A stretch of 45,614 bases of DNA, from IMG/VR virus record IMGVR_UViG_3300030328_003358, positions 4,153 to 49,766 of that record. One strand, written 5' to 3'. The translations under genes were made by a program, and so were the position numbers. Positions 1 through 45,614 of the stretch are shown one piece after another (positions within the stretch are counted from its first letter, which is position 1; each line of letters opens with the position of its first letter). Source of the stretch: a virus. The notes under the pieces were generated by a model that did not search any database, was not told the DNA's origin, and saw only the letters and a program-made list of their open reading frames with translations.

Positions 1-114
1 CCATTTAAAGATGACAATCAATTAATTAAATCTCTACATCTACAAAGCACAGCTAATAGAGAAAGAGAAAATTTAGATGTTCATTTACCTGTAAAAGATG
101 CTTTAATTGGATAA
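1..114 (+). CDS. C-terminal end of a cut-off gene
   Basis: An open frame runs from the first base to a TAA at 112-114 and encodes 37 residues without a start codon, ending KDALIG. The window edge cuts the gene. The remaining piece is hydrophilic and has no motif that I recognise. It shares the plus-strand direction of the small genes that follow and stops 5 bases before the stem-closed leader of the DUF932 gene, so it is probably the last gene of an upstream cluster. Function unknown. Confidence 0.55.
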   Translation, partial: PFKDDNQLIKSLHLQSTANRERENLDVHLPVKDALIG

Positions 115-119
115 ATAAT

Positions 120-186
120 TGAGAGCCAACAACTGGTCCCGTAAGTCCTTAGTAAACGCTAGGCAATGGAATATGTGAGGCTCTCA
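120..186 (+). promoter_or_regulatory. stem-closed structured leader upstream of the DUF932 gene
   Basis: TGAGAGCC (120-127) and GGCTCTCA (179-186) form a perfect 8-bp closing stem around 51 nt. Inside, CCTTAG and CTAGG can pair with one bulge. The stem ends 11 bases before the AAAGGAG ribosome binding site at 193-199. The inner segment is richer in G+C than the flanks. The layout is that of a cis-acting 5' leader element. No known riboswitch or ribozyme consensus was recognised, and it lacks a T-arm, so it is not a tRNA. Confidence 0.5.
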
Positions 187-205
187 TAAACTTAAAGGAG
201 AAAAA

Positions 206-1003
206 ATGAATCCATATCAAGAGATAAGGAAAGTTCCATTAGATTTTAATGGAATTCAATCAGCTGCCTTTGCTGTTCAAAGAAAAGATGAAGAAAAAGG
301 ATGGAAAGAAGCTGGAGTAGTAGGTGCTAACTATATGTTATTACCTAATCAAGAAGTAAAAGATATTGCTGATGATATAGTAGATAGTGCTGCAATAGAT
401 TTTAAAGTAGATAAAGAGTTCTTTAATGGTAAAAACTATATGTTATCATATAAAGCTGAAGACACATTACAAACTAAAGAAAAAGAAATTGGAGACCTTA
501 ACTTAGGTATTCAATTCTGGAATAGTTATGATGGGTCTAGATCATTTGGATTTTCATTAATGCTATATAGACTTGTATGTCTTAACGGTATGATGAGCAA
601 ATTACATCTACAAAACCATAGATTTAAGCATTCACCTGGTTCTGAGAATTGGAATGAACAATTAGAAGCTATGGTACATGTGATAAATGGTTCTCAAGAT
701 GGAAATAATAAAGGACTAAATCAAATGGTAGAAGGTATTGCTGCTTTAAATGATATGAGAGTATCTTCTAAGAAACTTGGTCAAATAAGGCATGATTTCT
801 TAAAAGAAGTTCCAACAGGAGTATGGGGTGAAATCACAGATAGATTCCTTAATCCTGAAGGTGAGTATTATTCTGAAACTAGTGGCTGGGGTTTACTTAA
901 TTCTGCTACAGATATATTGTGGCATAAAGATAAGCCTACATTAGCTTCATATAATCAAAACTCTATCATAACTGATGGTTTAATTATGGCTGCAACAACA
1001 TAA
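206..1003 (+). CDS. DUF932 family phage/plasmid-like protein
   Basis: The 265-aa product fits the DUF932 (phage/plasmid-like, TIGR03299-type) family. The recognisable core is FWNSYDGSRSFGFSL followed by YRLVCLNGMM near residues 105-130, which is the family's conserved central block. Members are common in phages, plasmids and mobile elements, but their biochemical role is not established. The start follows AAAGGAG by 6 bases. The gene sits alone behind a stem-closed leader, which suggests post-transcriptional control. Its stop overlaps the start of the next mini-gene (TAATG). Length is normal for the family. Confidence 0.8.
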   Translation: MNPYQEIRKVPLDFNGIQSAAFAVQRKDEEKGWKEAGVVGANYMLLPNQEVKDIADDIVDSAAIDFKVDKEFFNGKNYMLSYKAEDTLQTKEKEIGDLNLGIQFWNSYDGSRSFGFSLMLYRLVCLNGMMSKLHLQNHRFKHSPGSENWNEQLEAMVHVINGSQDGNNKGLNQMVEGIAALNDMRVSSKKLGQIRHDFLKEVPTGVWGEITDRFLNPEGEYYSETSGWGLLNSATDILWHKDKPTLASYNQNSIITDGLIMAATT

Positions 1004-1101
1004 TGAAATACAAAATGATGCAATGTCGACAATGTGGGAATTTCCTTGCTGCAATAGCTTGTCAGTTTGGATGTCCCACTTGTGGATATAATGATGGTTG
1101 A
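1003..1101 (+). CDS. mini zinc-ribbon protein (32 aa)
   Basis: This short frame encodes 32 residues with CRQCG near the start and CPTCG near the end. The two CxxC knuckles are the ligand pattern of a rubredoxin-like zinc ribbon. The ATG overlaps the TAA of the DUF932 gene (TAATG), so it is probably translated by coupling; no separate ribosome binding site is visible. Such small zinc ribbons are frequent in phage accessory regions and usually have no known function. Confidence 0.65.
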   Translation: MKYKMMQCRQCGNFLAAIACQFGCPTCGYNDG

Positions 1102-1150
1102 AGTATAGATGATTCTCAGGTTGAGATTGTAGATAAAAAGGAGTTAGAAA

Positions 1151-1501
1151 ATGACACAAAAAGAAATGAAAAGATTGATAACCTCAATATTCAAAGAAAT
1201 ACAAAACACAAGAGAAGCAGGACAAAAAGAGTATGCAAGGAAAAGTGATAATGCTTTTGCTAACTTTGAAAGAGTAGGTGAAAATCTAAATATAGATAGA
1301 AAACAAGTATTATTAGTTTATTTATTGAAACATATAGACGGGATATGTTCTTATGTAGAAGGACATAAAAGTCAAAGAGAAAATGTAGAAGGAAGAATAA
1401 CTGATAGTATTGTATATTTATGTTTATTATGGGGAATGTGTATATCTGAAGATATGCAATACCCTGGTAAATCTGAATATTACACAAAGAGATTGAAGTG
1501 A
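1151..1501 (+). CDS. DUF1599/Nmad1-like phage protein
   Basis: The 116-aa all-helical protein has the pattern of the DUF1599 (nucleotide modification associated domain 1) family: KEYARKSDNAFANF near residues 26-39, then LLKHIDGICSY near 58-68 and GRITDSIVYLCLL near 81-93, matching the family's usual N-F, K-H-x-D and R-x-x-D-x-x-x-Y-L elements. The family is linked by context to nucleotide or DNA modification, but its activity is not proven. The start follows AAAAGGAG. The assignment is by pattern only. Confidence 0.55.
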   Translation: MTQKEMKRLITSIFKEIQNTREAGQKEYARKSDNAFANFERVGENLNIDRKQVLLVYLLKHIDGICSYVEGHKSQRENVEGRITDSIVYLCLLWGMCISEDMQYPGKSEYYTKRLK

Positions 1502-1659
1502 GAGTTACTGAATACATTCACTTCGTAACAAGAACTGATATAGGTATGGCTCAAAACCCCAAAGATAGTGATTATTATCATTTTACTCCTTGGACAATGC
1601 ATAAACGTCAGCGATACCTATATCAATGTAAATTAAAGGGAAGAACCCCTGTTAAATAA
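1498..1659 (+). CDS. small hypothetical protein with GTG start
   Basis: The frame starts with a GTG that overlaps the TGA of the previous gene (AAGTGAG) and ends at TAA 1657-1659, encoding 53 residues. The product is basic and aromatic, with an HFTPWTMHKRQRYLYQCK segment. No family was recognised. A perfect 11-bp inverted repeat lies inside it (1537-1547 and 1614-1624), so the stretch could instead be, or also be, a structured RNA. The reading is supported by close packing between two clear genes. Confidence 0.5.
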   Translation: MRVTEYIHFVTRTDIGMAQNPKDSDYYHFTPWTMHKRQRYLYQCKLKGRTPVK

Positions 1660-1667
1660 GGAGAACA

Positions 1668-1901
1668 ATGAAAAAAGAAAAAGTAAGTAAAACAAGTAAA
1701 CCAAAAGAAACTAAATCAACTTCCAATGTATTTGGAAAAACTAAAGATGGACAAGTAATATCAAAGACTGATGTAATTGATAGTATTGACAATCTATTTG
1801 AAGTATTAGGAGAGCTTCAAGAACATGTTAATGAAATTGATAATAAGGTTAAAAAAATGAGTGAAAAAGTAAAGATCATATCATCAAGACTAGGAGTTTA
1901 A
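1668..1901 (+). CDS. small lysine-rich coiled-coil protein
   Basis: The 77-aa protein has a lysine/serine/threonine-rich, probably disordered N-terminal half and a C-terminal heptad-like helix (residues about 40-74). The start follows AAGGAG by 5 bases. It is the first of three consecutive small coiled-coil genes; its HVNEIDNKVKKM resembles HVNNIEDHLRKM in the next protein, which suggests a local duplication. No function is known. Confidence 0.75.
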   Translation: MKKEKVSKTSKPKETKSTSNVFGKTKDGQVISKTDVIDSIDNLFEVLGELQEHVNEIDNKVKKMSEKVKIISSRLGV

Positions 1902-1902
1902 T

Positions 1903-2151
1903 ATGGCTAAAAATAGAAAACCTACAAATATGGAACTTAAAACAGTAATAACTAATTTAATAATGCATGTAAATAATATAGAAGATCATTTGAGAAAAAT
2001 GGATGCAGCATTCTATTCTTTTATAGAGTTTAAAGGTGAAACAAAATCATTCGAAGATTGGTTAAAAAACATAGGAGAAAATAAAGATGTCGATAAGTCC
2101 TCAAATGAAAGTAGCGTTAAAGGAAATAAAGATTCTTCAGGAAAAGTATGA
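1903..2151 (+). CDS. small coiled-coil protein, likely paralogue of its neighbour
   Basis: The 82-aa protein has a helical N-terminal part containing HVNNIEDHLRKM, similar to the previous gene product, and a hydrophilic Ser/Lys-rich tail. The start follows GGAG in GGAGTTTAATATG and lies 1 base after the upstream stop. Its last 65 nt overlap the next gene in another frame, so the odd low-complexity tail is probably shaped by the overlap. Function unknown. Confidence 0.7.
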   Translation: MAKNRKPTNMELKTVITNLIMHVNNIEDHLRKMDAAFYSFIEFKGETKSFEDWLKNIGENKDVDKSSNESSVKGNKDSSGKV

Positions 2152-2341
2152 TGATTTATACAGAGATTTTTGCTTTATAAAAGACTATGCAAATAGCCTA
2201 GAAGTAAAGTTGTCTAAAATACAAATCTCTAATAAACATAATAAACTTGAAGAAGTAATGAAAAGCTCTAAAGAAGCAATGGAAAGATACACTAATAAAC
2301 TAAGAAAGGAGATCTTAGATGCCAAGCAAGAACAAAGCTAG
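2087..2341 (+). CDS. small coiled-coil protein overlapping both neighbours
   Basis: The 84-aa, almost wholly helical charged protein (KEIKILQEKYDDLYRD and later heptads) starts 65 nt inside the preceding gene. The start is supported by AGGAG about 9 bases upstream. Its end overlaps the nuclease gene by 23 nt. A double overlap of this kind is typical of compacted phage early operons. No homologous family was recognised. Confidence 0.7.
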   Translation: MSISPQMKVALKEIKILQEKYDDLYRDFCFIKDYANSLEVKLSKIQISNKHNKLEEVMKSSKEAMERYTNKLRKEILDAKQEQS

Positions 2342-2630
2342 AGGTAACAGACTAGAAAGACTAGTTGTTAATCAAGCAAAAGAAGTAGGTATTAGTGCTA
2401 TAAGAGCATATGCCAGTAATGGGATGTCTCTAGGAGAAGCTGAAGATGTTGATGTTAAAATAGGTGAATTTAAAGGTCAATGTAAAATGCGTAAAAAGAT
2501 AGCATCATTTATGAAACCTCCAGAAAGCTGTGATATAGCATTAATTAAAGAAGATAGAGAAGATACACTTGTTGTTATAAGGTATCAAGATTTTTTAAAT
2601 ATGATGTTAAAACAAATGGGAGAATTATAA
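2319..2630 (+). CDS. PD-(D/E)XK nuclease-like protein (Holliday-junction-resolvase type)
   Basis: The 103-aa protein has the order expected of small PD-(D/E)XK nucleases of the archaeal resolvase/VRR-like kind: RGNRLERLV with E13 near the N-terminus, a basic strand IRAYAS near 28-33, EDVDV with D43 and D45, and GQCKMRKK with K56 where the usual motif is ExK. Position 54 is Gln rather than Glu, a variant seen in some phage members. It may act in DNA branch resolution or packaging repair, but activity is inferred. The start follows AAAGGAG. The upstream gene overlaps it by 23 nt. Confidence 0.6.
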   Translation: MPSKNKARGNRLERLVVNQAKEVGISAIRAYASNGMSLGEAEDVDVKIGEFKGQCKMRKKIASFMKPPESCDIALIKEDREDTLVVIRYQDFLNMMLKQMGEL

Positions 2631-2786
2631 ATGAAATATGAAAAAAAAATGCAATCAGGAGTGTTAAAAATAGCTCACTTTTTAATATCTACTTTGCCAA
2701 TAATGAATAAAGACAACTTTCATGAAACTTTATACATTAGTAAAACGATGATTGAAAAGTTAAGAAAAGAGCACACGAAGTATTAG
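2631..2786 (+). CDS. small hypothetical protein
   Basis: ATG 2631 to TAG 2784-2786 encodes 51 residues and follows the nuclease stop directly. The protein has a short hydrophobic stretch (VLKIAHFLISTLPIM) and a basic C-terminus. It is the last plus-strand gene before the convergent late operon. No family was recognised. Confidence 0.55.
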   Translation: MKYEKKMQSGVLKIAHFLISTLPIMNKDNFHETLYISKTMIEKLRKEHTKY

Positions 2787-2813
2787 GTATTCTCAGAATC
2801 ATCTGTTAATCCA

Positions 2814-2837
2814 AAGGGTGTATTAATTTACACCCTT
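2814..2837. terminator. terminator-like hairpin between convergent operons
   Basis: AAGGGTGTA (2814-2822), loop TTAATT and TACACCCTT (2829-2837) form a perfect 9-bp hairpin. It sits between the last plus-strand gene and the stop of the last minus-strand late gene at 2840. The U-tract is weak on both strands, so it may work in both directions or act as an mRNA 3' end stabiliser. Confidence 0.7.
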
Positions 2838-2839
2838 AC

Positions 2840-5800
2840 CTAATTAAAGTTTGCTAAAGCTAATAAAGCGTCTTTTTTAATTCTATCATCAGTTTTTTTA
2901 CTACGCTTATCATCACCTCTATATTTAACTTTTGGTAGTACATTGCCTGTGTATACCTTGTCTGTAAAACCTTTTATTTGTTTTTGTCTCCAATTTGTAA
3001 TCCATTGAGGTTTGTAAGTCCCAGTTTCTATCCTAAATGCTTTATGTATTTGACCTTTAGCTAATGCTGGAGCTGTTTTCCATGCTGTTCTTGCACCTGC
3101 AATGTTAAATATTCTTGCTACTTTATACCACCAATCTGGATCTGAAGTGTCATAAGTAAGGTCTTTTGCTTGTTGATATTCTTCACTAGTCCAACTCCAA
3201 AAGTCAGTTAACTCAGCAGCAGTTATCATATCACTTACAAATGGACCTCCAAAATAATGAGTAATAGGATGTTTCCCAAAATAAGCATCATAATGGGTTA
3301 GCATTTCTTCCTCAGTTCCATCTGGTGAATTTCCTATAAAATCTATTAATCTTGAAACATCTTCCATTACAGGATTTTCTATTATTCCAGATATAGAATT
3401 TTTCTTAGCTTTAGACATAGTACCATCTTTTAACATTTTATCTTCTTTTGGAATCAAAGCTGATGGTGCGAATACAGACATAGCACCTCCTACATCATGA
3501 TCTGTCGCTAATGCGAATAATCCTGGTAAGAAACTATAAAGCATCATTAATCTCATACCAGTATTAATAGTAGGATTAACAATCATTTTTTTATCACCTT
3601 TATTTAATAATCTATTACCCATTTGCAGTGGATCTTCTACAACCCATTTAAAGCCTTTTATATCTCTTGTCATATCTTTAAGCATATTATATTGCATATC
3701 AAAAAATGCAAATTTAAAATGCTGGAACTGACCTAGTGTTTTACCAGCTGGAGTTCGAAGTATTCTTGATTTAGCCCACATATCATAGTCATAATGAAGA
3801 GTTTTAACCATTTCAAATGCTTCTTTACCAGCTAAGTTTTCTATGTATTGCCATAATTGTTTTTCTGTAGCATTTTTACCGTTCTTTTCTAAATACTTTG
3901 CTCTATGATAATCTAATCTTTTGCTTTCCCCTATAAATGCATGAGAAAAAGCCATTTCAAATGTAGAGACTCTATTCTTATTTTCAGCCCAAGCCTGAGA
4001 ACCAACCTTACCAATAAAAGTATATTTAGAAGATATGTCAGCTCCTTTAGCCATGAGATTTGCTACCTTTTTCATAGCTTCTCCATTTTTAGATACAATT
4101 AATCTACCACTAGCATCTACATCAAAACCTTTTGGAATTAAAACCATAGTTGCTTGGTCAATAGAACCTGCTGTTGCAGCTGAAATACTTGCAGCTTCTG
4201 CTTTTTCTCCAATCATAAAACCAAACTTTTTCATCTGTCTTGTAGTCATTTCTCTATTTGTTATCTCAACTTCACCTGGACCTACTGGTCTTAAAGTTCC
4301 ATCTAAGAATTGGTTTGTAATTCTTCTTCCTCTAAGTCCATACTGAACCCAATTAAACAATCCTTGAGTTCTATTTTTTAAACCTCCTTTAAAACTGAAT
4401 CCTAATTTAGATATATACTCAAAGCCATTGATTATTCTGACAGCTTGATCTAAATTTGTAGTTGGACCTCCATTGTTCATAAGAGAAGAATCTTTCATCT
4501 CAGTTACCAGATCTATTAGATATTCTGAATACTCACCTATTTTTATATTTTTCTTACCCATATTATTTTGTCTTACTGCTTCAATTAAAGGTTTAGTTAC
4601 TTGAGAATAAGCATAATTTATTCTTGACCTCATATTAAATGAAGCCACATCATGGACATACTTATTTAAATAGTATATAGGGTCCATACTGAAATATTTA
4701 TCTGTTTCTCCAGCTGCTTTCATTCTATTTGATATAGCTTGAGGACTCAATGCTTGTTCTATTTCAAATCTAATCTCAGATGCTGTCTTCCCTTTCCATT
4801 CAGCCTTATTGGAACTATCTTTTGCATAAGAAGATAGATTATGCATTATATCTGTTAATTCTATAACATATTTGGGAGAATATTTGACTATAGAAGAATC
4901 ACTTTTATATTGAACTCCTATAGCTGTATTTTTAGTACCTTTAATTCTATAAGGAGAATATGTTTTGCTTTTAGGGTCATAAACCATCATATCTTTAGAA
5001 TTCGTAGGAATAACCATACCATTTTCAACTTTATATTTATTAGATATATTCCTAGCATCAATATCAGATTGGACTAATAGAGCATCAATAGATTCAGTTA
5101 TTTTATCATGAGCTCTTAATAAATCTATCCTTGCTGGGTCAGATTCAAGTAAAGTTTCTATTGTTCTTCTTGCAGCAATAGAACCATTTAATAAATCTTT
5201 CATGCTTTCAACCCTTAATATATCCCAATGAGCTCTTACTTTCTTTTCAGCTTGAGTTACAGGTTGAACTTTAAATTCTAATATATCTTGATATCTTCTT
5301 AAAATTTGACCACCTATTGGATCTGATGAACCTTTACCTAAGCTAGATCCTAGCATTTTATGTAAATTGTTTAACATCTGTTTATATTGTGTAGTACCTG
5401 GAGTAGCTATAAGCAAATCTCTTTCCATTCTCTGAAATACTTTATATTCCTTATTAGTCCATTCATTAGCTCTTTTATTTGAATAATAAGGAGCCTTTAC
5501 ATCTAAAAACATTTCATACATACCATCAACCATCTGTTTAATATGAGTAGAGCCATCTTTCATAAGCTTTTGATTATAAGAGACTGCTTCACCAATTTCA
5601 CTAACAAATTGTTCACCACCTCTAAATCCTTTAGCAAGAACTCTTGGCAATTTAAAGTAAGTACCAAAAAATCCTTCTTGTTTACCTAAGCTAGGTAAAA
5701 ATTCATTTTTCAAAGCTTTTAAGAATATATTAACATCTTTAGGATTAAGCTCTATTGTCATTGGCTCAAATGTAGTACGAGTATATTTTTTCCATAACCA

Positions 5801-5959
5801 CTCAAGACTTCCTTTATCATTCCATCCCATTTGTTTAGCCAAATCATGACCCATCCATTTCTTAAAAGACTTATCTGACTTTATTTGATTAACTAATTTT
5901 TCTTGTGTTTTAGCTACTATATTAGTGCCTGGTATACAGACTGATCCTCCACCTGCCAT
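2840..5959 (-). CDS. giant internal virion / ejection protein (1039 aa)
   Basis: Last gene of the late operon, with AAGGAGATAAT before the ATG. The protein is long, mostly helical and Lys/Met-rich. It has one strongly hydrophobic stretch near residues 800-835 (RLMMLYSFLPGLFALATD) and a conserved-looking GKTLGQFQHFKFAFFDMQYN just before it. I see no catalytic motif. Its place directly after the candidate virion RNA polymerase and behind two other large proteins fits a cargo protein ejected into the cell, comparable by position to T7 gp14-16, N4 or crAss-like cargo proteins. The membrane-like segment could help form the ejection channel. The role is inferred from size and context. Confidence 0.7.
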   Translation of the reverse strand: MAGGGSVCIPGTNIVAKTQEKLVNQIKSDKSFKKWMGHDLAKQMGWNDKGSLEWLWKKYTRTTFEPMTIELNPKDVNIFLKALKNEFLPSLGKQEGFFGTYFKLPRVLAKGFRGGEQFVSEIGEAVSYNQKLMKDGSTHIKQMVDGMYEMFLDVKAPYYSNKRANEWTNKEYKVFQRMERDLLIATPGTTQYKQMLNNLHKMLGSSLGKGSSDPIGGQILRRYQDILEFKVQPVTQAEKKVRAHWDILRVESMKDLLNGSIAARRTIETLLESDPARIDLLRAHDKITESIDALLVQSDIDARNISNKYKVENGMVIPTNSKDMMVYDPKSKTYSPYRIKGTKNTAIGVQYKSDSSIVKYSPKYVIELTDIMHNLSSYAKDSSNKAEWKGKTASEIRFEIEQALSPQAISNRMKAAGETDKYFSMDPIYYLNKYVHDVASFNMRSRINYAYSQVTKPLIEAVRQNNMGKKNIKIGEYSEYLIDLVTEMKDSSLMNNGGPTTNLDQAVRIINGFEYISKLGFSFKGGLKNRTQGLFNWVQYGLRGRRITNQFLDGTLRPVGPGEVEITNREMTTRQMKKFGFMIGEKAEAASISAATAGSIDQATMVLIPKGFDVDASGRLIVSKNGEAMKKVANLMAKGADISSKYTFIGKVGSQAWAENKNRVSTFEMAFSHAFIGESKRLDYHRAKYLEKNGKNATEKQLWQYIENLAGKEAFEMVKTLHYDYDMWAKSRILRTPAGKTLGQFQHFKFAFFDMQYNMLKDMTRDIKGFKWVVEDPLQMGNRLLNKGDKKMIVNPTINTGMRLMMLYSFLPGLFALATDHDVGGAMSVFAPSALIPKEDKMLKDGTMSKAKKNSISGIIENPVMEDVSRLIDFIGNSPDGTEEEMLTHYDAYFGKHPITHYFGGPFVSDMITAAELTDFWSWTSEEYQQAKDLTYDTSDPDWWYKVARIFNIAGARTAWKTAPALAKGQIHKAFRIETGTYKPQWITNWRQKQIKGFTDKVYTGNVLPKVKYRGDDKRSKKTDDRIKKDALLALANFN

Positions 5960-5971
5960 ATTATCTCCTTA

Positions 5972-8900
5972 TTAATAACATTTTATTTTATCTAAGTAAT
6001 CTTTAGCATTTTCATTCTTAACTTCTCTGTGATGATATACTCTATCTCTATATGTACTAAGAGGTTCATATATATCACCACCTCTAAAACTTCTACCTTC
6101 TGCTCCCTCCCACATTCCTTCTATAAACTTCGTTATACCTTCTATTCTTGGAGCACCATTTAAACCACCTTTACTCATATCAACAGTAGTCTTATATAAT
6201 TCCACTGGATCTAAAAAATATTGACCAGTTATAAATCCTATAGCTACTTTCTGAGCAGTTTTATTTATATTATTTGATACCATAAAGTTAGCATAGTTTT
6301 CTAATGGAGGCAATAATGAAAAATTATTAGCTTCTCTTGTATTGAGTTTAAAGTCGAAATAATCTCCGACCAACGTATTATCCCATTCTTTTATAAAAGC
6401 TCCCTTAAAGTCATTATTTATCTGCTCATGATACTGTTTAGCAACACTTGCGTCCATAATAGTTTTTGCATCTCCATTCATTGCTCTATTTAAGAATTGA
6501 AAAACCATTCTTTCATTTCTTGTATTGTTTTTAAACTTAATAATAGTCTGAAGTTCTCCTTGACTTTGTCCAACAATAGCAAATTTATTACCATCTGCAG
6601 TTGGAACTAATAGCATTCTTAAGAAAGCATTTTGCATTTCTTTGCTTAAATTTCCATTTATATCAGCAGCCATTTTAACATAATCAGAAAGTATCGCCAT
6701 ATCCTTTTCTGCTTCCAATCCAAATCTCACATTATCTCTTGGTGCATTAGGGTCTGCAAAACGAATTTCTCTCATATCTTGCTTGAATCTTTCTACTAGC
6801 ATTCTTACACTTGTTAACTCAACATCAGATATTCTCATGTCAAACCTTGTAAAAGCATCATGCATAGATCTTCTTACTCTCTCAGTTAAACCTGAGCCAG
6901 CAACTAACTCTTTTGGATTTTCTATAAAGACATCACCTTTTTGCCATTGTACAAATTCACGTTTTTTAAACACTCCTCTAAAAGTAACAACATCTCCATC
7001 TTTGCCAAACTCCCTCCTATATATAGCTGTATCAGCATTCAATTTACCTCCTGATGCTTTAGTTTTTGAATGAGTCTTTTTATACATGTTATATATATAC
7101 TCTGGATTATTAATTTGTTTATCAAATTCAGAAATAAGTGCTTGATATTTTTCTTTCTGTTTTGTCCAGAATTGTCCAGCATCTGAGTTTAACTGTCTTC
7201 TAAAAGCCAAATCACCTAATGTTTTATCAATTTGATTAAGCTTATACTTTATATTAACAATTTGTGCTGCAGTTGTCTGGTCTTTAAACATGCCTTTTAT
7301 AGCCAAATTAACATTAGTTGGAGTAGCTTCAGTTATATCTGCTATAATTCTACCTAGACCAGAATCAATAGGAGGTTTATTGTTAAATACTTGAGGTAAA
7401 CTTTGTCTCATTTTTGATAAAGATTGAATTATAGGTAATTGACTTACATTGAAACTCTGGCTACCATGATAATGACTATCACCTAAAAATCTCAATAGGT
7501 CTTTTGTGAATCCTTCTAGCTCATTTGGTTTCCACTTAAATTTACCTTTTTGAGCTTTAGATTCAACCCAAGAACCACCTGCATTTCTTATTTTAAAAAG
7601 AATATCTTCATACTTATGTACCATTTCAAATGCAGACATTTTTCTAGATGTACCATCACCAAAATTCTCAGTCATTAATGATAAATTATGTAATTCACCA
7701 AGAGGGTCAAGTATCCCTTTTTTTATTCTATTATAATGAACTTTAACATCTGGTGGTAATTGGTCAAAAGTTCTATACTCAACTTGTCCATTAGTTTTAG
7801 TTCTTTTTATTTGAAGGAATCCATTGTCAGGATGCATCCAAAGCATTTGATCTATATCTATATCTGTTATTTTCTGATTTTTTTTGTATATATCTATACT
7901 AGCTTTTACCATTCTTTTTACATATTCTATTGAGTTTACTAAATGTAATCCATCTCTAACATGTATTTCATATCTATCTCTAGTATTCCTGTCTATAAAC
8001 TCTGGTCCAAAGGTGAATCTAGTATCACCATTTTCCCCTACCATAGTACCGCCCCATTTATTCTTTTTATTCTTAGACCAACCTGCGCTGAATATACTCC
8101 CAGTTGTATTATTTTGAGCATCATATTTTGCTCCAAAGAATTGAGCTACTGTTGATATTATTGAAGTTTGTCTAATCGTTTTAGCTCTTTTGTTACCTAA
8201 TGTAGTCATTAAATCTGAATAATCAGATTGATCACCTAAAAGATTAACTTCTTCTACTAAAACTTCTTTATATACATTATCTGTTACTTGGCTATATCCA
8301 GATACTTTGTATATTTCTTTAATAACAGTTTTAGGAAGTGTAAATAAACTTGCTGATTTATCTAAATCAAAATCTGCATCTTGAGGATCTATAACATCTA
8401 ATACATTCATTTCACTTACAGGTCCTCTTCTTTGGTCTATAAGCTTTTCTACCCTAGAGATAACCCAATCATTTATACCAGGTTTAGGTTGCCTTAAATC
8501 AACTTTACCTAGGTGAATTGAATTATATGAAGGACTTTCTCCTTTTTCAGTTAAAATATTATACATAGCATCAGCATTATTATTACGTCTACTATTTAAA
8601 TTGCTTTTTAAATAATAGTCTCTATTATTACCCACAAATTCATGTCTTGTTCCATTGATAAATAAAGCAAGTTCCCCAACTGATTGTAGATTTTCAACAG
8701 CTGCATAATCAAGTAAAGTTTGCATATCTTTAGTTAATGCTTTTTCTAATCTCATAAAAGCTTCTTGATTTCTAGTAATCTTATCTTTTCCAAGAGATTT
8801 ACCACCTTGAAATTTAACATCAAGATGAGGTCCAACAACTTGAAATCCATCTGCTCCAAAAGAAACTGCGAAATCATGACCATTAAAATCAGTTTTATAC

Positions 8901-11900
8901 TTACCTAATCCGTGTTTCTTTAAAAAGTTATTATTAACTTTAAATATTAATGTTAAATCTTGAGTGCTACTTAATCCTTGAGGAGTAGCTTTCATTGTTT
9001 TAGAAACAGGGTCAACTGTAAAAGTCATAAAAGAAGATAAAGGCATTTTATGCTCTTTTGAAGACATACCAGAGCCACCAAAACTATATTGAGTTCCTTC
9101 ATATCTGACAGGATAACTATAGCCTGAACCTGTTGTCATCACTGAATAAGAACCATTTTCTACTGCTGAAGTTATCATATTACGCTTATTCATATATTCA
9201 GAAGATACTAGTTTTTCTAATTGAGGCATCATAAATTCATAGACAGGTAAACCATCTGCTGCTAATATAGCTTCTAAACCTATTAAAGAACCTGCATTAT
9301 CTCCAGTCTGTTTTAAATTACCCAATAATTTTTCACTTATTAATTTATAGGCAAATGGATTAGCATTCATTCTGCTTAATTGGTCTCTCATACTGCTTAT
9401 ATTTTCATTTATTTTTGTTAGTTTATTAATATCCATAAGTGCTTGGTTTGATAATAAATTAGCAAATCCAGTTGAAACAGTAGCGTCATGAGTTCCATTT
9501 ATACTTTTAATAAATATCCCCTCTAATCCTACCTTCATAATCTGCTTAGTTCCTTCTATTTGTGGTATCATCATAGAGCCATCATTCATCCAATCTTCAC
9601 TTGATTCTCTAGTCATTATTATACCAGGATTCTCACGCTCTCCAGTTTTAGGGTTGAATCTCTGATGTCTTTTATGAGTGCTTTGAAAACCTATAGCATC
9701 TACCCAATATCTATTGTCTCCACCTTTTTTATCAGTTTTTTCAAAAGTAGATGATGATTGTTCAATACTTGATTTTTGCATCATTTGGTCTATAACAGGA
9801 TTCCATTTATATGCAGTTTTACCAACATGAACAACTATTTCGCCAGTTTTATTGTCTATAAAGCTATACATTTCTACAGGTTTAATAGCTACATTAAATC
9901 CAATCACTTTACCATTTTCCCAAATAAACCAATCTCTAGTTGCTCCCTTACTCATTAAAGTAGCTACCATTCTTGGTAAGCTTAAGTATTTTTCTCCATT
10001 CATTACAGAGGCAGGTATTTTATCATGATGAGCCATAATTTTTTCAATGAAAGCATTTACTTGCTTTTCACTCATATCAGGGTTATCTCTTCTGAATTGT
10101 TCTTTTAATCCTTTCCTTGCTATTTGACTACTATCAAAGAATCCATTAGGATCACCACCCTCATCAAATATATTCAAATCTCTTCTTTTCTTCATCTTGC
10201 CAGAACGAGCATCAAATGTCTCATTTAAAAACATTTCATAAGGACCCCACATTTTAGAATCTTTTTCTAAAAATCTTGGTAAGAATTCTCTTGCAAATTC
10301 AAGATTTCTTTTTGTTAAAGCCATTCCACCTCTAGGACTACTTAATTTCAGATATTTTAATGTTGCCATTTTATCTGATATACTCATCCTTTGAGACATA
10401 AAATCAATTAAATCAAAAGTAAGGTCTCCAGATAATCTTGTTATTTGAATAAGTTTCTTTGCTTGGTTCACATTTAGAGAAGAATCCTTAGTAATATCTC
10501 CATTTTTATCAAACTTAACCCCAAGCTCTTTTGTTAAGAAATCATTAACTTTTTTCTCTATTTCAAATTTAGTAGAAGTAATTCCATTTTCCTTATCTTT
10601 AGCTTTGAAAATAGTAAATAAATTATCTCTAAGTTTACTTTGGTCTTTAAATCTAATATTATTAAGCATTCTTTCTTTCATAATAGTAGGCACTAGTATG
10701 TGTGTTTGTTCATCTAATTGAACAGAAAAGAATTGAGATTTAGCAGATTCTCCAGTATTTCCTAATTTACTTAAAAGGTTTATCATCTCAACATCACCTG
10801 TAGATAGTAATTCTTTATATATTATATCAGTTTGAACACCTTTCTCTAAAAGAATATTTATTTGATTTCTTATGTTGTCATCAAGTTTAGTCCTAAATCC
10901 TTTTTCAGTTCCAAATTTAGTTCCCAAAAGCATCATTTCACCCATACCCATATCAAGACCTAAGGTATTTGCAACTTTATTTATACCTACATTCCAATTA
11001 GAGATAACTGTTTTATCTATAAGCAGTCTACCATTTTCAAAAGTAGCTATAGCTGATTTTTTACTACCTAATGCTCCTTGTATAACTTGATAAGTATCTA
11101 TAACGAAATCTTCAAACTTTAGAGTCTTTTCATTATTAGCTTTTAATAAAAGATTATTCGATTCTATTTTTGATTTCTGAGATTTAATAATAGGGTCTAA
11201 AATAGAGTCAACATACTGCTCTATAGTAAAATTGCCTCTTATAACTTCATCTAACCCTCCCTCTAAAAGTTTTTTAGGTACTTTTGGGTTAAGATTATAT
11301 AAATCCATTAATTTTTTAGGTTCAAATGTTAATGCATCAGTAAAATCATTTTTCAAGCTCCATTTCATTTCATATTGCTGTCTACTCGTAGTATTACCAA
11401 TATGAGGTTTATTCTCTCTATTAAATAAAGATAGATTGTCAGATTGAGTCTTCATGTAATCATTTACATCATCTATACCATCTATTCTAAGAATATCATT
11501 TCTTCTATCTATTGACTTTTTAGCAAATTCTATTAATACTTCCTTGAACTCTCTAATACTTTTAGTATCAGTACCCATGTTTGTCATCATATCTGAGGTT
11601 AATTGTCTAAGAGTTTTAGAATTATCCATAAAGTTTCTTAATCCTATAAAATCTCTATTTGTAAGTAATGTTTGAAGTATAACTGAAAGATTCATACCAT
11701 CTTGAGATAACTTTTGCATTTCGTTTACTATATTTTCATTTAATTTTCCACCTTCTTTTACAATTTGAGCATTGTTATTATCTATTTTTTCTGATAGTTC
11801 TGCCATAGCTATACCTAGATTATTGCTCATTTTATGTAATTCTATTAAATCAGTAGTTGTAAACCTTTTACTTAAAGAATTCATTTCTACTATTTGTTGT

Positions 11901-14900
11901 AAGAATTCAGCTCTAGATTGTCCAAATTGCTTAACATCTAGCCTTTGGTCAACAAATGTAAGCTGATTGCTTTTCTCGTTTAAAGCTGCCCTTATTGGAG
12001 TCTCTACATATCTTTCATATTGATTTATAATCACTTCTATATCTCTTGCTTCTGCTGAAGTTAAATTAGGATCAGTTAATAATGTATCTCTTAATGCTTT
12101 AGCGCTACGAATATTTAATTTACCATTAGCCTTAACAGATAATAAACTCTTATCATTTAATGTTTTTAGTATCACTTGCTTCAGAGAGCTATTTAACAAA
12201 GGATTACCAGTTATGTCCTTGATAAATCTATCTGTCACAAAGTTCTTAAATGCATTGAATTCAGTAGGAGTAGTAAATAAATTACCTAATACTTTTTCAA
12301 TTTCACCTTTCATAGATTCTAATTGAGAGAGTTCTATTTTTTGACGAGTAGTCTTTCCGCTTCCACCTAAATTTAACATTTCTAAAGTTGTATTTAAAGT
12401 CGCTACAAATACTTGTAACTCACTATCTTTACTAAGATCTAAACTTCTTATTTCTTCAACTTTTCCTTTACCTTCAATTTTTTCTATTATTTCAAAAGAT
12501 ACATTGCCTTTTAAAACATCTTTTATATATCTATGTAATGCTTGAGCTGCAGCATTAGGACCTCCTCCATTGAAGACAAAATAAGCTGTTTCATTTCTTC
12601 TGTATCTATGTGCATTTTGTATTGAATCCCATATTGGTCTTGAACCCAATATGTTATTATCAAAGAAACCTTCTTTATCTCCCCAAGTAGGAATGTTTTC
12701 TTGCCATCTTCCTCCTTTAGGTGCAAATATCTTATTATGTAATAATTCTGTATTTTCTACATATAATTGCCTAAATTTATTTGCATCTGGTAGTACATCT
12801 ACACCGTCATATTTAACTCCTCTTTCACTTACTTCAATAATTCCTAGCATTTTACCACGTTCAATCATATCAAGTAATGTTTGAGCTGACCTTTGAAAAG
12901 GTTGCTCTCCAGTTGTTGTATCTGGGTGACTTCTCAATTTATATATAGCTTCTTCAACACTACTATGTATATATAGCTTTCCGCCTTCAAGTTGGCTTGA
13001 ATTTGCCATTCCTAATATTTCTAAGGATTTTTGTACATGAGGAACTACTATGTTTTCTATTTCAGCAGCAACTTTTAATCTTGAATTCATTAACTCATCG
13101 TTTATTAAAGAAAAGTTATCTGCAGTCAGTTTAGCTCCAGTAGACAATTTTACATCTCTAAAACCTTCAACAAATTCTAAAGCTTGCTCTTTAGTCATAG
13201 ACATTACAACCTCACCTACTCTTCCTATGCTTGCTGTACCTTGTAATTCTTTAATAATAACATTTGCTTCTTGCAATGAACTAACTTCTTCTCTTACTTT
13301 AGCAGCTTCTTCATTTTTACCTTTAGATTCTAATAATTCAGCTTTATCTATAAGTCTTGTTATTTCAGTACCTAGATGTGTTTCCCAATTATCTAATTTT
13401 GCTTTACCTTTATTCTGAATTACGCTTTCTTGATAATCTTGAGCTAATACTTTTTCATTTTTCTCAGAAGATAGCATTTTTGCTCTAATAGACTCTATTA
13501 AAGCTTTAGCATCCTTAGTGTTACTTATAGACATATTCTCTAATTGAACTATAGATTCTTCAACATCTAAATGAGCAAACATATTATATCTCTCTAATCC
13601 TTCTTGGTCTTTACCTAAGACATCCATAGCTTTAACCATTTTAGATATTTCCCCACCATTCATTTCAAAGCCTGTTTCTGAATAATATCTTTTTGTAGGA
13701 GTATTACCAAATAAATCAACTTCAGCAATAGTCTTTAAGTCTCTTTCTGCAAAAAATCCTTGTCCAAATTTAGGGTCAGCTTTCCACTTACCAAAAGATT
13801 TACCTCTTTTCATATAAAGCATACCTACCCAATGGTCTGCTATAAATTTATCAATAGGATAGTCTTCTGTAAATAATATACCATCATCATGAGCTTGTTT
13901 ATACATTTGAGCATTCATAGCTAATGAACCTGCGGAAGCTCTAAAAAATGAACGTACACCATCTTTTCTTATCTCTCCTAATATGTTTTTCATTAAACCA
14001 GGCATATCTTTTTGAACTTCTTTAAAAGTATTTTCCAACATTTTTCTATCTGCTAATCCTTGAGCTCCTGTTAATTTCTGTCCATTACCCACAACAGAGG
14101 ATATTCTTTCTAGTCTTGCTTTACTAAAATTACTTATGTTTTTAGATGTAGAGAAAGCTTGTAGCGCATCATCTCCACCACTTATAACTATACTATTAAC
14201 AAATCCTGTTAATTCTGCATCTGACATATTTTTAACAGGTCTAAATCTATTTCTTATTAATTTACCTAAAGTACCTATATCTGCTATCATACCACTATGT
14301 CCAAATTGAACTTGTTTTCCACCAGGTATATACCTAATAGGCGCTAAGATTGCTCCCATTTTAGCCCCATGCATAGCTCTATGATACCATTCATCATAAC
14401 TCCATTGAGTTTCATCTAATCCATAAGAGTCTGCATAACTATCTCCTAATTCTCCCATAATTGTATCATAACCAGCAAGAAGTGTTGCTTCGTATGCTAC
14501 ATCACCTAATACTTTAGCTAATTTATTGTTAATCCCTAATCTCATTTGCAATGCATAACTTATAGAATGACCAAAATTCTTATGAACAGACTCTTGAGTA
14601 ACTTTCATTACACCTTCAACTAAATCATCTAATTGCTTACTATCTGGACTTAATCTAGTTAATTTTTGAACAGATTCTTTTACTTCGCTACGAACACTAG
14701 CTTTTATAACATCGCTTGATAATGGATTGTATTTAATACTTTTTCTTGCAGATGAGAAAGGATTTAGCCAAGTTTTCCAATCTAATGTTTTAATTTCTTT
14801 TTTAGATGCATCAGCAAGGCTTTTTCTAGTATTCCTTACTATTTCTTTCATGCCAGCTTTAGAAACATTTTCTAACCCAGCTTCAGCTAAATCAGTTAAT

Positions 14901-15448
14901 CCTTTTTTTGCAGCATATGCAACACCAGCTCCTCTTGCTTTAGAAAGCAATTGAAGACCTTTGCCTACTGTGCCAATACCAGTTAATATACCTGCACCAG
15001 TACCTACTATATAACCTGCTCTACCAGCCCAAGATTCATCTTTCCAAGCTTGAGAACCCATTTTTCTAGCCCATCCAGAGCCTTCTTCATCTATTTCTTG
15101 AGCTAAATCTACTACAGTAGGAACTACAAGTGTTTCTGCAGCTCCCCATAAAGCATTGCCTACAAAATCATATAAAGCATTACTATCCATAATTGATTCA
15201 GAGTCTTCAGAAGTAGGTGCTCCTGTTTCTGCACTTCCTGGATAAACTTTACGCCTAGTATAAGCTAATGGATCTGAAGGCTTTCTTGTCCATTCAGTTG
15301 AAGAAAGACTGTCCCAATCAACTACTTCTGTTGAAGGTCTATTTGACTCAGAATAAGTTTTTTCAAAATCATGAAATCTATTTCTTCTTTTTCTTTCAAA
15401 TTCCTCCAGTTCTTTTAACTGTTCATCATCTTCCCAAGGGTTACTCAT
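5972..15448 (-). CDS. 3158-aa virion protein, candidate virion-packaged RNA polymerase
   Basis: The gene fills a fifth of the window, with AGGAG before the ATG and 10-12 bases to each neighbour. The N-terminus is charged, then a glycine-rich hydrophobic segment (residues about 141-165) resembles membrane-active segments of ejection proteins. The key signal is DADFDLDK: D2359, D2361 and D2363 match the DxDxD metal-binding motif of two-barrel RNA polymerases (NADFDGDQ in bacterial beta-prime), and the non-Gly fourth position followed by Lys resembles the crAss-like phage virion RNA polymerase form. RRGP (2340-2343) lies 16 residues upstream. NDGSMM (1955-1960) and a lysine in GIFIKS (K1981) could belong to the first barrel. 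The rest is long helical sequence. Location among virion genes argues for packaging and ejection with the DNA. The polymerase call rests on one motif and context. Confidence 0.6.
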   Translation of the reverse strand: MSNPWEDDEQLKELEEFERKRRNRFHDFEKTYSESNRPSTEVVDWDSLSSTEWTRKPSDPLAYTRRKVYPGSAETGAPTSEDSESIMDSNALYDFVGNALWGAAETLVVPTVVDLAQEIDEEGSGWARKMGSQAWKDESWAGRAGYIVGTGAGILTGIGTVGKGLQLLSKARGAGVAYAAKKGLTDLAEAGLENVSKAGMKEIVRNTRKSLADASKKEIKTLDWKTWLNPFSSARKSIKYNPLSSDVIKASVRSEVKESVQKLTRLSPDSKQLDDLVEGVMKVTQESVHKNFGHSISYALQMRLGINNKLAKVLGDVAYEATLLAGYDTIMGELGDSYADSYGLDETQWSYDEWYHRAMHGAKMGAILAPIRYIPGGKQVQFGHSGMIADIGTLGKLIRNRFRPVKNMSDAELTGFVNSIVISGGDDALQAFSTSKNISNFSKARLERISSVVGNGQKLTGAQGLADRKMLENTFKEVQKDMPGLMKNILGEIRKDGVRSFFRASAGSLAMNAQMYKQAHDDGILFTEDYPIDKFIADHWVGMLYMKRGKSFGKWKADPKFGQGFFAERDLKTIAEVDLFGNTPTKRYYSETGFEMNGGEISKMVKAMDVLGKDQEGLERYNMFAHLDVEESIVQLENMSISNTKDAKALIESIRAKMLSSEKNEKVLAQDYQESVIQNKGKAKLDNWETHLGTEITRLIDKAELLESKGKNEEAAKVREEVSSLQEANVIIKELQGTASIGRVGEVVMSMTKEQALEFVEGFRDVKLSTGAKLTADNFSLINDELMNSRLKVAAEIENIVVPHVQKSLEILGMANSSQLEGGKLYIHSSVEEAIYKLRSHPDTTTGEQPFQRSAQTLLDMIERGKMLGIIEVSERGVKYDGVDVLPDANKFRQLYVENTELLHNKIFAPKGGRWQENIPTWGDKEGFFDNNILGSRPIWDSIQNAHRYRRNETAYFVFNGGGPNAAAQALHRYIKDVLKGNVSFEIIEKIEGKGKVEEIRSLDLSKDSELQVFVATLNTTLEMLNLGGSGKTTRQKIELSQLESMKGEIEKVLGNLFTTPTEFNAFKNFVTDRFIKDITGNPLLNSSLKQVILKTLNDKSLLSVKANGKLNIRSAKALRDTLLTDPNLTSAEARDIEVIINQYERYVETPIRAALNEKSNQLTFVDQRLDVKQFGQSRAEFLQQIVEMNSLSKRFTTTDLIELHKMSNNLGIAMAELSEKIDNNNAQIVKEGGKLNENIVNEMQKLSQDGMNLSVILQTLLTNRDFIGLRNFMDNSKTLRQLTSDMMTNMGTDTKSIREFKEVLIEFAKKSIDRRNDILRIDGIDDVNDYMKTQSDNLSLFNRENKPHIGNTTSRQQYEMKWSLKNDFTDALTFEPKKLMDLYNLNPKVPKKLLEGGLDEVIRGNFTIEQYVDSILDPIIKSQKSKIESNNLLLKANNEKTLKFEDFVIDTYQVIQGALGSKKSAIATFENGRLLIDKTVISNWNVGINKVANTLGLDMGMGEMMLLGTKFGTEKGFRTKLDDNIRNQINILLEKGVQTDIIYKELLSTGDVEMINLLSKLGNTGESAKSQFFSVQLDEQTHILVPTIMKERMLNNIRFKDQSKLRDNLFTIFKAKDKENGITSTKFEIEKKVNDFLTKELGVKFDKNGDITKDSSLNVNQAKKLIQITRLSGDLTFDLIDFMSQRMSISDKMATLKYLKLSSPRGGMALTKRNLEFAREFLPRFLEKDSKMWGPYEMFLNETFDARSGKMKKRRDLNIFDEGGDPNGFFDSSQIARKGLKEQFRRDNPDMSEKQVNAFIEKIMAHHDKIPASVMNGEKYLSLPRMVATLMSKGATRDWFIWENGKVIGFNVAIKPVEMYSFIDNKTGEIVVHVGKTAYKWNPVIDQMMQKSSIEQSSSTFEKTDKKGGDNRYWVDAIGFQSTHKRHQRFNPKTGERENPGIIMTRESSEDWMNDGSMMIPQIEGTKQIMKVGLEGIFIKSINGTHDATVSTGFANLLSNQALMDINKLTKINENISSMRDQLSRMNANPFAYKLISEKLLGNLKQTGDNAGSLIGLEAILAADGLPVYEFMMPQLEKLVSSEYMNKRNMITSAVENGSYSVMTTGSGYSYPVRYEGTQYSFGGSGMSSKEHKMPLSSFMTFTVDPVSKTMKATPQGLSSTQDLTLIFKVNNNFLKKHGLGKYKTDFNGHDFAVSFGADGFQVVGPHLDVKFQGGKSLGKDKITRNQEAFMRLEKALTKDMQTLLDYAAVENLQSVGELALFINGTRHEFVGNNRDYYLKSNLNSRRNNNADAMYNILTEKGESPSYNSIHLGKVDLRQPKPGINDWVISRVEKLIDQRRGPVSEMNVLDVIDPQDADFDLDKSASLFTLPKTVIKEIYKVSGYSQVTDNVYKEVLVEEVNLLGDQSDYSDLMTTLGNKRAKTIRQTSIISTVAQFFGAKYDAQNNTTGSIFSAGWSKNKKNKWGGTMVGENGDTRFTFGPEFIDRNTRDRYEIHVRDGLHLVNSIEYVKRMVKASIDIYKKNQKITDIDIDQMLWMHPDNGFLQIKRTKTNGQVEYRTFDQLPPDVKVHYNRIKKGILDPLGELHNLSLMTENFGDGTSRKMSAFEMVHKYEDILFKIRNAGGSWVESKAQKGKFKWKPNELEGFTKDLLRFLGDSHYHGSQSFNVSQLPIIQSLSKMRQSLPQVFNNKPPIDSGLGRIIADITEATPTNVNLAIKGMFKDQTTAAQIVNIKYKLNQIDKTLGDLAFRRQLNSDAGQFWTKQKEKYQALISEFDKQINNPEYIYNMYKKTHSKTKASGGKLNADTAIYRREFGKDGDVVTFRGVFKKREFVQWQKGDVFIENPKELVAGSGLTERVRRSMHDAFTRFDMRISDVELTSVRMLVERFKQDMREIRFADPNAPRDNVRFGLEAEKDMAILSDYVKMAADINGNLSKEMQNAFLRMLLVPTADGNKFAIVGQSQGELQTIIKFKNNTRNERMVFQFLNRAMNGDAKTIMDASVAKQYHEQINNDFKGAFIKEWDNTLVGDYFDFKLNTREANNFSLLPPLENYANFMVSNNINKTAQKVAIGFITGQYFLDPVELYKTTVDMSKGGLNGAPRIEGITKFIEGMWEGAEGRSFRGGDIYEPLSTYRDRVYHHREVKNENAKDYLDKIKCY

Positions 15449-15458
15449 CTATTCTCCT

Positions 15459-18038
15459 TTATTGGTATTTTACTTGTTTTATTGCAGATAATATTTTTAA
15501 TATTTCATTTAAATTTTCTGTATCAGTACTAAAGGCTTTTTGGGAATAATCTTTACCACTATCTATATTAGTATCCTTTAACCCTAATTGCATTGCAACC
15601 CAATTAGTTTGGTCTGCCATTCCTGCTTTATAAGCTTCTGCATCAGCCATTTCCCATATATCAGGGTATTTTTCTTTAAATTGTTCTACAACTTCCCAAT
15701 CTTGATCAAACCCAAAATTAAAAGGGTACATAGTAGTACCTACAGCTTCTTTCCAATCTTTAAATTTAGCTATATTTTTAAACCAAACAGAATCATCTAT
15801 ATCTACTTGCTCATTAAATAACTCTTGTAATTTAGCATAATAAGCATTATAAAAAGGACTATTATCACCATGTAAATCACCTCCACCTAATGATGTAAAT
15901 AAAGTCCAATGAGGTCTTTTACTAGGTTCTCCTCCTGTTGGTTCAGTATTATAAGCTGGAGCTATATTAACTATTGGATTTATAGCAGGAGATATAACTC
16001 CAGGTTCAGTAACAGTTGGTTTAGTATTTATATACCTTGGAACAGGATCTGCTAAGAAAGAATCTGCACTACGAACTCCTGTTAATCTTTCTATTTCATC
16101 TAAAATTTCAGGTGGAAATGATGTAATATCAACATTTAAATCTTGCGCCATTTTATTAACATCAAACCTTCCTTTATCATCAACATAATACATTAAAGCA
16201 TCTTTTTTTCTACTTGGTGCTGATTTTAATTTATCAAGAGTAAATTTTTTGGCAGGAGGATGCTCTTCATTATAGTTAGAAAAATATGCTACTTCTTTAG
16301 TATCATTTAAAGCTCTTACATAGGTTCCATCCTCATCGTAAAGCTTAACTTCTTTTTTCCATTGTTTTTTATCATCATCATATTTACCAACTTCAGTTTT
16401 AACTGTAAAATCACCTACCTGCTTACCTTCTTGACTTGGTGATTTTGAACGCTTAAAGTTAGATTGCAATTCTTCCTTACTATCTGGATATCCATCATTG
16501 TTTAAATCAATAGCATCTGCTACATTATCACCATCTGTATCAAGGTTAAAGAATCTTTTTAAACTGCTGTCAAAATTATAGTAATCATCTTTAAATTCAG
16601 ACCTATCAATATCTTGATCTACTAATCCTATAGGAATATCGACATCAGTAGTACTTTCTTCTTCTGCAGAATTAACTCCTTTAAACATATCATATTCTGT
16701 TTTCAATAAATCTAAACCACTTTGTTTTAATCCTTCATGTATATCTTCTAACATAGGAGCATAAGCTTTAAATTGCTCAGGTTCATATCCAGTAATTTCT
16801 TTTATAGCCTCTTCTAAATTTAATAAATTCCTAGAAGCTGTTTGATATTCAGGAGAATTTATACCATGCTTAGATAATGTTTTTCTAAGATTTACTTCTT
16901 GTAAACCATAATTTAATCTCATCTCGTCAATAGCATTAAGAAATGGACCTATATTTCTTTTAGTTCTATCTCCTGGTGCTCCTGTCATAGAATTATAATA
17001 AGTTTGTACTCCTGATAATATCATTGAACCTAATCTTATATTCTCGTCATTTTCTGTTTTTTCACCAGAGCTTAATTTAGATATATCTATAAGAACATTT
17101 CCTTCAACATCTTCTACTATACCATGAGCTGGTATTCCAGTAAACTTAGAGCCTAATTTTATTTTTTCAGCATCTAATTGTGACGTTAATCTTGCTATTG
17201 TCGCTGGATCTGTTGCTTCTGCTATTTGAGAAGCCAATGATAGTGTTCCACCAAGTTTACCAGTTATAGCTGTTGTTATATTTTGATCCATAGTTAATGC
17301 AAAATTAGATGTTTGAGTTTTAATATAATCTTCAATTTCAAATGAAGGATCAGTTAGCTCTTTATTTCTCTTTTCTTCAAAATTCTTTTGGTATTGCTTT
17401 ATAGCAAATTCATTGATAGCAACATTTAACTCTTGAATATTTGTATCTAATCCTAGTTCACCTTTTGTTATAGCATCTGCTAAATAATCAGGTAATCCTT
17501 TTAATGTATCCTCATCATCTTTTTTTATTTCTAAGCCTAGAGCTTTAGATAAATTAGCTATACTGAAATCTTCTTTATCAAAATACTCTGGGTCAGCACC
17601 TCCTTTAGGAGACACTGTTTCGCCTTTATAAAAACTTTCAACTTTAGTTAATGTATTTAATCTTTTGTTTATACCAGATATAGCATTTCTTAAAATTTCA
17701 GACTCTTGGTTTACTGCATTAATTTCATCTTCATGTCCTTGTAGTATAGGACTTTTAATTAAATCTAAAACTTCTACAGCATTATTTGATTGTTCAAAGT
17801 CTTTTAAATTAACGACTTCTCCAGTTAGATTTTCATATTCTAACTTCTTTTCATTCCAATCATTCTGCAAGGTAGTATTTTCTCTATCTAATCTATTGAT
17901 TTTATTATGCAAAAGATGAGATTGCATGTTTAATTGCATGTTTAACATTTTTAGAGAATCTTCTCTTTGACCTTCTTCCTTTAGTCTTTTTTCTTTTAAA
18001 AATGTCGTTATAATATCTACTACATCACCAGCTGCCAT
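15459..18038 (-). CDS. 859-aa virion protein with coiled coil and calcium-loop motif
   Basis: The start follows ATAGGAG. The N-terminal 75 residues or so form a strong coiled coil with polar heptads. A mixed helical region follows. Near the middle, residues 500-523 (DTDGDNVADAIDLNNDGYPD and following) hold two DxDxD-type loops like EF-hand or thrombospondin type 3 calcium repeats. Proline-rich and aromatic segments make up the C-terminal third. It lies between the 679-aa protein and the candidate RNA polymerase, so it is most likely another internal or ejected virion protein. No enzyme motif is visible. Confidence 0.7.
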   Translation of the reverse strand: MAAGDVVDIITTFLKEKRLKEEGQREDSLKMLNMQLNMQSHLLHNKINRLDRENTTLQNDWNEKKLEYENLTGEVVNLKDFEQSNNAVEVLDLIKSPILQGHEDEINAVNQESEILRNAISGINKRLNTLTKVESFYKGETVSPKGGADPEYFDKEDFSIANLSKALGLEIKKDDEDTLKGLPDYLADAITKGELGLDTNIQELNVAINEFAIKQYQKNFEEKRNKELTDPSFEIEDYIKTQTSNFALTMDQNITTAITGKLGGTLSLASQIAEATDPATIARLTSQLDAEKIKLGSKFTGIPAHGIVEDVEGNVLIDISKLSSGEKTENDENIRLGSMILSGVQTYYNSMTGAPGDRTKRNIGPFLNAIDEMRLNYGLQEVNLRKTLSKHGINSPEYQTASRNLLNLEEAIKEITGYEPEQFKAYAPMLEDIHEGLKQSGLDLLKTEYDMFKGVNSAEEESTTDVDIPIGLVDQDIDRSEFKDDYYNFDSSLKRFFNLDTDGDNVADAIDLNNDGYPDSKEELQSNFKRSKSPSQEGKQVGDFTVKTEVGKYDDDKKQWKKEVKLYDEDGTYVRALNDTKEVAYFSNYNEEHPPAKKFTLDKLKSAPSRKKDALMYYVDDKGRFDVNKMAQDLNVDITSFPPEILDEIERLTGVRSADSFLADPVPRYINTKPTVTEPGVISPAINPIVNIAPAYNTEPTGGEPSKRPHWTLFTSLGGGDLHGDNSPFYNAYYAKLQELFNEQVDIDDSVWFKNIAKFKDWKEAVGTTMYPFNFGFDQDWEVVEQFKEKYPDIWEMADAEAYKAGMADQTNWVAMQLGLKDTNIDSGKDYSQKAFSTDTENLNEILKILSAIKQVKYQ

Positions 18039-18046
18039 AATTTCTC

Positions 18047-20086
18047 CTATAAGTTTTTATACCATTTTGAATGCTTCCTTGCATGTCTCCATTTTTGATA
18101 CATGTCCTCTAATTGAACTTGCATTTCGCCCATTTGGTCATCTAGACCACTTACATACTTATCATAAGCATTTTCCATATTAAAGTTTGCAGATTCTCTG
18201 CTTTGTTCAAATCCTTCATTCAATCTTTTTAAAGAGTCTTCTTTTATATTACCTACATTGCCTGTATATAAACCTTTAGTAGCAGACCAAGCCTTACCTA
18301 TTTGTTGCTGTAAGTCTTGAGTAGTTTTTCCATATTCAGAAGTCATATTCTTCATTTTTAAATCATAATCTTTTTGTAGCATTTTTAAATCTCTTTGAGC
18401 CTCTTCACCTGCTTTTTCAGCCATTTCACCTCTATGTCCACCCATTTGAGTCTTTAACATTCTTGCTTCTTTTTTATATTGTTTTGCTGCACTAAATGAA
18501 CCAGCAATCCAATCTACAGCAGCTAAAGCTGCTGAAGCCCATCCTATACCAGGTATAGCCATACTAGACAAAGCTCCTGTACCACCAGCAGCTGAGGCCG
18601 CCTTACCCATGGTATACAAACTGCCAGTTATATCAGCAGCAGCACTAGAATATTTAGGCATTCCTGTTCTAGATTCATATTCAGGATAGCTTTTACCTTG
18701 TTTTCTTAAATTGTATTTTGAATTCTGAATCATCCATTCCTCAACCTTACCTCTGTCCATATATGGAGCATTTAGTAGGTGTTTTTCAACGCTATTAACT
18801 AATGATTTTTTACCACCTACCATTTCAACCCATTCGTCAGAATCACTAGCATTAACATATTTTTTCCCTTGAAACATAGCTTCTTTAGATGTCTTAAATA
18901 AAGGGTCTTTAAATCCTTTTAATCTATCTATATAAGTATTAGACCTATTATCTTCCATATTCCTAACTTGATTAGGCGATAATCCTTCAATAAATCTATC
19001 AAATTCATCATCAGTCATAGAGCCTTTATTTACTTTAGATTTATAAAGCTCTTTATCATATTTAGAAGTTGCTCCTCTTAAAGGACTATCACTAAAAATA
19101 TTCTTTGCTCCAAAGTCATCATACCATTTTCTAGATTTTATTTGAGATTCTTGATATTCCCTAGACCTTTTATCTTCCATGCTGTCTTCTAAGTCAGAAG
19201 GATCTACATCTATTTCTTCATCAAAATATTCATCTTCAGATTCTATAGGTACTATTGGTCTATCTGGAGGTTCAGTTGCAAGAGTAGAACCAGCTCCTTT
19301 TAATCTTTTATCTGTAAATACATTTTTAGGAGCATATTGTTCATAAGATGCTAAGTGACTAAGTTCACTTTCTTCTATATTTATATCTTCGTCAAAATAC
19401 TCATCTTCTGAATCTATAGGTATTGGAATACGAGGACCTCCACCTGCAGGTCTTGCTGGTATATAGCCTTTAAAATTTTCTAAATTTAAGTTAGAGCCAC
19501 CTTCACCCCATCCTTTAAGAAAAGCTTCTCCACTTTCATCCATTATTACTTGATTCCAATCTGCTTCTAAACCATCTTTTCTCATTTTATCAGGATTATA
19601 ACCACCTTGATCCCAAAATTTATCATATGCATCAAATTTTTCCTTTTTACTTAAATTTTGACCTTTTGTAATGTCAATGTTCCTTAATCTTTTATATTCT
19701 TCAGGGTCAAGTTGCCATTTATTCTTTTCTGAAAACCCAGTAATTTCTTCACCTTGTCTATTATATATAAAATCATCCATATCAATTAAAGCTGAATTTT
19801 TATTATAAGTAGTTGCATCAATTAAACTTACTCTTCCTATTTGCATTCCATCATCATTAGAGAATGTTTTAAAATAAGATGAACTGTCTTTATCAAATTG
19901 AAATCCTTTTTGTTTCATAAATTCAGAGGTTTCATCAAAAGTTTTTTTATTAGCTGAAACTTCCATACCTAAACCTACAGCAGAAGCAAGAATTTTTGAT
20001 CTTTTTGCATCTGATATAGCAGTATCTTTTCTCTCTCTATCAAACTGCTGTAAACTACTCATTGCGCTTTTATAAAATTTTGACAT
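18047..20086 (-). CDS. 679-aa virion protein with internal duplication
   Basis: Residues 226-257 and 283-331 repeat the same elements: SEDEYFDED/SEDEYFDEE followed by PKNVFTDKRLKGAGS/AKNIFSDSPLRGATS. A hydrophobic Gly/Ala segment (SMAIPGIGWASAALAAVDWI) lies near residues 510-530, and the C-terminal 130 residues are a long charged coiled coil (KKEARMLKTQ onward). The layout of an acidic head, a membrane-active segment and a coiled-coil tail is common in short-tailed phage ejection proteins. AAGGAG precedes the ATG. The role is inferred from context. Confidence 0.7.
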   Translation of the reverse strand: MSKFYKSAMSSLQQFDRERKDTAISDAKRSKILASAVGLGMEVSANKKTFDETSEFMKQKGFQFDKDSSSYFKTFSNDDGMQIGRVSLIDATTYNKNSALIDMDDFIYNRQGEEITGFSEKNKWQLDPEEYKRLRNIDITKGQNLSKKEKFDAYDKFWDQGGYNPDKMRKDGLEADWNQVIMDESGEAFLKGWGEGGSNLNLENFKGYIPARPAGGGPRIPIPIDSEDEYFDEDINIEESELSHLASYEQYAPKNVFTDKRLKGAGSTLATEPPDRPIVPIESEDEYFDEEIDVDPSDLEDSMEDKRSREYQESQIKSRKWYDDFGAKNIFSDSPLRGATSKYDKELYKSKVNKGSMTDDEFDRFIEGLSPNQVRNMEDNRSNTYIDRLKGFKDPLFKTSKEAMFQGKKYVNASDSDEWVEMVGGKKSLVNSVEKHLLNAPYMDRGKVEEWMIQNSKYNLRKQGKSYPEYESRTGMPKYSSAAADITGSLYTMGKAASAAGGTGALSSMAIPGIGWASAALAAVDWIAGSFSAAKQYKKEARMLKTQMGGHRGEMAEKAGEEAQRDLKMLQKDYDLKMKNMTSEYGKTTQDLQQQIGKAWSATKGLYTGNVGNIKEDSLKRLNEGFEQSRESANFNMENAYDKYVSGLDDQMGEMQVQLEDMYQKWRHARKHSKWYKNL

Positions 20087-20088
20087 AA

Positions 20089-20280
20089 CTACTCCTTACT
20101 AGTCTTTACTTGTACGTACAATTTTTGATTATTGACTTTAATTTCTTGATAATATTTTCCTTTCTTTCTAACAACTTTAGTTTGATTAGGGACATTTTGA
20201 CCAGTTTCAACATTATTAGATCTATTCTTTGCTGCAATAGCATGTTTTTGTAATGCCATTCTTTCTTCTTTTGTCCTCAT
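20089..20280 (-). CDS. small basic protein
   Basis: A 63-aa lysine-rich protein. Its start overlaps the stop of the 1345-aa tail gene (TAAATG), so translation is probably coupled. The second half (VVRKKGKYYQEIKVNNQKLYVQVK) looks like a small beta hairpin. No family was recognised; it may be a minor virion or assembly factor because it sits inside the structural operon. Confidence 0.65.
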   Translation of the reverse strand: MRTKEERMALQKHAIAAKNRSNNVETGQNVPNQTKVVRKKGKYYQEIKVNNQKLYVQVKTSKE

Positions 20281-23200
20281 TTAATCAACCTTCCTCTAAA
20301 AACTATACTTATATCTCCTATTGACATATTTGTTGGAGAAACAGCCCCTGTTGCTCCATCAGTGCTTGCAGATATTATCTTTATTTGCAACCATTTACCT
20401 TTAGCTCTTGATAACTTGCATTCAACAGTATCACTAACTGAAGTGCCTTGAGCAATCCATATACCGTTATCAGAAGCAGATGCATGTTCAGTCCAAGCAG
20501 TTTCTACTTCATCAGTTCTCCAGTAGAGCCTTAAATTCTTTGCATTTTGCACAGATACTTTTACATTGTAAAACTTTTTATTCTGAGCAATATTACCTAT
20601 TGATATTCTTCCTGTTTCAAGTTGAACTTTATTTACATTATGAGTTCCAGAAACAACATCAGTTCCTATATAATATATTTTACCGCTTTTTTCGTAGAAG
20701 GATAATCCATCTTTACCGTTATCTACATTTGTATCTGGTATCAAATTTGTATAGCTACTTAAATAACTATGACCAGCCCATGATTGAGTTTGCAAGCTAT
20801 AAAAGAACAAAGTTGTAGCAGTAAACCATGTGTATAATATACCTCTATTTGCATCATATCCAATAGCACAATTATCACCATCAAGAGCAACATCTCCCAT
20901 TCTACCTAATCTTAAATCTTGAACTTGTTGTCCATCAAAGAAAAACACTCCACTAGTATTTATAAATGCTATACCTTCACCTACTTTGCAAACTTGTCTA
21001 GGATTACCTATACCCATATGATCCATAGAAGCTTCTAAGAATTCTATATCTTGAGCTACATTGATAATTACTAATTTAGTTTGAGAGAATATAAATAATC
21101 TATCTGCTGAAGATACCATATGAACTATAGCATCTCCTCCAAGCTCTAAATCTATAAATAAATTATCAGGGAATCCTGCTTTTTTACCTATTGCACTTTT
21201 TAATATTAAAGATGTATCATAAACATCAGATGTTTCTAAATCACTATCAAATCCTAATAGCTTTATATTAGTTGAACCTGAGCTAGGAGTTTCATCAACT
21301 AATCCAGCAGCACTACCATCAACTTTAGTTAAAGTTAATTGGTTATTTTTATATTTTCCATATGTACCTGTACCATTTTCAAAGCTTCTTGTCAATGAAG
21401 TAGAAGCATTAGCGTTAGCGGCTGTAACTGTACCAGCACTACTTTGAAGACTCCAAGGCCCAGCTCCAAAATTACCTTGTGTTGTGTTAATAGTAAATAT
21501 CATCCCAGCTTTATTAGTTGTACCTGTATTTTTATATGTACCAGGGTCATCCATAGTAAAATGAACATATGCGTCACTACTGGTACCTGATGTTGTTGCA
21601 GTTATCCCTAATGCTGAAAAATTATTAAATGTATCTGCTATAGCTGTAGCAATATGTAAATCAGTAGTCGCAGGTGAAACACCGTTTGGATTTATACTTG
21701 AATTAATTCTATTGCTAGCATCCCTGGTAATATTTGAAGCTGAATTAGGAGCATTGCTATTTGAATAGAATATAAAAGTATCTTCATTTCCTTCCATATC
21801 ACTTGCATAAATTTGAAAAACACCTACACCTGAACCAGAGACTGCCCCAGTATCTGGAACTTGACACTTTAAGGTCATTTCATTTGCACCGCCTGCTAAT
21901 GTTCCATTCATACCATGATCACCAATAGCAGTTATTTTAAATATGCCATTATTAGCACCATTAGTCCATCCATCCATACTAATGTATTGATTAACTGCAA
22001 AGCCATGAGTTGTTAGATCACTATATTCAATAGCCCTACTAGTATTATTTAAAGTTCTTTCCTCGTTAGTTGAAGCACCACCTGCCCAAGGTATTGTTTT
22101 ATCTTCTAATAAAAAGTCTTTAGTAGGATGATTTATATAATGAAGTTTAACTAAATTACCTGATGCAGTTGCTTCTATAGTATATCTACCTGTATTATAA
22201 GCTGCGGTATTATCATTTTTAACTATAGATAACTCTGCAACACCTTTTGCAACATTACCTATATAAACTTGTCTACCTACTACAGATGCTGTTTCCCATA
22301 TAGCATTTACTGTCTCTACTCCTTCAGGATAACCTGATTCTAATGTATAAGTTGAATTAACTGGTGGGTCATCATAAGTAAATGTTCTTTGATTATTCGA
22401 ATCCCAAGCTGTAAATTCATCATCTCCTGCTTTCTTAACTCCCTTAGTTCCATCCCATTCACAGAACAAGAATTTATCTCCAAGTGAACTACCACTAGAA
22501 TCTATTTCTTCATAATAAATCTTACCTTTTGATAATTCAGCTCCAGTACATTTATTTACTGTTAATTTAACGGGGTAATCAGAACCAGAAAACTGACTAT
22601 TAGGTCCATAGAAATTACTATATCTATAAGGTAATGACTCTAATCCTTTTGAATTAATAGATGTTTGATGAAATTGAAATATTTTCTCTGACCATCCAAA
22701 TGCTTGAGAACCAGTAAAAGAAAGCTCCCTTAAGTTCATATACTCTTGACCTGCATTACTGCTAGACCCAGTGCTCATTCTAACTCCAATAGAGCATATT
22801 CCTATATTTCCATAAGAAAAGTTAGAACCTGTATATAAAGCTGTTTCTTCTGGTAAAGTTATCCTATGCCATAAATTAATTCCACCTAAATCTTCTATCA
22901 TTGTGCTTGTTATTTTCCAAACCTTAACATTCGCATCAGCACCACCATTATAATCATACTTTTGCTTTATATGAGAAGGGTAATTATGTAGTATGATATA
23001 TACGCCTTCTACATTTGTTAATGTTATCATTTTTATTTCAACATTAATGCTTTTTCCTGCTAAAGAAGGTATAGTAGACCCATAAGCGCCATCTTCGTAA
23101 TTACCGTGTGTCATCTCAAAATTACCTATTCTGAAATTTAAAAATGGACTTTCATCTCCACCTGCAGGTGTGCCAGCATCAGTAAGAGCAGTACCAGCAA

Positions 23201-24314
23201 CATTAGTATCTCCATTTCTTGTAAATACAAAATAATCCATTTCACTAACATCTGTTGCAGACATTTCAGTTTGTGCAAGTGTACTTGTAGAAGTGTTAAC
23301 GTGTTCACCTATCCTAACTAATCTTTGAGTTCCAGCATCATTTTTAGCAACAGCAAATAAAGAAGTTTGATAACAACCGCTAGTAGTTCCGCCGTGTATA
23401 TTATCAATTGATATAGCATGCTCTGTATTAGTAAAATCATACCAATGCCCTTGATTCCATCCATAACTCCCATCAGCATTAGCATCAACGCTTCCTTTAA
23501 GATACCTATCTCCACCTAAATTAGAAGAAGAATCCCCTAGCTTTCCACTAGAATCAAATAAAATAGCTTCTCCATCAACACCATTTAATACAGCTGCTTC
23601 TCTTCCTCTAAATAAAACAATATCTCCACTAGAATCATTTGAAATTCCTATATCGACACCATTTTTTAATACTGCAGCAGTAGTAGGATTTAATTGACCA
23701 TCAGTTGGTTTTAATACTTGGTATTCTCCTCTACCACTCCAAGATACATCTTCTGCTACAGAATAAGTTCCTTTTTTCTGATAAATTTTTGAATTGTGAT
23801 ATAATAGATCATTTGCAGTTACATCATTTGCATCAGAATCTGTAGTAACACCTATAGCTGTGCCATTTAATGTTTGCACAGTGTAAGTTATTTCAGAACT
23901 CCCTGCTCCTGGATCTACAAATATTATAGTATCATTAACAAGATATCCACTACCTCCTTCTACTATAGTCGTAGAAGTAACATCACCACTGCCATTAACT
24001 ACACAAGTTATTTTCAAACCAGTTCCAGTTGTTACTTGAGAAGCTCCTGATTGACTGGCTTTTTGAGTAAAAGCATTTGTATAAGTTCCTTCTGTCCAAC
24101 TGCCTGCCAAGGCATGATTATCAAAATCATATACTCCTGTTAAAGATTGTATTAAAGGTTTTCTTGCAATTAACTTTCCTCTTCTGTCACTAAAAATATA
24201 GTCAGATACTGTAAGTTCATCTTTTCCTTCTCCAGAAGAAATAATATCAGAATCATCAGCTTCTTTATTTAATCCTCCTCCAAATCCATTCAATATTAAA
24301 GAATTCTTAGGCAT
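20277..24314 (-). CDS. large tail protein with C-terminal beta-propeller-like region (tail nozzle/stabiliser candidate)
   Basis: The 1345-aa protein begins with NGFGGGLNKEADDSDI and SDYIFSDRRGKLIARKPL, the 'gene set-up' N-terminus typical of podovirus tail stabilisation or nozzle proteins. The middle is Ser/Thr/Gly-rich beta sequence. The C-terminal third (about 1050-1290) has repeated strands such as HMVSSADRLFIFSQTKLVII and GEGIAFINTSGVFFFDG, which look like propeller blades. It is followed by the ejection-protein genes, as expected for the distal tail tube. The start follows AAAGGAG. A structured 135-nt leader precedes it. Confidence 0.65.
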   Translation of the reverse strand: MPKNSLILNGFGGGLNKEADDSDIISSGEGKDELTVSDYIFSDRRGKLIARKPLIQSLTGVYDFDNHALAGSWTEGTYTNAFTQKASQSGASQVTTGTGLKITCVVNGSGDVTSTTIVEGGSGYLVNDTIIFVDPGAGSSEITYTVQTLNGTAIGVTTDSDANDVTANDLLYHNSKIYQKKGTYSVAEDVSWSGRGEYQVLKPTDGQLNPTTAAVLKNGVDIGISNDSSGDIVLFRGREAAVLNGVDGEAILFDSSGKLGDSSSNLGGDRYLKGSVDANADGSYGWNQGHWYDFTNTEHAISIDNIHGGTTSGCYQTSLFAVAKNDAGTQRLVRIGEHVNTSTSTLAQTEMSATDVSEMDYFVFTRNGDTNVAGTALTDAGTPAGGDESPFLNFRIGNFEMTHGNYEDGAYGSTIPSLAGKSINVEIKMITLTNVEGVYIILHNYPSHIKQKYDYNGGADANVKVWKITSTMIEDLGGINLWHRITLPEETALYTGSNFSYGNIGICSIGVRMSTGSSSNAGQEYMNLRELSFTGSQAFGWSEKIFQFHQTSINSKGLESLPYRYSNFYGPNSQFSGSDYPVKLTVNKCTGAELSKGKIYYEEIDSSGSSLGDKFLFCEWDGTKGVKKAGDDEFTAWDSNNQRTFTYDDPPVNSTYTLESGYPEGVETVNAIWETASVVGRQVYIGNVAKGVAELSIVKNDNTAAYNTGRYTIEATASGNLVKLHYINHPTKDFLLEDKTIPWAGGASTNEERTLNNTSRAIEYSDLTTHGFAVNQYISMDGWTNGANNGIFKITAIGDHGMNGTLAGGANEMTLKCQVPDTGAVSGSGVGVFQIYASDMEGNEDTFIFYSNSNAPNSASNITRDASNRINSSINPNGVSPATTDLHIATAIADTFNNFSALGITATTSGTSSDAYVHFTMDDPGTYKNTGTTNKAGMIFTINTTQGNFGAGPWSLQSSAGTVTAANANASTSLTRSFENGTGTYGKYKNNQLTLTKVDGSAAGLVDETPSSGSTNIKLLGFDSDLETSDVYDTSLILKSAIGKKAGFPDNLFIDLELGGDAIVHMVSSADRLFIFSQTKLVIINVAQDIEFLEASMDHMGIGNPRQVCKVGEGIAFINTSGVFFFDGQQVQDLRLGRMGDVALDGDNCAIGYDANRGILYTWFTATTLFFYSLQTQSWAGHSYLSSYTNLIPDTNVDNGKDGLSFYEKSGKIYYIGTDVVSGTHNVNKVQLETGRISIGNIAQNKKFYNVKVSVQNAKNLRLYWRTDEVETAWTEHASASDNGIWIAQGTSVSDTVECKLSRAKGKWLQIKIISASTDGATGAVSPTNMSIGDISIVFRGRLIK

Positions 24315-24328
24315 TTTGCTCCTTTGAT

Positions 24329-24418
24329 TTATTGGGAGAAGTATACTTTAGAGATGCTGTATCACTAGTTGCGAAGTAACTATTCAAAGAAGAGTAAGTA
24401 GAAGACTCCTCCCAATAA
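24329..24418 (-). promoter_or_regulatory. stem-closed leader element upstream of the 1345-aa tail gene
   Basis: TTATTGGGAG (24329-24338) and CTCCCAATAA (24409-24418) are a perfect 10-bp inverted repeat. Inside lie a 5-bp hairpin (TAGTT/AACTA) and GAGT/ACTC. The element fills the intergenic gap and ends a few bases before the AAAGGAG of the tail gene on the minus strand. It may control translation or mRNA processing at the boundary between the lysis cassette and the tail/ejection block. Confidence 0.5.
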
Positions 24419-24423
24419 TTATC

Positions 24424-24442
24424 AGGGATTAATATAGTCCCT
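24424..24442 (-). other. short hairpin after the mini-gene cassette
   Basis: AGGGA (24424-24428) pairs with TCCCT (24438-24442). It lies 8 bases after the stop of the 52-aa gene on the minus strand. No U-tract follows, so it is more likely a processing or 3'-end-protecting hairpin than a strong terminator. Confidence 0.35.
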
Positions 24443-24449
24443 ATTATTA

Positions 24450-24608
24450 TCACTTTTTAGATTTAGGTGTTAAAAGTTCAAATACTGGTTTAATGATACT
24501 ATCAAATAAGATATCATCTTTCTTAGAAGGGCTTAGTTTAACAAGCTTCTCTAAAATCATAAAGCCTAATAAACAATATTCCCAATTAGCTAATAACCAT
24601 TCATTCAT
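24450..24608 (-). CDS. small membrane-associated protein (52 aa)
   Basis: ATG at 24608 follows GGAGAAATAGG; TGA is at 24450-24452. The N-terminal half (ANWEYCLLGFMILEKLVKL) is an amphipathic or membrane helix and the tail is lysine-rich. It closes a series of five small genes with membrane segments that probably includes the holin or spanin functions. Its exact role is unknown. Confidence 0.6.
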   Translation of the reverse strand: MNEWLLANWEYCLLGFMILEKLVKLSPSKKDDILFDSIIKPVFELLTPKSKK

Positions 24609-24611
24609 AAC

Positions 24612-24836
24612 CTATTTCTCCTTTTTTTGTTTTTTCTTACTTCTCTTCTTCGGCTTTACTAGTTGCTTAGCTGTACAACCACAACTTAAACATACCCAGT
24701 CAGCTTTCGGATGAGAATCTTTTTCTAAAATTTTTAATCTTTTATCAAAACTCTTTGCTATCCTTTTATCATCTGCTTTTTCAATCATTTTTAAAATCTG
24801 GTTAAATAACCACTTTACTATAGCTGCTTGTATCAT
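24612..24836 (-). CDS. small protein with CxxCxC cluster and poly-basic tail
   Basis: The ATG at 24836 gives 74 residues; a TTG 12 bases further upstream (24848) is the alternative start. The N-terminus is hydrophobic (IQAAIVKWLFNQILKMI). Then comes WVCLSCGCTAKQL, a zinc-binding or disulfide cluster, and a tail of almost only Lys/Arg. Genes of this kind, a membrane helix followed by a Cys cluster and basic tail, occur next to lysis genes in several phages. Function not established. Confidence 0.6.
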   Translation of the reverse strand: MIQAAIVKWLFNQILKMIEKADDKRIAKSFDKRLKILEKDSHPKADWVCLSCGCTAKQLVKPKKRSKKKQKKEK

Positions 24837-24838
24837 AC

Positions 24839-24955
24839 TTAATCCCAATCCTCTTCATCCATATATATATCAAATATTTCCCATCTTCCAAGCCACCATA
24901 AACCTCCAAAAAAGACAATTATAAAGCCTAATATGAAGTACCCTAGTGCAGCCAT
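24839..24955 (-). CDS. tiny single-pass membrane protein (38 aa)
   Basis: ATG at 24955, TAA at 24839-24841. Residues about 2-22 (AALGYFILGFIIVFFGGLWW) form one clear transmembrane helix, followed by a short acidic tail (MDEEDWD). The start overlaps the stop of the previous gene (TGATG). Its size and topology fit a small holin, antiholin or lysis accessory protein. Inferred from context. Confidence 0.6.
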   Translation of the reverse strand: MAALGYFILGFIIVFFGGLWWLGRWEIFDIYMDEEDWD

Positions 24956-25131
24956 CACTTTCCACTTATCTTTCCAAAAAAGGTCATTATACCTAATATT
25001 ATAGCAATACTTAAAGATACAAAGGTTAAGATTGGGTTAAATAAATTAGCATAGCTTATAATTGTAGACAAGCAAGTCCAACTAATCCCTATTTCTGGGT
25101 AATTTGCTAATATTCTTAACGTATCTTTCAT
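24955..25131 (-). CDS. small two-helix membrane protein (58 aa), holin-like
   Basis: ATG at 25131 overlaps the TGA of the 102-aa gene (TGATG), and its own TGA overlaps the next start in the same way. Two hydrophobic stretches are visible: ISWTCLSTIISYANLF and ILTFVSLSIAIILGIMTFF. A two-helix membrane protein in a chain of coupled mini-genes is a reasonable holin candidate. Confidence 0.6.
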   Translation of the reverse strand: MKDTLRILANYPEIGISWTCLSTIISYANLFNPILTFVSLSIAIILGIMTFFGKISGK

Positions 25132-25439
25132 CAATATCTTCTATTCTCGTTTCTTTCTTGCATTCTTAAAAACTTATCTTTTAATCCATTACCACTTAGG
25201 GCTGCAATAACTTCTACTAATGTTTTAAAGCTATTCTCTATACCTTTTTGCTCAAGTTGCATCTTTTTTTGTTGATCAATTAACTTTACTAAAATAGATT
25301 CTACTCTGCCAAAAGATTCCCTTAATTCCTTTTGGAGTTCATTCTGTATGAAATTGTTTTGCTTTTGAATAAAAATCCAAAAAGCTACTGCTCCCACTAA
25401 AGGGACTCCATATTGCTCTAAAATTTTGAACCAATCCAT
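25131..25439 (-). CDS. membrane-anchored coiled-coil protein (holin/BhlA-like candidate)
   Basis: The 102-aa protein has one N-terminal membrane helix (YGVPLVGAVAFWIFIQ, residues 10-25) and a long charged coiled coil (about 26-85). This topology resembles BhlA/UviB-type holin-like proteins. It heads the chain of overlapping membrane mini-genes. The endolysin is not adjacent; it lies about 11 kb upstream in the same operon. The lysis role is inferred. Confidence 0.55.
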   Translation of the reverse strand: MDWFKILEQYGVPLVGAVAFWIFIQKQNNFIQNELQKELRESFGRVESILVKLIDQQKKMQLEQKGIENSFKTLVEVIAALSGNGLKDKFLRMQERNENRRY

Positions 25440-25441
25440 AA

Positions 25442-26221
25442 TTAACCCTCAATTAATTCTCCCCAAAGAGAAGTCTTTCCTTTTATTATTTCAACAACCT
25501 GCACATTGAAATTACCATTTTTAAAAAAATCTATTATTGCAAATCCATGATTCCAATTAGTCAAACTACCTCTTAGCCAATCTTCATCTGCTTCTATATC
25601 TTTCAAGCATCCTAAACTCCAAGCGCTTATCGTTCCACCTCTGTGAGTTTTAGTATGTCTTTGTAAATCGTGAGTATGTCCATACATAATGCTCTCACCA
25701 TATACATCTAGATGCTTAAAAGAATGATATTTAGAAGTAAACTTTCCATGAGTAAAATTAAGTTTCCCTATTTTTAAACCTTTTTGTTTATTATAAGGAT
25801 GATAATCATATCCTCTTTCTTCTAATTTTAAAGCATTATAGGTCATGTATTGACTTAAATAAGGATATCTTGTTACAAACTTATCTAACCATACTTCATG
25901 ATTGCCTTGTACAAAATGCCTTTCATTACATCCTACTTTATTCAAAGATCTATCAATTTGATTCATACCTTTGTTGACAGCTTTTACATCTTTATCTAAC
26001 AATGGTATTAAATCTTCCATTGGTTTAGCAGACCTACCTTTCCAGTAATGTGTGCTAAAGTGTTCCCATTCTCCTGTATCACCTAAATCTATATAAGTAT
26101 CAGGTTTTACAAGTTCAATCGCTTTACAAACTACATTGATCGCCTTTTGATCATGTATTGGGAAGTGTTTGTCTGGAGTAACTATCGCTCTCCTTACTAC
26201 CCCTTTACTCTGCTTTGGCAT
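25442..26221 (-). CDS. calcineurin-like metallophosphoesterase
   Basis: The 259-aa protein shows the metallophosphoesterase motifs in order: DKH (D17, H19), LGDTGEW (D48), GNHEVW (N107, H108), THGK (H158) and GHTHD (H182, H184), enough to bind two metal ions. The fold cleaves phosphomonoesters or diesters in proteins, nucleotides or nucleic acids; the substrate cannot be read from the sequence. It is surrounded by adsorption genes upstream and membrane mini-genes downstream, an unusual place for a nucleic-acid enzyme and possibly a sign of a late host-modifying role. GGAGG precedes the ATG. Confidence 0.85.
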   Translation of the reverse strand: MPKQSKGVVRRAIVTPDKHFPIHDQKAINVVCKAIELVKPDTYIDLGDTGEWEHFSTHYWKGRSAKPMEDLIPLLDKDVKAVNKGMNQIDRSLNKVGCNERHFVQGNHEVWLDKFVTRYPYLSQYMTYNALKLEERGYDYHPYNKQKGLKIGKLNFTHGKFTSKYHSFKHLDVYGESIMYGHTHDLQRHTKTHRGGTISAWSLGCLKDIEADEDWLRGSLTNWNHGFAIIDFFKNGNFNVQVVEIIKGKTSLWGELIEG

Positions 26222-26246
26222 GTAGCCTCCGTTTTATTTTAAAAAA

Positions 26247-26843
26247 CTAACTCTCTAAATCAAATGACCATACACTAGTAATATACCACTCTCCACTTGA
26301 ACCATTAGGGTCGGCATTAGCCTTAATTTTTACAGTTCCTAGATGATCCTTGGGAATAGTTGGAGTAGATGAAAAATCAGCAGTTGAATAAACTCTCTGT
26401 TCATTGTCCGATGTAGATAACCAACTTTTATTAGCAGCTGCAATATCAACTACGTTTCCACCACTAACAGCTGTATCATCTGCTATTTTACCAAGCGTAA
26501 CAGTTAATGTAAAATTTTGATTAAGAGATCTTGGTCTTACCATAAGTTTTTGAAGAGTCATATCATGAGGTACTAAAAAATGAGTTCTATAATCTGCAGT
26601 ACTTCCTTCTACTTCATCTGTCCAACTCAAATAATGCGTGGTTGTTCCTATATCATCCGCAAAAGTATGTGAAAATATTTGTATTTGATTAGCTAGCTGA
26701 ACATTAAGTCTGTTATTAGTAGTATCAATAACTGCATTCAACCTTTCTTCTGCAGTGGCTGAATTAGCTTCTACAGTTCCACCTGCAGAGGTTCTAAATA
26801 CCTTGTTTAATACTTCATCTGTTGTTAAATCTTTTAATCCCAT
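26247..26843 (-). CDS. beta-rich minor virion protein
   Basis: The 198-aa protein starts with a short helix (LKDLTTDEVLNKVFRT), then is mainly beta and Thr/Asn-rich, ending WYITSVWSFDLES. It lies downstream of the lectin-like gene and an acidic 73-aa gene, so it is probably a tail fibre or adsorption component. No catalytic motif was seen. AAGGATAATT precedes the ATG. Confidence 0.55.
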   Translation of the reverse strand: MGLKDLTTDEVLNKVFRTSAGGTVEANSATAEERLNAVIDTTNNRLNVQLANQIQIFSHTFADDIGTTTHYLSWTDEVEGSTADYRTHFLVPHDMTLQKLMVRPRSLNQNFTLTVTLGKIADDTAVSGGNVVDIAAANKSWLSTSDNEQRVYSTADFSSTPTIPKDHLGTVKIKANADPNGSSGEWYITSVWSFDLES

Positions 26844-26851
26844 AATTATCC

Positions 26852-27073
26852 TTAAGTTTGTTTATCGTATCCTAACCAAAATTTAAAATTAGAGTCTATT
26901 TCAATAATAAACTCATCATACTCTATTCCTTCATAACTATCTAATGAATCAGGCACATCGTTTGCATTTTTAAACATTATTACAGTTTTTGATTCATCAA
27001 AACTTTTAACTACTCTTTTTGAACCTACAATAAAAGAATCCTCAACATCAGATGTGTTTATTAAGTAGTACAT
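26852..27073 (-). CDS. small acidic protein in the adsorption cluster
   Basis: A 73-aa acidic protein, probably a compact alpha/beta fold (SFDESKTVIMFKNANDVPDS). Its start overlaps the stop of the lectin-like gene (TAATG coupling). It may be an assembly chaperone for the neighbouring fibre, but no family was recognised. Confidence 0.55.
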   Translation of the reverse strand: MYYLINTSDVEDSFIVGSKRVVKSFDESKTVIMFKNANDVPDSLDSYEGIEYDEFIIEIDSNFKFWLGYDKQT

Positions 27074-28038
27074 TATAATAATCCAGGTCCTTGACCATTA
27101 CAAGGGTCGTAAAAATAAACTACACGAGGTGCACCTGTTGCTGATAAATCTCTTGCTTGCCCAGGATCACCACCTTCTGAATCTGCTCCAGTATCATCTA
27201 TTCCAGTAGCTATTCCTGGTGATACTCTTGTAAAATCCCATTCATGATCTGGTTGAGTCATTCCCATAACATTGTAAGGATTATTAAGACCCTCTCCATT
27301 CCAAAATCTATTTTTCATATGAAATTGTCTATGTGTAGTATTATCACCTGCTTGCAATCCAGCCATTCTATAAATCCAAGCAGAAGATAAAGCACTATTC
27401 CACCAACTAACTCTTAAAACTTTTACTCCTTTATTCAATTGATCATAATCCCATAAAAGACCATTATCATTAATTCTTATTTCTGAATTACTAACACTTA
27501 TATGCCCAGTATCATCAGCATCTTCATCTACTCCTTGAGAAGCAACACCTCTACTATCAATAATATATTCGTTATATTCATTCCCTGCATCATCAGTATC
27601 TGCGTATATTTGAGCTACAGCAAATACTGGTGTTCCAGCACCTTTCCATTGACCTGCTGTATGGCTACCCCAATTTTCATGATAAGTAGGTCTTCCTATA
27701 TTTTCATTTTTGACTGTATCACTTCCATCATATTTATCCATAGTTAATCTACTTGTACTAGAGCTTGAGCTATCATATTTATAACCACATTGATAACCAA
27801 CATTAGCAGTTGGGTGATTATTAGTAGTTCCTAATCCAAAAGGAGTGCTATAATTAGTAGAGCTATTTTCTTTACATCCCATTGTTTCTATCCATATCAT
27901 TACAGTATAGCCTGTTAAATTATCAAACTCTGTAATTGAAGATATATCTAATGTAAATTTAGTATCTCTGGTCATATTATAACCAGCTATCCTTTTTGGT
28001 TCAAATCTTGTTTTTGATATGTTGCTTATTCCTAACAT
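27073..28038 (-). CDS. lectin-like receptor-binding protein candidate
   Basis: The 321-aa protein has a concanavalin/LamG-like beta-sandwich look: FTLDISSITEFDNLTGYTVM near residues 28-47, GQWKGAGTPVFAVAQIYAD near 137-155 and GVKVLRVSWWNSALSSAWIY near 205-224. Such domains bind glycans on cell surfaces. Its start overlaps the stop of the 120-aa gene and its stop overlaps the next start. It is a strong candidate for adsorption specificity; the fold is inferred from pattern. Confidence 0.5.
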   Translation of the reverse strand: MLGISNISKTRFEPKRIAGYNMTRDTKFTLDISSITEFDNLTGYTVMIWIETMGCKENSSTNYSTPFGLGTTNNHPTANVGYQCGYKYDSSSSSTSRLTMDKYDGSDTVKNENIGRPTYHENWGSHTAGQWKGAGTPVFAVAQIYADTDDAGNEYNEYIIDSRGVASQGVDEDADDTGHISVSNSEIRINDNGLLWDYDQLNKGVKVLRVSWWNSALSSAWIYRMAGLQAGDNTTHRQFHMKNRFWNGEGLNNPYNVMGMTQPDHEWDFTRVSPGIATGIDDTGADSEGGDPGQARDLSATGAPRVVYFYDPCNGQGPGLL

Positions 28039-28400
28039 TATTTTCCTAAATATAAAATGACCATTCCAGAACTTGCATTAAGTTGGACACTAGTCCATCT
28101 TCCATGTATAATAGTTCCTGCTGGGAATACTGTTGATGTAGCTATACAATCACCAGTTTCTCCAGGATCAAAAGAGTTATTATTATCTGTGCCTGTCCCT
28201 ATTCCATAATAAGGATCTTCAGCGATTAATTTGTTAAAGCTGCAGTCTTGTATTACTTGTACAGCAACGACAACATCGTTACCAGAAATATTTGTGAATT
28301 CGTTATTACTGTCAAGATATGCGGTTCGTCCTTGACCTAACTGTAAGTTTTGTGCTTCCTGAACTGTATAGGTGTACATTCCACCTTTTCGATGCGCCAT
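28038..28400 (-). CDS. small beta-structured virion protein
   Basis: A 120-aa protein, Gly/Thr/Asn-rich, with a central acidic loop (TDNNNSFDPGETGD) that could bind a metal ion. AAGGAG precedes the ATG. It sits between the connector genes and the lectin-like gene; a small fibre or head-fibre subunit is plausible. No family was recognised. Confidence 0.55.
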   Translation of the reverse strand: MAHRKGGMYTYTVQEAQNLQLGQGRTAYLDSNNEFTNISGNDVVVAVQVIQDCSFNKLIAEDPYYGIGTGTDNNNSFDPGETGDCIATSTVFPAGTIIHGRWTSVQLNASSGMVILYLGK

Positions 28401-28428
28401 TTTATTCTCCTTTTCGAGTGTACTTAAA

Positions 28429-28442
28429 GCTCTGGCAAGAGC
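28429..28442 (-). other. intergenic hairpin before the 120-aa gene
   Basis: GCTCT (28429-28433) and AGAGC (28438-28442) form a 5-bp hairpin with a 4-nt loop on the minus-strand transcript, in the 75-nt gap between the 357- and 120-aa genes. No U-tract follows. Possible processing site or weak pause. Confidence 0.3.
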
Positions 28443-28457
28443 ATGAACGTACTTTTA

Positions 28458-28488
28458 ATTAAAAAATCTTACTTATTAAAAAATCTTA
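28458..28488 (-). repeat. 14-bp direct repeat at the end of the 357-aa gene
   Basis: ATTAAAAAATCTTA occurs at 28458-28471 and again at 28475-28488. The second copy contains the stop codon of the 357-aa gene. It looks like a small tandem duplication of the gene end. Confidence 0.5.
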
Positions 28489-29546
28489 TTTATACTCCAA
28501 TGTCCTTGTATAATATTTGGTCCTCTTTTTCTTTTACTTGAAAACTTCTCTACTTGCTTTTTAAATAGCCTCATAAAGTATTCTCTTGTTTCCATATCCC
28601 TCATATCTTCAGCTTCTTTAGCCTTTAGATAATATACAACAGCATTACTTTGATACCTATTTAAATCTACATCAAATGTCTCATCTTCCATTACTTCAAT
28701 GCCTTTATCTACTTCCAATTCTTCATAATGAGCATTATATATAACTACAGCATCATCATTAACTGCATTTAAAGAAGCATCAGCACTATTCCAATCATTA
28801 TAAAATCCACTTAAATCACCACCATCAAAATAGTATTTTTTTATAGCTTTTATTGTCATTGTTTGTGAACCATCAATAAACTGAACTTCATAAAGACCAT
28901 CATTATGTACATTTGATGAATTTTGAATAATAATATAATTGGTATCTAAGTGAGAAACTTGATCTCTAAAACCATCTAATAATCTATGGTTATCAGCATC
29001 TTCTGCACTTATTATTTCAGATGTAGACATATCTACATTAGCACCTAATCTTAAGTCTTTATAAGGAGTTTTTAATGTTAATATTCCAGTAGATCCACCA
29101 GTAGATGCTACTTGATGTAATCCTGCCCATCTGCTTTTACCTCCAATTAATATCCAATCATCAGCTGCAAATTTACTGCTTAAATCTACTACAGCTGTAG
29201 TTGTAGTGCCATATGTAAATAAAACTAGACTAGTTCCATTTGATGCATATCCTAAAAATCTAAAGTAATCAGTATGAAGTTGTCCTCTTCCTGCTTTATT
29301 ATATACAGGTGCATAACTATATTCTAATTCTAATCCATCGTCTACTGAATGAGCAGGGCTTAAATATTTACCATATCTTGCTGAACTTCCTGCAAAAGAA
29401 CCACTTGAATACCAAGTACCTCCTGCTGATTCACATTCAGTTTTATTACTATAACCAGATAGGCTACAATGAGCTTCTGATGTATTTTTCTCAATTACAG
29501 CTAACTTATTTCCTTTATTATAATATGCGTATTTTTTAGATGCCAT
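28476..29546 (-). CDS. tail/connector structural protein with cysteine module
   Basis: The product is about 356 aa; the second of two adjacent ATGs (29546) is better spaced from AGAGGATA. Near residues 26-46 lies a small cysteine module, CSLSGYSNKTECESAGGTW, with two Cys and the GGxW ending, a short motif I associate with exported or surface proteins in many environmental bacteria and phages. The middle is beta-rich and the C-terminus basic and helical (KKQVEKFSSKRKRG). It overlaps the 93-aa connector gene. Tail tube or collar role inferred from order. Confidence 0.5.
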   Translation of the reverse strand: MASKKYAYYNKGNKLAVIEKNTSEAHCSLSGYSNKTECESAGGTWYSSGSFAGSSARYGKYLSPAHSVDDGLELEYSYAPVYNKAGRGQLHTDYFRFLGYASNGTSLVLFTYGTTTTAVVDLSSKFAADDWILIGGKSRWAGLHQVASTGGSTGILTLKTPYKDLRLGANVDMSTSEIISAEDADNHRLLDGFRDQVSHLDTNYIIIQNSSNVHNDGLYEVQFIDGSQTMTIKAIKKYYFDGGDLSGFYNDWNSADASLNAVNDDAVVIYNAHYEELEVDKGIEVMEDETFDVDLNRYQSNAVVYYLKAKEAEDMRDMETREYFMRLFKKQVEKFSSKRKRGPNIIQGHWSINKIF

Positions 29547-29817
29547 CATTATCCTCTAATTCTGGTTCGTAAATTGACCTTGGAATGCTTTTATAAAATC
29601 CTTCATCATTATCATGATCTTTACATCTAACATCTAAAATTTTAATAGCTTCATCTGGAATACTATAAAATCTTTTATCTTTTTCTAAATCTAATCTAAC
29701 TCTCTTAGTATGTGTTTCTGATATTAAATTCATTTCTTCTAATGCATCTTTTATATACATTATAGCTCTACCAGTTTCTGTAATACCAGATCTTTCCATT
29801 ATTTCTTGCACTGTCAT
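29536..29817 (-). CDS. small head-tail connector-like protein
   Basis: A 93-aa protein with an N-terminal helix-turn-helix-like part (VQEIMERSGITETGRAIMYI) and the pattern RLDLEKDKRFYSIPDEAIKILDVR, which recurs in neck proteins placed after the capsid gene. Its start overlaps the stop of the 228-aa gene. It probably forms part of the neck ring. Inferred from order and pattern. Confidence 0.5.
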   Translation of the reverse strand: MTVQEIMERSGITETGRAIMYIKDALEEMNLISETHTKRVRLDLEKDKRFYSIPDEAIKILDVRCKDHDNDEGFYKSIPRSIYEPELEDNDGI

Positions 29818-30503
29818 TATCTTCCTCCTTGTTGTTTCTGAGGATACATTGCAGCAAAAGCTGCTTCATATTGTTGTTTTAAACTATTTATATTTGCAAC
29901 GATTCCTTGAACAAGTTCAATATCTTCGTCATCATGAGAATAAAATCCCATTTTATGCTCTAATGCTTTTATTGAAGCATATAATACTACTAAATAAACT
30001 TTTGAATCATCAAAAAATCCTATATCACTATGAGAGTGTAAAAGTGCTGCTTCACCTTTATCTACTGGAACATTATTTACATAATAAGCTTTGAATGCTT
30101 TTGTTGATGCACCAGGAGTAGGGAATACACTAACTTTTCCATTTTCTAATACTGTATAAGCAGGATTATATGAAGATGCATAGTGAATGCTTGTTTTATC
30201 AGTGACTCTGTTTTGTAAAGATGGATAAATTGGTCTACATTCTCTCCAATCATCATTAACTTCAGCTTCTCTTACTACAGATACAATTTTAGCACCATTT
30301 AAATCTAATGAGTTATTTGATGTTTGCTCTGCACTTACTCTTAAGAAATTCATTGCCTCTTCTGGAACAGCAGCTAAGCATCTGTTCTGAACTTCAATTA
30401 CTCCATCTCTTAAAAATTGAGTTAATTCATCCTCTGTTGGTGTAGATGAATTATCAATCGCTAATCCTGTCATACCTTCTACTTGTACATGAAATGTTGC
30501 CAT
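29817..30503 (-). CDS. neck/adaptor protein
   Basis: The 228-aa protein follows the capsid genes and has the composition of phage adaptor proteins: an N-terminal region TPTEDELTQFLRDGVIEVQN, a middle beta part with VFPTPGASTKAFKAYYVN, and two C-terminal helices (VYLVVLYASIKALEHKMG and IVANINSLKQQYEAAFAAMY). This matches the DUF6682-like adaptor group by general layout. It probably docks on the portal. A hairpin lies upstream, and GGAG precedes the ATG. Confidence 0.55.
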   Translation of the reverse strand: MATFHVQVEGMTGLAIDNSSTPTEDELTQFLRDGVIEVQNRCLAAVPEEAMNFLRVSAEQTSNNSLDLNGAKIVSVVREAEVNDDWRECRPIYPSLQNRVTDKTSIHYASSYNPAYTVLENGKVSVFPTPGASTKAFKAYYVNNVPVDKGEAALLHSHSDIGFFDDSKVYLVVLYASIKALEHKMGFYSHDDEDIELVQGIVANINSLKQQYEAAFAAMYPQKQQGGR

Positions 30504-30524
30504 TAATCTCCTTTTATCTTATAA

Positions 30525-30544
30525 GGGGAGAAATGAATCTCCCC
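30525..30544. terminator. strong hairpin between head and neck genes
   Basis: GGGGAGA (30525-30531) and TCTCCCC (30538-30544) form a 7-bp stem with loop AATGAA on the plus strand; CTTAT/ATAAG can extend it. The T-tract (GGTTTTTTT) is on the plus-strand side, so it would terminate antisense RNA. For the minus-strand late mRNA it is a stable hairpin downstream of the capsid genes that may limit read-through or protect the 3' end of a processed capsid mRNA. Confidence 0.5.
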
Positions 30545-30568
30545 AAATAAGGTTTTTTTATATACTTC

Positions 30569-31021
30569 TTACGCTGTTACGTGTTTTGGTCCTTCACCAT
30601 CAACCATAGCACTTGGTTCTAGGTAATAAACCTCAACATCAACTTTACCAGCAGTCATAGTAGCTGTTGCCACTTTTGAATCAAAGGTATCAGCAGCATT
30701 TAACATTAAAGGCTGTGAATCTGTGATTAAAGAAGTGTGAACTTTACCTGCCGCTAAATCAGCAAGTGCAATTGTACCTGCACTATATTGTTTAGTTCCA
30801 GTAAAGCCAAGCTCTAATGTTGCAGAACCACCAGAAGTTGCTGACTCAGAACACAAAGCACTCCACCAGAGTATTATTGTGCCTGCTGCAAAACTTTCTG
30901 TAGTTGCTACACCAGCTGCTTGTGCACCATAATCAATTTGGAACTTTCTAATTTTAATTCTAGAAGAAAGACCATCGATTAATGCATCTGCTTTATTTTG
31001 ACCATATAATGGATTTCCCAT
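30569..31021 (-). CDS. capsid decoration/head-fibre-like protein
   Basis: A 150-aa, Ala/Thr/Gly-rich, all-beta protein directly after the major capsid gene. FAAGTIILWWSALCSESATS and YSAGTIALADLAAGKVH suggest a small jelly-roll or barrel. The position after the major capsid gene and the size fit a decoration or cement protein. GGGGGTATATT precedes the ATG. Confidence 0.55.
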   Translation of the reverse strand: MGNPLYGQNKADALIDGLSSRIKIRKFQIDYGAQAAGVATTESFAAGTIILWWSALCSESATSGGSATLELGFTGTKQYSAGTIALADLAAGKVHTSLITDSQPLMLNAADTFDSKVATATMTAGKVDVEVYYLEPSAMVDGEGPKHVTA

Positions 31022-31032
31022 AATATACCCCC

Positions 31033-32613
31033 TTATGACCAGATAGCGTGAGTTTCAGGACAACACCATTCCATTCCCGCTTCTGTTAAGATTTGATCCA
31101 CTCTACGGTCGACACCAGAGTTCTCTAAAGTTTGAACTCCCACGTAGATTCCTGTGTCTCTGTTAATACCATTTCCAACTAATGGACGATAAGCACAATA
31201 TTTCATGTTAATAGCTAACATTTTAACATCAGTACCATCTAAGTGAACATTTCTTACAACATTCATATCACCATATATTGTTGATATAGTAGTTACATCT
31301 AATCCAAGCACTTTTTTCTTACCAACCATGCTCATGTCAGCTCTACCGTATGAATTACCAGAATTATCAGGTGATGAAGCTCCAGGTTTAATCATACCTA
31401 CATTATTAGCAAAGTATCCAGATAGTTTATGCAACCAATTGTAAACTGCTGTAGAACAGAAGAATACAGTTGAATTAGCATTGTTATATCTAGGATCTAA
31501 TAAAGCAGACATATCATCTAAGAAAGAATCTTGAGATTTACTTGCTAATGCAAGGCTAAATGAATTACCATATGTAGAAATAAAATCTACAGCACCTTGA
31601 GTAGTACCATATGTAGAACTTTGATTTCCAAATAATAAAGCATTCTCAATATCCCATTTATGCTCAACTAACTTTTCTTTCCAGATTCTAGCCCACTCAT
31701 TACCTTCATACTTAAGAACTGTTGCTCTATCAGTATTATTCATCACTGCTGATGTTTTGAAGATTTGAGTTTGACCATAGCCTGTAGAGTAAGGTTGATC
31801 TTGCCATGTCTCAGGATAACCAGAACCAGCAGCAAATGCAGTACCAACTACATAGCATTTAAAAGGTTCTAATACTTCTTGAGATTTAGCTGTTGATGTA
31901 ATGGTTGAACCATCGTGACCTAAACCAGCACCAGTATCATCAGTTTTATCAGTACTTGTTGCAGAACAAAACTGAACAGTGCTTGCAGCTTTCAAACATG
32001 TAACATTAATAATTGCTTTATTTGTTGTTGCACTGTATGAAGCACTTGAAGGTTGAGTAGTAAGATCTACAGAATTAACTTTCCATAAAGTGTATCCAGA
32101 TACTGTACCAGCAATACCATTAGCATTGTTTGAAGCATGTGGAACTTTTATGATTTGTCCTGGGATGAAGAATTGAGGCTGTGTGCCTTCAAAACCTTCA
32201 CCATAAGATATTACTTGACCAATAACATTTTGGTTATTACCATTGCTATTGTAATCTGTGAACATTCCGAAAGAATATACATCACCTACTGCTGGACTTA
32301 AGTTTGCATTTGTTTCTACTGCTGTAGCAGGAACAGCTATACCAGTTGTACTGTAGTCAGCTATGTATGCATATCTTTTAGAATATGATGATCTTTTTTC
32401 AGTAAATTTGAAAGATGGGTCATCAGTTGGCTTTTTAGCCACCATACTTACGAATCGAAAGAACGGATCTTGAGCTAAAGCTAATTCAGATACCATATCG
32501 CCAAAGTTATACTTTCTGCGTAAGGCACCCGTATTAAGCTGTACCGAAGATTCGCCTCTTTCAATAGAACCAGAAATATAATTACTTCCAGTTACACTAT
32601 TTAAATCAGACAT
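31033..32613 (-). CDS. major capsid protein
   Basis: The 526-aa protein follows the scaffold gene and precedes the decoration and neck genes. Features include ELALAQDPFFRFVSMVAKKP near residues 42-61, a KFTEKRSSYSKRYAYI segment, and a conserved-looking end with MKYCAYRPLVGNGINRDTGI. An HK97-type fold is expected for this gene order but was not tested. AAGGAGATAGACAA precedes the ATG, and a 37-nt hairpin spans the upstream intergenic region. It should be among the most strongly expressed late genes. Confidence 0.75.
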   Translation of the reverse strand: MSDLNSVTGSNYISGSIERGESSVQLNTGALRRKYNFGDMVSELALAQDPFFRFVSMVAKKPTDDPSFKFTEKRSSYSKRYAYIADYSTTGIAVPATAVETNANLSPAVGDVYSFGMFTDYNSNGNNQNVIGQVISYGEGFEGTQPQFFIPGQIIKVPHASNNANGIAGTVSGYTLWKVNSVDLTTQPSSASYSATTNKAIINVTCLKAASTVQFCSATSTDKTDDTGAGLGHDGSTITSTAKSQEVLEPFKCYVVGTAFAAGSGYPETWQDQPYSTGYGQTQIFKTSAVMNNTDRATVLKYEGNEWARIWKEKLVEHKWDIENALLFGNQSSTYGTTQGAVDFISTYGNSFSLALASKSQDSFLDDMSALLDPRYNNANSTVFFCSTAVYNWLHKLSGYFANNVGMIKPGASSPDNSGNSYGRADMSMVGKKKVLGLDVTTISTIYGDMNVVRNVHLDGTDVKMLAINMKYCAYRPLVGNGINRDTGIYVGVQTLENSGVDRRVDQILTEAGMEWCCPETHAIWS

Positions 32614-32640
32614 TTGTCTATCTCCTTAGTTATTAATTAA

Positions 32641-32677
32641 GTTCAGATAGACCTTAAATATATCAGGCTATCCGAAC
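32641..32677 (-). promoter_or_regulatory. long hairpin at the scaffold stop / capsid leader
   Basis: On the plus strand GTTC-A-GATAG (32641-32650) pairs with CTATC-C-GAAC (32668-32677), and CCT/AGG continue inwards past a bulge. On the late mRNA this gives a 13-bp or so interrupted stem that contains the scaffold stop codon and sits 55-60 nt before the capsid start. It probably tunes the scaffold-to-capsid ratio, by mRNA processing or by blocking read-through of ribosomes. Confidence 0.5.
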
Positions 32678-33564
32678 AGGTTATCTGTTTCGTTATTAAA
32701 GCCTAAGATACTATCAAACACTTCTTGATCGAAGGATTTGTTTTCTCCTTGGCTGTTTGCTCCAGATGCGGATGTTGGCATATTTCTGACATTTTTCATT
32801 TGGTTTAACATGTCCTGCTTAGTGCTTTGAGCAACATTAGCAGCTGCTTGATCTCTATTAACTATATGATTAATATCATCAAGTGTCATAACATGTGAAC
32901 TTGCTTTTTCTTTAAAACTATTAAAATCCTCATCAGACATATTATGCTTTTGTTTGAATTCTAATTCCTCTTGTTGTTTTGCCTTAGCTTGCTGTAAAGC
33001 TTGCGCTCTCTTTTGCTCTTCAGTTAAGAGATTGTTTACTCTATTTTGAACTAAACCATCAACATGAGCATTCATAACTTTTGCACTGTCTGAATCAGGG
33101 TTTGTCATAGCTTCGTGTTGGTCGAAAACAAAATCTTCCTTAAGATTAAGTTTTTCTTGTACTGTTTGTGCAGGTCTTCCACCATTTACTAAATAGTCTC
33201 GAACGTGTTCAACTAATCCACTATCTTTTTTCATTGCGTCAAGAACAGGTACAAACTTTTCAACTTGCTTGTACGCATCTCTCCACCTGACCGCTTCTTT
33301 GCTGCTATCTTTATAGCGCTTTTCCCAGTCTGTGCGATCATTAGACTGCACTTGCACATTATCGGAGCCATTTTGCGGAGCTTCAGATTTATTAACCTGT
33401 TCAGCTTCCCCTTTATGGGTTACCTCAGTGTCATCTTTAATTTGACCATTTACTTGATTGTCTAAAGCATCAAAGAATGCTTCGGAGCCTGTATCAGCAG
33501 CTGCATCAGATTCAAATGAATCTCCAGACATGCCTATTCCAGGGTTACCTTCGCTATTTTCCAT
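32668..33564 (-). CDS. scaffolding protein
   Basis: The 298-aa protein is acidic and Gln/Asn/Lys-rich with an N-terminal disordered part and a central coiled coil (about residues 165-215, EEQKRAQALQQAKAKQQEEL). The position between portal and major capsid and the composition are classical for a scaffold. It has no protease motif, so it probably leaves the prohead or is cleaved by an unidentified protease. AAAGGAG precedes the ATG. Confidence 0.7.
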   Translation of the reverse strand: MENSEGNPGIGMSGDSFESDAAADTGSEAFFDALDNQVNGQIKDDTEVTHKGEAEQVNKSEAPQNGSDNVQVQSNDRTDWEKRYKDSSKEAVRWRDAYKQVEKFVPVLDAMKKDSGLVEHVRDYLVNGGRPAQTVQEKLNLKEDFVFDQHEAMTNPDSDSAKVMNAHVDGLVQNRVNNLLTEEQKRAQALQQAKAKQQEELEFKQKHNMSDEDFNSFKEKASSHVMTLDDINHIVNRDQAAANVAQSTKQDMLNQMKNVRNMPTSASGANSQGENKSFDQEVFDSILGFNNETDNLFG

Positions 33565-33594
33565 ACTTCTCCTTTATTTAGTCATTAAATTGTT

Positions 33595-35898
33595 TTATAT
33601 ATTATCTTCTTCAGATTGATTTTCCAAGTCTTTTTTCATATTTGATAAAATGTCCCTAGCTCTTGCTTGTTGTAAATTATCATTTCCACTTGCTAAACCT
33701 CTTACTAATTTTTGTTTTGATTCAGTTTCTAAATAAGATTCTTTCATATCTGATTTAACTTCTTCTTTTTTCTTATTAATCTCAACATCAGCTTGCATAA
33801 CTTTATTCTTAATACCAGCTTGAACAAGTTGTCTTTCAAGAGTTTCTATTGTTCCAGAGCTATCTTTCAATTGAGATTGTAGTCCTTCTATCTGAGATTG
33901 TAATTGAGAATAAACAGATTTTCTTTTCAAGATATTACCTTTATTTCTAATATCAGTTTCTGCTAATACTGCTACATCATCAACTACTCCTAATTGAAGA
34001 AGTTGTTTTAATTCTTCTAAGTATGCCCATCTATTAACAGGTAATGTAGAACCAGATACAATTCTTATATCAAATTTAGCACTTGTAATATCCATTGATT
34101 TTTCAATAGCTTCTCCTAAATCATTAAATACTGGTATATTAATTTCTTGAGTTTTACCTTCTTGAATAGCACTAGGCTGAACTATTCTAAATCTTTTTTG
34201 TGCTGTATATGTTGATTGGCAGAATTGTAATATAACTGAACCCAATTGTTTTAAAGCAGGTTCAATACAACTACCCATCCATTGTTTAATTCTTCTTGTT
34301 CCATATTCATCCATTGCAAGCATACCTCTATAAGTATCGCTAGCTCCACCTGCGTCTCCCATCATAGATGAATAAATACCTGCTAAGTATTCCATATCAC
34401 TCTTACCTTGCTGAACTATTTGGAAAAAAGCATTTGACAATGGCGCTGGCATTACAGGGGTAGGTCTTTCTACTCCAGGTCTAATTGGTAATAATGCTCC
34501 AGGACTAGAAGAATATTTTTCCCAAGTCTCAGCATCAATAGATCCCTCTTCATACATCCATCTTAAACTACTTCCAAGTGAAGCATTGTGAACCATTATT
34601 TGATGTGCTTTATTTATCTCTTGTTGTTTTCCAATCAAAGGTGCTACTGCACTCATTGGATAAGGAGTCCCTGTCCATTTAAAGTGAAATGGAATAACAG
34701 GATAATCTTTTACTGTTTCAGGTAATACTTTTGAATATAATAATTTATCACCTGCAACACAAGTTTGTTTTATTCTAGAACTATAGAATTGAACACTATC
34801 TATTAATCTTTCTTTAAAGTCTTCTTCTTTTAATAGTATATTAAAATCTTTTTCTAATATTATTTCATTCTCTATTTTAGACGCTTCAGCTTGTAACTTG
34901 CCATAACATTCTTGTTTAAATGCAGATAATTGTTGTTGCATCATTTCTTGAGCATTTTTCATCTCTAATTGGAATCTATCTGGTAACATTTCCCCTGCTT
35001 CAACAGCTTTAGTCATTTGCATTTCTTGTTCTTTTAATTGAACTGCTAACTCTGCTTCCAATTTATCAACCTCTGCTTGACACTGATCTTTTATTTGCTC
35101 TAAGGCTTTTTCATCAGGAGGAACTTGATAAAAGAAATTAATATATGATTCTTTAATTTTTTCATAAACTTCAAAAAATTCTACTAAATGATCCATTTCT
35201 CCATCTGCTGTTACTCCAGTAGACATTTGCTCATTTAAATCATTAAATTGAAATAACTTTTGGTCATCATTTCCTAAGCTTCTTTTTGTATATGATTTTT
35301 GAGAGTCATTACTACTACTTGACATAATTTTTCTTTTTTGGTCTGGGAATAATTTAACTAAATGCTCTTTGGGTAAAACTTTTCTTATCATAATAAAAGC
35401 AGCATCTTTTAACATAATATCTCTAGATTTAGGATCTATATATAAATCAAAAGGTTCAGGTTGCTGAATAACTACCTCGCCCATACCATTGTCTGCATCC
35501 TTATCTACAGACACTAACATATAACCAACTCCTTTGGTTACTGAATCATTTATAGCATTATTATATAATGTATTTCCATTAGATTCATGCCATACATAAG
35601 AAGTTAAATCTGAAATAACTGCTGCTAAATTAGTATCGCTTCCATCTACTCCAATTGCTTGCCATCTAGGATTATTGGATGTAGCATAAAAATTTAACAT
35701 TTCTACTACTGGTAATATTCTATTGATTGTAAAGGTAGGCATACCTTGAGCTTCTAAAGCTTCTTTTTCGTCACTAGTAATCTGATCATCATGAGCAAAA
35801 TCATATCCTTGTTGATTTGTAAGTTCCCATTGTTTTCTAGTCCAGCTGTTAGCTAAGTCAAACAATTGTCTTATTGTAGCTGCTTTTTTATTCATCAT
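33595..35898 (-). CDS. portal protein, P22-like
   Basis: The 767-aa protein has the P22-type portal layout: TFTINRILPVVEMLNFYATS near residues 55-74, PRWQAIGVDGSDTNLAAVIS near 77-96, and EPFDLYIDPKSRDIMLKDAA with the DPxS turn near 148-167. A coiled coil of about 80 residues interrupts the centre (270-350, the wing/crown region) and another forms the C-terminal end (barrel-like). The dodecameric portal sits at one capsid vertex and passes DNA. The second of two adjacent ATGs is better spaced from AAAGGGGATA. The 41-aa gene overlaps its start. Confidence 0.8.
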   Translation of the reverse strand: MMNKKAATIRQLFDLANSWTRKQWELTNQQGYDFAHDDQITSDEKEALEAQGMPTFTINRILPVVEMLNFYATSNNPRWQAIGVDGSDTNLAAVISDLTSYVWHESNGNTLYNNAINDSVTKGVGYMLVSVDKDADNGMGEVVIQQPEPFDLYIDPKSRDIMLKDAAFIMIRKVLPKEHLVKLFPDQKRKIMSSSSNDSQKSYTKRSLGNDDQKLFQFNDLNEQMSTGVTADGEMDHLVEFFEVYEKIKESYINFFYQVPPDEKALEQIKDQCQAEVDKLEAELAVQLKEQEMQMTKAVEAGEMLPDRFQLEMKNAQEMMQQQLSAFKQECYGKLQAEASKIENEIILEKDFNILLKEEDFKERLIDSVQFYSSRIKQTCVAGDKLLYSKVLPETVKDYPVIPFHFKWTGTPYPMSAVAPLIGKQQEINKAHQIMVHNASLGSSLRWMYEEGSIDAETWEKYSSSPGALLPIRPGVERPTPVMPAPLSNAFFQIVQQGKSDMEYLAGIYSSMMGDAGGASDTYRGMLAMDEYGTRRIKQWMGSCIEPALKQLGSVILQFCQSTYTAQKRFRIVQPSAIQEGKTQEINIPVFNDLGEAIEKSMDITSAKFDIRIVSGSTLPVNRWAYLEELKQLLQLGVVDDVAVLAETDIRNKGNILKRKSVYSQLQSQIEGLQSQLKDSSGTIETLERQLVQAGIKNKVMQADVEINKKKEEVKSDMKESYLETESKQKLVRGLASGNDNLQQARARDILSNMKKDLENQSEEDNI

Positions 35899-36013
35899 TA
35901 TCCCCTTTAAGATTTATTTGCTCTTTAGCTATTTTTTTCATTTCAATCTCTCTCTGCCATCTGGGTAGAGATATTAGTCTTTTCCAATCTATTTTATCTT
36001 TTAATTTTTTCAT
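35888..36013 (-). CDS. mini-protein between endolysin and portal (41 aa)
   Basis: ATG at 36013 overlaps the endolysin TAA (TAATG); its stop at 35888-35890 lies inside the portal start region. The product is short and basic with many Lys, Arg and Trp residues (KIDWKRLISLPRWQREIEMK). Its ribosome binding site is within the previous gene. It is likely a coupling gene or a small regulator; no family was recognised. Confidence 0.55.
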   Translation of the reverse strand: MKKLKDKIDWKRLISLPRWQREIEMKKIAKEQINLKGDNDE

Positions 36014-36405
36014 TAATCCTTAATTTCAAAATGAGGGAAATCATCAAATTTATTATCATCTACCTCAAAGTTCATATTCCAATCACCACCCCAACGTAAT
36101 TTAATACCCATTGATCGAGCTATTCCTATCACGAAGCCTGCAAATAAGTGAAAGCGTTCCCTATCATCCCAATCAATAGGATAAGGGGCAACATCCACAG
36201 CCCTACTTGGATCAGAATTATGACGGCCATTTGGGTACCGTACCTTAGTCTTTCCCTCATCGTAAAGCTTGTTTTGTCTTTCAGCACTTCTATGCCCTTC
36301 CAAAACAGAACAATCAACATATTTGATAACTTCGTTAAAAACTTTTTGTAATCTTTTATCACAACTTTTTAATCTTTCTTTAGATCTTCTTCCAAATTTA
36401 GCCAT
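36013..36405 (-). CDS. M15-type peptidoglycan endopeptidase (endolysin)
   Basis: The 130-aa protein matches L-alanyl-D-glutamate / D-Ala-D-Ala peptidases of family M15: EGHRSAERQNKLYDEGKTKV, then RHNSDPSRAVDVAPYP with zinc-ligand candidates H and D, and the terminal HFE. Size is close to T5-endolysin/CwlK-like catalytic domains, with no separate wall-binding domain. It cleaves the peptide stem of peptidoglycan for lysis. It is unusual that it lies between the large terminase and the portal, far from the holin candidates. Confidence 0.85.
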   Translation of the reverse strand: MAKFGRRSKERLKSCDKRLQKVFNEVIKYVDCSVLEGHRSAERQNKLYDEGKTKVRYPNGRHNSDPSRAVDVAPYPIDWDDRERFHLFAGFVIGIARSMGIKLRWGGDWNMNFEVDDNKFDDFPHFEIKD

Positions 36406-36433
36406 TTTTTTTAAATTTCCTTATATTTTTTTA

Positions 36434-37984
36434 TTATGCTACTACCCAGCTTTTTGCTTTTGGCTTTTTCTTGTACCATCCATCTCTTGATTCTTTCATA
36501 TTTTGAGGAGGATGCGCATACTTACAAGCATAAGCTAAAGCATCTATAGTATCATCATGAGCCATACGAGGTCCAAAAGTCATTATCTCTCTATGTAAAT
36601 CATATTGAGTTTTTTTAATATGAACCTGACCTACTGCAAATCTCTGAGCAAGTATTTCCTGAATCCTATCTCTTTTACTCATTCTGGTTCCAGGTTTTTC
36701 TTCTTTAAAAGGAATAATAAATTCATTCCTTCTTTGCATTTCTGCTCTTAAAGATTGAAATATAGGCTTAGACATAGTAGTGTCTTCTATAGTAAAAAGC
36801 GTTGGTTTGTAAATTTTAGCATATTCGAATATGTAATCCACAATACCTTTTTTATTAGAACCAGGAACACCTAATACTGGTAATGTCCTATTTCTAATGT
36901 AATCTATAACATATAGATTATTATCAGGAGTAACCCCTACAACTATAATTACACTAAAATCAGAATTTCTTCTTGCTGAATCTGTTGCTGGGTCCACTCC
37001 TACAAAAATCTTGCATGGCTTTGGGTCATCATCTTTCGGGACAATATACAAAGTGCCATTATCATCTTTTTTAAAATCTCCATCCCAATATCTTATATGG
37101 TCTCTATTAAAAATAGAATCTTCTTCACTTTGAACTTCCATCATATATTCTTGATAGAATTTCTGAGGAGTTCCAGAATCTTGATAAAACTTCTTTTTTC
37201 TTTCCATTTCTTTATGACCAAACCATGAGGGCCATAAAGGAGTCCCATCTTCTTGTAAAGCTTTATAACTGATTATTTTCCAACTATAATCTTCTTTTTC
37301 TTTCTTTGCTTGTTCATTACCAATTAAAATCTTTTGTATAAATGAATCAAAATGAACAGGAGTTCCATTTATTCTTAATCTTCCAGTCTTCGGTTCCAAG
37401 GCAGGAAAGACGACTGCTGTAACAAGGTTTGAGATTTTCGCTCTGGACTCTGCTGTGACCGTATTGTTTTCATCTTCAAAATCATCAAGAACAATAAGAT
37501 CATACCGTTTATGCAACTTAGCACCACCACGAATACCAGAAAGATTAGACTTACTAATAAGTTTACTACCATTTTTAAGTTCAATATCATCTTCTGTCCA
37601 TTTTCTTCCTCTTATATCTCCAAAGTAATATTTCAATCTTTCGTTAAATTCAATATGATACTTTATGTAATCTAAATTTGGAACTGATATTTTAGAAGAC
37701 GCTGCTACCCATCCATAAAACAATGGTTCTTTGCTAAATACAAAGTCATGTAATATATTGCATTTTGTTAATACTGTTTTTCCGTGACCACGTGGAAGTA
37801 TGACACCTAATTGCCTAATAGATTCATTGGATAATGCATCTGCTACTTCATAATGGAAAAATGGAGTTTCTGATCTCATGAAATCTTCATGAAGAAATAA
37901 TTTACCGAAAGCAATTAAATCAGTATAAGCTAATTGCAATTCTTCTTCCATTTTACTTACATTATTAAAATTTACATTAGACAA
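36434..37984 (-). CDS. terminase large subunit
   Basis: The 516-aa packaging motor has a Walker A LPRGHGKT (residues 63-70), Walker B LIVLDD with E170 (163-170), the coupling motif NGTP (206-209), and a C-terminal RNase-H-like nuclease with VGVDPATDS (D331), TIEDTT (E400) and AHDDTIDA (D477/D478). All key residues are present. The start appears to be TTG at 37984, since GAGGATATT stands before it and the next in-frame ATG (37951) has no ribosome binding site. It cuts and translocates DNA into the prohead through the portal. Confidence 0.95.
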   Translation of the reverse strand: MSNVNFNNVSKMEEELQLAYTDLIAFGKLFLHEDFMRSETPFFHYEVADALSNESIRQLGVILPRGHGKTVLTKCNILHDFVFSKEPLFYGWVAASSKISVPNLDYIKYHIEFNERLKYYFGDIRGRKWTEDDIELKNGSKLISKSNLSGIRGGAKLHKRYDLIVLDDFEDENNTVTAESRAKISNLVTAVVFPALEPKTGRLRINGTPVHFDSFIQKILIGNEQAKKEKEDYSWKIISYKALQEDGTPLWPSWFGHKEMERKKKFYQDSGTPQKFYQEYMMEVQSEEDSIFNRDHIRYWDGDFKKDDNGTLYIVPKDDDPKPCKIFVGVDPATDSARRNSDFSVIIVVGVTPDNNLYVIDYIRNRTLPVLGVPGSNKKGIVDYIFEYAKIYKPTLFTIEDTTMSKPIFQSLRAEMQRRNEFIIPFKEEKPGTRMSKRDRIQEILAQRFAVGQVHIKKTQYDLHREIMTFGPRMAHDDTIDALAYACKYAHPPQNMKESRDGWYKKKPKAKSWVVA

Positions 37985-38052
37985 AATATCCTCAAATCAA
38001 CTATAATAGATTAATTAGAACCATTCTTTTTAACAAGATTTATTTCAAAAAA

Positions 38053-38196
38053 CTAATTTTTCAATTTCTTTTTACTTTTTATATGCTTTTTATAAAGCTT
38101 TTCTACATCAGGATTACTATCTAGTATTTTCAACCAATCATTTAATGGTATCTGTTCTGATAACCACATGTCTAAATATTCCTCTGGACTAGCCAT
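38053..38196 (-). CDS. small hypothetical protein upstream of the large terminase
   Basis: ATG at 38196 overlaps the TAA of the 473-aa gene (TAATG); TAG is at 38053-38055. The 47-aa product has an acidic, aromatic N-terminus (MASPEEYLDMWLSEQ) and a Lys-rich C-terminus. No family was recognised; translational coupling puts it in the packaging cluster. Confidence 0.6.
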   Translation of the reverse strand: MASPEEYLDMWLSEQIPLNDWLKILDSNPDVEKLYKKHIKSKKKLKN

Positions 38197-39617
38197 TATT
38201 TAATAATCTTTAATGTATCTATAATTTGTTTCGGACCCCATTGAGGTGTTCCTGGATAAAACTTATTCAGCCAAGTTTCTGCTTTTTGAATATCCTTTTT
38301 AGGAGTCGCTTTTAAAGTATCTATCTCTGTTTGCATCATAGCTGGAGATTGAAGCTCTTGACTAGAAGGCCTACGAACATTAGAAGGGACATATCTGCCA
38401 ACATCATCAAAATTATAGTTAGGATCAGATTTTCTAGGATCGGAACCTGGAACTTCTCTCATCTCAAACTCTCTTGGTCTTGAATCATATGCTTCCATTA
38501 AATTTATTTCTCCTCCTCCAAATGCAGGCATCGATCTATCTATTATATTTGCTTGTTCTTTACTTACTAGAGGACGTGGTTGAGCAACAGCTCCATATTC
38601 AAAATCTAAATCTTTGAACCGTTTTAAGTTCAGATTTGTACTTAGATCAAAACCCCTTTGTCTTGACAATTCATTTTCATAGTCTAATCTTCTTGATTGA
38701 GAACTAGTACTCCGACCACCTGGAATTGTTGTGACATCTCCAGGTATTCTATCTTTTGTTACAGCTCCAGGCGGCAAATTTCTTGGTTGCCTTGTAGTTA
38801 TAGCGTCAGGAAATGGTCTGCCTGTTGGATCTAAAAACTCACCTCTTCTTACTCCTTCTGCAGGATAGCTAGGAGCTCTATTTACAGTCTCTGGTTTCTC
38901 ATATTTAAATTTATCAAAACCTTTTGGATCTCTAAATTCACCTTTAGTAGGAACAGGTTCTCTTTTAGCAATTTGATTTTTAAAAGGATTGTTCTTAGGT
39001 GTAAACTTAACATTAGAACCTGCTAAATCTTTTAGTTTAACATCTTTAAATATAGGATCTTTGATATTAGTAAACTTAGTTATAAGGTCTTCAGGACTTT
39101 TAATGCCTATATTTTTAGAACCTGCCTTAGGACTATATCCCATAGGTTTCATAACCTCACTTTTTAACTCTTTACCACCAGCTGAAACAATACCACCAGT
39201 TGCATCGTCTATTTGATCTATTGTTTTCTTAACATCTTTTATTTGTCCCCTTGGAGCACCTGCAACATATGAATATATATCAGAGGCTTTAATTCCACCA
39301 GGATTTGCTTCTTTCACATCTTTTGGTAACATTCTGTATAAAGGATTATCAGGACGAATAGTAGGGCTTGGTAAATTCCCTTTAAACTTATCCTTTAATT
39401 TACTAAGTACTAAAAAAGGTTCTGCAATCCTTTTAGCTCCATATGCAACTGCAGCTTTTTTCCCTTGATTCCAAGCTACAGGTACTATAGCTGCAATAGT
39501 TGCTACAACAGCTAAATCAGATGCTATATTACTTGAACCTCCTTCTACAGGTATTCCTCTCTCATCAAATTGAAGTGCTCCCTCAGCTTGTATATTTGTA
39601 TTGTCTTCATTTGCCAT
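38196..39617 (-). CDS. hypothetical protein in the packaging cluster (473 aa)
   Basis: The start at 39617 is chosen because AAAGGAG stands 7 bases upstream; a longer frame starts at 39644. The protein has a hydrophobic segment near residues 33-50 (IASDLAVVATIAAIVPVAW) and then a long Pro/Arg/Lys-rich region with many short PxR and DPxGR pieces, probably disordered. It overlaps the small terminase. It could be an internal head or ejection protein by composition, but its place between the two terminase genes is unusual. No family was recognised. Confidence 0.6.
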   Translation of the reverse strand: MANEDNTNIQAEGALQFDERGIPVEGGSSNIASDLAVVATIAAIVPVAWNQGKKAAVAYGAKRIAEPFLVLSKLKDKFKGNLPSPTIRPDNPLYRMLPKDVKEANPGGIKASDIYSYVAGAPRGQIKDVKKTIDQIDDATGGIVSAGGKELKSEVMKPMGYSPKAGSKNIGIKSPEDLITKFTNIKDPIFKDVKLKDLAGSNVKFTPKNNPFKNQIAKREPVPTKGEFRDPKGFDKFKYEKPETVNRAPSYPAEGVRRGEFLDPTGRPFPDAITTRQPRNLPPGAVTKDRIPGDVTTIPGGRSTSSQSRRLDYENELSRQRGFDLSTNLNLKRFKDLDFEYGAVAQPRPLVSKEQANIIDRSMPAFGGGEINLMEAYDSRPREFEMREVPGSDPRKSDPNYNFDDVGRYVPSNVRRPSSQELQSPAMMQTEIDTLKATPKKDIQKAETWLNKFYPGTPQWGPKQIIDTLKIIK

Positions 39618-40344
39618 CTGTAATCTCCTTTGGTCTTTCTGCACTCTCTAATGACTGTTTATCAAACCCTTGAAATACTGCTCCTGTTAATTGAGTAACC
39701 TGAGTTTTATTCTTATCTTCCATGTCCATAATATCAGCCAATTTAAATAATGCCTTTAATTTAGTGTCATCTTTTCCAGAGGATAATGCAATCCTATATA
39801 TACCCTCTAATATCGCTTTTTCATCTATGCCTATTTCTTCTAAAACAGGCTTTAATTCTTCTTTCATAGCAGTTTTTATCCTTGTTGTTTTAACTAATTG
39901 TCCAGCACGCAATCCTGCATAGTGCGGGTCATTTGTCGGAAATGCCTTTAGATACGCCATGCGAGCATCCATACCAGATGCAATATACTGGACAAAAACT
40001 TCTTCTTTACTTGATAGTTTCTGTCTATCCTCTATTCTTTGATTACGATCTATATTTCCACCTAAAGAATATATATTAACTCTTTTAGATGTATCAAACA
40101 ATGTCTTTTCACTTACTATAAATGTACCTGTACATGTGCCTATATAATCAATCTCTCTTACTTTTCCTTTAGGCTTTTTCATAGTACCTTTACGCAAAAT
40201 CTGTATTATGCAGCCATCGTCTGCTAAAACCCAATCACCTATGTGACCATCCCTCCAATCCTCTATATACGTAATCCCATCAGGCACCTCTTGCTTAGAT
40301 TCAAATACTGTGTGACTAATATTGTTTACTTTGTAATACCTCAT
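39607..40344 (-). CDS. terminase small subunit
   Basis: The 245-aa protein has a C-terminal terminase-small-subunit pattern: LSSKEEVFVQYIASGMDARM with AYLKAFPTNDPHYAGLRAGQ, then IKTAMKEELKPVLEEIGIDE and a helix IRIALSSGKDDTKLKALFKL-like stretch. The first ~100 residues form an extra beta-rich domain (YIGTCTGTFIV) not usual in short TerS proteins. It recognises phage DNA for packaging and is followed by the large subunit three genes later. A hairpin directly precedes its GGAG. Confidence 0.75.
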   Translation of the reverse strand: MRYYKVNNISHTVFESKQEVPDGITYIEDWRDGHIGDWVLADDGCIIQILRKGTMKKPKGKVREIDYIGTCTGTFIVSEKTLFDTSKRVNIYSLGGNIDRNQRIEDRQKLSSKEEVFVQYIASGMDARMAYLKAFPTNDPHYAGLRAGQLVKTTRIKTAMKEELKPVLEEIGIDEKAILEGIYRIALSSGKDDTKLKALFKLADIMDMEDKNKTQVTQLTGAVFQGFDKQSLESAERPKEITDGK

Positions 40345-40352
40345 AATACTCC

Positions 40353-40368
40353 AATCCCGCCAGGGATT
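40353..40368 (-). promoter_or_regulatory. hairpin abutting the small-terminase ribosome binding site
   Basis: On the minus-strand mRNA AATCCC, loop TGGC and GGGATT form a 6-bp hairpin that is immediately followed by GGAG and the ATG at 40344. It would leave the ribosome binding site exposed but close to a stable helix, so it could tune small-terminase translation. Confidence 0.4.
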
Positions 40369-40377
40369 TGGGTTAGG

Positions 40378-40566
40378 TTAACTAATTCCAAGATCATCTT
40401 CACATATCTCCTGAATCATATTTTGTAACTCTTTGGGCACCTCTACTGTTTTACCGTCTATCTCAAAATTAAGTATATCTAAATCACTAAAGTCTTCAGA
40501 TAAATGTTCTATGTCACCTGTTTTAGTGTCATATATAATTTTAAGATTATATTTCTTTATTGCCAT
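40378..40566 (-). CDS. small acidic protein, first gene of the late operon
   Basis: The ATG at 40566 follows CCAGGAGGTTATT, one of the strongest SD sites in the window; longer readings upstream lack one. The 62-aa product is acidic with an alternating beta pattern (KIIYDTKTGDIEHLSEDFSD) and a helical C-terminus (PKELQNMIQEICEDD). No family was recognised. Its place behind the late leader suggests high expression, for example as a regulator or structural accessory. Confidence 0.65.
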   Translation of the reverse strand: MAIKKYNLKIIYDTKTGDIEHLSEDFSDLDILNFEIDGKTVEVPKELQNMIQEICEDDLGIS

Positions 40567-40623
40567 AATAACCTCCTGGATGTAACTATCCCCTGGGAAC
40601 AAAAGTTCATTTTCAGTTTAACT

Positions 40624-40647
40624 TTAAACTTCGCTTAAGCCAGTCAT
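40624..40647 (-). CDS. possible 7-codon leader peptide
   Basis: In the late leader, TAAGGGAGAA is followed by ATG (40645-40647) and a frame MTGLSEV that stops at 40624-40626. The SD spacing is reasonable. It may be a translated upstream ORF, but its shortness makes chance likely. Confidence 0.25.
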   Translation of the reverse strand: MTGLSEV

Positions 40648-40683
40648 TTCTCCCTTACCCAAGTTTATATTAAAGCAGTTTTT

Positions 40684-40803
40684 ATCGGTTATTGGGGACA
40701 AACTCATAATCCTATTTGGTGAGCAACCCAACTTCTGAACCTCTAAGCAGAACTATTGCAAGTGTACTTAAAGGCTGATAGCTAAAATAAATCAACTACC
40801 GAT
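40684..40803 (-). ncRNA. structured 5' leader of the late transcript
   Basis: On the minus strand ATCGGT (40803 downwards) pairs with ACCGAT (ending at 40684), with TTG/CAA continuing past two positions, one of which can be a G-U pair only on this strand. Nested inside, in order, are CTAT/ATAG enclosing AAGT/ACTT, TTCTG/CAGAA, and TTGGG/CCCAA enclosing CTCA/TGAG, giving a cloverleaf-like multibranch fold of 120 nt. A sigma70-like promoter at 40809-40837 would start transcription at about 40802-40803, exactly at the closing stem. It may stabilise the 38-kb late mRNA or regulate anti-termination. No known family was recognised. Confidence 0.5.
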
Positions 40804-40808
40804 ATTGA

Positions 40809-40837
40809 AATATATAATATAACAAATCGAAAAACAA
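40809..40837 (-). promoter_or_regulatory. sigma70-like promoter for the late operon
   Basis: On the minus strand TTGTTT (40837-40832), a 17-bp spacer and TATATT (40814-40809) match -35 and -10 boxes. The expected start is about 6-7 bases downstream, at the 5' end of the structured leader. This is the only well-formed promoter I see upstream of the late genes. Confidence 0.55.
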
Positions 40838-40888
40838 GAAGGTTTTAAAAATTATAGAATTTTAGTGCTTACCCTTTATTATTATACT

Positions 40889-40910
40889 ACCCCCCTATCA
40901 GGGGGTTTTT
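40889..40910 (+). terminator. plus-strand terminator in the divergent region
   Basis: ACCCCC, loop CTATCA, GGGGGT and then TTTT form a classic intrinsic terminator read on the plus strand. No plus-strand gene lies upstream, so it probably shields the right-arm genes from antisense transcription entering from the left. Confidence 0.7.
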
Positions 40911-40922
40911 GATATATCAAAA
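40907..40922. promoter_or_regulatory. perfect 16-bp palindrome, operator candidate
   Basis: TTTTGATATATCAAAA is a perfect palindrome. It overlaps the T-tract of the terminator and lies about 20 bp upstream of the repeated promoter motif at 40941. Its size and position fit a dimeric repressor or activator site. No regulator gene is recognised in the window. Confidence 0.4.
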
Positions 40923-40940
40923 TTAGTTATTTTTGATTTA

Positions 40941-40970
40941 TATTATTATGTTATTATGATATATTATAAT
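40941..40970 (+). promoter_or_regulatory. early promoter candidate, copy 1
   Basis: TATTATTATGTTATTATGAT followed by ATATTATAAT lies about 20 bp upstream of the ATG at 40992. It matches the sequence at 41317-41345 almost base for base (two substitutions and a one-base gap). The -10-like TATAAT at its end and the repetition support a promoter. A virion or phage RNA polymerase could be its reader. Confidence 0.6.
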
Positions 40971-40991
40971 TTAATTTAAGGAGAATTAATC

Positions 40992-41255
40992 ATGGCAGGT
41001 AAACCTATAGCTAAACCTACTAGAGATCTAGAAGATAGGCTAAATAAATTGATTGATACTTATATGGATGAGTACGACGAGGCTGAAGCAGGATGGTCTA
41101 CATTTAGTCGTACATTAAGAAAATCTATACCTGGAAAATCTCAACTTAAGAGAATATTTCTAGATAATTTAGGTGAAATGCAATTATTAGCAATAGCTTT
41201 CAAAGATGATGCAACAGCTGATAAAATTACTGCATTACTTAAAGCATATAAATAG
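40992..41255 (+). CDS. small early protein (87 aa)
   Basis: An 87-aa, mainly helical protein with an acidic middle (YMDEYDEAEAGW) and basic flanks. It follows TTTAAGGAG and the repeated promoter motif, and it is closed by a strong terminator, so it is a single-gene unit, as expected of an early host-takeover or regulatory gene. No family was recognised. Confidence 0.75.
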   Translation: MAGKPIAKPTRDLEDRLNKLIDTYMDEYDEAEAGWSTFSRTLRKSIPGKSQLKRIFLDNLGEMQLLAIAFKDDATADKITALLKAYK

Positions 41256-41270
41256 ATTGTTTGTTCCTTT

Positions 41271-41309
41271 CCTAGTGTGTGTATTCGTACATGCACTAGG
41301 TTTTTTTTT
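41271..41309 (+). terminator. strong intrinsic terminator
   Basis: CCTAGTGTGTGTA (41271-41283), TTCG tetraloop and TACATGCACTAGG (41288-41300) form a 13-bp hairpin with two G-U pairs, followed by nine T residues. It ends the single-gene transcript of the 87-aa protein. Confidence 0.9.
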
Positions 41310-41316
41310 CTGTATT

Positions 41317-41346
41317 TATTCTTATGTTCTTATGATATATATAATA
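41317..41346 (+). promoter_or_regulatory. early promoter candidate, copy 2
   Basis: TATTCTTATGTTCTTATGAT followed by ATATATAATA repeats the motif at 40941-40970. It stands directly after the terminator and 33 bp before the ATG at 41380, so a new transcript should start here. Confidence 0.6.
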
Positions 41347-41379
41347 CCAACATATACTAAACAGAAAGAGAGGTAGCTT

Positions 41380-41583
41380 ATGATTATAATACCAATAGAT
41401 ATACCTAATATGGATGCAAAAGAGTCGTTAAATAAAACCGATTTACTTGCTAAGTGTAAGAGTATGCTAGGTGAAAATTTATTCTTAGAATTCGAATATT
41501 TCAATGGAATGATTGATGATAAAGAGTATAGTGATATTCGTCCTTTGAATTATGATATGAAACATAAAAGAGGAGTAAAATAA
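41380..41583 (+). CDS. small early protein (67 aa)
   Basis: ATG at 41380 follows AAGAGAGG. The 67-aa protein begins with a beta strand (MIIIPIDIPNMDAKE) and ends in a basic tail (MKHKRGVK). Its stop overlaps the next ATG (TAATG). It heads a three-gene early unit. No family was recognised. Confidence 0.7.
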   Translation: MIIIPIDIPNMDAKESLNKTDLLAKCKSMLGENLFLEFEYFNGMIDDKEYSDIRPLNYDMKHKRGVK

Positions 41584-41735
41584 TGCCAACAGCTATTTTA
41601 ATTTGTAAGAAAGGTAGTATTGTGTTAACCAAAGAATTTCCTATAAGTAAGAAGAATTTTCATGCTTCAATAGGTTATATCACAGGTTATGCGCAAGCAA
41701 AGATAGATCGTGGTTTTAGTGTTGAATTTCAATAA
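41583..41735 (+). CDS. small basic early protein (50 aa)
   Basis: ATG 41583-41585 overlaps the previous stop; TAA is at 41733-41735. The product is a 50-aa basic alpha/beta protein (ILICKKGSIVLTKEF). It is coupled to its neighbours. No family was recognised. Confidence 0.6.
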   Translation: MPTAILICKKGSIVLTKEFPISKKNFHASIGYITGYAQAKIDRGFSVEFQ

Positions 41736-41751
41736 CAAAAGGAGGCATTGT

Positions 41752-41943
41752 ATGTTTATATATAATGTATTTCGTGTAGCAAGATCTACAGCTCCATTGT
41801 ATCAAGGCAATCCAACAAAGCTTATTAGAATTGGAAGTGTTAAAGCTAATAATTCTACTAGTGCTTGTTCAATTGTTAGAGATAGAATTGGCGCAGAGAT
41901 GGATGTTACATTGCTGGCTCACCAGATTTATAGCGTTATGTAA
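41752..41943 (+). CDS. small basic early protein (63 aa)
   Basis: The ATG at 41752 follows AAAGGAGGCATTGT; a longer reading to 41710 lacks a site. The 63-aa product (MFIYNVFRVARSTAPLYQG) has an aromatic/basic N-terminus. It ends just before a terminator. No family was recognised. Confidence 0.65.
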   Translation: MFIYNVFRVARSTAPLYQGNPTKLIRIGSVKANNSTSACSIVRDRIGAEMDVTLLAHQIYSVM

Positions 41944-41958
41944 ATTTTGGTTAAAGAG

Positions 41959-41988
41959 AGGAGATTAATAGTCTCCTTTCTTTTTTTT
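41959..41988 (+). terminator. intrinsic terminator after the three-gene early unit
   Basis: AGGAGA (41959-41964) pairs with TCTCCT (41972-41977), extendable by G-U and A-T pairs, followed by TTC and eight T residues (41981-41988). Confidence 0.8.
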
Positions 41989-42010
41989 ATGTTTTTTTGA
42001 TAGTAATCAT
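41987..42010 (+). promoter_or_regulatory. weak third copy of the early promoter motif
   Basis: TTATGTTTTTTTGATAGTAA, starting inside the terminator T-tract, shares TTATGTT-n-T-nn-TGATA with the copies at 40945 and 41321. It stands before a non-coding region that ends in its own terminator, so it could start that RNA. The match is partial. Confidence 0.35.
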
Positions 42011-42205
42011 AGAGTTATTCTGTTTGTATAAGATATATGAGACAAAAGTATATCATGTTACGATTTATAGCTAAGAATCATAAGATATTAATATCAACGG
42101 GTTAAAGGCCACTAAGATTCACGTTTTAGTTAATTCAAACTATAGTATTATTTGCAAGTAATATTATGGGTCTAATCTTTTAGGACTGAATTTGAAGATA
42201 TTTTT

Positions 42206-42289
42206 ATGCAAGCAGATAACCTTAAGCGTAGAATAGTAGCTAGAATCACATATAGTGATGATAGCATAAATAGAAGTAGTAATGTTTAA
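42206..42289 (+). pseudogene. 27-codon remnant related to the 66-aa gene at 43144
   Basis: ATG 42206 to TAA 42287-42289 encodes 27 residues; ARITYSDDS resembles KITYSEDS in the 66-aa protein, and 15 bases (AATCACATATAGTGA) are identical at 42244-42258 and 43176-43190. No good SD site precedes it. It looks like a truncated copy of that gene lying inside the non-coding transcript. Confidence 0.4.
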
Positions 42290-42379
42290 CAATTAAGTTA
42301 GTCGTTAAACAAAGATAAATAAGTTAGTGTCAATGAACAAATCCTCCTTTCTGGTTGTTCATAATGGTGAGATAAGTAG

Positions 42380-42415
42380 AGTGGTATTTTCGAGATACCA
42401 CTTTACTTTTTTTTT
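42380..42415 (+). terminator. intrinsic terminator of the small RNA
   Basis: AGTGGTAT (42380-42387), loop TTTCGAG and ATACCACT (42395-42402) form an 8-bp stem, extendable by a G-U and an A-T pair, followed by TTA, C and nine T residues. Confidence 0.85.
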
Positions 42416-42446
42416 ATGTTCTCTTGAATAATTGAGAGGAAGTAAA

Positions 42447-42626
42447 ATGGATAAATCAAGAAAAAGTTTAGCTGATATTATATTCCATGTTTATTGGAGA
42501 CAAAGAAATACTGTGAATATGTACTTATGTGCATTTATACATGTATTTGGAGCATATTGTATGATTTATATAATTACAAGATGTGTTGTTTCAATACTTA
42601 CTTTATGGATGAGATATTCAGGTTAA
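42447..42626 (+). CDS. small membrane protein (59 aa)
   Basis: ATG at 42447 follows GAGAGGAAG. The 59-aa product has a basic N-terminus and one or two hydrophobic stretches (MYLCAFIHVFGAYCMIYIIT and VVSILTLWM). It is a probable inner-membrane protein of the early region, possibly acting on host processes or superinfection. No family was recognised. Confidence 0.65.
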   Translation: MDKSRKSLADIIFHVYWRQRNTVNMYLCAFIHVFGAYCMIYIITRCVVSILTLWMRYSG

Positions 42627-42707
42627 ATTAAACAATTCAATGTATTAAAACGAGGATGGTGGATAATGGCTAATATATATTAGGGGTAGTTTTAATATTT
42701 TGATCAT

Positions 42708-42789
42708 TTAATAGGCACTACAACGGACGAGGCTTAGGTTGGGTAAACAATCCCATTGGGTAGCGAGCGGTTGACCAAGTGCCTATTAA
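42708..42789 (+). promoter_or_regulatory. 12-bp stem-closed structured leader (riboswitch-like)
   Basis: TTAATAGGCACT (42708-42719) and AGTGCCTATTAA (42778-42789) form a perfect 12-bp stem around 58 nt that are about half G+C, far above the surrounding sequence. Inside are GGG/CCC (in GGGTAAACAATCCC) and GGTTGACC, with extra complementary pieces that allow a pseudoknot. The stem ends 6 bases before TTTGGAGG, the ribosome binding site of the 111-aa gene. The architecture suggests a cis-acting sensor or ribozyme. No consensus was recognised. Confidence 0.6.
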
Positions 42790-42808
42790 TAACTTTGGAG
42801 GTAAATTT

Positions 42809-43144
42809 ATGTGTAGTTGTGAAAAAGATGAATATTGTAGTTATTGTAAGAATAAAAATGATAAAGTCGAAGATAAGAAAGCAAGTCAAGTTGATATTAA
42901 GATTTTACATAGAAAGATTGACTCACTAAAAGAGGATTTTCGTGATAAATTCAAGTTTATACAAAAACAAATAAAAGCATTGGACCTTATAATTGGTACT
43001 GTACATAGTAATATATATTATGGTGATGCAGTTGAATATTTAGATTCTCATGATCAATTAGATAAAGTAACAGATCCTAGAGCTAAAAATATTGTTAAAG
43101 ATTATTTGTTAGAAAGTATATTAAAAGCAAAAGAGGAGGAGTAA
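42809..43144 (+). CDS. small protein with N-terminal Cys cluster and coiled coil
   Basis: The ATG at 42809 follows TTTGGAGGTAAATTT; a GTG-based longer frame would run through the leader stem. The 111-aa protein begins MCSCEKDEYCSYCKNK, four Cys that could bind zinc, followed by a coiled coil (about residues 30-60) and an acidic C-terminus. It starts a coupled three-gene unit ending in the polynucleotide phosphatase. No family was recognised. Confidence 0.7.
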   Translation: MCSCEKDEYCSYCKNKNDKVEDKKASQVDIKILHRKIDSLKEDFRDKFKFIQKQIKALDLIIGTVHSNIYYGDAVEYLDSHDQLDKVTDPRAKNIVKDYLLESILKAKEEE

Positions 43145-43344
43145 TGAAAGTTAAATTAAGTGAACTGGTAACTAAAATCACATATAGTGAAGATAGTAAT
43201 GAAGAAATTATGAAATCAATAGTTCAGAATACTAAAAGTAATAAAGAACTTAAACTTATTAAGAGTAATAAGAAATATGGTTCTATGTCTGATGAAAAGA
43301 TTAAAGGTATTCTAAGAAGACAGTCTAAAGGAGGGACTAAATAA
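43144..43344 (+). CDS. small basic protein (66 aa)
   Basis: Follows GAGGAGGAG and overlaps the previous stop by one base. The 66-aa, lysine-rich protein (NTKSNKELKLIKSNKKYG) ends MSDEKIKGILRRQSKGGTK. Part of its N-terminus is copied in the remnant at 42206. No family was recognised. Confidence 0.7.
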   Translation: MKVKLSELVTKITYSEDSNEEIMKSIVQNTKSNKELKLIKSNKKYGSMSDEKIKGILRRQSKGGTK

Positions 43345-44048
43345 TGAATAAAGAATTATTATTATTAGAGGATAAAGTTACACAATTGGAAGATGCATTA
43401 GCAAAATTACAAACATCAAAAGAAGTACGCACTAGGAGAAATGGTATTATTTGTGATTTAGATGGAACTATTGCATTGATGAATGGTAAGAGAAGTCCTT
43501 TTGAATATCATAAATGTATTAATGATGATCCTAATACTCCAGTTATTAATGTATTAGAAACATTATTTAAATCTTGGAATACTAAAGATAAACCATATGA
43601 TATTATATTCACAACAGCAAGAATGAATCAATTGTTAAAGAATAAAATTCATAGTTTCTTTTCAACTTGTAAATCTACAGGTAAAAATATTGTAGCAAGT
43701 ACTGAAATGGATGATTTTCCTGATGGTATTATATTCACAAAAGAATGGAGACATCCTAATGTTAGTGAAGATTCTGAAAATATATATATACATTTAACTG
43801 ATATTTATTCATTAACATTATTATGGATATTAATCCATGTAAATATAACATTAGATCAATTTGTTATGTTTATAAGAGAAGATGATGATACTGATAAAGA
43901 TAGATATGTTAAACTGGAATTATATAAAGAACATATAAAACCACATTGGAAAGTTGATTTAGTATTAGATGATAGAAATCAGGTAGTTGAAATGTGGAGA
44001 CATGGTGCAAAATTACCTTGTCTTCAAGTTGCAGATGGTAATTTCTAA
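43344..44048 (+). CDS. HAD-family polynucleotide 3'-phosphatase (T4 Pnk phosphatase-like)
   Basis: The 234-aa protein has an N-terminal coiled coil (1-25), then HAD motif I CDLDGTI (D38, D40), motif II TTAR (90-93), the Pnk-like block FIREDDDTDKDRYVKLELY with K190, and motif IV VLDDRNQVVEMWR (D209, D210) followed by LQVADGNF. This order matches the C-terminal phosphatase domain of T4 polynucleotide kinase. The kinase domain is absent, and about 60 residues between motifs II and III are unlike the T4 enzyme. It should remove 3'-phosphates from RNA or DNA ends, as in repair of nuclease-cut RNA. AAAGGAGG precedes the ATG. Confidence 0.8.
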   Translation: MNKELLLLEDKVTQLEDALAKLQTSKEVRTRRNGIICDLDGTIALMNGKRSPFEYHKCINDDPNTPVINVLETLFKSWNTKDKPYDIIFTTARMNQLLKNKIHSFFSTCKSTGKNIVASTEMDDFPDGIIFTKEWRHPNVSEDSENIYIHLTDIYSLTLLWILIHVNITLDQFVMFIREDDDTDKDRYVKLELYKEHIKPHWKVDLVLDDRNQVVEMWRHGAKLPCLQVADGNF

Positions 44049-44060
44049 ATAACAAAAAAT

Positions 44061-44487
44061 TTGGAGGGTATCCTTCGGGAGTATTGATATATGTTGTCGG
44101 CCAACAATGTATATTAATATTAAGTTGTAAGCAGGTGAACAGGTTTTTGACTAAAGCCTTACCTGTGTTCGTATCTACATATGGTAGCAGTGGACCAAGT
44201 GGCGAGCTGTAAGGAGATAGTAACTCTATACGAATAGTTGTTGAATTTAACTAAAAGAAAGCGAGAGCTAGAGATTTAGTTACGGTATTAATTAGTACTA
44301 TCCAATATCTCGAGGAGTACTAAGTATAATCTAGTCATATAACTTGACTTTTAATAACGGGTAAGTTTGCAAGACTTATCAAACATTAAATAAGAAGACA
44401 TTCTTTGATTATACATATCGTGAGGCGAAAGCCCATAGAGATGTAGACAATTTGTAGGTAATCTCAAATCCTACACACACCCTCCAA
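44061..44487 (+). ncRNA. large ornate structured RNA, 427 nt, family unknown
   Basis: TTGGAGGGT (44061-44069) and ACCCTCCAA (44479-44487) close the element with a perfect 9-bp stem. Inside, in order: TCC(TTCG)GGA; a long hairpin around GTTG/CAAC; GAACAGGT/ACCTGTGTTC; a CGTAT/ATACG domain with smaller hairpins; TAACTAAA/TTTAGTTA (8 bp) capped by AGC(GAGA)GCT; TTAGTACT/AGTACTAA (8 bp); AGTCA/TGACT; GGTAAGT/ACTTATC (7 bp, one G-U); a TACAT/ATGTA hairpin with GGC(GAAA)GCC; and TGTAGG/CCTACA (6 bp). There is no ORF. Stable UUCG and GNRA tetraloops and nested closing stems indicate a folded RNA like GOLLD or ROOL in style, but shorter. It lies between co-directional genes. Confidence 0.8.
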
Positions 44488-44507
44488 TGTATTAAATAGG
44501 AGAATGA

Positions 44508-44684
44508 ATGGCAAGCAGTAATAAAGAAATAATGGGTGAAAAAGAATTTTTTGATAAAATGAAAAAGTTTAATCAATATCTATCTATGAGTGAAAGATAT
44601 AAAATAGCATATTTAGTGGAACAAATGGTAGAAGATATTATTGATGAAAATGAAGATGATTCAAAGAAAATAGGTATGCTATGA
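44508..44684 (+). CDS. small helical protein (58 aa)
   Basis: ATG at 44508 follows AGGAG; the nearer ATG at 44504 is in a short dead frame. The 58-aa acidic helical protein has the segment KKFNQYLSMSERYKIAYLVE and an acidic tail (DENEDDSKK). Its stop overlaps the next start (ATGA). No family was recognised. Confidence 0.65.
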   Translation: MASSNKEIMGEKEFFDKMKKFNQYLSMSERYKIAYLVEQMVEDIIDENEDDSKKIGML

Positions 44685-44989
44685 AATGTATTAAATGTTT
44701 AAATGAAAATTCTATAAGAAAGCAAAGTAATTTACCAGATATGTTATCACATCTAGGTAATTACAATATATGTGGATCTTGTGAAAAGAAATCAGAAAAG
44801 AATAATTACAAAAAACATAGTGATTATTATAAAAAGACTCAAGAGAAATATAGAAAAAAACTTTCTAATCAGTATATTAATAGATTAATAGCAGATAATA
44901 GCGATTTAAAACCTAGCGATATACCAGAAGAATTAACAATAGCAAAAAGAAATTATATGAAAATTAAAAGATTAACTAAGGAGAAATAA
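44681..44989 (+). CDS. zinc-finger protein of the phage 'CxxC...CxxC + KR helix' kind
   Basis: The 102-aa protein starts KCIKCLNENS and has ICGSCEKK at 30-37; the two CxxC pairs make a zinc knuckle. The rest is very basic and ends with SDIPEELTIAKRNYMKIKRL, an ending seen in many small phage zinc-finger proteins of unknown function, often beside replication genes. It overlaps the previous gene and is followed at once by the 80-aa gene. Confidence 0.6.
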   Translation: MKCIKCLNENSIRKQSNLPDMLSHLGNYNICGSCEKKSEKNNYKKHSDYYKKTQEKYRKKLSNQYINRLIADNSDLKPSDIPEELTIAKRNYMKIKRLTKEK

Positions 44990-44990
44990 A

Positions 44991-45233
44991 ATGGCGTTAA
45001 CAATTAAAACTGAAAAAGATAATACAAATGATTATTCTGATTTTAATGATATGGTTGTAGCTCATAGAAAAGTATTGAAATCTTTAATAGATAAAGATAT
45101 GGAATATAAGCCTGGAGAAGCTGTTGAAATTAATAATGGTTTTGGTAAGCAATTAAACTATTTCAAAATAATATTAGAGGCTTATAAAATAATGGGAGTA
45201 AAACCTACTAAAAAGGATTTATTCTTAAAATAA
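44991..45233 (+). CDS. small hypothetical protein (80 aa)
   Basis: ATG at 44991 follows AAGGAG in the end of the zinc-finger gene. The 80-aa protein has a helix FNDMVVAHRKVLKSLIDKDM, a middle GEAVEINNGFGKQLNYFKII and ends GVKPTKKDLFLK. It forms a two-gene pair with the zinc-finger gene. Function unknown. Confidence 0.6.
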   Translation: MALTIKTEKDNTNDYSDFNDMVVAHRKVLKSLIDKDMEYKPGEAVEINNGFGKQLNYFKIILEAYKIMGVKPTKKDLFLK

Positions 45234-45614
45234 TTAAGGGAGATTAGCGTCTTCCTGATAGTTTGTTTTGATAGACGGTTGGAGCTACATTTGAGGGTAC
45301 CTACACCAATGTTTAGCGGGCTATGTAATCAAGACGAACAGGATATATATTGGACAAAAGAAATCACGCTTAGCCTCAAGGATGGCAATCCCTGGACGAA
45401 GCCGCAGAGTAATTTGAAAAATATAAGTAGTAATACTACACAAAACACTGAGTCATGAACTTAAGTTAATGTGATGGAATATTATATACTTGTGTGGACA
45501 TATCCCTCATTACTACACCACACACTAGTTTAGAAAAAGTTGTCTGGCATATACAGGCGCAGTTTAAATGCATCTCGAGAGCACTGACAAAATATGCCAA
45601 TTATTAAACTTAAG
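45234..45614 (+). ncRNA. second structured non-coding region, cut by the window end
   Basis: No gene is visible in these 381 nt. Helices: CGTCTT (45248-45253) with AAGACG (45331-45336); ACATT (45287-45291) with AATGT (45308-45312); GGAT-GGCA-ATCC (45380-45391) enclosed by GCTT/AAGC (45368-45402); GTAGT-AAT-ACTAC (45427-45439); TGTGTGG (45491-45497) with CCACACA (45518-45524); and TGGCATAT (45545-45552) with ATATGCCA (45592-45599) enclosing CAGT/ACTG. TCCTG (45253-45257) can also pair with CAGGA (45338-45342), which would form a pseudoknot with the first helix. The element may go on beyond the window. Confidence 0.55.

Follow-up and report, generated by a model that had tools for sequence, protein, structure and literature searches.

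The stretch of DNA that we analyzed (45,614 nucleotides, hereafter the window) corresponds to positions 4153-49766 of a 50,215-base IMG/VR virus record. Its minus strand encodes the large and small terminase subunits, a P22-like portal and a head protein, and small early genes are located on the plus strand. The terminase showed less than 27% identity to isolated phages among the matches listed, and hundreds of metagenomic contigs are related to the window phage (best 75-87%). A 3158-aa ORF at 5972-15448 of the minus strand had no PHROG match. No tRNA was found in the window by ARAGORN or Rfam. Between two early genes lies a 427-nt element, called rna1 here, which starts 12 nt past the stop codon of a HAD/PNKP-phosphatase gene (43344-44048) and ends 20 nt before the next start codon. 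A first-pass annotation, made from the letters alone, had described this stretch as ORF-free, and indeed no plus-strand ORF of at least 50 aa was found within 44061-44487; a spurious 55-aa ORF on the minus strand overlaps the end of rna1. The element conserved in relatives ends at the same boundaries. The features are listed in Table 1.

Table 1. Coordinates of rna1, its helices and non-coding stretches of related phages (window numbering unless a locus is named)
Feature	Positions	Strand	Basis
rna1, whole element, new structured RNA, 427 nt	44061-44487	+	Fold z-score, homologues in six other IMG/VR records, covariation
P1, 5' strand, 9 bp with 44479-44487	44061-44069	+	Re-formed with other bases in L055, L035, L083 and L086
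P1, 3' strand	44479-44487	+	Sequence, fold
UCC-UUCG-GGA mini-hairpin, window-specific	44071-44080	+	Fold; missing in relatives
P2, 17-bp hairpin, loop CGGCCA (GGCC palindrome)	44081-44120	+	Folds
P3 hairpin (GCAGGU/ACCUGU), GUGAA internal loop	44131-44166	+	Double-sided changes in 6/6 pairs, six sequences
P4 (UUCGUAU/AUACGAA) with inner hairpins	44168-44234	+	Formed in 6/6 with differing sequence
P5 with P5a (AGC-GAGA-GCU), contains pseudoknot strand	44250-44280	+	Double-sided changes in 4/6 (P5) and 3/3 (P5a) pairs
Pseudoknot strand GAGAUU, partner AAUCUC at 44460-44465	44271-44276	+	Complementary in 6/6; G001 compensates 4/6 pairs
P6 (UUAGUAC/GUACUAA)	44292-44323	+	Double-sided changes in 4/7 pairs
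P7 multibranch (GUAUAAU/AUUAUAC) holding P7a, P7b and P7c	44324-44414	+	Covariation
P8 hairpin GUG-A-GGC-GAAA-GCC-CAU, most conserved sequence	44420-44436	+	Alignment
P9, 3' hairpin UGUAGG/CCUACA, loop holds pseudoknot strand AAUCUC	44453-44475	+	Alignment; loop GUAAUCUCAA common to the last hairpin of GOLLD
Non-coding stretch, related phage L044	5001-5945	-	
Non-coding stretch, related phage L062	3586-4579	-	
Non-coding stretch, related phage L016	4903-5951	-	
Non-coding stretch, related phage L046	4098-5317	-	

The minimum free energy (MFE) of rna1 was -121.3 kcal/mol. Of 100 dinucleotide-shuffled sequences, which averaged -91.4 ± 6.0, not one reached this value (z = -5.0), and a repeat of the shuffle test gave z = -5.3. 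Eighteen coding segments of the same length from both strands of the window served as controls and scored between -1.2 and +2.6. The earlier claim that the fold exceeds chance thus held in the window, and each homologue described below gave a folding z-score of -3.5 to -4.9. The perfect 9-bp closing stem claimed for the element (UUGGAGGGU paired with ACCCUCCAA) is present, as are the C(UUCG)G tetraloop (44073-44078) and the GNRA tetraloops GAGA (44263-44266) and GAAA (44427-44430). Most of the internal helices that the annotation had listed were upheld by comparative analysis; the UUCG mini-hairpin is confined to the window. A further helix, P1b (44122-44128 with 44447-44453), is not claimed here: it pairs in the window, L035 and L083 and is weak in L055 and G001.

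The first homologues, in L055 and L035, were found among terminase relatives, and pattern scans of IMG/VR added L083 and L084 (near-copies of L035) and L086. When folded singly before alignment, the homologues formed the long P2, P3, P4, P6, P9 and P7 with its side hairpins, and the individual MFE structures differed in places. We built a covariance model from homologues in five IMG/VR records, all belonging, like the window, to one uncultured phage group and representing three lineages besides the window. This model, which covers P7-P9, recovered with E = 1e-22 a homologue that had not been seen before; it lies in G001, the record with the closest terminase relative. rna1 is known in total from five distinct lineages and their near-copies, all within one uncultured group, and occurs in 7 of 43 related records (G000, G001, G014, G023, G036, G037, and G038). 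Other candidates were rejected: L087-L089 and L090-L093, picked up by pattern, proved to be coding sequence or chance matches, and L046, which by eye seemed to share P3/P4a, was unsupported by the R1 (rna1) model and by a second model, R2. Among 84,980 genomes of bacteria and archaea, a pattern scan hit coding sequence by chance only, BLASTN against 50,697 phage records gave no match, and no relatives were found with the HAD/PNKP protein as bait.

Covariation was estimated on a MAFFT alignment of P7-P9 that was not fitted to the structure (A1). In A1, 92.9% of pair cells were paired, vs. 35-51% with the partners slid by 1-3 columns, and 14 of 43 pairs showed double-sided changes, a number reached in none of 500 shuffles. 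A six-sequence alignment fitted to the model, which leans towards the structure, gave 97% paired cells and double-sided changes in 21/43 pairs. A hand count over 13 helices, biased upward by the manual alignment, gave 46/72 and 99%, respectively. The paired bases in homologues therefore change with compensation. Another reading, that AT-rich spacer DNA folds this way by chance, has only the general risk of judging one sequence in its favor and is refuted by this covariation; with the z-scores of six sequences and the blind match of the covariance model also against it, we give it practically no weight.

The 5' domain was modeled separately. R2 represents the 5' module and was built from L035, L083, and L086, three close sequences, since a MAFFT alignment of five P3-P4 modules misaligned the window and L055. 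R2 independently found L055 (E 0.003) and G001 (E 4e-7), both at the expected place, and did not detect the window's own 5' domain. We consider this domain of the window the most diverged because R2 finds L055 and G001 and misses the window; its homology to the others rests on topology.

A pseudoknot connects P5 with the loop of P9. The 3' bulge of P5 is complementary to the P9 loop over 6 bp in the window, and the counterpart in G001 is AUGUAU with AUACAU, in which four of the six original pairs are replaced on both sides; the G001 loop AAUACAUAA and bulge UUAUGUAU have eight complementary bases. This pairing was included in neither model and is complementary in all six sequences. Taken together with the gene neighborhoods described below, the analysis shows that rna1 has a conserved, covarying structure with a pseudoknot, holds no ORF, is not tied to one downstream gene and occurs in the early region where GOLLD is also found.

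As the annotation had predicted for a possible new class, no known family matched: Rfam 15 gave no match at gathering score across the whole window and no credible one for the rna1 region at E ≤ 10. None of the three outcomes that the annotation had named as refuting its claim was seen. The ROOL model (RF03087) was blank at E ≤ 10, and rna1 had no ARAGORN or Rfam match as a tRNA or tmRNA. No published description of rna1 was found in a literature search that reached few subscription papers.

The closing stem stands shortly 5' of a start codon, as in structured leaders and riboswitches. P1 ends 20-24 nt before the start codon in four of the five lineages, with a Shine-Dalgarno sequence between, and a separate promoter or terminator for rna1 is not obvious. 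rna1 could accordingly be read as the long structured 5' UTR of the gene 20 nt past P1, acting in cis as a leader in the manner of a riboswitch or an autoregulatory element, and the spacing in four of five loci counts against action in trans. However, in L035 P1 and the start codon are 177 nt apart, the distances between genes are what one expects in a densely packed early operon, and rna1 is far larger than usual leaders. The proteins encoded downstream are mutually unrelated across the five lineages, so that no steady link to one downstream gene family was seen, and relatives of three of these genes (those of the window, L055, and L086) occur in loci where R1 searches found no rna1. Because of these last two observations a gene-specific leader is unlikely.

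Comparison with GOLLD and ROOL, suggested by the annotation on grounds of style, proved apt, as in close relatives of the window phage a genuine GOLLD occupies this early region. GOLLD is an RNA-only 14-mer cage, and its Rfam model RF02032 covers the conserved 3' region. Seven of the 43 related records contain GOLLD, four of them above the cut-off (G009, G010, G019, and G034). It belongs to the early cluster and shares its strand with rna1. In L043, L028, and L036, where we measured it, ∼3.6-6 kb separate GOLLD from the terminase; the corresponding distance of rna1 is ∼3-6.5 kb. None of the 43 records contains both RNAs. We do not claim mutual exclusivity from this non-overlap, which is statistically weak and not significant (chance probability ∼26%, p about 0.26).

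The two RNAs share some parts. The terminal 3' hairpin with the loop GUAAUCUCA (44458-44467 in rna1) is also found in the GOLLD of L043, L028, and L096; in G001 the loop has changed to GUAAUACAU. In L086, the sequence just 5' of rna1 contains a 49-nt hairpin that matches (E 1e-7) the 5' domain of GOLLD from L043. A tRNA-Met adjoins rna1 in L035, L083, and L084, and a tRNA-Met together with an 80-nt conserved element accompanies rna1 in L035 and GOLLD in L036. The ∼80-nt non-coding element (AAGACTATGTAAGTG...GATATTGGCAGTCAT...AACCAAGCC) is present in L035, L036, and L043; it lies by the tRNA-Met (L035, L036) and by rna1 or GOLLD. Module exchange between rna1 and GOLLD is plausible from these sequence matches.

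The same phage group and early region, the tRNA-Met neighbor, the identical 10-nt loop that rna1 and GOLLD have in their last 3' hairpin and the GOLLD-like hairpin in L086 could also mean that rna1 is a true GOLLD diverged so far that recognizable sequence was lost. We judge this quite improbable. RF02032 detects GOLLD in the sister phages down to 112 bits but was blank on the window (gathering score, E ≤ 10) and on the seven rna1 records (E ≤ 1), and R1 was blank on the GOLLD records. Apart from the loop the fold is not shared: helices, conserved motifs and size (427 vs. ∼830 nt) differ, and rna1 has motifs of its own, namely the GUGAGGC..GCCCAU hairpin and the P5-P9 pseudoknot.

The genes beside rna1 differ at every site, as expected of an intron-like or retro-element-like mobile RNA hopping between intergenic sites, but GOLLD neighbors vary too. 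The other end of G001 contains a second, 196-nt piece of rna1, 97% identical and beside a different gene (G001:C1:54336-54531, L147, and 508-703, L146); it could stem from a variant strain or from assembly at the contig end, or be a true second copy. Since rna1 has no internal ORF or group I/II intron match in Rfam, is not inserted within genes and sits between intact small ORFs, we regard such an element as very unlikely.

Further non-coding elements were observed nearby. On the minus strand, a non-coding region at 40570-40910, upstream of the terminase small subunit gene, is kept in most related contigs. RNAalifold gave -45.6 kcal/mol for the minus strand (16 sequences) vs. -0.2 ± 0.4 for shuffled columns of the plus-strand alignment; there was no credible Rfam match, and the region may be a further structured RNA with a wider distribution. 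A second non-coding region conserved in the early operon lies at 45234-45545 of the plus strand and has homologues in L034, L035, L036, L043, and L100. Its 3' hairpin (UGUGUGG/CCACACA) is near-invariant, and the loop of this hairpin, AUUACUAC, is complementary to an invariant GUAGUAAU upstream; the single-sequence fold of the region was no better than shuffled. A short element at ∼42722-42790 of the plus strand (ACAACGGACGAGGCTTAGG...GCGAGCGGTTGACC), also found in L034 (∼2367-2300, minus strand), looks structured. Related phages in which neither rna1 nor GOLLD was found carry other non-coding stretches of 0.8-1.2 kb in the same early region (Table 1). Two of these had low folding z-scores (L044, -4.4; L062, -3.5), and there was no GOLLD match at E ≤ 1.

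We conclude that rna1 is a new RNA class within a known kind, the large ornate phage RNAs. GOLLD and ROOL are phage-borne, lie near tRNA islands and form RNA-only cages; among large ornate RNAs, protein-free assembly has been shown for these two and for OLE (PMC12286853). The contig hosting rna1 is a phage, and rna1 shares with GOLLD that it is large, ornate, non-coding, phage-encoded and near a tRNA-Met. ROOL, another phage RNA that is large and ornate, likewise contains pseudoknots and often lies near tRNAs, but the ROOL solved by cryo-EM has 659 nt (PMC12286853) vs. 427 nt for rna1. OLE, also large and ornate, has palindromic GGCC/GAUC symmetric kissing loops (PMC12286853) that recall the P2 loops of rna1, whereas rna1 has no Rfam match and its P2 palindromes are not universal. 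In L086 and G001, the P2 apical loop is CUGAUCA (UGAUCA palindrome), and in L035 and L055 it is a GACG tetraloop. To our knowledge, OLE RNA has not been found in phages.

The reading we prefer, and think fairly likely, is that rna1 works in trans as a structural RNA of the same kind as GOLLD and ROOL and belongs to a class absent from Rfam. We infer co-transcription, processing, action in trans, oligomerization and functional equivalence to GOLLD from position and comparison. rna1 would be transcribed inside the early-gene operon, where we place it because it starts 12 nt past the phosphatase stop codon, and would probably be trimmed at or near P1. Within the P1-closed fold, P2, P3 and P4 would make up one domain and P5 to P9 another, which the pseudoknot between P5 and the P9 loop would lock. 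The product would most likely act as a structural RNA, possibly a homo-oligomer, and may fill the role that GOLLD has in sister phages. The palindromic P2 loops of the window, L086, and G001 could, judged by their sequence, kiss those of a second copy. They are the sole hint of self-kissing, and because they are missing in L035 and L055 we only infer oligomerization. It is a tentative and rather doubtful extension that rna1, GOLLD and the further unclassified RNAs of 0.8-1 kb form an interchangeable set with one role in early infection, swapping modules such as the terminal hairpin loop and the 5' hairpin, with rna1 forming its own RNA-only homo-oligomer.

A distinct class of half the size in the early region of relatives of GOLLD phages provides a natural comparison for the job of GOLLD and ROOL. 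Traits common to rna1 and GOLLD, i.e., location among early genes, tRNA neighborhood, the last hairpin and perhaps oligomerization, point to what matters for function, and at 427 nt rna1 is short enough for routine structural work.
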